In this document: piece by piece, positions 1-33,736 of the stretch
Layout: each line of letters starts with the position of its first letter
Numbering within the stretch: position 1 is the first letter of the stretch
From: Fibrobacter sp.
Lineage (GTDB): Bacteria; Fibrobacterota; Fibrobacteria; Fibrobacterales; Fibrobacteraceae
NCBI GenBank assembly: GCA_031271785.1
Contig: JAISUZ010000077.1
Span: 1-33,736, forward strand
Reading direction: 5' to 3'
Length of the DNA: 33,736 bases
Notes under the pieces: generated by a model
Databases searched by the model: none
What the model was told of the DNA's origin: nothing
What the model saw: the letters and a program-made list of their open reading frames with translations, nothing else
Made by a program: the position numbers and the translations under genes

Positions 1-192
1 AAATCGGTACTTTCGGCGGGTTTCTTTCCCGTTTTTGCCGGAGCTCCCGAAAAAAGTATTCCTGCGGTTTTTTCGGCGGCCGGAAAACGCTTTTTCTCCA
101 ACCTGCCGTTTTCCTCCAAAAAAGCATGGTTTCGGTGCCATAATTTAAAACTCTTTCTATTTTTGCACCGGCTTTTTACGAGGTGAATTCCT
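1..192 (+). promoter_or_regulatory. Region upstream of nuoB (leader, ribosome binding site)
   Basis: This stretch precedes the first nuo gene. A ribosome binding site, GAGGTG at 180-185, sits 7 nt before the nuoB ATG. CATAAT at 139-144 could be a -10 element, but no convincing -35 lies 16-18 nt upstream, so the promoter is only a suggestion. All three forward frames are largely open here, yet none reads like NuoA: there is no hydrophobic three-helix pattern and no acidic FDVEA-like segment. A minus-strand frame is also open to the left edge, so a divergent gene start cannot be excluded. The ribosome binding site is seen directly; the promoter is inference. Confidence 0.35.
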
Positions 193-828
193 ATGAGCGC
201 TCTCAACGCAGGCATCTTTACTTCGTCCCTGGATTTCCTGGTGAACTGGGGGCGGAAAAATTCGTTGTGGCCTTTCCCTTACGGGACTGCTTGCTGCGCG
301 ATTGAATTTATGAGTACCGAAACTTCACGTTACGATTTGTCCCGGATCGGTTCGGAATATGTTCGTTTTACCCCGCGCCAGTCCGATGTGCTTTTGGTGG
401 CCGGCACGATTACTTATAAACAGGCTCCGATTTTGAAACGTATTTACGAGCAGATGGCTGAACCGCGCTGGGTGATTTCCATGGGCGCCTGTGCCTGTTC
501 CGGCGGTTTTTACGATTGTTACTGCACCGTTCCGGGCATTGACCATATTATTCCGGTAGATATTTACATTGGCGGCTGCCCTCCGCGCCCGGAGGCTTTC
601 TTTGACGCGATGTTTGATTTACAGGCGAAAGTTCAAGACGAGTCTTATATGCAGGCGCGTACCGAACGCTTGAAAGACCAGTGGGAGCAATTGAAAACGG
701 CTTCCAGGGAATGCCGTGAAGATTTGGTGGAAACCGTCCGCGAAAAATCGGCGGAGATCGGCGGGATGATTCTCGAAAAGAAACGCAAGCTGGTTTCGGA
801 AGTGACCTCTATTTGGAAGGAGCCCTGA
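193..828 (+). CDS. nuoB: NADH-quinone oxidoreductase subunit B (NuoB)
   Basis: NuoB is the peripheral-arm subunit of complex I. It holds the terminal [4Fe-4S] cluster N2, which passes electrons to quinone. The protein has 211 residues. Likely N2 ligands are the adjacent C34-C35 (in TACCAIEFM), C100 in the SMGAC segment and C129 in the GGCPP motif. Three extra cysteines, C102, C109 and C111, surround the C100 region. The typical RFTPRQSDVLLVAGT and PVDIYIGGCPPRPE segments are present. After the core there is a charged, helix-rich tail of about 60 residues (roughly 150-211), plausibly coiled coil. The start is ATG with a GAGGTG site 7 nt upstream. It is the first gene of the operon, and nuoC begins 2 nt after its stop. 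Confidence 0.97.
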   Translation: MSALNAGIFTSSLDFLVNWGRKNSLWPFPYGTACCAIEFMSTETSRYDLSRIGSEYVRFTPRQSDVLLVAGTITYKQAPILKRIYEQMAEPRWVISMGACACSGGFYDCYCTVPGIDHIIPVDIYIGGCPPRPEAFFDAMFDLQAKVQDESYMQARTERLKDQWEQLKTASRECREDLVETVREKSAEIGGMILEKKRKLVSEVTSIWKEP

Positions 829-830
829 GC

Positions 831-1484
831 ATGAGCCATGATGAAACGGTGAAAGTGCCTGTGACGGCGACGCCCGAGCTGCGTAGTGCGGCCGAAGAAA
901 AATTATGGGTGGAACTTGCGGCTCGTTTCCGTGCAAAACGGGATGCGGCCGACCGCTGGGGCTTGATGGCGGAAGTGAAGCCCGAAAAGTTCCGCGATGC
1001 GGTGCTTTATTTGAAGAATACTCCGGAATGGAGCGTGGATATGCTCCTCGATGTGGTGGGCGCGGATTACCTTGGGTTTAAGGATTACGAGGGTCCGCGC
1101 TTTGCCGTGATTTACACGTTTAAGAGCGTTTATAATCCGGCGCTTCGGGTGCGTTTAAAACTCCGCGTGGCGGAAAACGGCAGCGTGCCGACCCTTTCCG
1201 ATATTTATGAAATTGCAAACTGGCAGGAGCGAGAAGTGTTCGATCAATACGGCATTAAGTTTGACGGACATCCGGACCTCCGCCGCCTGCTGAACCACTG
1301 TGAATTTGAAGGGCATCCGCTCCGGAAAGATTACCCGGCGCACCGCCGCCAGTGGCTTTCCGCAAACGATTTTCTGTTACCTGAACTGGAAGCGCGTCTG
1401 GAATCGAAGGGTTACCGGATTCTGGAGCGTTCCGAAGAAGTTCTCCCTTCTCCTGAAGATTACATTACCGGGAGCTGCCAATGA
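831..1484 (+). CDS. nuoC: NADH-quinone oxidoreductase subunit C (NuoC)
   Basis: NuoC is the 30-kDa-type peripheral subunit of complex I and packs against NuoD and NuoB. The protein has 217 residues. The family signature region is clear near residues 130-165: EIANWQEREVFDQYGIKFDGHPDLRRLL followed by a HPLRKDYP-type motif, broken here across positions 1207-1340. I chose ATG 831 because AAGGAG at 817-822 lies 8 nt upstream. An in-frame TTG at 813 would extend the protein by six residues into nuoB and would overlap that site. The gene is separate from nuoD, unlike the fused nuoCD of enterobacteria, and its stop overlaps the nuoD start by 4 nt (ATGA). Confidence 0.95.
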   Translation: MSHDETVKVPVTATPELRSAAEEKLWVELAARFRAKRDAADRWGLMAEVKPEKFRDAVLYLKNTPEWSVDMLLDVVGADYLGFKDYEGPRFAVIYTFKSVYNPALRVRLKLRVAENGSVPTLSDIYEIANWQEREVFDQYGIKFDGHPDLRRLLNHCEFEGHPLRKDYPAHRRQWLSANDFLLPELEARLESKGYRILERSEEVLPSPEDYITGSCQ

Positions 1485-2674
1485 TTGTACTGGACCCTAA
1501 CGGCGAAAGAATGAGACTCATGCCCTTGAATATCGGCCCTTCTCACGGTGCGACTCACGGTGCTTTACGTTATATGACAGCGATTGACGGCGAGACGATT
1601 GTCGCGCTGACTTCGGAAATCGGTTACCTGCACCGCGGGTTTGAAAAAATGGCGGAACAAGGTACCTGGCAGCAAGTGATTCCGTACACCGACCGCTTGA
1701 ATTACTGCTCGGCAATGATGAACAATATCGCGTATTGCCGCGCGGTGGAGGGTATGCTCGGCGTTGAACTCCCGGAACGCGCGAAAGTACTCCGCGTGAT
1801 TATCAACGAACTGTCCCGCATTGCCGATCACTTTATTTGCGTGGCGGCAGCCGCTCAGGATTTGGGTTCGACGACCGGTTTCTTTTACCTCTTTGACAGC
1901 CGCGAAGAAACCATGGTGATTTGGGAAAAGCTTACCGGCGCCCGCCTCACGAATAGTTTTGCGCGGATCGGCGGGCTCTACCGCGATACTTACACGGGTT
2001 TTGAAGAAGACGTTCTGAACGTTTGCAAAACGGTGGAACGCAATTTGCGCGATATTCACGCGTGCTTTGACCGGAACCGTATTTTCCTCGACCGTACCAC
2101 CGGTGTTGGGAAAATTTCGGCGGCGCAGGCGATTTCGTGGGGTTGGACGGGGCCTTGCCTCCGTGCGGCCGGTGTTGCAAGCGACCTCCGCAAAGACGAA
2201 CCTTACTTTGATTATGAAACGTACGACTGGGACGTGGTGACGGGAACGCAGGGCGATGTTTTCGACCGCCTGATGGTGCGCCTCGCCGAAGCGGAAGAGT
2301 CGCTTAAGATTGTGCGCCAGGCGCTGAAGCGTTTGAAACCCGGAGCAATCAGCGTGAATGACCCGCGGATTCGCGTGCCTGCTCACAATAAAGTTTATCA
2401 GGATATGGAATCGCTGATCGGGCGGTTCAAAACGGTTTCCGAAGGCATTCGCGTGCCTGCCGGAGAATATTTCAGCAGTTCCGAATGCGCGAACGGCGAG
2501 CTCGGTTTTACGCTGATTTCCGATGGAACCGGAAAACCGTGGCGCGTGAAAGTGCGCCCGCCTTGCTTTACTCAGTTTGCGGCGTTCGGGGATTTGGTGG
2601 AAGGCTCCATGCTTGCCGACTCGGTGGCGACCCTTTCGAGCCTTAACATTATTGCAGGAGAATTGGATCGATGA
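1481..2674 (+). CDS. nuoD: NADH-quinone oxidoreductase subunit D (NuoD)
   Basis: NuoD is the 49-kDa-type subunit. With NuoB it forms the quinone-binding cavity and descends from the large subunit of [NiFe] hydrogenases. It has 397 residues, the normal length for an unfused NuoD. Visible hallmarks are GPSHGATHGALR near the N-terminus, the quinone-site histidine region with GYLHRGFEKMAEQ near residue 50, the PYTDRLNYCSAMMNN segment after it, and the C-terminal IIAGELDR ending, equivalent to the usual GExDR terminus. It starts with ATG overlapping the nuoC stop (ATGA), with a GGGAG-like site before it. It ends overlapping nuoE by 4 nt. Confidence 0.97.
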   Translation: MIVLDPNGERMRLMPLNIGPSHGATHGALRYMTAIDGETIVALTSEIGYLHRGFEKMAEQGTWQQVIPYTDRLNYCSAMMNNIAYCRAVEGMLGVELPERAKVLRVIINELSRIADHFICVAAAAQDLGSTTGFFYLFDSREETMVIWEKLTGARLTNSFARIGGLYRDTYTGFEEDVLNVCKTVERNLRDIHACFDRNRIFLDRTTGVGKISAAQAISWGWTGPCLRAAGVASDLRKDEPYFDYETYDWDVVTGTQGDVFDRLMVRLAEAEESLKIVRQALKRLKPGAISVNDPRIRVPAHNKVYQDMESLIGRFKTVSEGIRVPAGEYFSSSECANGELGFTLISDGTGKPWRVKVRPPCFTQFAAFGDLVEGSMLADSVATLSSLNIIAGELDR

Positions 2675-3720
2675 GCGCTGAGAAAAATCTCCATATTATC
2701 GCCAATAACCGCCTCCGTTTTACCGAAGGTCCGAAGCCTTATGCGGGTGATCTTCCGGCTCCGGCGGAACAGGTCGGGCATTTGCATGAATCACAGAAAC
2801 AACCGTCTTGGAATGAACTCGCGCCGCTTCTTGAGAACGAACAGGTGAAACTTCGCGTGGCGGATTTGCTTTCCCGTTATCCGGACCCTCAGGGCGCGCT
2901 CCTGGAAGTGCTTTGGATTGCGCAGGAAGTGATTGGCTGGGTACCGCGCGAGGCGATTCGCTGGGCGGCTTCGGTTTGCAGCTGTTCTCCGGCGCATGCG
3001 CTCGGGGTGGCCACATTTTACACCATGTATAAACACGCGCCGACCGGAAGATTTTTATTGCAGTTCTGCCGGAATATGTGTTGTTCTATTCGCGGGGCTT
3101 CCGATATTATTCGTTACGCGGAAAACGCTCTCGGGATTAAAACCAACGGTACCACGCCAGACGGACTTTTCACGCTGATTCAGGTAGAGTGCCTCGGCGC
3201 TTGCGGCAACGGTCCCGTGATGCTTGTGAACGATGACTTTGCCACCGATGTGGAATCGGGCGAACTGACTTTGAAAAAGGGCGCGGCTCTCACTCCGGAC
3301 CGGGTCGATAGAATTATTGCCTGGTGCCGTGACCGCGCTTCTCAAATGAAAGAGGAACCGGTGCGCGATGCGCTCGGCGGTAAACTTAGCGGGCATTTGG
3401 GTCACCCGGGTGCGCCCGGCGCTTCGGCGCGCGCGCAGGTATTGGATTATGCGCCTCCTCCTCCGGTGCTTGGAGTTTCCGCTCAGGCTTCTGCCGACGG
3501 CGTGACCCTCACCTGGAAAGCGGCTCCGGAAATTACGGCGCTTGCGGTGGAACGCTTGGAAGATTCCTCCTGGAAACAGATCGGAACTCTTTCGCCGAAA
3601 GACAAAGAATTTAAAGACGCTTCGGGTAAAGCCGGTATGGATTACCGTATGACGGCAAGTAGCGGCGACCGGGCGGCAAAACCCTCGGCTGCGGTGAAAG
3701 CAACGGAAAAGGCAGGCTGA
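2671..3720 (+). CDS. nuoE: NADH-quinone oxidoreductase subunit E (NuoE) with an FN3-like C-terminal extension
   Basis: NuoE is the 24-kDa-type subunit of the NADH dehydrogenase module and carries the [2Fe-2S] cluster N1a. Residues about 45-225 are the thioredoxin-like NuoE domain. Ligands fit C133, C138, C174 and C178 (CxxxxC, then CLGAC). At 349 residues it is about twice the usual length. The additional part has a Gly/Pro/Ala linker (about 235-262) and then a proline-led stretch, about 264-345, that reads like a fibronectin type III or Ig-like beta domain (VTLTWKAAPE, a final DYRMTASSGD strand). The domain name is inferred from pattern only. The reading frame is continuous to nuoF, which starts 2 nt after the stop. 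Confidence 0.93.
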   Translation: MSAEKNLHIIANNRLRFTEGPKPYAGDLPAPAEQVGHLHESQKQPSWNELAPLLENEQVKLRVADLLSRYPDPQGALLEVLWIAQEVIGWVPREAIRWAASVCSCSPAHALGVATFYTMYKHAPTGRFLLQFCRNMCCSIRGASDIIRYAENALGIKTNGTTPDGLFTLIQVECLGACGNGPVMLVNDDFATDVESGELTLKKGAALTPDRVDRIIAWCRDRASQMKEEPVRDALGGKLSGHLGHPGAPGASARAQVLDYAPPPPVLGVSAQASADGVTLTWKAAPEITALAVERLEDSSWKQIGTLSPKDKEFKDASGKAGMDYRMTASSGDRAAKPSAAVKATEKAG

Positions 3721-3722
3721 TC

Positions 3723-5033
3723 ATGGCAGATACGGTGAAAGTTTGTACGGGAAATTTCGGGAAACGCGCGCAGAGTATTCACACTTACCGCAAACTCGGC
3801 GGCTATTCGACGGTGTCGTCGAAACTCTTTGATCTTTCTCAGTTTGAAGTGATTGATGCGGTGATGCGTTCCGGACTTCGCGGGCGCGGCGGCGCGGGGT
3901 TCCCTACCGGAATGAAGTGGAGTTTTGTACCGCGGAATACCGGAAAGCCGGTGTATATTGTGGTGAATGCCGATGAAGGCGAACCGGGCACATTTAAAGA
4001 TCACTTTCTGATGAAAGAAGATCCGCATCGCTTGATTGAAGGTTTGATTATTGCGGCTTGGGCGCTTGGGGCGCGCAGCGCGTACATTTATGTGCGCGGC
4101 GAATTTCTCCCCTGTATCGAAACGCTGAACAAGGCGATTTCCGAAGCTTACGGTGAAAAGCTTTTGGGCGAAAATATCGGCGGCACGCGTTTCAGTTTTG
4201 ATATTTTCGTGCATCGCGGCGCCGGCGCTTACATTTGCGGTGAAGAAACCGCTCTTATCAATTCGCTCGAAGGCAGTAAAGGGCAGCCGCGCTTGAAACC
4301 CCCGTTTCCGGCGGTGAGCGGAGCGTGGGCAAGTCCAACCTGTGTGAATAACGTGGAAACCATTATGGCTCTCCCGTGGATTTTTGAAAATTCTCCGGAA
4401 GCATACGCGGCTCTCGGCACTCCGAAAGCGGGCGGCACCAAAGTGTTCTGTGTTTCCGGCGATGTGAAAAAACCGGGTGTTTACGAAGCCCGCCTCGGGA
4501 TTCCGATGATGGAAATGCTCGAATCTTCCGAGTTTGCCGGCGGGATTGACGGTGATTTGAAAGGCGTGATTCCGGGCGGTTCCTCTACTCCGGTACTTTT
4601 GCCCGAAGAAGCGGCAAAGGCGACTTTGGATTATGAAGGCCTTGCGGCTCTCAAAACGATGTTCGGTTCGGGAGCGATTACGCCGTTTAACACTACGCGC
4701 GATGTGGTTCAGATTTTAAATACCCTCGGGAATTTTTATTCTCACGAGTCTTGCGGGCAATGTACTCCCTGCCGTGAAGGCGTGGGTTATGCCAAGCGGG
4801 TTTTAAATGCAATCGTGAACGGAAACGGCCGCGACGGCGATTTGGAACTTTTGTTAAGCCTTGCCGATCAATACAACGGTACTACGATTTGCCCGCTTGC
4901 TCCCGCGCTCGGAATGCCGGTGACGGCGTTTATCACCAAGTACCGCCGTGATTTCGAAGAATACATTGCCAAAAATCCTCAGCGGTCAAGTCCGCGTTTG
5001 AACTCTAACATTCGTCCCGGAGCGTTCTGGTAA
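3723..5033 (+). CDS. nuoF: NADH-quinone oxidoreductase subunit F (NuoF)
   Basis: NuoF is the NADH- and FMN-binding subunit (51-kDa type), where hydride is taken from NADH. It has 436 residues, a normal length. The nucleotide/FMN-binding glycine-rich segment GLRGRGGAGFPTGMKW is at 51-66, NADEGEPGTFKD at 82-93, and GAGAYICGEETALINSLEG at about 167-184. The [4Fe-4S] cluster N3 ligands are C344, C347 and C350 (SCGQCTPCREG) with C390 (TICPLA). The ATG lies 2 nt after the nuoE stop. The stop is followed directly by nuoG, with 1 nt between them. Nothing appears degenerate. Confidence 0.98.
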   Translation: MADTVKVCTGNFGKRAQSIHTYRKLGGYSTVSSKLFDLSQFEVIDAVMRSGLRGRGGAGFPTGMKWSFVPRNTGKPVYIVVNADEGEPGTFKDHFLMKEDPHRLIEGLIIAAWALGARSAYIYVRGEFLPCIETLNKAISEAYGEKLLGENIGGTRFSFDIFVHRGAGAYICGEETALINSLEGSKGQPRLKPPFPAVSGAWASPTCVNNVETIMALPWIFENSPEAYAALGTPKAGGTKVFCVSGDVKKPGVYEARLGIPMMEMLESSEFAGGIDGDLKGVIPGGSSTPVLLPEEAAKATLDYEGLAALKTMFGSGAITPFNTTRDVVQILNTLGNFYSHESCGQCTPCREGVGYAKRVLNAIVNGNGRDGDLELLLSLADQYNGTTICPLAPALGMPVTAFITKYRRDFEEYIAKNPQRSSPRLNSNIRPGAFW

Positions 5034-5034
5034 T

Positions 5035-6660
5035 ATGAGTAATTATTATAACATGCCGGCGTTGCCGACGGAAAAAAGCCCGAAAGTTCCCATTACCGTG
5101 GATGACAGGGAAGTGATGGTTCCGGGCGATACCAATTTGCTTGAAGCCCTTCAAACGGTGGGGATCGAAACGCCTCATATCTGTTATCATCCTTATCTTC
5201 CTGTGTCCGGAAACTGCCGCCAGTGTATGGTGGAAGTGGATAACCCTCGCGGCATGGGGCTTGCGATTGCGTGTTACACGCCGGTGCGCCCCGGCATGAA
5301 AGTCGCGACTCCCGTTACAAGCCCGCGCGTGAAAAACGCACGGAAAGCGGTTTCCGAATTTATGCTTGTGAATCACCCGCTGGATTGTCCGATTTGCGAT
5401 AAGGCGGGCGAGTGTTCCCTGCAGGAAAATTACATCACCTCCGGGCAGAACGAATCCCGTTTGAGCGGCGCTGCGGGCAAGCAGTATCACGGCACTCCGG
5501 AAAATGAATTTAAGGATACCAAAGGTCAGGTGCGCGGCGGAAAACGCCTGAATATCGGACCGCGCGTGATTCTTGACGAAGAACGCTGCGTGCAGTGCGA
5601 CCGCTGCGTGCGTTTTATGCGCCACGTGGCTCACGACGAACAGCTTCAGCTCGTATCGCGCGGCGATCATACCACTATTGCGACTTTCCCCGGTGAAAAA
5701 CTGGATCATCCTTACGATCTTTGCGTGACCGATGTGTGCCCGGTAGGGGCGCTGACCGGAAAGCATTTCCGTTTTGAACAGAGAGTTTGGATGCTTTCCC
5801 GCACGCCGAGTATTTCCATGGACGATTCCTTGGGCGCGAATATTTGGATTGATCACAACAACGGTTTTGTGTGGCGCTTGATGCCGCGCTGCAATCCGGA
5901 AGTAAACCGTAGCTGGCTTTCAAACGATAGTCGCCTCGCTTATTTGCAGTTCCGTGAAAACCGCCTGCTGAATACAGACAAAGGAATTTCCGAAAGCGCT
6001 TCTGCGGTATCGAAAATGCTTTCCTCTTCTGCCGGAAAAATCGCGGCGGTTCTCGGCGGGAGCTGTACGCTCGAAGATGCTTTTGCCGTTAAAGAACTGC
6101 AAAATGCTTTCCCGAACCGTGTGGAAGTTTTCGTAGGCTCTTTGGATACCGCAGGAACCCCTGACGGTATTGCGAAAAGCGGCGACCCGGTGGCGAACCG
6201 GAAAGGTTTCGCGCTTCTCGGTTTTGAAATATCTGCCGAAGAATTATGCAAACGCGCCGGCGAGTTTGAAACGCTCGTGACCGTTCATGCGGATTTGTGG
6301 GGTGCAAACGCCTCTCTCGCGGCAGCACTTTCGGCGATCCCGAATCGTATAGCGCTTTCCGCATTTGAGAATGCGACGACCCAGGCTTCGACAGTGCGCC
6401 TCGGTGTAAACCATTGGAGCGAAGTTTCGGGCACGATGGTGAACTGCAACGGATTTTTACAAAAACTGAATGCGGCGCCGGTTTCTCCTTCCGAAAATTT
6501 GATGCCCGCGTTCCGGGTGCTCGGAATACTTTCCGGTAAACCGGTTTCAAGCGCCTCCGAAGCGTTTCTTAAACTGCGCGAACAAGTTCCTGTTTTTGCC
6601 GAATTCACTCATGAATCCGTTCGGAGTGCCGGCGTGAAATTGAATGGAGTTTCTGTATGA
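5035..6660 (+). CDS. nuoG: NADH-quinone oxidoreductase subunit G (NuoG), short form
   Basis: NuoG is the 75-kDa-type subunit that wires electrons from NuoF to NuoI. Iron-sulfur ligands are readable. N1b ([2Fe-2S]) is C50, C61, C64 and C80. N5 ([4Fe-4S], one His ligand) is H114, C118, C121 and C127. N4 is C185, C188, C191 and C235. The extra N7 motif of some bacterial NuoG proteins is absent. The segment after 245 matches the start of the vestigial molybdopterin-oxidoreductase domain (SMDDSLGANIWI, then a MPRCNPEVNRSW stretch). At 541 residues the protein is short compared with the 680-900 usual for the family, so that domain is much reduced. The stop overlaps nuoH by 4 nt. Confidence 0.96.
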   Translation: MSNYYNMPALPTEKSPKVPITVDDREVMVPGDTNLLEALQTVGIETPHICYHPYLPVSGNCRQCMVEVDNPRGMGLAIACYTPVRPGMKVATPVTSPRVKNARKAVSEFMLVNHPLDCPICDKAGECSLQENYITSGQNESRLSGAAGKQYHGTPENEFKDTKGQVRGGKRLNIGPRVILDEERCVQCDRCVRFMRHVAHDEQLQLVSRGDHTTIATFPGEKLDHPYDLCVTDVCPVGALTGKHFRFEQRVWMLSRTPSISMDDSLGANIWIDHNNGFVWRLMPRCNPEVNRSWLSNDSRLAYLQFRENRLLNTDKGISESASAVSKMLSSSAGKIAAVLGGSCTLEDAFAVKELQNAFPNRVEVFVGSLDTAGTPDGIAKSGDPVANRKGFALLGFEISAEELCKRAGEFETLVTVHADLWGANASLAAALSAIPNRIALSAFENATTQASTVRLGVNHWSEVSGTMVNCNGFLQKLNAAPVSPSENLMPAFRVLGILSGKPVSSASEAFLKLREQVPVFAEFTHESVRSAGVKLNGVSV

Positions 6661-8018
6661 TGGAAATCCTTACTTCCAGGCATTGGCTCGAATGGGCGAT
6701 TACGATTGCCAAATTCGCTTTTGCTTTTGTCCCGATCGGCTTTATCCTTTTGCTCATTCCGCTCGAACGGCGCGGCGCGGGTTTTATTCAAGACCGTCAG
6801 GGGCCGAACCGTTCCTATTTTAAGCTCCCTTACTTTGGACGCATTCGTTTGTTCGGATGGGTGCAGAATGCTTGCGACGGCTTAAAACTCTTTTTCAAAG
6901 AAGTGTATGCACCGAATCATGTGCACCGGATTTTGTTTGCGCTTGCGCCGGCGATTCCGTTTGCGATTGTGCTGATTTCCCCTTGCGTGATTCCGTGGTT
7001 TGCGCCGATGGTTTTCACATTCGGCGATGCGGTGATCCGGATTCCCGGGCAGACGGTCGATTCCGAAGTGGGCGTGCTTTTGCTGTTCGGTTTATCTTCT
7101 CTTTCGGCTTACGGTGCGGTTCTTGCCGGCTGGGCTTCGAACTCGAAGTTTTCGCTTCTCGGCGGGCTCCGCACAAGTGCGATGACCATCAGTTACGAGG
7201 TGTGTCTCGGACTTTCTCTGATGGGGATGCTTCTTCTTGCAGGGAGTTTCCGGATTGATGAAATTATCGCGTGGCAGGATGCTCACGTTTGGGGAATTGT
7301 CGCTCAGCCGGTCGCGTTCTTCTGCTTTTTGATTGCCATGATTGCCGAAACCGGCCGCGCTCCTTTTGACGTGGCGGAAGGCGAACCCGAACTTGTGGCG
7401 GGTTTCCATACGGAATACGGCGCGATGCAATTCGGTTTGTTCTACATGGGTGAATACAGCCATATCGGTATCAACAGTATTTTGGTGGCGTGCCTTTTCC
7501 TCGGCGGCTACTCGGTACCGTTTGTGGAAATGTCCACAATTCAAGCCAATGTGGGGATTTCGCTCGGCGTTCTTTGCGGTTTGATAGTGCTTGCGCTGCT
7601 TGCGTTCCTGCACATGATTTACCGTTACTCCCGCTGGTATAAAACCAGTTCCGCTTCGAATAAAGAGGTGATTCTCCGCGAATATTCCCTTTACAAATTG
7701 CTCGCCTGGGCGGCAGTGCCTGTGGTTTTGGTGCTTGGAATTTTATCCGCGCTCTTTTTTCATCCGGAATACACCATCATTAACGGCGAAATGGTTTACG
7801 GCGCGGGCGTGGCGTTCGGGACCGCTTTGATTCAGCTCCTCACGCTTCTTGTGAAAGCTTGTTTCTTCTGCTGGGTTTGGATTTGGGTACGTTGGACGCT
7901 CCCGCGTTTCCGTTATGATCATGTGATGCATCTCGGCTGGAAAGTGATTTTGAACATCGCCCTGATTAACCTGGTGGTGACCGCCGTGATTGCCAAACTT
8001 GTGTTAGGAGGCAACTAA
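6657..8018 (+). CDS. nuoH: NADH-quinone oxidoreductase subunit H (NuoH)
   Basis: NuoH is the membrane subunit (ND1 type) that joins the peripheral and membrane arms and lines the quinone channel. It is strongly hydrophobic, with the family motifs ERRGAGFIQDRQGPN near residue 38, the AETGRAPFDVAEGEPELVAGFHTEY loop near residue 225, and a final WVRWTLPRFRYDH segment. It has 453 residues, against roughly 330-350 in many bacteria. The additional length falls mainly between the helix after VEMST and the penultimate helix (about 285-395) and includes an additional hydrophobic pair. The double ATG at 6657 and 6660 leaves a one-residue ambiguity. The first overlaps the nuoG stop, and the stop overlaps nuoI by 1 nt. 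Confidence 0.96.
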   Translation: MMEILTSRHWLEWAITIAKFAFAFVPIGFILLLIPLERRGAGFIQDRQGPNRSYFKLPYFGRIRLFGWVQNACDGLKLFFKEVYAPNHVHRILFALAPAIPFAIVLISPCVIPWFAPMVFTFGDAVIRIPGQTVDSEVGVLLLFGLSSLSAYGAVLAGWASNSKFSLLGGLRTSAMTISYEVCLGLSLMGMLLLAGSFRIDEIIAWQDAHVWGIVAQPVAFFCFLIAMIAETGRAPFDVAEGEPELVAGFHTEYGAMQFGLFYMGEYSHIGINSILVACLFLGGYSVPFVEMSTIQANVGISLGVLCGLIVLALLAFLHMIYRYSRWYKTSSASNKEVILREYSLYKLLAWAAVPVVLVLGILSALFFHPEYTIINGEMVYGAGVAFGTALIQLLTLLVKACFFCWVWIWVRWTLPRFRYDHVMHLGWKVILNIALINLVVTAVIAKLVLGGN

Positions 8019-8590
8019 TGGTTCGTCAAATCAAACAGAAGCCGATGAATTGGATTGAACGCCTTTATATTTTCGAAGCGTTCCGCGGGCTTTTTACCAC
8101 CATGAAGCATTATCTTCGCGGGTTCTTCCGTTACGAAACGCTACCGACGGTGCCTTATCCGGAAATGAAACCGGAGATTCTCCCGACTTACCGCGCGAAA
8201 CACCGCTTAATGCTCCGCCCCGACGGCACTCCGCGCTGTGTGGCGTGTTTTATGTGCGCTGCCGCTTGCCCCGCGAACTGTATTTACATTGAAGCCGATT
8301 CTTCTCTTGACGGGCGCATTGAAAAGAAACCTTCGCGTTTTGAAATCGATCATTTGGTGTGCGTGTTCTGCGGGCTTTGCGTAGAGGCATGCCCGGTTGA
8401 TGCGATTCGCATGGATACTTGCGATACGAGTTATGTGCACCGCACCCGTGAAGATTTTATTGCGAATCTGGAAACTTTAACACAGTGGAACCCGAACGAC
8501 TATTCTCAAAACGATGTTTTGAGCCAGGCGGCTCCGGGGGGCATCAAGAATCAGCAGGCTCTGGAAAGCTGGAAGTTGAGGGTTTACTAA
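8018..8590 (+). CDS. nuoI: NADH-quinone oxidoreductase subunit I (NuoI)
   Basis: NuoI is the ferredoxin-like (TYKY) subunit that carries clusters N6a and N6b between NuoG and NuoB. It has 190 residues. The first CxxCxxCxxxC set is C74, C77, C80 and C84; the second is C115, C118, C121 and C125, each followed by CP as usual for 8Fe ferredoxin folds. The N-terminal 40 residues form an amphipathic, basic segment that would lie along NuoH at the membrane. The start (ATG) shares one base with the nuoH stop (TAATG) after a GGAGG ribosome site at 8008-8012. Its own stop shares one base with nuoJ. Confidence 0.97.
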   Translation: MVRQIKQKPMNWIERLYIFEAFRGLFTTMKHYLRGFFRYETLPTVPYPEMKPEILPTYRAKHRLMLRPDGTPRCVACFMCAAACPANCIYIEADSSLDGRIEKKPSRFEIDHLVCVFCGLCVEACPVDAIRMDTCDTSYVHRTREDFIANLETLTQWNPNDYSQNDVLSQAAPGGIKNQQALESWKLRVY

Positions 8591-9135
8591 TGTTACCGAT
8601 GATTTATTTTGTGTTGCTCGGGCTGATTGCCGCCGGGAGCGCCGTGTGCGTGTTCCTCTCCAAAAACCCTTTATACGGCGCGCTTTCCCTTGTGGTCACC
8701 ATGGTTTCTCTCGCAGGCATTTACGGACTGCTCGCAAGCCCCTTTGTGGGCGTGGTGCAGGTGATGGTTTACGCCGGCGCGATCATGATGCTTCTCACGT
8801 TTGTAATCATGATACTGAATGCGGCGAGAGATGTGGTTACGCCGCGGTTTGACCGGGTTTCGATTTTTGTACTGCCCGCGATTCTCGTGCTTGCCGGGCT
8901 CCTCGCCTTTGTGCTGATTTCGACTCCGCTTCAGTTTCATGCCGAGGCGGTGCGGGGTTCCGTGGCGCTTACTTCGGCCACACTTTTTGACATGAGCAAG
9001 GAAGGGCCGGGTTACTTTATCCTGTTTGAAGCGATCGGGCTTTTGCTCCTTTCGGCGATGGCGACGGCTGTGCTTCTCGCGAAAAAACGTTTAGGAACAC
9101 CGGAAAGGGAAACCGTTTCGAAGGAGGTTCACTAA
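8590..9135 (+). CDS. nuoJ: NADH-quinone oxidoreductase subunit J (NuoJ)
   Basis: NuoJ is the ND6-type membrane subunit of the proton-pumping arm. It has 181 residues with about five hydrophobic helices. The characteristic kinked third helix is seen at VQVMVYAGAIMMLLTFVIM, close to residues 58-76. The start ATG at 8590 overlaps the nuoI stop by one base (TAATG). A longer frame beginning at 8485 lies inside nuoI and encodes a non-membrane stretch, so I rejected it. The tail carries a KKRLGTPERETVSKEV hydrophilic end. It is followed by nuoK with another 1-nt overlap and an AAGGAGG site at 9121-9127. Confidence 0.96.
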   Translation: MLPMIYFVLLGLIAAGSAVCVFLSKNPLYGALSLVVTMVSLAGIYGLLASPFVGVVQVMVYAGAIMMLLTFVIMILNAARDVVTPRFDRVSIFVLPAILVLAGLLAFVLISTPLQFHAEAVRGSVALTSATLFDMSKEGPGYFILFEAIGLLLLSAMATAVLLAKKRLGTPERETVSKEVH

Positions 9136-9449
9136 TGGAATTACAAGCCGTTTACATTCAGTTTTTGGCGTTATTCATTTTTGCCGTCGGGATTGCGGTG
9201 GTGCTCACGCGGCGCAATGTGTTTTTTGTGCTGATGGGAGTGGAACTTGCGCTGAATGCGGTGAATTTAAGCCTGATCGGTTTTTCCAAAACGCTCCCGG
9301 CGGCCATGAGCATTACAGGGCAAGTGGTGCCGCTCTTTACGATTGCCGTGGCGGCGGCGGAAGCCTGCGTGGGTTTTGCGATTTTGATTCTGATTTACAC
9401 GAATCAGGAAAGCGTGGATGTGGACAATTACTCAAACATGAAGGGATAA
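9135..9449 (+). CDS. nuoK: NADH-quinone oxidoreductase subunit K (NuoK)
   Basis: NuoK is the ND4L-type membrane subunit, three transmembrane helices in 104 residues. The two intramembrane glutamates thought to take part in proton translocation are visible: E37 in LMGVELALNAVNL and E76 in AVAAAEACVGFAIL. The length is standard. The start overlaps the nuoJ stop by one base. The AAGGAGG ribosome site lies 7 nt upstream. NuoL follows after 3 nt. Confidence 0.97.
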   Translation: MELQAVYIQFLALFIFAVGIAVVLTRRNVFFVLMGVELALNAVNLSLIGFSKTLPAAMSITGQVVPLFTIAVAAAEACVGFAILILIYTNQESVDVDNYSNMKG

Positions 9450-9452
9450 CAA

Positions 9453-11405
9453 GTGAATACGATACCTCTTTGGTTTATACCGCTTTTTCCTCTTTTCGGG
9501 GCGATTGTTTTAGGAGTGATTTCTCTCGTTTCCTCCTCTTCCGAAGAAGGAGCTCCGGAAGGGATTACGGGTACGCTCGCGGTGCTGTTTCCGTTCCTCA
9601 GTTTTATTTCGACGGCGGTATTTGCGTGGAATATGCCGGCGGAAGGTTTTCGGGAAACGCTCGGTTCCTGGATAGATACCGGATGGTTCAGCATTAATTT
9701 CGGGTTCCTTTTCGACGGACTTTCCCGAACCATGCTTTTGTTTGTCACCGGCATCGGTTCTTTGATTACGCTTTACTCCGTAGGTTACATGCACAGGGAC
9801 CGCGGCTTTGTCCGTTTCTTCTCTTACATTAATTTGTTCCTGTTCAGCATGATTGTGCTTGTACTTTCCGATTCTCTGCCGTTTACGTTCCTCGGTTGGG
9901 AAGGGGTGGGGCTTTGCTCTTACCTGTTGATCGGGTTTTGGAATGCCGATCAAAAAAATGTGGCGGCAGCCAATAAAGCTTTTATCGTGAACCGCGTGGG
10001 CGATCTCGGGTTTTTACTCGGCATGCTTGTACTGGTTTCTATCGGCGGTTCCGCGCTTCTCAGTTATCCGGAATTACTCAGCCTGTTTGCCGGCGCGGAT
10101 CTTTCCGCGATGGTAAGAGAAAACATTCAATGGTTCTCTTTGGCCGGTTTCCTGATTTTCTTCGGCTGTACCGGTAAGAGCGCGCAGATTCCGCTCCTCA
10201 CCTGGCTCCCGGATGCGATGGCTGGCCCTACGCCGGTTTCCGCTTTGATTCATGCCGCTACGATGGTGACTTCGGGCGTGTATTTGCTCGCTCGCCTTTC
10301 GGGGATGTTTGCCGTTCTTCCCGATGTGCTTTTCGTGATTGCACTTGTGGGGCTTGCAACGGCTTTCTGGGCGGCGGTGGCCGGACTTTTCCAAAACGAT
10401 ATTAAGAAACTCCTCGCTTACTCCACTATTTCACAGCTCGGTTTTATGTTTATGGCGGTTGGCGTGGCGGCGTTTGATGTGGCGATTTTCCACGTGTTTA
10501 CTCACGCGTTTTTCAAAGCGGCTCTCTTCCTTGGGGCGGGCGCTGTGATTCACTCGCTTTCCGGCGAACAGGATATGCGGCGTATGGGCGGGCTTCTTAA
10601 AAAACTGCCGCTCACCGCTCTCGTTTTAATTTTCGGCTGGCTTGCGATTATCGGGTTCCCGGGTTTTGCGGGTTTCTGGTCGAAAGATTTGATTCTTGAA
10701 AGGTTATATGCCTCCGCTCCGGTAACGGGCCCTGTTTTCTATGGCGTTGCCCTCTTAACGGCGATCATTACCGCCGTTTATATGACGCGCTTTGTGATCC
10801 TTACGCTGTTTGGAAAATACCGCGGCTCTGCCGAAACCGAAGCGCACATTCACGAATCTCCCGCGAGCATGATGATTCCGATGCTGATTTTGACGGTCGG
10901 CTCCGCTTTTGCCGGGTTCCTTTGGGCGGGCTTGATTCCGGGCGCCGATCTCTTTAAGAATTGGCTCGCTCCGGTGGTGGGTGCGGCGCAAGCGATGGCT
11001 CTCGAAGGCATGCACGGCCCCCATCTCTCTCCGTGGATCTTTGCGCTTCTCGGTACGCTCGCAGCATTCCTCGGGATTTTTGCGGCTTGGAAACTCTTTA
11101 TGCGTCCGGTTCCGCAAACCAAAGAAGATACCGTTCCCCGCGGCTTCGGCGGCGATTGGACGTTCTTCTTCGATAAGCTGCATTATTACTGCGTTCTCGT
11201 TCCGGTGCGTGTACTCGCCTGGATTTGCGATAAAGCCGTTAACCCGTTCGTAATGCTGATTCAATGGTTTATCGGCGGTATTGCCGAAATTTTAGGCGAA
11301 GGCGTTCGCTCCATTCAAGCGCGGAAAATTCGCGTTCAGGTAGGGCTCAGTTTTGCGGGAATTATTTTGGTTCTCGCTCTCGCCGTTTTTTGTGGAGGAA
11401 TTTAA
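9453..11405 (+). CDS. nuoL: NADH-quinone oxidoreductase subunit L (NuoL)
   Basis: NuoL is the distal antiporter-like (ND5 type) subunit with the long lateral helix. It has 650 residues and is predominantly hydrophobic. Family motifs are visible: FLGWEGVGLCSYLLIGFW (about 149-166), AFIVNRVGDLGFLLG (about 177-191), and PLLTWLPDAMAGPTPVSALIH (about 248-268) with the discontinuous proton-path helix. A hydrophilic stretch near 555-570 precedes the last helices. The start is GTG with AAGGG at 9441-9445, 7 nt upstream. No ATG is better placed. The stop abuts the nuoM ATG exactly. Confidence 0.97.
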   Translation: MNTIPLWFIPLFPLFGAIVLGVISLVSSSSEEGAPEGITGTLAVLFPFLSFISTAVFAWNMPAEGFRETLGSWIDTGWFSINFGFLFDGLSRTMLLFVTGIGSLITLYSVGYMHRDRGFVRFFSYINLFLFSMIVLVLSDSLPFTFLGWEGVGLCSYLLIGFWNADQKNVAAANKAFIVNRVGDLGFLLGMLVLVSIGGSALLSYPELLSLFAGADLSAMVRENIQWFSLAGFLIFFGCTGKSAQIPLLTWLPDAMAGPTPVSALIHAATMVTSGVYLLARLSGMFAVLPDVLFVIALVGLATAFWAAVAGLFQNDIKKLLAYSTISQLGFMFMAVGVAAFDVAIFHVFTHAFFKAALFLGAGAVIHSLSGEQDMRRMGGLLKKLPLTALVLIFGWLAIIGFPGFAGFWSKDLILERLYASAPVTGPVFYGVALLTAIITAVYMTRFVILTLFGKYRGSAETEAHIHESPASMMIPMLILTVGSAFAGFLWAGLIPGADLFKNWLAPVVGAAQAMALEGMHGPHLSPWIFALLGTLAAFLGIFAAWKLFMRPVPQTKEDTVPRGFGGDWTFFFDKLHYYCVLVPVRVLAWICDKAVNPFVMLIQWFIGGIAEILGEGVRSIQARKIRVQVGLSFAGIILVLALAVFCGGI

Positions 11406-12890
11406 ATGTTGCTTCATTTTTTGACTCTCGCTCCTTTTATTGCCGCGCTGCTGATGGTGGCGGCTTCCGGTAGAGATTCCAAATCGGCGTTTCGCCTCGC
11501 GGTGGTGTTCGGTTCTATTTTCGCGGCGGCGAGCATCGGGCTTTTGCTTCGCGGAGCTTCCATCACCGAGCCGATGGAATGGTTTTTTGTGCCGGGCGCA
11601 AATATTACCGTTTATTATGCGCTCGCCTCTCACGGTTTCAGTATGTGGCTCGTGTTTGTCTCTTGTCTGGTTTCGCTTGCGGCTCTCGTGGCCGGGCGGG
11701 ATTCTTTTGAGGGGAATTACCGGAATTTTGCCATCGGTGTTTTTGCGCTTCTCGGGGCGATGAACGGTATGTTCCTTGCGGCCGATGCGGTGCTCTTTTT
11801 CTTCTTCTTTGAAGCGATGGTTTTCCCGGCGGCAATGCTCATTGCTTCTTACGGCGGCGCGGAAAGGAAAAAAGCGGCCATTCGGTTTGCGATTTATACG
11901 CTCGTGGGTTCGGCTCCGCTCTTGATGGGGCTTTGGTACCTGATGACGCTTGCGGAAAGTTCCGCTCCGTTTGAATTGATTACGATCATGCTTTCGCTCC
12001 CGGAAAGTACGCGGAATCTTTTGCTTGTTTGCTTTGCGCTCGCGTTTCTCGTGAAATCTCCGATTTTCCCGTTCCACGGCTGGCAAGCGAAAACTTATGC
12101 GGAAGCGCCGGCTCCCGTTTCGGCGATTTTGACCGGCGCCATGTCCAAGGCCGGGATTTACGGATTTTTATTTTGGGGGCTCCCGCTTCTTTCTTCGGAT
12201 TCATTGACTTCGATTTTTATTTGGCTCGGGTTGATTACGGCGGTTTACGGTGCGCTCATGGCGCTTCGCGCGACCGATGCGAAAAATCTTCTCGCGTTTA
12301 GTTCCATGGGGCATTTGGGCCTTGCCATGGCCGGGCTCTTTGTGCTTTCGGAAACTTCGACGCCCGCAGTACTCGTGTTGCTTGTGGCTCACGCGTTATC
12401 GGCTAGTGCTCTCTTTATTTTGATCGGCGCGGCGGAACGCTTTGCCGGCTCCAGAGACCTCGGTAAAATGGGCGGCTTTGTGAAAAGTTCGCCGGTGTTC
12501 GGCTTCCTGTTCGGCTTTGCCGGTATTGTGGCGGTGGCTGTTCCGGGAACGGCGGGTTTTGTGGGCGAATTTCTCGTGCTGCTTTCCCTTTGGAATGCAG
12601 GGCCTTTGCCCGCGCTGATTGCCGGGATTTGTATTGTACTTTCGGCGGCGTATATGCTTCGCTTGATTGCGGCGGTTATTTTCGGGAAACCGGCGGCCGT
12701 TCGGGGTGAAACCAAAATTTCGGCGGCAGAAGTGATTGCAGTGCTTCCGATGCTTTTGCTTGCTATTTATTTCGGTGTGCGCCCGGCTCCGATAATTGAC
12801 GCGCTCGCTTACCGGGAATCTCCGGAAAGCGTTTTCGAAGAAACCGACAGTGCTGCCGACGAGGCGGAGGAAAACGAAAATGTCCAGTAA
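11406..12890 (+). CDS. nuoM: NADH-quinone oxidoreductase subunit M (NuoM)
   Basis: NuoM is an antiporter-like (ND4 type) proton-channel subunit of complex I. It has 494 residues with about 14 helices. The functionally important glutamate is E136 in FFFFEAMVFPAAML. The lysine-containing KSPIFPFHGWQAKTYAEAPAPVSAIL segment, here about residues 217-242, matches the family. The C-terminus carries a strongly acidic tail, EETDSAADEAEENEN, which is unusual for NuoM and probably lies in the cytoplasm. Its coding sequence overlaps the nuoN start region. A GGAGG site at 11394-11398 lies 7 nt before the ATG. The gene overlaps nuoN by 11 nt. Confidence 0.97.
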   Translation: MLLHFLTLAPFIAALLMVAASGRDSKSAFRLAVVFGSIFAAASIGLLLRGASITEPMEWFFVPGANITVYYALASHGFSMWLVFVSCLVSLAALVAGRDSFEGNYRNFAIGVFALLGAMNGMFLAADAVLFFFFFEAMVFPAAMLIASYGGAERKKAAIRFAIYTLVGSAPLLMGLWYLMTLAESSAPFELITIMLSLPESTRNLLLVCFALAFLVKSPIFPFHGWQAKTYAEAPAPVSAILTGAMSKAGIYGFLFWGLPLLSSDSLTSIFIWLGLITAVYGALMALRATDAKNLLAFSSMGHLGLAMAGLFVLSETSTPAVLVLLVAHALSASALFILIGAAERFAGSRDLGKMGGFVKSSPVFGFLFGFAGIVAVAVPGTAGFVGEFLVLLSLWNAGPLPALIAGICIVLSAAYMLRLIAAVIFGKPAAVRGETKISAAEVIAVLPMLLLAIYFGVRPAPIIDALAYRESPESVFEETDSAADEAEENENVQ

Positions 12891-14337
12891 TTTGATGAAT
12901 TTTCTACCGATTGTTTTGCTCGCTTTCGGGGCGCTCGTCTCTCTCGCCTGCGAACCGTTTTTGAAAAATGAAAATAAACACCGCGTGATTCCCTGGATTA
13001 GCGCTGCATTTATTTTGTTTTCCGCTCTTTCATTCTTTGCTGCTATGGACGGCCTTTCTTATAACGTGTTTGCGATGGATCCGTTCCGGCGGTATCTCGG
13101 CTGGACCATTCTTTTTTGCACATTCCTCGGGTTAGGCGCTGTACAGACAACGCTTTCGCGTGAAAAATTTGAAGGCGGCGAACCTTACGGTCTCTTGTTG
13201 CTCGCTGCTTGCGGCGCGCTGATCATGACTCAAGCTGTGGATTTCCTTTCGCTTTTTATCGGTATGGAACTGGCGGCGTTTCCGGTTTACGGACTTGTGG
13301 GGCTTCGCCGGAAAGACCGTAACGGGAATGAGGCCGCGTTTAAATATTTTGTGACGGGCGCGGTATTCAGCGCGGTATATTTGTATGGAATGTCTCTGAT
13401 TTACGGCGCGACCGGAAGTACGCACATGAGTTCTGCCGTTCTTGAAGGCCGCCGTTTTCTTTACCATGCCGGCTTGATCCTCGCGGTATTCGGGCTTTTG
13501 TTCAAAGCGGGCGCCGCTCCGGTACATTTCTGGGTCGCGGACGTTTATCGCGGCGCTTCGGTGGCGGTCACGGCGTTTATGGCGGCTGTCGTTAAAGTGG
13601 GCGCGCTTGCGGCTCTCGGTTCGGTAATGCTCGGGAGTCTCGTAACTCCTGCAGGCGTAGCTTCGGCTTGGAATCTCTCCGAACCGGTTTCCGTGACGCT
13701 TTCGTCTCCGCTTCTCGGGAAAATTCTCGTGGTGGTCGCGATTCTTTCGATTGTCGTCGGTGCGTTTTCGGGGCTCGCTCAAAAATCCGTCCGCCGGATT
13801 CTCGCGTTTTCTGCGGTGATGAATGCGGGCTTTATTGTACTTGGTTTATTGCTCCCGGCGTATTTGCAAAAAGGTTCGGTTTATTTATGGCCGATGGTTT
13901 ACTTCCTCATTACTTACGCGATCGCTTCTGCGGGCGCCCTTGCCGGTATCGCTGCGTTCTCGGGTAAGAACGATGAAAAAGAAACTCTCAAGGGCTTGCG
14001 CGGCGCCGGGAGAAAGAAAGCGCTCCCGGCTTTTGCCGTGGCGGTGTGTCTCGCCTCTCTTGCCGGGCTTCCGCCGGCGGCCGGGTTCCTCGCTAAGTTT
14101 AATTTGTTTGCCGGGCTTTTTTCCGCGCAAATGATTGCGGTCGCGATTACCGGTTTTACACTTTCCCTGGTGGCGGCGGTTTATTATTTGCGAATCGCTT
14201 ATGTGCTTTTTGCGCCGCCGAAAGAAGAGGCTCCCGCTTGTTGCGGTTGTTGCTGCAAGTCCAAGCGGAATTCCGTGATGCTTTCCATCGGTGTCGCGCT
14301 TGCCGCCCTTTCTCTCCTCGCCCTGATTCTGGTTTAA
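12880..14337 (+). CDS. nuoN: NADH-quinone oxidoreductase subunit N (NuoN)
   Basis: NuoN is the ND2-type antiporter-like subunit next to NuoM and the last gene of the operon. It has 485 residues. Key family segments are LFIGMELAAFPVYGLVGL, the NEAAFKYFVTGAVFSAVYLYG helix and FKAGAAPVHFWVADVYRGA, followed by the channel helix. I chose ATG 12880 because GCGGAGG at 12864-12870 lies 9 nt upstream. The longer open frame from 12796 lies in nuoM and encodes a basic, non-membrane stretch. In the last cytoplasm- or periplasm-facing loop the protein has six cysteines within about nine residues (ACCGCCCKSK), just before the final helix. I know of no equivalent in standard NuoN. Confidence 0.96.
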   Translation: MSSNLMNFLPIVLLAFGALVSLACEPFLKNENKHRVIPWISAAFILFSALSFFAAMDGLSYNVFAMDPFRRYLGWTILFCTFLGLGAVQTTLSREKFEGGEPYGLLLLAACGALIMTQAVDFLSLFIGMELAAFPVYGLVGLRRKDRNGNEAAFKYFVTGAVFSAVYLYGMSLIYGATGSTHMSSAVLEGRRFLYHAGLILAVFGLLFKAGAAPVHFWVADVYRGASVAVTAFMAAVVKVGALAALGSVMLGSLVTPAGVASAWNLSEPVSVTLSSPLLGKILVVVAILSIVVGAFSGLAQKSVRRILAFSAVMNAGFIVLGLLLPAYLQKGSVYLWPMVYFLITYAIASAGALAGIAAFSGKNDEKETLKGLRGAGRKKALPAFAVAVCLASLAGLPPAAGFLAKFNLFAGLFSAQMIAVAITGFTLSLVAAVYYLRIAYVLFAPPKEEAPACCGCCCKSKRNSVMLSIGVALAALSLLALILV

Positions 14338-14368
14338 GCCTGTGATGAGCAAAAACCGGTGATAAATA

Positions 14369-14388
14369 AAGCCGGTTTTCACCGGCTT
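14369..14388 (-). terminator. Hairpin terminator between nuoN and the convergent LtaS-like gene
   Basis: AAGCCGGT at 14369-14376 and ACCGGCTT at 14381-14388 form a perfect 8-bp stem with a 4-nt loop. Read on the minus strand the loop is GAAA, a stable GNRA tetraloop, and the stem is followed by TATTTAT. That fits an intrinsic terminator for the minus-strand LtaS-like gene, whose stop is about 37 nt before it. On the plus strand the hairpin follows the nuoN stop by about 30 nt but has no T-run, so its effect on nuo transcripts is less certain. Confidence 0.6.
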
Positions 14389-14424
14389 CATCAATATCGG
14401 AAAGTATGTACGGATTGCCGCGCT

Positions 14425-16464
14425 TTATTTTGCCGGCGGATTCTGTATTCCTCTTTCCAGCGAATAATCGGACAATTTAATTAAGGTATCTAGAATTCCT
14501 TTTAAGGACTCTACTTCTTCCGGGCGGCTCGATGCCATATTATTTTTTTGATGTGTGTCGCTTTCTGCAAAAAGCCATTGTGCGTCTCCGGGAATCAACG
14601 GATATTTTGTGATTAAACGGTATCCGTCAAATCCAATCGCTGCAAAACCGGAATAGGCTCCGAGTGATAACCCGCTGCCGTAACCTCTCAATAAATTATG
14701 CCCCATAAAAATGTTAGGTACAGCCATGCCTGCAAGTTCCAAAATGGTCGGAGCAATATCTATTTGGGCCGTTGTTGCCGTATCGCGTTTTGCTTCGATG
14801 CCTTTGCCGGAAATTAAAAACGGGATCCAGGTGGCGTTTGAAAAAGCGCCGCCGTTCATTGTGGAAACGCCGTTTTCGCCGAGCGGAAAAGCATGGTCGG
14901 CAAGTATAATGATATAGGTGTTTTGAAACCATTCTTCATGTTCAAGGGAACGAATAAAGCGGGCGAGCTGCCTGTCGGCATAATTCATGGTATAGTTTAT
15001 TCTTTCCGTAAGCGGTTTCCGTTTCTCCTCGTTCGACATTCCGGCTGCAAAGTTAAACGGGTAGTGGTTTGAGCGAGTCATAAGCGTTGCTAAAAAAGGC
15101 GATTTCCGGCGGACGAGCGTGTCGCCGATATAAGAGGATGCGTGAACGAAAAAAGTGGAATCATCTTCTCTGTTTCTGTTGTAATGCTGTGCATTATACC
15201 ACTTTGCCATCCAAACGCCCAAATTATCCCAGGCTGGATCGGCAGCGGAAAAATAGTGAGTGGCGTAACCGGAATCCGATAAGACGGAGGCGAAACTCGG
15301 CAGGCTGACGTGAGCCAGGTCTGTCGCCTGCGCTAATTTGGAATGGTGCGGAATACCGGTATGAGAAGAAAGTAAGCCGCCCGTGGTCGGGAGACCGCTG
15401 GCAAACATTCTCTCCCAAACGCGGGAATGGGCGGCAAGGGAATCAAAAAACGGTGTTGGCGTCGGTTGAAGCTGCGGGTTTAAGAATCCTGTGTTCAGTG
15501 CGCGCTGCGATTCCAAAAAGATGACTATGAAATTCGGTTTTTGGGCGCGCTGAGATAATAAGTGTTCGCTTTGGGTTAGTTTTTCGCTTGGAATACGGTA
15601 TAGCGGATTCTTTAATTCGAAATCCGTTTGCGGAAATTGCCACAGAGAATCACCTTCGATGCTAAGCCATAAATTTTGATAAGATTTTCCGTAGAGAGCG
15701 AGTTCCGTATCGGTTAATGTTTTGTTTTTTGCTCGCGGGGAAAATTCACTGTAAATTAACGATACGACCGGTTTTAATTTTGTCATTCTCGCATTGCCTG
15801 TCCAAATAAAATGGATAAAGAGGAAGGAAGCGATGTAAAAAATGAGCATGGCGATCACCGGTTTTTTCATGGTCACATTACTTTTTACACCGTGATGATC
15901 CGAAGGGGCGGCGATCCAAATATACAATGGGCGATAAACCGCATAAGTGAAAGGCAAAATAAAGGCAAATACAAAAAATTGCAAATACGGCACGGAATAA
16001 TCGTTGGCGCCGTAGTCCCAAAACATTTCAATGGAGGAGGTATCTTTATAAGTATTCGCAAGCCCAAATGAAAGGTGACTCCCTAAAAACCGCTGAACTT
16101 CGTTATCCAAAAAGGTGAGGAGAAGAATGGCGGAATGAAACAGGACGTATAAAATAATGAGTATAGCGTTGCTTGAGATTTTTCGATTGTGAACGGAATC
16201 ATCGTTTTTAGTTGTTCCGGGCGAAGTGAGGAATTTTACAATAATTGCAAGCAGTAAAAATATAAGGAGCGAATTACAAATCCATAAAAAATCCAAACAG
16301 ACAGCGTGAAAAATATACCAATCCGGTTTACTCACAAAAGGAAGCCCGTAGGGGTCGCTGCGGAACAAAAGCAGTATGCGTAAAACAATATGCGAAACCC
16401 AAAATGCCAGAGAGATAGGAATCAACTTCTGCAACAGAGTTAAACCGGCCTGTAAAATTTTCAT
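14425..16464 (-). CDS. LtaS-like membrane sulfatase-fold enzyme (probable phosphoglycerol transferase)
   Basis: This 679-residue protein has an N-terminal membrane part with about five hydrophobic helices (roughly 10-35, 57-79, 100-120, 160-182, 203-222). An extracytoplasmic alkaline-phosphatase/sulfatase-fold domain follows from about 308 to 640. Candidate catalytic residues are E318 (IVIFLES), the nucleophilic threonine T360 or T361 (GLPTTGGL), H467 (SNHYPF), and D523-H524 (ILADHAFPLGE). This is the layout of LtaS/OpgB-type enzymes, which move glycerol phosphate from phosphatidylglycerol to an acceptor glycan or polymer. The substrate here is unknown. A sulfatase or phosphoethanolamine transferase is the main alternative. 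The gene is convergent with nuoN and divergent from the flippase. I see no clear Shine-Dalgarno before its ATG. Confidence 0.82.
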   Translation of the reverse strand: MKILQAGLTLLQKLIPISLAFWVSHIVLRILLLFRSDPYGLPFVSKPDWYIFHAVCLDFLWICNSLLIFLLLAIIVKFLTSPGTTKNDDSVHNRKISSNAILIILYVLFHSAILLLTFLDNEVQRFLGSHLSFGLANTYKDTSSIEMFWDYGANDYSVPYLQFFVFAFILPFTYAVYRPLYIWIAAPSDHHGVKSNVTMKKPVIAMLIFYIASFLFIHFIWTGNARMTKLKPVVSLIYSEFSPRAKNKTLTDTELALYGKSYQNLWLSIEGDSLWQFPQTDFELKNPLYRIPSEKLTQSEHLLSQRAQKPNFIVIFLESQRALNTGFLNPQLQPTPTPFFDSLAAHSRVWERMFASGLPTTGGLLSSHTGIPHHSKLAQATDLAHVSLPSFASVLSDSGYATHYFSAADPAWDNLGVWMAKWYNAQHYNRNREDDSTFFVHASSYIGDTLVRRKSPFLATLMTRSNHYPFNFAAGMSNEEKRKPLTERINYTMNYADRQLARFIRSLEHEEWFQNTYIIILADHAFPLGENGVSTMNGGAFSNATWIPFLISGKGIEAKRDTATTAQIDIAPTILELAGMAVPNIFMGHNLLRGYGSGLSLGAYSGFAAIGFDGYRLITKYPLIPGDAQWLFAESDTHQKNNMASSRPEEVESLKGILDTLIKLSDYSLERGIQNPPAK

Positions 16465-16487
16465 TTGAGGAAATGTAAAAAATATTT

Positions 16488-16500
16488 GATTGTTACAATC
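16488..16500. promoter_or_regulatory. 13-bp palindrome in the divergent LtaS-like/flippase promoter region
   Basis: GATTGT-T-ACAATC is a perfect inverted repeat with a single central base. It is located 24 nt upstream of the LtaS-like start and about 108 nt upstream of the flippase start. Its size and location fit a small operator for a dimeric regulator of the divergent pair, but a chance palindrome in an A/T-rich spacer is quite possible. No bona fide promoter hexamers could be assigned with confidence around it. Confidence 0.25.
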
Positions 16501-16607
16501 GCCGGATGCGAGGGTTCCTGAAAAATGAGAGGGTTACCGCTGTTTATGAGAACAAACAATCGTGAGAGAGGTTCGTTTCTCTGCAAAAAATCTATTTTTG
16601 CGTTTCT

Positions 16608-18038
16608 ATGAGCAGTCTGGAAGCCGATCACAAATTCCTGAAAAAAAGTGCATGGTTCAATATCATCGGCACCGTTCTTAAAATTTGCGGTCCTCTTTTA
16701 ACCGTGCTGCTCGCCCGTATTTTCGGTGCGGCGGAATTCGGTATTTTTGTTTCTACGCAAACACTCCTGCTCACCATCGCACGTTCGGCTACGCTCGGCT
16801 TGGATAAAGGTTTACATTGGTATTTACCCCGGAACAAACTTCATAATCGCCCCGCTTTTGAAGGGATCATGGAATCGTTTTGGATTTCCGTTTTGATTGC
16901 GTTTTTATGTACCGTGGTTATTTTTATCGGTTCCTTTACGCCGTTGATTTCCGCAGAACTTCCCTGGTATGCGCTTTCTCTGGTTTTCTATTCGGCTTCA
17001 TTTGTTCTCAGTAACACATCGGAAGGCAATCGCCGTCCGCAAAACGCCATATTCATCAATTCTTTTTTTGTCGCCGTTCTTTCTCCCGCCGTTTCGATTC
17101 TTCTCCATTTTTTGAACATTCCGCACCCGCTTCCGCTAGGACTTTTGTTCGGGCAGATCGGCGGGTTTATTCTGCATGCCATTTTAGTCCGCAGGCAATT
17201 TAGCGAGATGCCGGTTTTTCCGGGGAAAAAAATCTCGAAGGATTTATTGTTTTACTCTCTGCCGCTCGGTTTCAATGAATTTGTGTCCGCATTTTTGATT
17301 CGCTCCGGATTGTGGATGGTGCTTTTGTTTTTGGGTCCGGAGAAAGCGGGCGCGTATGCGATTATGGTCACCCTATCCAACGGGCTTCAAACGATCAGAG
17401 TCGGTTTCACGCCCATTTTAACGCCGGTTGTCGCCGGGATGAATAAAGAGCGTCTCTATTCCGATTTGAAACCTGTTCTTACTTATTGCATTTCAATGAT
17501 TACGCTGATTCAACTCGTGATCGGATTCTTTATTGTGCTGTTTCCCGATGAAATTTTAAGTCTCGCCGGGAATGATTTTATTGTTCAGCCGGAAGCGCTC
17601 GGCATTTTACTGCTGATTCAGTTATTGTTGGGTTTTTGGGGTATGGCGCTTGTGATTATGAATGGAATCGGGAAAAGTTTTTACACCTTGAAAATGAATA
17701 TTTTTTCCCTTGGAGTCGCTTTGATCTCCGGGTATTTTCTGATTCCCGCTTTCGGTCTTGTCGGAGCCGCTTTATCCATGCTTTCCTACAACGTTGTTTC
17801 TATGGTTTGGAATAATATTTATTTGGCAAAACTCGGTTTGTGGCCGTATTCGGCGAAGTTGTGGGTACAATTACTTTGGATTGTGTTACTGCTTGTGACG
17901 TATATTGTGTTGAATTTCGGGGGCTTAACGCTTAATGTTTGGCAGAAAATAGTTTTCTATCTTGTGGTGCTTGCTGCTCTTGGTTTTCAACTGTGGCTGC
18001 GGAGCAAGAGATCGGTGAAGCCGTCACAACGCATGTAA
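16608..18038 (+). CDS. Wzx-like polysaccharide flippase (MOP superfamily)
   Basis: This 476-residue integral membrane protein has about 12-14 hydrophobic helices and the N-terminal pattern of the polysaccharide biosynthesis/Wzx branch of the MOP exporters (LLTVLLARIFGAAEFGIFVSTQ near residues 30-52). Such proteins flip lipid-linked saccharides across the inner membrane. The C-terminus is a short basic tail. The neighbouring glycosyltransferases and LtaS-like enzymes agree with a role in exporting a glycan or its precursor. No Shine-Dalgarno precedes the ATG. A 28-codon frame (16525-16611) ends in an ATGA overlap with this start, so coupled translation is possible. The specific substrate cannot be told from the sequence. 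It faces the convergent GT8-like gene 17 nt downstream. Confidence 0.85.
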   Translation: MSSLEADHKFLKKSAWFNIIGTVLKICGPLLTVLLARIFGAAEFGIFVSTQTLLLTIARSATLGLDKGLHWYLPRNKLHNRPAFEGIMESFWISVLIAFLCTVVIFIGSFTPLISAELPWYALSLVFYSASFVLSNTSEGNRRPQNAIFINSFFVAVLSPAVSILLHFLNIPHPLPLGLLFGQIGGFILHAILVRRQFSEMPVFPGKKISKDLLFYSLPLGFNEFVSAFLIRSGLWMVLLFLGPEKAGAYAIMVTLSNGLQTIRVGFTPILTPVVAGMNKERLYSDLKPVLTYCISMITLIQLVIGFFIVLFPDEILSLAGNDFIVQPEALGILLLIQLLLGFWGMALVIMNGIGKSFYTLKMNIFSLGVALISGYFLIPAFGLVGAALSMLSYNVVSMVWNNIYLAKLGLWPYSAKLWVQLLWIVLLLVTYIVLNFGGLTLNVWQKIVFYLVVLAALGFQLWLRSKRSVKPSQRM

Positions 18039-18055
18039 AAATCCGTTATGCAAAA

Positions 18056-18958
18056 CTAAAAAAACGATTTGATTTTTTTCACATAATACATAAAAAGACG
18101 AAAGTACTGCAGGAAAGCGTAATCACCGCCCGAAATGACCAAATGGGGCATAGGGAATCCGTGTTTGGGATTCTTGATTTCCAATAAATCGTCTTCCGTT
18201 AAACGGCCGGTCTCTTTTAATGACGTGGGAATTTGTTTTTTAAAACGTCCGTATTCAAAACCAACGGTAGCAAAGTAATGCAGTATTTTTGCATTTGCAA
18301 AATAATTCATTCCATATTGTATTTGACAATTCCAAATTCCGCTCAATTCTGCAATAGGGTACTTAAGCGCCCTGTTTGAATAGGCTAACGATATTTGGTC
18401 TTTATTGATTTTTTTCGCCTTAAATTCGTTCCAAAGTTCATTCCACTTATTAAAAAATGCGACGCTTTCACTGCAATCTTTTGCAAATAAAACGCCTCCG
18501 TTAAAATAAAATTTCTCAACAGGCAAATGATGCTTATCTATTTTTTTGAGCATACTGCTTGCGCTTTTATAACTGGAGCTCTTTTTGAATTCTATGTGAG
18601 TATCCGGTACAGCGGCCAAATGATGTTTACAGTTCCATATATCCGATAAATCTTCACAGATGATGGTATCGCTATCAATGTATAAAAAATCTCCGCGGAT
18701 TTGATTTCTCATATTTGTTTTTAATAACCGGCTTCGTTCTCTTAAATCAATTGCTTCATCAAATGTTTGAACAACAACTTCATCTGCCAATTCTTTGAGC
18801 TTAAATGTTCTCTCCTCTAAATTTTGATCGGTTTTGTCATCAATAAATAATGATACAAAAACCTCCGGATTATGCATACGAAGACTCGTGATACTTACAA
18901 ATGCCTGTTCGGCATAGAGATCATTATTTGCAGATGCTAAAACGTAAAGAAATTTCAT
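18056..18958 (-). CDS. GT-A fold glycosyltransferase, GT8-like (copy 1)
   Basis: A soluble 300-residue protein with the features of a GT8-like, metal-dependent glycosyltransferase. The N-terminus, MKFLYVLASANNDLYAEQA, and the segment ending in FLYIDSD place a DxD metal/nucleotide-sugar motif at D95-S96-D97. FNGGVLFAKD (about 153-162) resembles the acceptor-side GG motif of GT8 enzymes. It is paralogous to the gene at 20020-21042: the two align from residue 1 with DSD at the same position. It is downstream of the methyltransferase gene with a 24-nt gap and shares its strand. A GAGGG site lies 4 nt before the ATG. The gene is clearly richer in A/T than the nuo genes, hinting at transfer. Donor sugar and acceptor are not predictable. 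Confidence 0.78.
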   Translation of the reverse strand: MKFLYVLASANNDLYAEQAFVSITSLRMHNPEVFVSLFIDDKTDQNLEERTFKLKELADEVVVQTFDEAIDLRERSRLLKTNMRNQIRGDFLYIDSDTIICEDLSDIWNCKHHLAAVPDTHIEFKKSSSYKSASSMLKKIDKHHLPVEKFYFNGGVLFAKDCSESVAFFNKWNELWNEFKAKKINKDQISLAYSNRALKYPIAELSGIWNCQIQYGMNYFANAKILHYFATVGFEYGRFKKQIPTSLKETGRLTEDDLLEIKNPKHGFPMPHLVISGGDYAFLQYFRLFMYYVKKIKSFF

Positions 18959-18982
18959 TTTTCCCTCAAAAGAACGATATTT

Positions 18983-19696
18983 TTATGCCGGCTTTTTTCT
19001 TAGAAACTTTTTCAAGAACATTTTAAATAATTCGGCATACGGCGTGTCTCTTTTTGTCATATCAGGGTGAACGATATCCACCGGAAAATCAAAAACAGGC
19101 TTGCGTATTTCCGAAACCCGCTCTTTTTTCACATACAACAGACAGTTTTGCTTGTAATACCATAGCGTTGGACCGATTTTTTCGTTATCCCAAAACAAAG
19201 GGCGCAAATAATCCAGGCAAATAAATCCTTTTTGTGCAAATAAATGACACCAATAACTTTGCCATTGTTCATTGACATGCATTTCTCCCCTTTGTCCCGG
19301 AACGGCCGCTGAAAAAAAGACAATATCACTTGCTTCCGTGATCGATTCTATAAATTGCCCGGCATGCTTTTCCGAAATATGCTCTGCCACTTCCAGAGAA
19401 ATCGCCAAATCATATTTTTTAGGAAGTTTAATCGGTTGTTCAAAATCGGCTTCCGAAAATTCATCTTTGGAAATAACTTGCCAGTTTTTTGCCCAAGGCC
19501 CATCCAGGCCTAAAACTTCTTTTGCTCCCAATTCTTTTAAAGCATAAAGAAACGTTCCCGTTCCGCAACCAAAGTCTATTGCAGAATGAACCGGAGGTGT
19601 CATTCCCGTAAGAATCCGGCAAATTTCCATAGCCGCTTCGATCTTACTTTCGTGCCTGGTTTTATAGAAGTCTTCATTATAAACTTCTTTCGACAT
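18983..19696 (-). CDS. Class I SAM-dependent methyltransferase in glycan locus
   Basis: This 237-residue protein has a Rossmann-fold methyltransferase core. The SAM-binding motif I is DFGCGTGTFL at 41-50. The acidic end of strand 2 is LGLDG near 65, and motif IV-like AISLEVAEHI lies near 103-112. The type resembles Methyltransf_11/23 enzymes found in polysaccharide clusters, where they methylate sugars or glycan ends. I place the start at ATG 19696 because AGGAG lies 6 nt upstream. The ATG at 19702 directly abuts that site, leaving no spacing. The C-terminus is basic (KKFLRKKPA). It is upstream of GT8-like copy 1 in one transcription unit and is likewise A/T-rich. The substrate is unknown. 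Confidence 0.8.
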   Translation of the reverse strand: MSKEVYNEDFYKTRHESKIEAAMEICRILTGMTPPVHSAIDFGCGTGTFLYALKELGAKEVLGLDGPWAKNWQVISKDEFSEADFEQPIKLPKKYDLAISLEVAEHISEKHAGQFIESITEASDIVFFSAAVPGQRGEMHVNEQWQSYWCHLFAQKGFICLDYLRPLFWDNEKIGPTLWYYKQNCLLYVKKERVSEIRKPVFDFPVDIVHPDMTKRDTPYAELFKMFLKKFLRKKPA

Positions 19697-20019
19697 ATTC
19701 ATCTCCTGTTATTTTTCAACGACAAAAAATAGTAATTTCCTAAGTTGTATTTTACATCTTTTCAAATATGGATAAAAAATCATAATCTGCTGTCTATAAG
19801 CGGTTTTTTTGCTGCAACTGGCGCCGTGCCGAAGGTAGTTTCGGTTATCGGTGGTCTTGAAATACCGGAGAACCTGCGGCACCGGTAGCGAAAAGCGCTG
19901 CAAACGAAAGAAATGCCGGCTGTTTCCGGCAAAGACCATGACATTATGGCGGAATGTCGGGCTACCGTATGCGAGCGGATAACGCTATTTTATTTGCAAA
20001 AAATTCTACATTATTCAAG
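19697..20019. other. Divergent intergenic region between methyltransferase and GT8-like copy 2
   Basis: This gap of about 320 nt must contain the promoters of the divergent units on each side, but I could not assign hexamers reliably. The left third is very A/T-rich, while 19810-19935 is GC-richer and distinct in texture. It contains a small hairpin, GCCGG at 19915-19919 pairing with CCGGC at 19926-19930. A 76-codon minus frame (19709-19939) and a 36-codon plus frame (19913-20023) are open. Neither reads like a known protein, and they may be remnants of decayed genes. The plus frame ends in an ATGA overlap with the downstream glycosyltransferase start. Confidence 0.4.
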
Positions 20020-21042
20020 ATGAAATACCTGTTCGTTTTAACGAGTTCTCCGAAAGATTTTTTTTGCGAGCAAACGCTTGTAGCGATCACTTCTCTGCGG
20101 GCGCATAATCCGAATGCTTTTGTGACTTTGCTCACCGACGATAAAACCGCAGAAACGCTTACGGGAACGCGTGCTTCTATCAAAGAGGCGGTAGATGAAT
20201 TAAAGGTTTTGAAATTAGATGAAAAATATTCGCCGATGCTGCGTTCGCGTTTTCTCAAAACCGTGATGCGCAATGAAATTGAGGGCGATTTTTTGTATAT
20301 GGATTCCGATATTGCGGTAGCAGGTGATTTGACGATTCCAGGTGTTTGGCAGGGAGGGATTTATGCCGTGCTCGATTTCCATACCAATTTGCACAAAGCG
20401 ATTAACAGAAAAAAAGTTTTGAATGCGGCAAAAATGCTCGGCTTTTCGCCCATAAAAAACGACGAGATTTTTAACGGTGGCGTAATGTTTGCAAGCGATA
20501 CGCCGCAAGCGAGAGCGTTTTTTAGGAAATGGCATGAACTTTGGCAATACTCCGTTTCGAAAAATTATCCTTTTGATATGGCTGCTCTTGCGGAAACCGA
20601 TTTCAGTTTCGGGTATGTTATCAAAAAAATGCCGGGAGAATGGAATTGTCAGCTCGCTTACGGAAAACAATTTCTGCCGCAGGCAAAGATTCTGCATTTT
20701 TTCGGGTCGCGTATTGTGGATACCTGCGGGCGGAAAGTACCGCCGGGTATGGATGTGTTTCTGCCGAAAATTTTAAGAAAAGATTTTTACACGAATTTGA
20801 AAAATATTCCCGTACATGTTTCGGAAACCGGGGATGACGCGGGCAAGCAAATTTCCATAAACGAATATTATGACTCCGTGATTAAGAATGCAAAAGACGG
20901 CTTTTTGTATCAGACGAAAAAGATAGGCGTTTTGGGGGCGGATATTGTGCGTTCTTATGCTTTTGCAAAATCGCTTTCTTTTTTATATAAGAAAACGCCT
21001 TTTTTGATACGCCCTTTCGAATGGCTGGGTAAGATTTTATGA
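20020..21042 (+). CDS. GT-A fold glycosyltransferase, GT8-like (copy 2)
   Basis: This 340-residue protein is a paralogue of the minus-strand gene at 18056-18958. Both begin MK(F/Y)L(Y/F)VL, share SITSLR- or AITSLR-HNP, and carry DSD at residues 95-97 and an FNGGV motif further on. It likely transfers a sugar from a nucleotide-sugar donor, using a metal ion bound by the DSD motif. Copy 2 has about 40 more C-terminal residues, with a basic/hydrophobic end (IRPFEWLGKIL) that may touch the membrane. I use ATG 20020 because it aligns with the start of copy 1. In-frame ATGs at 19954 and 19969 would add an unlike leader. No good ribosome site is visible. The stop overlaps the next gene by 4 nt. Confidence 0.78.
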   Translation: MKYLFVLTSSPKDFFCEQTLVAITSLRAHNPNAFVTLLTDDKTAETLTGTRASIKEAVDELKVLKLDEKYSPMLRSRFLKTVMRNEIEGDFLYMDSDIAVAGDLTIPGVWQGGIYAVLDFHTNLHKAINRKKVLNAAKMLGFSPIKNDEIFNGGVMFASDTPQARAFFRKWHELWQYSVSKNYPFDMAALAETDFSFGYVIKKMPGEWNCQLAYGKQFLPQAKILHFFGSRIVDTCGRKVPPGMDVFLPKILRKDFYTNLKNIPVHVSETGDDAGKQISINEYYDSVIKNAKDGFLYQTKKIGVLGADIVRSYAFAKSLSFLYKKTPFLIRPFEWLGKIL

Positions 21043-22250
21043 ACTTGCTCTATAATTTGGCGGCGGTACAGCCCATACACAATGCGAAATTTCACGGCGG
21101 CGGGTCTTACGGCGAAGTGGTATTTTGGGCATTGCTCGCCCGCTTGTATTCGGATGCGGCGATTCAAAATGAAAACTTCAAAATGTTTTGTATTTATGAC
21201 GGCAAAAAATACCTCAACACGAATATAATTTTCGCTTGCGAAAAATATGGCATTCCGCTCCTTGACATCAACGAGAATCTTCCGCAGGAAATGATTGAAA
21301 AACATAAGATCAACACATTTTACACGCCGCTTTATTCGCTGGAAAAAAAATGGCGTATGAATGTGGAAAAATATGTTTTCACATGGCACGGCGTGCGCGC
21401 GCTTGAAATGCGTTACAGCAGGCTCGGCATTGCTTTTGCAAAAACGATTTCACGGAAAGTGGAAGCGCTTGTACGGTATAGGGATTTTTGGAAAAAATTT
21501 TATTACAAACCTAAATACAACTCGCTTGCAAATCAAATCGCAAAAGGCGAGGTGCAGGCAATGACTGTTAGCGAACACAGCCGAGCCTCCATAAAAGCGT
21601 TTTTCCCCGAATTGATGCCGGCGGAAATCCCTGTTTTTTACAGTCCGATGGCAGAAAACGAGGCGCACGGCAGTTTAGTTGAAGACATTGAAAGTAAAAA
21701 TTATTTTCTCTTGACAAGCGGAGCCCGGTGGGAAAAAAATAATCTGCGCGCAGCGATGGCATTTGACGAGTTGATTCCATCATTGCAGACAAAGCAAAGT
21801 CAAGCGAATTTTAAAATGGTCATTACGGGCGTTACCGATAAAAAGATTTACACCAAAAAATTACGCCATAAAGATCGCTTTGTTTTTCTGAATTATGTGG
21901 AAAACGAACAGTTGGAATTTCTGCATCAAAACGCTTACGCTTTTATTTTTCCTTCGTTAAATGAAGGTTTTGGGTACCCGCCGGTACAATCCATGCGTTA
22001 CGGGGTCCCTGTGGCGGCAAGCGGCACCACATCCATCCCTGAAATTTGCGGAAACGCGGCGCTGTATTTTGATCCGTATTCCGTCAGTGAAATAAAAAAC
22101 CGTATCATCCAGCTTTTGGATTCCAAGATTTATAAAGATTATTCCGAACGCGCGAAACATCGCTACGGCGAAGTCCGTGAAAGGCAGAAAGAAGATTTGG
22201 AAAAAGCGGTGGACTTTATTTTAGGAACGGAGCCGGTCATAAAAATATGA
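21039..22250 (+). CDS. GT4-family glycosyltransferase (GT-B fold)
   Basis: This protein of 403 residues has a C-terminal domain typical of Glycos_transf_1 (GT4). The segment FIFPSLNEGFGYPPVQSMRYGVPVAASGTTSIPEICGNAALYFDP, split here at about residues 305-350, carries the E-G-F-G pattern that binds the nucleotide-sugar phosphates. The N-terminal domain is divergent and starts MNLLYNLAAVQPIHNAKFHGGG, with a glycine-rich loop near residue 20. It is probably cytoplasmic and membrane-associated, adding a sugar to a lipid-linked acceptor made with the neighbouring enzymes. The gene overlaps the GT8-like gene before it and the LtaS-like gene after it by 4 nt each (ATGA), so the three are surely co-translated. 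Confidence 0.83.
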   Translation: MNLLYNLAAVQPIHNAKFHGGGSYGEVVFWALLARLYSDAAIQNENFKMFCIYDGKKYLNTNIIFACEKYGIPLLDINENLPQEMIEKHKINTFYTPLYSLEKKWRMNVEKYVFTWHGVRALEMRYSRLGIAFAKTISRKVEALVRYRDFWKKFYYKPKYNSLANQIAKGEVQAMTVSEHSRASIKAFFPELMPAEIPVFYSPMAENEAHGSLVEDIESKNYFLLTSGARWEKNNLRAAMAFDELIPSLQTKQSQANFKMVITGVTDKKIYTKKLRHKDRFVFLNYVENEQLEFLHQNAYAFIFPSLNEGFGYPPVQSMRYGVPVAASGTTSIPEICGNAALYFDPYSVSEIKNRIIQLLDSKIYKDYSERAKHRYGEVRERQKEDLEKAVDFILGTEPVIKI

Positions 22251-24166
22251 ATCCCTTTATTTTGATAACCATTTTTGCTCTTATTTTGCAAAGCATTATG
22301 CTTGCGGTCTTTTACACATTGCCGGACTCGCTCGGGCTTTCGCTTACGGAAATGTTTTCCGGAAAAACGATTTGGCAAATTTCAATGGCTTACGGCGCGA
22401 TTTTGGTGGTTTCCTCTATTTTTGCGTTTTTAAAAAAGCCCCGTTTGCTCGCGCTGTTTTTTGCGTTTTATTTTGTCCTCGCGATTGTTGATTATGAGGT
22501 TTTTAGATTTTCACACCAACGGCTGTCTTATTCTTTTTTGCGAACCTATTTCCATTTTTCAAACATCACCGACAGCACCACCATTTTATTGCTCGGCGCT
22601 GATTTAAAAGGAACGGTGTTATGGCTTCTTTTAATGTTTGCAAGTGTTGCGGGCGGTATTCTATTTATCATTTTTTACTCTTTCCGCAAGAAAAAGAATG
22701 TAAAATCCAATATCAAAGTTCCGGTATTTTTAGGTATTTTCGGACTGATTCTTTCCGTGATTCCTTTAGTCTTATTTTTAAGCGGAACCCGGGGAATAAA
22801 AACGATCCCTGTCATTGATGTGCCTGTGGATATGCGGTTCACGCTCGGTAAACACACTCTCACCGCGCCGATTTTGCACATTGCGGCTGTGGAAACATTC
22901 GAAAATATCCGCGATCATTATAAAATCACCGAAGAGCTGGTGGATGATCTGGATGCCTTTTTACCGCCGGATTTTCCGGAAAATCGCCCGAATGCCAAAG
23001 AATATCCTGCATTCCGCGCCGCGCCTTCGCACGAGTACAAAGCAAAAACTCCGTACAACATTGTATTTGTTTTCGGTGAATCGTACAAAGGAAGAATTTT
23101 CAATCAAATGCTGCACGGCGATACCACGCTTGCTCCGAATGTATGGAAGCTCGCGAGCGACCGTACTTTTATGGAGGGCGGAGGCGGCCTCTGGTTTAAA
23201 AATGCTTTTAGCGGCGGTTACCCCACTGTTCGCGGCACAATGGCCACTTATCTAGGTTTCCCTTCGCATCCCAACCGCGATGTACCCAGTTTTTACGCCT
23301 CAAATCATTTCACGGGATTTCCGGAATTTTTAACCCATTACATAAAAACATACATGACGGTTTCAAACCCTGTTTTTGACCATACGTTGCCGTTTGTTGA
23401 AAAATATTACGGAAAAAATTGGCGGTTGCCCGAGAAAGCGCAGGTGCAAGGGACCGATGACAGTTTGGGAATGGATTTAACGCTGCGCCTCTTATCCGAG
23501 CTGCCGACGGACAGTTCCTGGTTTTTGGCATACAACACCATCACGCCTCATATTCCGTTTTACGGTTACCCGGATGCTTTTGCTCCGAAACCAAGCGATG
23601 CGATGGAGAGGTACCGAAATGCCGTGCGGTACACGGATACTCAATTCGGCCGGTTACTTTCGGCGCTTGCCGTCCGCCCTGATTTTAAACGTACGGTTAT
23701 TATCGTTTTAGGCGACCATGATACTCCCGTAGATTCTATCGACTATGCGGTTCCTCAACCCATAGGGCTTTCCGCATCGCAGATTTTTATGGGCATTTTT
23801 TCCGCCGATACCAATCTTTTCAAAGGATTGGAAATCCGGGAAGATGTAGCCTCGCAGCTGGATATCGCTCCCACCGTTTTGGATTTAGCACAAGTGAGAA
23901 CGGCGAACCATTTCTGGGGCTATGACTTGCTCACCGAAAAACGCCCTGCCGAACAGCCCGCCTTATTCTTTTCGGAAAACGCTTACTATTTGGGGTTCAG
24001 AGATTCCGTCTTGACGGGCGGTCTTAAGAACGAGGAAATTTACAAAGGGAAAAACGGACAGTTTACGCCGGTCTCCGATTCGCTTTCCGTTTTGTGGAAA
24101 AACAGGGCCATCGGCGCAAGCAAGGTTTTGCGCTCGCTATTGCGCAGTGATAAAATGCAGCCGTGA
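22247..24166 (+). CDS. LtaS-like membrane sulfatase-fold enzyme, second copy
   Basis: This 639-residue protein is built like the minus-strand enzyme at 14425-16464. Five hydrophobic helices (about 4-23, 43-62, 68-83, 125-145, 158-178) are followed by an extracytoplasmic phosphatase/sulfatase-fold domain from about 268. Candidate active-site residues are E278 (VFVFGES), T327 (GGYPTVRG), H435 (TPHIPF) and D490-H491 (VLGDHDTP). The LDIAPTVLDL segment near the end is typical of the family. Such enzymes transfer glycerol phosphate or a similar head group to a polymer outside the cytoplasm. The two copies are only distantly alike, suggesting different steps. It is translationally coupled to the GT4 gene. 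The radical SAM gene follows after 16 nt. Confidence 0.83.
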   Translation: MNPFILITIFALILQSIMLAVFYTLPDSLGLSLTEMFSGKTIWQISMAYGAILVVSSIFAFLKKPRLLALFFAFYFVLAIVDYEVFRFSHQRLSYSFLRTYFHFSNITDSTTILLLGADLKGTVLWLLLMFASVAGGILFIIFYSFRKKKNVKSNIKVPVFLGIFGLILSVIPLVLFLSGTRGIKTIPVIDVPVDMRFTLGKHTLTAPILHIAAVETFENIRDHYKITEELVDDLDAFLPPDFPENRPNAKEYPAFRAAPSHEYKAKTPYNIVFVFGESYKGRIFNQMLHGDTTLAPNVWKLASDRTFMEGGGGLWFKNAFSGGYPTVRGTMATYLGFPSHPNRDVPSFYASNHFTGFPEFLTHYIKTYMTVSNPVFDHTLPFVEKYYGKNWRLPEKAQVQGTDDSLGMDLTLRLLSELPTDSSWFLAYNTITPHIPFYGYPDAFAPKPSDAMERYRNAVRYTDTQFGRLLSALAVRPDFKRTVIIVLGDHDTPVDSIDYAVPQPIGLSASQIFMGIFSADTNLFKGLEIREDVASQLDIAPTVLDLAQVRTANHFWGYDLLTEKRPAEQPALFFSENAYYLGFRDSVLTGGLKNEEIYKGKNGQFTPVSDSLSVLWKNRAIGASKVLRSLLRSDKMQP

Positions 24167-24182
24167 GGCATCGCGTTATTAA

Positions 24183-25046
24183 ATGAAATTCGGTTATATT
24201 GAAATTACGAATCACTGCAACTTAGCCTGCAGCTTTTGCCCGAGCGCTTCTTCCGAAAGGGAAAAGCGTTTTATGTCTAAAGATTTGTTTACATCAATCA
24301 TTCGGAAAATCAAAGATTCGGTTTCGGAAGTTTATTTTCACGTTCTCGGAGAACCCACGCTCCACCCGGAATTGCAAACCTTTTTCAGAATTTGCGAAGA
24401 AAATAATTTGCTTGTAAATCTCACCACGAACGGCACGCGGATTCAAGCGGTGGAAAATGTTCTGCTTTCCGCCTCTAATTTAAGACAAGTGAACTTTTCG
24501 GTTCATGCGCTGGAAGCCTTGCCTCACGGCAATCCTGTTTTGGAATCCATAATTTCCTTTACGGAACGCGCGCTCCGGGCGCGGCCGGAACTTTATCTGA
24601 ATTTCAGGTTGTGGAACGCCGGTACGGATTCCCCTGAAGTTTCGCCGTGGAATCGGGACCTTTTTTCCAAACTTCAAGAGCGATTCGGCACGGATCTTTC
24701 CGGCGTCCGTTTTTCCAGAGAGAATAAAAGCGTCCCGGTGCAAGGGCGGCTTTATTTGCATTTGGATTCGCGCTTTGTATGGCCCGCTGCCTCACGGGAA
24801 TCCGCTCGAAAACAGGGAACCTGTCTTGCCTTGAAAACGCATTTTGCGGTTTTAACCGACGGGCGCGTTACGGCGTGCTGTCTGGATGACGCCGGTCATT
24901 TGGAACTCGGGAATATCGCGGAAACATCTCTGGAAGAAATTCTGGAATCGCCGCGGGCGTGTGCCATGCGCGAAGGTTTTCGGCGGAAAATTCTTACGGA
25001 ACCTTTTTGCCGAACCTGTTCTTACTCCCGGCGGTTCGGCTCATGA
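24183..25046 (+). CDS. Radical SAM protein with SPASM-like C-terminus
   Basis: This 287-residue protein carries the radical SAM CxxxCxxC motif at C12, C16 and C19 (HCNLACSFCP), which binds a [4Fe-4S] cluster that cleaves S-adenosylmethionine. GEP near residue 57 and the TTNGT strand near 82 fit the radical SAM barrel. The last 75 residues contain further cysteines (GTCLA, TACCLD and the final FCRTC) in the arrangement of a SPASM auxiliary-cluster domain, with the common 'GNI...SLEEILES' segment between them. Proteins of this type modify peptides or other substrates, but the reaction cannot be predicted. It lies 16 nt after the second LtaS-like gene and overlaps the TrmB-like methyltransferase by 4 nt. 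Confidence 0.82.
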   Translation: MKFGYIEITNHCNLACSFCPSASSEREKRFMSKDLFTSIIRKIKDSVSEVYFHVLGEPTLHPELQTFFRICEENNLLVNLTTNGTRIQAVENVLLSASNLRQVNFSVHALEALPHGNPVLESIISFTERALRARPELYLNFRLWNAGTDSPEVSPWNRDLFSKLQERFGTDLSGVRFSRENKSVPVQGRLYLHLDSRFVWPAASRESARKQGTCLALKTHFAVLTDGRVTACCLDDAGHLELGNIAETSLEEILESPRACAMREGFRRKILTEPFCRTCSYSRRFGS

Positions 25047-25711
25047 ATTTCTCGAAAAAAGTAACTTCCAACCAGGAAGATATTCATTCCGATTTGGAAA
25101 AACTGGTAACGCGTTACGCCGCTTGTGATTACCGCCGGCCGGTAGCCGAACACACGCAGCGCGCTTTTGAGAGCGCGATGGAATTTGCAAACCGGTTTCC
25201 GAAACCTCTCATTTTGGATTCCGGTTGCGGCACGGGCGATAGCAGCCTTTCGCTTGCCAGGAAATTCCCGGAGCATCCGGTTCTCGGCCTCGACAAATCC
25301 GAAATACGGCTCCTCAAAAAAAACGAAGTCCCCGGAAATGTATTGCTGTTGCGCGCCGAGTTGCTTGATTTTTGGCGGCTTCTCGTTCAAAACAAAATCC
25401 CGGTGCATTTTCACGCTCTTTACTATCCGAACCCCTGGCCTAAACAATCGCATTTGGGTAGGCGTTTCCATGCGCACCCGGTTTTCCCGGCGCTGCTCCG
25501 GGTATCTCGGCGCCTGGAGCTCCGTACGAATTGGGAAATTTATGCGCGCGAATTTGCCGCCGCCGCCGAAACGGCGGCGCGCTTGTTCAGCCTGCCTTCG
25601 GATGTTTCGCTCAGCCGTTACATGCCGGAAGCCCCGGAGACCGCATTTGAAAAGAAGTATTTGGAAAGCGGGCATTTTTTGTGGCGCGTAATCTTTCTAT
25701 CTTTGAAGTAA
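25043..25711 (+). CDS. TrmB-like SAM-dependent methyltransferase (diverged)
   Basis: This 222-residue protein resembles TrmB, the enzyme that makes 7-methylguanine in tRNA. It has SAM motif LDSGCGTG at 58-65 and a YYPNPWPKQSHLGRR segment at 127-141 that corresponds to the TrmB PDPW region. A LRTNWEIYAREF segment near 160-172 corresponds to the usual TD site. In both positions the aspartate of canonical TrmB is asparagine (N130, N163), so tRNA guanine-N7 activity is uncertain and a paralogous role is likely. I use ATG 25043, which overlaps the radical SAM stop (ATGA). The longer frame from 24959 lies inside the upstream gene. No terminator is obvious after it. Confidence 0.75.
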   Translation: MNFSKKVTSNQEDIHSDLEKLVTRYAACDYRRPVAEHTQRAFESAMEFANRFPKPLILDSGCGTGDSSLSLARKFPEHPVLGLDKSEIRLLKKNEVPGNVLLLRAELLDFWRLLVQNKIPVHFHALYYPNPWPKQSHLGRRFHAHPVFPALLRVSRRLELRTNWEIYAREFAAAAETAARLFSLPSDVSLSRYMPEAPETAFEKKYLESGHFLWRVIFLSLK

Positions 25712-25901
25712 CTTTAGGGAACCTTTAAAAATTCATTTTCTATGAAATCGGCAATAATGCATCGCATCGGTTCGTTGTTCAAAGAGGCAAGTATCACCAA
25801 TACTCGCCGCTTTTCACTCCTGCTTCTGCCCGGTTTTTCCAGATTTCATGAACGTAAAGCAATTTTAAAAAGTCCCCTTTATTCCTATCGAGGAATCGCT
25901 T

Positions 25902-26162
25902 ATGACATTTGAAGAAATCGTCTCACTCTCCGTTCAGCGTAAAAAGGAAATGCCGGAAGGTAAGGGAACCACCGAACTTTTCAAAAAAGGGCCGCACGCG
26001 ATCGGGAAAAAATTAGTAGAAGAAGCGGCGGAATCCTGGATGGCCGCGCGCTATGAAACAAAAGACGACCTTGCGCTCGAACTTTCTCAGGTGCTTTATT
26101 ACGTTGCCGTGATGATGGCGGAAAAAGAACTCTCTTTAGAAGAGGTGTATAAAAAATTATGA
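25902..26162 (+). CDS. hisE: Phosphoribosyl-ATP pyrophosphatase (HisE)
   Basis: HisE hydrolyses phosphoribosyl-ATP to phosphoribosyl-AMP, the second step of histidine synthesis. The protein has 86 residues, the usual size for a stand-alone HisE with the MazG-like all-alpha fold. Recognisable are RKKEMPEGKGTTELFKKGPHAIGKKLVEEAAESWMAAR, read in parts at about 13-50, whose EExxE acidic cluster binds magnesium, and the ELSQVLYYVAVMMAE helix near 60-75. The ATG is preceded by a GAGGA site about 10 nt upstream. It overlaps hisG by 4 nt and starts the six-gene run to 29733. In many bacteria HisE is fused to HisI, but not here. Confidence 0.93.
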   Translation: MTFEEIVSLSVQRKKEMPEGKGTTELFKKGPHAIGKKLVEEAAESWMAARYETKDDLALELSQVLYYVAVMMAEKELSLEEVYKKL

Positions 26163-27001
26163 TTAAAGTCGCGCTCCCGAACAAAGGAATGCTTTTTGAA
26201 CCGACCCAACACCTTTTACAGGAATGCGGTTATAAAGCGGCAAAGCCTTACAAAACGCTGACCTCCGTCGATGAAAGAAACGGAATTGAATTTTATTTTC
26301 TCCGCCCGAGCGATATTCCCATGTACGTGGGCAAGGGAATTATCGACGCCGGCATTACCGGTATCGATTTTAATGCGGAAGCGAGCAGCCCTGCAGTAAA
26401 AATTCTCGACCTTCCTTTCGGAGCCTCCAAAATGTGCGCGGCGGTGCCGGAAGAATGCGGTATCACCACGCTTGCGGAATTGAAAGACAAACGCATTGCC
26501 ACGAGTTTTCCTGAAATTGTCAAGAACTATTACCGCAATCCCGATATGAATTTGGTGGTGCTCGAAGGCGCTGTGGAAATCTCCGTCAGTCTCGGCGTAG
26601 CCGATGCGGTAGTCGATGTGGTGGAAACGGGAACCACTTTAAAACAGGCGGGACTCCGGATTTTGGGAGAACCGCTCTTCAAAAGTAACGCGGCGTTATT
26701 CTCCCACCCGGAAAAACAGGAACTCGCGGAACTCTGCACGCTTATGCGCCGGATCGAAGGAAAACTCGTAGCGCAGTCTTACATGATGATCGAATACGAT
26801 GTACCTTCGGAACTCCTCGACAACGCTTGCGCCGTCACGCCGGGGCTCGATGCGCCGACCATTTCAAAATTGCATGGGCGCGACTGGTATGCCGTAAAAG
26901 CGATGGTGAGCCAGGCGGAAGCAAACCAGATTATGGACCGGTTGTGGAAACTCGGTTGCCGCAGCGTTCTTTTGTTCGCCATAAAATCAGCGCGTATTTG
27001 A
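26159..27001 (+). CDS. hisG: ATP phosphoribosyltransferase, long form (HisG)
   Basis: HisG catalyses the first, committed step of histidine synthesis, joining ATP and PRPP. It has 280 residues and is the long form. Residues about 1-205 are the periplasmic-binding-protein-like catalytic domain (LPNKGML at the N-terminus, GITGIDF near 66-72, and the PRPP loop VVDVVETGTTLKQAGL near 149-164). Residues about 206-280 form the ACT-like regulatory domain that binds histidine for feedback control. The long form does not need HisZ, and none is seen. The start overlaps hisE (ATGA). An EAL-domain gene follows after 3 nt. Confidence 0.95.
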   Translation: MIKVALPNKGMLFEPTQHLLQECGYKAAKPYKTLTSVDERNGIEFYFLRPSDIPMYVGKGIIDAGITGIDFNAEASSPAVKILDLPFGASKMCAAVPEECGITTLAELKDKRIATSFPEIVKNYYRNPDMNLVVLEGAVEISVSLGVADAVVDVVETGTTLKQAGLRILGEPLFKSNAALFSHPEKQELAELCTLMRRIEGKLVAQSYMMIEYDVPSELLDNACAVTPGLDAPTISKLHGRDWYAVKAMVSQAEANQIMDRLWKLGCRSVLLFAIKSARI

Positions 27002-27004
27002 TTT

Positions 27005-27664
27005 ATGTTTTTTGCAAATACATTAACCTATCTCGCTCGTCAGTCGATTTATGACCGGGAAGGGAATTTATTTGCTTACGAACTGCTGTTCCGTGATTCT
27101 ATGAGCACGGAAGCCGTGATTCAAGACGATTTGTTTGCTACCATGCAAGTACTGGAAAACAGCCAAAGCGATCCGGATTTTCTGAAAACGCTCGGCGAAC
27201 ACAAGGTGTTTGTGAATTGCAGCCGTGAAGCGCTCTTGAGTGAAATCCCCATGAAGCTCGATTCAAAACGGTTTGTTCTTGAAATCTTGGAAAATGTCGC
27301 CGCCGATGAAGCTGTGCTGAAAGTCGTTCGGGAATGTCATGCCCGCGGGCTTGAATTCGCTCTCGACGATGTAGTGTTTACGCCGGAAAAGATAAAAGAG
27401 CAGGAAGCCTTTTTCCCTTATGTGACTTACGCCAAAATGGATTTGATACTAAATTCCGCCGAAGCCCGTGCGGCGTCCGTTTCCTTTTTCAAAGAAAAAG
27501 GGATTCGCGTGCTTGCGGAAAAAGTGGAAACCGAAAAAGAGTACCGCGATTGTTTACGGGAAGGGTTTAACTATTTTCAGGGATTTTTTCTCGCCAAGCC
27601 GGAATTGATCATCGGGCAGAAAACGGAAATCGAAGCGTTTGTCGAAACGGAAGGGAGCGTATGA
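27005..27664 (+). CDS. EAL-domain protein of the YuxH/CdgJ type lacking HDOD
   Basis: This 219-residue protein is nearly all EAL domain, the fold of cyclic-di-GMP phosphodiesterases. It begins YLARQSIYDREGNLFAYELLFR, the N-terminus typical of YuxH-like proteins, in which an HDOD domain normally follows the EAL domain. Here the protein ends right after it. The EAL signature reads ELL (E26). Other pocket residues are N71, E93, D121-D122 (DDVV in place of DDFG), K144 (AKMD), E172/E175 (AEKVE) and Q192 (YFQGFFLAKP). Most metal and substrate residues remain, so activity or simple binding are both possible. Genes on either side overlap or nearly touch it (hisG 3 nt before, recR 4-nt overlap). Confidence 0.8.
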   Translation: MFFANTLTYLARQSIYDREGNLFAYELLFRDSMSTEAVIQDDLFATMQVLENSQSDPDFLKTLGEHKVFVNCSREALLSEIPMKLDSKRFVLEILENVAADEAVLKVVRECHARGLEFALDDVVFTPEKIKEQEAFFPYVTYAKMDLILNSAEARAASVSFFKEKGIRVLAEKVETEKEYRDCLREGFNYFQGFFLAKPELIIGQKTEIEAFVETEGSV

Positions 27665-28254
27665 TAGACCCGCCGAGCCTTGAAAAAATGATCGCCGAAT
27701 TTTCTTCCCTTCCGGGAATCGGGCGTAAAACCGCCCGGCGCCTCGCGTATCATTTGCTCACGCGCTCCCGGGGCCGCATCAAACCTTTTTGCGAAAGCCT
27801 GAAAGAAGCCGATGAAAAAATAAAAACGTGCAGCGTTTGCCACGCCTTCACCGAAGAAGACCCCTGCCCGCTTTGCGCGTCCCGCGAACACGCCAAAACG
27901 CTTTGCATCGTAGAAAAATCTTCGGACATACTCCCGTTCGAAAATGCCGGAATCCATCGCGGACTTTATCATGTACTCGGCGGCACGCTCTCGCCGCTCG
28001 ACGGCGTCGGGCCCGAAGAACTTCATATTCCCGGGCTGATCGAACGCATTCGGAAATTGAATCTGCAAGAGGTGATCCTCGCGCTCGGATCGAGTCCGGA
28101 AGCCGAAAGTACGGCGCTCCTTATTGATCGCCTGCTTCAGGATTTACCCGTAAAACGTACGCGCCTCGCTCGCGGCATTCCGATGGGGAGCGACCTTGAA
28201 TTTATAGATGAAATCACGATGCTCCGCGCTTTTGAAGGGAGAATCTCGCTATGA
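27661..28254 (+). CDS. recR: Recombination mediator RecR
   Basis: RecR works with RecO (and RecF) to load RecA onto single-stranded DNA at gaps. It has 197 residues, the family's normal length. Order of domains: helix-hairpin-helix SLPGIGRKTARRLAYHLL near 16-33, zinc finger with C57, C60, C69 and C72, a Toprim domain (VLGGTLSPLDGVGPEELHIPGL, here 105-126), and the C-terminal TRLARGIPMGSDLEFID segment of the Walker B-like region. The ATG overlaps the EAL gene stop (ATGA), and its own end overlaps engB in the same way. The link with an EAL gene and histidine genes is unusual. Confidence 0.96.
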   Translation: MIDPPSLEKMIAEFSSLPGIGRKTARRLAYHLLTRSRGRIKPFCESLKEADEKIKTCSVCHAFTEEDPCPLCASREHAKTLCIVEKSSDILPFENAGIHRGLYHVLGGTLSPLDGVGPEELHIPGLIERIRKLNLQEVILALGSSPEAESTALLIDRLLQDLPVKRTRLARGIPMGSDLEFIDEITMLRAFEGRISL

Positions 28255-28868
28255 GTCAGGTCAAGACCGTCGGGAACTTCAATATTTTCTCCGCGAAGTT
28301 TGTAAAAAGCGCGACTTCCTTAAGCCAGTTGCCGGAAGAACGCCTTCCGCAAATCGCGTTTCTCGGGCGATCCAATGTCGGAAAATCAAGCTTGCTCAAC
28401 GCGCTGATGGGTGAAAAAAATCTCGTAAAAGTAAGTTCCACTCCGGGCAAAACACAGGAAATTAATTTTTTTTGTGTCAACGACGCCTTCTATCTTGTGG
28501 ATTTACCGGGAGTCGGCTACGCCAAAGTCGGCATTGAAAAACGTGAAAAAATGGCATCGTTTATCCGTGATTATGTAGAACGCAGCGAAGACTTGAAAGG
28601 CGTTATTTATTTAGTGGATATTCGCCGCGGCTGGACGGCGATGGATCTTGTTACGGTCGAGGGTCTGCGGGAATCGAAATGCCCGGTGCTGATTGTTGCG
28701 AGTAAAAAAGACAAAGTCAACCAATCGGAACTCCGCGAAAACACAAAACTCATACAGAAAAAATTCGAGCTTGACGCGCCGCCGATTGTCGTAAGCTCTC
28801 TCAAAAAAATCGGTCTTGATTTATTGTGGAACGAAATTTTACTATCGGTATCCGAAAATGAAGAATGA
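28251..28868 (+). CDS. engB: Ribosome biogenesis GTP-binding protein EngB (YsxC/YihA)
   Basis: EngB is an essential GTPase of large-subunit ribosome assembly. It has 205 residues. G-motifs are clear: G1 GRSNVGKS at 39-46, G2 threonine within SSTPGKTQEINFF near 62-74, and G3 DLPG at 84-87 followed by GVGYAKV. G4 is SKKDK at 151-155 (usually TKxDK) and SSLKKIGLDLL is the G5 region. The change from T to S in G4 is conservative. The ATG overlaps recR by 4 nt. Its last 11 nt overlap the MlaE-like gene. It sits within the mixed operon beginning at hisE. Confidence 0.95.
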   Translation: MSQVKTVGNFNIFSAKFVKSATSLSQLPEERLPQIAFLGRSNVGKSSLLNALMGEKNLVKVSSTPGKTQEINFFCVNDAFYLVDLPGVGYAKVGIEKREKMASFIRDYVERSEDLKGVIYLVDIRRGWTAMDLVTVEGLRESKCPVLIVASKKDKVNQSELRENTKLIQKKFELDAPPIVVSSLKKIGLDLLWNEILLSVSENEE

Positions 28869-29733
28869 ACGCACCGCAAATCAATCGTTATCGTTCCCGG
28901 GGCGAATTTTCAGCCGCTTGGGAAATCTCTTCTTAAGTTCGCCTCCCGGTAAACTCTGTTTGCTTTTCGTTCAGGTCATCGCCTCTCTCTTTCAGAAAAA
29001 ATATTCACTCGCCTCCGATGTCCGCAGCATAAAAATGCAAACCTTTTTCTTCGGGGTCGAACTATTCCCGGCGTTATTTGTCGTCGCGACACTCTTCGGA
29101 ACCGTCGTGATTGTCGAAGCTATGACGGTCATGTCGAAAGTCGGGTTTTCGGATTCCTTCGGGAATCTGATGGTGATCGTAATTATCCGCGAACTGAGCC
29201 CGATTCTGACCGCGTTTTTCATCGCAGGCCGGAGCGGCTCCGCGCTCACCACACACATCGGAAGCATGCAAATCAATCATGAAGCCGACGCGCTCGCGAC
29301 CATGGGAATCAATCCCGTGCGTTACCTCGTCATGCCCGCTTTGTTCGGCGGCATACTTGCCATGGTTGCCATGAATCTGTTTTTCAGCTTCTCGGCCATT
29401 TTTTCCGGATTTTTCGTAATCAAGTGCGTAGATTTCTTTGTCGGAAACTGGATGCCGGTGCAGCTCAGCCTGTCTTATTTAGGAAACGCCATTATATCGT
29501 CCATGAGTTTTATGGACGTCGTCATGATTATTGTCAAACCCGTCGTATTTGCCGTTCTGATCGTACTCAACGCAAGCGAGCAAGCATTCTCCATCAAGCG
29601 CGACATCCGGGAAGTCCCGCAAGCCACATCCCGCTCCGTAATCTACTCCTTTTTATACGTCGTAGTCGCCGACGTTCTTTTATCCGGATTTTACATATTC
29701 CAGTATCTCGAAAAAGTTTCGAAAATTATTTGA
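28858..29733 (+). CDS. MlaE/YrbE-type ABC transporter permease
   Basis: This 291-residue protein belongs to the MlaE permease family, which with an ATPase and an MCE-domain protein moves phospholipids or other lipids between the membranes of diderm bacteria. Five to six hydrophobic helices are seen. The family hallmark lies at about residues 108-165: RELSPILTAFFIAGRSGSA, then the IGSM-x-H-EADALATMGINPVRYLVMP stretch. I chose ATG 28858, which overlaps engB by 11 nt. An upstream TTG start at 28816 would lie further inside engB. The expected partner genes (ATPase mlaF, MCE-domain mlaD) are not next to it, since a repeat-rich gap follows. Its partners must be elsewhere. Confidence 0.9.
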   Translation: MKNERTANQSLSFPGRIFSRLGNLFLSSPPGKLCLLFVQVIASLFQKKYSLASDVRSIKMQTFFFGVELFPALFVVATLFGTVVIVEAMTVMSKVGFSDSFGNLMVIVIIRELSPILTAFFIAGRSGSALTTHIGSMQINHEADALATMGINPVRYLVMPALFGGILAMVAMNLFFSFSAIFSGFFVIKCVDFFVGNWMPVQLSLSYLGNAIISSMSFMDVVMIIVKPVVFAVLIVLNASEQAFSIKRDIREVPQATSRSVIYSFLYVVVADVLLSGFYIFQYLEKVSKII

Positions 29734-29755
29734 GAAACGGCAAGGAATAAAATAG

Positions 29756-29760
29756 GGCGT
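29756..29760 (+). repeat. 5-bp direct repeat (left), putative target duplication
   Basis: GGCGT directly precedes the left inverted repeat of the MITE-like element, and an identical GGCGT (29868-29872) directly follows its right end. It fits a target-site duplication, though a 5-bp match alone could be chance. Confidence 0.45.
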
Positions 29761-29867
29761 GCCCCGGCGCATCCACAGACACCCTGATGCTGAAACAAGT
29801 TTTCAGAATCCATGCCAAATCCTGTCATGCTGAACTTGATTCAGCATCCACTATAATGCGCCGGGTC
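29761..29867. mobile_element. MITE-like element with terminal inverted repeats
   Basis: A 107-bp non-coding unit lies 27 nt after the MlaE-like gene. The ends are GCCCCGGCGCAT at 29761-29772 and ATGCGCCGGGTC at 29856-29867. These are inverted repeats matching at 11 of 12 positions, of which the inner 10 bp are perfect. GGCGT flanks both ends. Inside are two related palindromes. One is CTGAAA/TTTCAG (29790-29795 with 29801-29806, extended by GAT/ATC after one mismatch on each side). The other is ATGCTGAA/TTCAGCAT (29827-29834 with 29840-29847). Also, 29786-29801 pairs with 29833-29848 over 16 nt with one mismatch. There is no gene within. A non-autonomous transposable repeat or a REP/BIME-type intergenic element are the two readings. 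Confidence 0.6.
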
Positions 29868-29872
29868 GGCGT
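29868..29872 (+). repeat. 5-bp direct repeat (right), putative target duplication
   Basis: GGCGT follows the right inverted repeat of the MITE-like element and matches the left copy exactly. Confidence 0.45.
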
Positions 29873-30122
29873 ATCTCCGGGCTACCCTCCGGTCGGTGCT
29901 GCGCACTGCGCGCCTTTGGCGCGCACCCTCCGCCTGCCTCACGCAATGTTCGCACGGATCCAACGCTTCGCGACAAATTGGAGCGGCTTCCAGCCTGAAA
30001 GTGTGCAATGACATTGAGGAGAAGAGTCGCCTCGCACACAGAACCAATCTTCTTAAAATAAGCACCGCCGGTAAGAAAATTTGCTTAAATTAATTAAGAA
30101 CATATCATTAAAAGGAGAAATT
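29873..30122. other. Intergenic region before the patatin gene with GC-rich hairpin
   Basis: This non-coding part holds a perfect hairpin, TGCGCGCC at 29907-29914 and GGCGCGCA at 29918-29925 with a TTT loop, not followed by a T-run and so not a classic terminator. The stretch 29880-29960 is rich in CCTCCG- and GCGCAC-type words and looks like repeat-derived sequence. From 30040 onward the sequence becomes A/T-rich and includes TTAATTAA. A strong ribosome site, AAGGAG at 30112-30117, serves the patatin gene. I see no gene: the short frames across the repeat have no protein-like pattern. Confidence 0.5.
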
Positions 30123-30995
30123 ATGAAAACCTTACTCGCTATCGACGGCGGCGGCTTGTTCGGAATCGGTGTCGCCAACTGGATGCCCAAACTCAAAAAT
30201 TGGAAATTCGACTATTACGCGGGAACATCCGTAGGCGCCATATTGGCGGCTAGCTATGCTTCCGGAATCGCCCCGCTGAAAGTTCAGGAAATGTTCAACG
30301 GAAATTTACCGAAAAGAATATTCACCAAACCGGGATTCCCCTGGAATTTGAATCCGCTGAGATGTTCGACTTATGATAATAAAGAAGTAAAAAAAGTTTT
30401 GCTGGAAGTATTCGGCGACACAAAAGTAAAGGACGTTAAATTTCCATTGATTATCGTTGCATGGAATTATGACAAAAGAAAACAAAAAGTATTTACAAAT
30501 ATCAATAATAAAAATGAGTGTTCTAATGGAAATTATCTATTAAGAGATGCCGTATTGGCATCTATGAGTGCGCCGACCTATTTTCCGATAGCAGAAATTA
30601 GAGAACATGCCAATGCTCCTGTAGAGAATTTAGGCGATGGCGGCGTATGCGGTAACGATCCGTCTTTAGCGGGAATCGCTGCGATGCAAGACGACGGAAT
30701 AAAGATCGAAGACATCAAATGTTTGTCTATATGCACCGGCGGAGACCCCAAAGAGAAAAAGTTAAAAATGTTCAGTAAAGCCGGGTGGTTGCCTGTGGTG
30801 GTTGACATCATTACTCTGGGAAATGTGGGTTATACTTCTTATTGTGTAAAACGTATATTGGATGACCGATATTGCAGAGTCGCTCCGTGTACGCTGCCTG
30901 ACGGCTCCATGGATGATTTTAGTCTGGTCCCGAAAATCAAAGAAGTCTGGGAAACGCACAATCACCTGGAAGCCTGTAAATTCTTAAACTCGTGA
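30123..30995 (+). CDS. Patatin-like phospholipase
   Basis: This 290-residue protein is a compact patatin-domain hydrolase, an enzyme class that removes acyl chains from phospholipids with a Ser-Asp dyad. The oxyanion-hole loop DGGGLFGIG is at 8-16, the nucleophile elbow GTSVG at 34-38 (Ser36), and the catalytic aspartate is D172 in GDGGV. SMSAPTYFP near 147-155 is typical of the family. There is no signal peptide or membrane helix, so it is probably cytoplasmic. I use ATG 30123, 5 nt after AAGGAG. An in-frame ATG at 30081 lacks such a site. It stands alone behind a repeat region, differs in base composition from the operon before it, and converges on the ABC-F gene. Bacterial relatives include standalone lipases and anti-phage effectors. 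No partner for the latter is present. Confidence 0.85.
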   Translation: MKTLLAIDGGGLFGIGVANWMPKLKNWKFDYYAGTSVGAILAASYASGIAPLKVQEMFNGNLPKRIFTKPGFPWNLNPLRCSTYDNKEVKKVLLEVFGDTKVKDVKFPLIIVAWNYDKRKQKVFTNINNKNECSNGNYLLRDAVLASMSAPTYFPIAEIREHANAPVENLGDGGVCGNDPSLAGIAAMQDDGIKIEDIKCLSICTGGDPKEKKLKMFSKAGWLPVVVDIITLGNVGYTSYCVKRILDDRYCRVAPCTLPDGSMDDFSLVPKIKEVWETHNHLEACKFLNS

Positions 30996-31001
30996 ATAAG
31001 G

Positions 31002-31016
31002 GTAATGCCCCATTAC
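31002..31016. terminator. Small hairpin between convergent patatin and ABC-F genes
   Basis: GTAATG at 31002-31007 and CATTAC at 31011-31016 form a 6-bp stem with a CCC loop. It lies between two convergent stops that are only about 30 nt apart. The stem is weak and no long T-run follows, so a terminator role is tentative. Confidence 0.25.
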
Positions 31017-31025
31017 GGTTTCTCA

Positions 31026-32873
31026 TTACAGCGGGTATTTTTCTTTCGTTTCTTCGAGCCGGGAATTTACGGAATCCCACTTTTCGTAAGTGGTTTCAAT
31101 TTGTTTTTGATTCGCCGCGATTTTTTTGGAAACCTCGGTAATGAGATTGCTGTCGCTTGCTTCGGAAGCTTGAATCAGCGCGGTTTCCAGACGCTCGCTT
31201 TCTTTTTCGAACGCTTGAATCTCACACTCCAACCGTTCGGCCTCTTTTTCGAGAGGCTTGATTATTTTGGAACGCGTCTCAATATAAGCGGCGCGGTCGC
31301 GCCGCGATTCTTTATCGGTTGCCGCCGCCGGTTTTTCTTCCGGCGTGACCTTGTTTGAAATCGCGCTCACTTGCTCGCTTTTTTCGTTATACCAGCCGAT
31401 ACGATCCAGGAAGTCCTGATAAGAACCTTCAAAAGAAAAACACTTGCCGTTATCAAAAATAATCAGGCGATTGGCAAAAGCATGCAGCAAATCTTCATCG
31501 TGAGTCACCACCATCGCCGCCCCCTGATATTCATAGAGCGCCTCAATCAAGCTTCCGATGGATTCCATATCCAAATGGTTCGTCGGTTCATCCAAAAGAA
31601 GAAAGTTGCATGGAGTCGCGAGAATTTTCGCAAGCAGCACGCGGCTCCGCTCGCCGCCGGAAAGTACGCGGATTTTTTTCAGCGCGCTGTCTCCCGAGAA
31701 CATCATCACTCCGGCAAGGCTTCTCGCTTTGCCCTTGGAAACGTCTTTTACCGCGAGCTGAATTTCCTCTTCCACGCTGTTTTCCATATGCAGGCGATTG
31801 ATGTTCGTTTGTCCGAAATAATTCAGCTCAAGATTCGGACTGCGCTCAATAGAACCCGCCGCGGGCGTGAGTTCGCCGGTAATTAAATTCAAGAGCGTCG
31901 TTTTTCCGCGACCGTTAGGGCCGATAATCGCAATGCGGTCGCCTTTAAAAATCTCCAAGGAAAGCTCCGGAATCAAAACCTGCTCGGGCTTGTAATAAAA
32001 CGAAATATCCTTAATTTGAACCATTCGTTTCCCCGGAAACGGCGCCTCCGTAAATTCAAAATCCAGTTTACTTTCCCGGATCCGCTCCGTCTCGGAAGAA
32101 AGTTTCGCCGCCGCTTTGATTTTCGATTGCACCATCGAAGCTTTAGAAGCCTTGTAGCGGAATCGCTCGATAATTTTTTCGAGTTGCTCCCGTTTTTTGG
32201 CATCGTTTTGCTGTGTCCGGAGAATAATTTCTTCTTCTTCGGCGAGCGTTTGATAAAGTTTCTGAACGCTCCCTTGAATCTTCCGGAGTTTTTGCTGATA
32301 AATTCCCACGGTATGCGTACAAACGCTGTTCATGAATTTCCGGTCGTGCGTAATTAAAATCAGTTCGCCTTTCCATTGCCGCAAAAACCGCGCAAGCCAG
32401 CGCGTGGAAATAATATCGAGGTAGTTCGTCGGTTCATCCAGCAACAACATGGAAGGTTCCGCCGCGAGCACTTTCGCAAGGTTCAAACGAATTTGAAAAC
32501 CGCCGGAAAGCAGCGCGGGCGACTTGTCGAGAGCCTCTTCATCGAACCCGAGTCCAAAAAGAATCGCCTCGATTTTATGCGTCTCTTTCCAACCGTCTTC
32601 GTTTTCCTTTAATGCGGAAGAAGCTTCTTCCCGAACGGTCGAGTGGGTAAAATGAAGATGCTGCGTCAGGTAGCCGAAAGAATAATTTTTCGGAATTAAA
32701 ATATGACCGCCGTCCGAATCTTCTTCGCCGAGAATCATTTTAAAAAGCGTTGATTTGCCGCTGCCGTTGCGCCCCACAAGCCCGATACGCTCCCGCGGAC
32801 CCACGAGAAACCCGGTATCCTTAAGCAGAATTTGTTCGCCGAAAGACTTGCTGATGTTTTGAAGCTGAATCAC
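31026..32873 (-). CDS. ABC-F family ATPase
   Basis: A 615-residue soluble protein with two ABC ATPase domains in tandem and no membrane helices, the layout of ABC-F translation factors (EttA, Uup, YheS and relatives). Domain 1: Walker A GRNGSGKS at 34-41, signature LSGGF, Walker B MLLLDEPTNYLD. A charged linker follows (the PtIM region). Domain 2: Walker A GPNGRGKT, signature LSGGERSR, Walker B FLLLDEPTNHLD. A C-terminal coiled coil from about 530 is rich in E, K and R, as in Uup/YheS types. These proteins bind the ribosomal E site. I choose GTG 32873, since it overlaps the upstream stop as GTGA and opens with VIQLQNISKSFG. The longer frame to 32972 lies in the neighbour gene. Confidence 0.92.
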   Translation of the reverse strand: MIQLQNISKSFGEQILLKDTGFLVGPRERIGLVGRNGSGKSTLFKMILGEEDSDGGHILIPKNYSFGYLTQHLHFTHSTVREEASSALKENEDGWKETHKIEAILFGLGFDEEALDKSPALLSGGFQIRLNLAKVLAAEPSMLLLDEPTNYLDIISTRWLARFLRQWKGELILITHDRKFMNSVCTHTVGIYQQKLRKIQGSVQKLYQTLAEEEEIILRTQQNDAKKREQLEKIIERFRYKASKASMVQSKIKAAAKLSSETERIRESKLDFEFTEAPFPGKRMVQIKDISFYYKPEQVLIPELSLEIFKGDRIAIIGPNGRGKTTLLNLITGELTPAAGSIERSPNLELNYFGQTNINRLHMENSVEEEIQLAVKDVSKGKARSLAGVMMFSGDSALKKIRVLSGGERSRVLLAKILATPCNFLLLDEPTNHLDMESIGSLIEALYEYQGAAMVVTHDEDLLHAFANRLIIFDNGKCFSFEGSYQDFLDRIGWYNEKSEQVSAISNKVTPEEKPAAATDKESRRDRAAYIETRSKIIKPLEKEAERLECEIQAFEKESERLETALIQASEASDSNLITEVSKKIAANQKQIETTYEKWDSVNSRLEETKEKYPL

Positions 32874-33736
32874 GGAGCCAAATATAACAAGCCGAATCCG
32901 GACTCTCGGTAAGACTCCGCATTTTTCAGAACTTGTTCCACCCAAGTTTTTGCAAGCGGATCGAACCGCCACGATTCGCGGCTTTCATCGACGGATTCTG
33001 CGGGGCCGAGGTAAACGGAAGCAAGGGCATCGGGAATATTCCCGAATAAATCCAGCCGGCTCCGGAGAAGGCGCGCGCCCATTCTTAACTGCCCCAGTCC
33101 GCTTCCGGAATCCATCGCGAGAAGCCCGGATTTCCCTTCCGCGTTTTGAAAATAAGGATTAAAATCGGAAGCTGTTTTAACCCAGGCCATCAACAGCACC
33201 GGATCTAAATTTTCCGTCACGGCCGCCTCGACCACCGGAAGCGAAAGAATTTGTTCGGCATTCCAGGAATTTCCCCGGTACTGAACGGTGATTTTTCTGG
33301 ACTTCGGTTGAATCTGAATCCGGTAATGCGCGCCGAGTTTCTCTTCCAGCGCTCTGCGAAGCGTACGCGAATAGAGAGCCCGGGAATCCGTGAAAATCAA
33401 AGAGATTAATTTATCCGAAGCCTCGGCCACGCGCGGCGCTTTTGTAAGGGCGCGCGCCGGAACACTTTGAATCAGACTCGGGACGATATAAGCGATTTCC
33501 GGTGAAATTTCACGGAGAGAAACCCCGGAATCCAAAACAATGACTTCATTTTCCACAAGCTTTTCAAGATACTCGCTTCCGATCTCGTGTAGGGAAATAT
33601 TTTCCGGCGGCTCCGGCGGGCTCGGCGGCGCAAAAATGAAATAAAAAATCCCGGCGAGCAATAAAAGAACACCGGCGGTAATAAGCAAAAACCGCACGCG
33701 ATGTTCCGGTAAAAACAAAACCCGGAGAATAGACTG
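32870..33736 (-). CDS. Membrane-anchored protein with degenerate lytic-transglycosylase-like domain (5' end beyond the window)
   Basis: The frame is open to the right edge. A TTG at 33718 would give 282 residues, but the start may lie outside the window. One hydrophobic helix (about 10-30, numbered from the TTG) precedes a proline-rich spacer, so most of the protein is probably periplasmic. Residues about 163-240 follow the pattern of lytic transglycosylases (SLT): ENLDPVLLMAWVKTASDFNPYF, then GKSGLL, and a final ALASVYLGPAESVDES in place of the usual ALAAYNAGPG segment. The catalytic glutamate expected in the ES pair is A183 here, and the GLMQ-type and YN motifs are also altered. I infer a non-catalytic peptidoglycan-binding relative. 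The stop overlaps the ABC-F start (GTGA). Confidence 0.6.
   Translation of the reverse strand, partial: QSILRVLFLPEHRVRFLLITAGVLLLLAGIFYFIFAPPSPPEPPENISLHEIGSEYLEKLVENEVIVLDSGVSLREISPEIAYIVPSLIQSVPARALTKAPRVAEASDKLISLIFTDSRALYSRTLRRALEEKLGAHYRIQIQPKSRKITVQYRGNSWNAEQILSLPVVEAAVTENLDPVLLMAWVKTASDFNPYFQNAEGKSGLLAMDSGSGLGQLRMGARLLRSRLDLFGNIPDALASVYLGPAESVDESRESWRFDPLAKTWVEQVLKNAESYRESGFGLLYLAP

Follow-up and report, generated by a model that had tools for sequence, protein, structure and literature searches.

A hairpin-rich, high-copy intergenic repeat of Fibrobacter as a probable non-autonomous DNA element of the Flavo-1 superfamily

Introduction

Repeats of the ERIC / RU and BOX type are interspersed sequences of ~100-200 bp, which are imperfectly palindromic, lie between genes in both orientations and carry insertions at set internal points. 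Integron attC sites, which are recombined as folded single strands, have the polarity 5' R'' RYYYAAC ... GTTRRRY R' 3'. The element described here resembles the ERIC / RU and BOX repeats (PMC2229807, PMC2759123) in size class, imperfect palindromy, intergenic placement, occurrence in both orientations and internal insertion points. This likeness is one of description, and the element differs in having a compensated fold that is common to two phyla. REP/BIME sequences, which are associated with RAYT (Y1) transposases (PMC2817692), are likewise folded, extragenic and repeated in many copies, with clusters that form mosaics; however, our genome is without a Y1 transposase, and the element is larger and has several hairpins.

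The Flavo-1 motif was described as a probable RNA (Weinberg et al. 2010, PMC2864571); since 2010 it has been known as a probable small RNA without function, and it is counted with the abundant small-RNA families (PMC9029176). In the transcriptome of F. psychrophilum, Flavo-1 is found indistinctly in sense or antisense and frequently outside transcribed regions (PMC9723704). Literature searches, whether with sequence strings or by subject, returned nothing relevant except the Flavo-1 papers.

Here we follow up a feature in 33,736 bp of Fibrobacter sp. DNA (contig JAISUZ010000077.1 of assembly GCA_031271785.1; the whole stretch is hereafter the window), for which a first-pass annotation had proposed a MITE-like element. 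We consider it probable, at roughly 70%, that the feature is one member of an interspersed, non-autonomous DNA repeat that is rich in hairpins, belongs to the Flavo-1 superfamily and is spread in trans by a putative enzyme.

Results and Discussion

Extent and anatomy of the element

Self-comparison of the genome showed that the 5' flank is unique and that repetitive sequence starts at the first base of the element. A covariance model built without the window copy (R2) gave a single match to the window, at 29754-29946, which covers the element end to end (94.2 bits, E 1e-18). The mlaE gene (PF02405) lies 22 bp before the element, and the gene that follows on the 3' side is patatin-like (PF01734). 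The features are as follows.

29755..29944, + strand: whole structured repeat (GGGCGTG ... CTCACGC), 190 bp; sharp 5' edge, 3' end common to copies of the own genome, and model R2 match
29757..29761, + strand: P1 5' strand GCGTG of the outer closing stem; pairs with 29940-29944, the innermost pair being G-C, T-A or C-G in relatives
29763..29772, + strand: P2 5' arm, the left terminal inverted repeat of the first-pass annotation; 100% complementary to 29856-29865, and P2 pairs covary
29773..29855, + strand: P2 loop with two CTGAA..TTCAG palindromic repeats (29786-29810, 29827-29847); inverted repeats I1, I5, I6
29856..29865, + strand: P2 3' arm, formerly the right terminal inverted repeat; complementary to 29763-29772
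29868..29870, + strand: P5 5' strand GGC, part of the right GGCGT; pairs with 29936-29938 (in relatives GGC/GCC, GGG/CCC, GCA/TGC, GCC/GGC)
29878..29896, + strand: conserved core CGGGCTACCCTCCGGTCGG; 124 genome matches at <=3 mismatches, and pair counts
29879-29887, + strand: small hairpin GGG-CTA-CCC within the conserved core; pair counts
29896..29906, + strand: P3 hairpin GTGC-TGC-GCAC; comparison of copies with GTGCCGGATATTT...AAATATCCGGCAC
29907..29925, + strand: P4 hairpin TGCGCGCC-TTT-GGCGCGCA; inverted repeat I7, 8/8, stem sequence varying among copies
29936..29938, + strand: P5 3' strand GCC of the inner three-pair stem; pairs with 29868-29870
29940..29944, + strand: P1 3' strand CACGC; also formed in the minimum-energy fold of the single-stranded DNA
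29945..30000, + strand: 3' tail, first part of a further repeat module (AATGTTCGCACGG..CCAACGC..) present after many copies; self-BLAST depth

The element had been placed at 29756-29872, which stops 72 bp short at the 3' side. Its supposed terminal inverted repeats are indeed complementary (10/10 between 29763-29772 and 29856-29865), but these arms form the inner stem P2, and the true outer pairing is that of GCGTG (29757-29761) with CACGC (29940-29944). The flanking GGCGT sequences are no duplication either: that on the left is P1's 5' strand, whilst that on the right (29868-29872) is internal, contains the 5' strand of P5 and sits in a TCGGCGT that is conserved in most copies. The inner twin palindromes are present and pair mutually over 15/16 bases, but are no part of the conserved element. 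The P2 loop is hypervariable, as short as 3 nt in some copies and well above 100 nt in others, and a CTGAA..TTCAG-type palindrome is found in it in 24 of the 90 fully delimited copies, the rest having other loops or none. The palindromes constitute a repeat of their own that sits within the element. Moreover, the P3 tip carries inserts of >100 bp in other copies.

Copies, ends and gene context

Searching the whole genome with the core pattern (<=3 mismatches) returned 124 copies, and none with the reversed pattern as control; another whole-genome search gave dozens of partial matches. The genome therefore holds at least 124 copies by the core pattern, of which 111 were read with their flanks and 90 had both ends set. 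The unit common to these 90 starts with (G)GGCGTG, ends with CTCACG(C/T) and measures 86-362 bp. Model R2 recovered 130 of the 150 scored candidates, which is a lower bound. As far as the first-pass annotation implied a strongly folded, non-coding and dispersed repeat, it is borne out; the feature is not a single copy.

Only 1 of the 111 copies falls inside a called gene, and thus the element is intergenic. On the 5' side 52 neighbouring genes are co-directional (median distance 12 bp) and 49 opposite (median 97 bp), and on the 3' side of the copies in the same genome the counts are 37 and 39. The Bacteroidota copies described below give ratios of 38 : 37 (5' side) and 33 : 40 (3' side). The copies are orientation-neutral relative to genes.

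The 3' side of the copies is a mosaic of other repeats that fades over ~300-500 bp, with none on the 5' side; past the window copy, self-BLAST depth is 48-73 until ~+51 and 0 at +71. Modules beginning AATGTTCGCACGGTTCCAACG.., GAAGAAAAGGCATTCGTATATGCC.. and GTGTTTTCGCGCGATTCCAACACTTTTT.. trail the element exclusively on its 3' side (for example at loci L001, L005, L010 and L020). The ends of contigs C17, C47, C51, C56, C69, C112 and others lie within a few hundred bp past the 3' end of a copy. Since contigs end just 3' of copies, the assembly is probably interrupted by this mosaic, and the repeat may therefore also account for such breaks.

Fold and compensatory changes

The fold comprises the outer stem GCGTG/CACGC, P2, the inner three-pair stem P5 and three small hairpins. 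The minimum-energy fold of the window copy as single-stranded DNA contains P1, P2, P3, P4 and the P5 pairing, all unprompted (z -6.0). None of 200 shuffles was equally stable, and the structure thus goes beyond chance.

In an alignment of 30 Bacteroidota sequences (A1), whose structure was drawn by hand, 99.2% of cells are paired and seven pairs have changed on both sides; covariation is 0.180, against 0.063 in shuffled and at most 0.047 in slid controls. The Fibrobacteraceae-type alignment (A2) has 96.4% paired cells and a covariation of 0.131 against 0.046, and the fold also holds in 100 matches (A3), an alignment that was itself fitted to the structure. The outer stem is kept through compensation: the innermost P1 pair is G-C, T-A or C-G, and F. 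hydrocarbonoxydans has a P1 of GGGTT/AACCC. Compensated pairs are common (120 cells), whereas G-T or A-C intermediates are rare except for one invariant T-G pair, found in nearly all Bacteroidota members, which is a wobble on the modelled strand only. In P1 of the copies in our own genome, G-T outnumber A-C mismatches by 28 to 1, of which 26 come from one position (CACGT ends) and possibly from one lineage; in Bacteroidota, with the invariant T-G pair set aside, the ratio is 9 to 21.

Frequent compensation, rare one-sided wobble and orientation neutrality, taken together, favour a DNA element. The scarcity of wobble fits a fold at the DNA level, although stem-wise exchange between copies could produce the same pattern. 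The covarying stems, and the invariant pair that wobbles on one strand only, would also suit a structured RNA, either transcribed as such or forming a 3' or 5' UTR structure as the Rfam Flavo-1 entry implies. However, the other wobble intermediates are rare, the neighbouring genes have no preferred orientation in either phylum, and one small genome carries >100 copies.

Relatives and the link to Flavo-1

A similar repeat of Bacteroidota prompted a pattern spanning both forms. This pattern matched at least 120 stretches, and Bacteroidota make up nearly all of the 80 among the matches listed. The Bacteroidota form reads GGGCGT(G/T)CCCC-N-GGGTCGGGCTATCCGCT...TATCCCT(C/A)ACGC. The core was present in 11 of the 41 genomes searched first, our own included, with 1 to 6 matches in each of the other carriers. 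A further, named Fibrobacterales genome (locus L231) also carries the element. Three FISUMP-type proteins occur in our own genome, and both of those tested match TIGR02145; with the L231 genome, they point to a probable Fibrobacter-like bacterium as its source. A minimal, 62-nt form was seen on a contig labelled Dehalococcoidia (L192, from a MAG), by mis-binning or transfer.

A covariance model of Bacteroidota members only (R1) found 4 to 124 copies per genome in six Bacteroidota. Searched against our own genome, R1 gave matches at genome-wide E values of 1.5e-5 to 0.01, which include a second, more Bacteroidota-like subfamily as well as minimal copies of the window's subfamily (on contigs C94, C23 and C20; C94:69-165 has E 6.8e-5). 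The window copy, with its long P2 loop, fails R1 at E<=1 and is joined to the superfamily via R2. As defined here, the superfamily has a GCGTN/NACGC outer stem, P2 and a conserved GGGCTA-type core. The second subfamily (L285-L303 and G000:C110:2119-2265) is nearer the Bacteroidota form and reads GGGTCGGGCTATAT..GCACTAAGGC..CAACGGAGC..TCTCCGCCC..ACTATCCCTCACGC.

The Rfam Flavo-1 model (RF01705) matches the Bacteroidota members L169, L175 and L188 at 57-77 bits, above gathering and on the opposite strand. It has no match to the window copy even at E<=10, nor to the whole window at gathering. Flavo-1 covers the inner arm of the Bacteroidota superfamily members, with the same internal-loop arrangement, and like the element occurs in both orientations relative to transcripts (PMC9723704). 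However, it is modelled on the opposite strand, has neither an outer stem P1 nor a P2 hairpin and is listed for Bacteroidetes only; moreover, the window copy has extra hairpins (GGGCTACCC, P3 and P4) where Flavo-1 has a single inner arm. Judged by these covariance models, the window family and the Bacteroidota elements form one superfamily, which includes Rfam's orphan Flavo-1 as a part.

The curation of Flavo-1 as a probable RNA (PMC2864571) speaks for a structured RNA; the opposite strand of the Rfam model, and the sense and antisense occurrence of Flavo-1 in F. psychrophilum, often outside transcripts (PMC9723704), speak against it. Overall, we regard a structured RNA as an unlikely explanation. 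On the DNA-repeat reading, Flavo-1 belongs to a larger, orientation-neutral, high-copy DNA repeat of two phyla, and its annotation as an sRNA gene is therefore probably misleading. The repeat described here would be a phylum-crossing variant of a known yet unexplained family, whose mechanism of spread we infer.

Mobility

Two Flavobacterium loci offer filled and empty orthologous sites: between flanks that can still be recognised, some species carry the element and others lack it. At one of them, in PS02336 compared with sharifuzzamanii and UBA7680, the inserted unit extends ~30 bp beyond CACGC. The comparison of empty sites suggested by the first-pass annotation is thus positive among the Flavobacterium relatives of the element, but among 26 relatives of the window's family with an mlaE orthologue none has the element beside mlaE (pattern match). 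Within our own genome the search for empty sites returned weak, chance-like matches only. Two Flavobacterium loci also suggested insertion behind intrinsic terminators, which we rejected as a rule (3 of 38, compared with 3.6% in controls).

A classical MITE, moved by a DDE transposase that recognises terminal inverted repeats and duplicates its target, would share the size of 86-362 bp, the intergenic, non-coding nature and the presence/absence polymorphism. However, the terminal pairing is of 5 bp only, and target-site duplication at the real ends (86 copies) is distributed as in shuffled flanks. Moreover, the internal stems are kept by compensation, which transposition of double-stranded DNA does not need, and none of the 111 copies read is a longer one with a transposase. 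We therefore consider a classical MITE very improbable. A transposase with matching ends, for which the first-pass annotation had suggested a search, was not found; the Y1 family (PF01797), the one looked for, is absent from the genome (controls positive in 5/14). Since we found neither a target-site duplication nor a Y1 transposase, and no preference for terminators, a MITE in the strict sense is not supported, the terminal repeats and duplication on which that name had rested being internal.

In the reading that we prefer, a non-autonomous DNA repeat, the folded single strand of the element may be the form that spreads or is exchanged, and an enzyme would act on this strand in trans. If the fold is the recognition unit, the stem tips would be free to grow or to take in other repeats. 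The question of the mobiliser becomes directly testable in flavobacteria.

Gene exchange

Two loci hint at a further role. At a split metH locus of Flavobacterium (L334-L348), four species have a gap of 90-168 bp without element, whilst in 11 species the element is accompanied by small ORFs that fall into six unrelated kinds (a second ORF in 1/11) and all read toward the 3' end of the element. The small genes in this gap encode, for example, a lipoprotein-like and an FRG-domain protein. In our own genome an array of Rhs tips (L284, contig C95, 74000-88119) holds five copies in one orientation, which separate orphan Rhs C-terminal tips (L284 coordinates 7268-7391, 9325-9454, 10102-10228, 12030-12153 and 13931-14060). 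A full-length RHS-repeat gene (PF05593, PF12255) precedes the tips and their small downstream genes, and 3 of the 5 elements are joined to Rhs core codons via the same junction.

By analogy with integrons, the element could be an attC-like site that ends mobile single-gene cassettes and whose hairpin a recombinase would cut as a folded single strand. Like attC the element is structured, has variable apical parts and at a few loci stands where small exchanged genes end, and the metH gap and the Rhs array are the loci that point this way. However, a cassette arrangement does not predominate elsewhere, where the element is orientation-neutral, and the arms (5' GCGTG/T ... C/AACGC 3'; 5' GTT..AAC 3' in the TT/AA form) have a polarity opposite to that of integron attC. 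Another Flavobacterium locus, considered as a hotspot of gene exchange, was rejected as such, since mostly the same gene families adjoin the element, which is vertically inherited there; thus the element is not always moving. Movement of one metH-locus ORF (X) as a cassette with the element was likewise rejected: X occurs at the metH locus only, apart from one distant homologue elsewhere in 22 genomes, which is without element. An attC-like role is therefore doubtful. More tentative still is the broader proposal of a gene-exchange system other than integrons, for which Flavo-1-type elements, in Bacteroidota as in the window's lineage, would serve as recombination sites in the form of folded single strands. 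In that case the elements would delimit small genes that are exchanged, as at the split metH, as well as orphan Rhs tips; the copy in the window, next to the lone patatin gene, would be one such boundary mark.

Lastly, a different repeat of ~105 bp was seen in Flavobacterium (L185:2524-2631), which occurs many times over in most Flavobacterium genomes that were searched.
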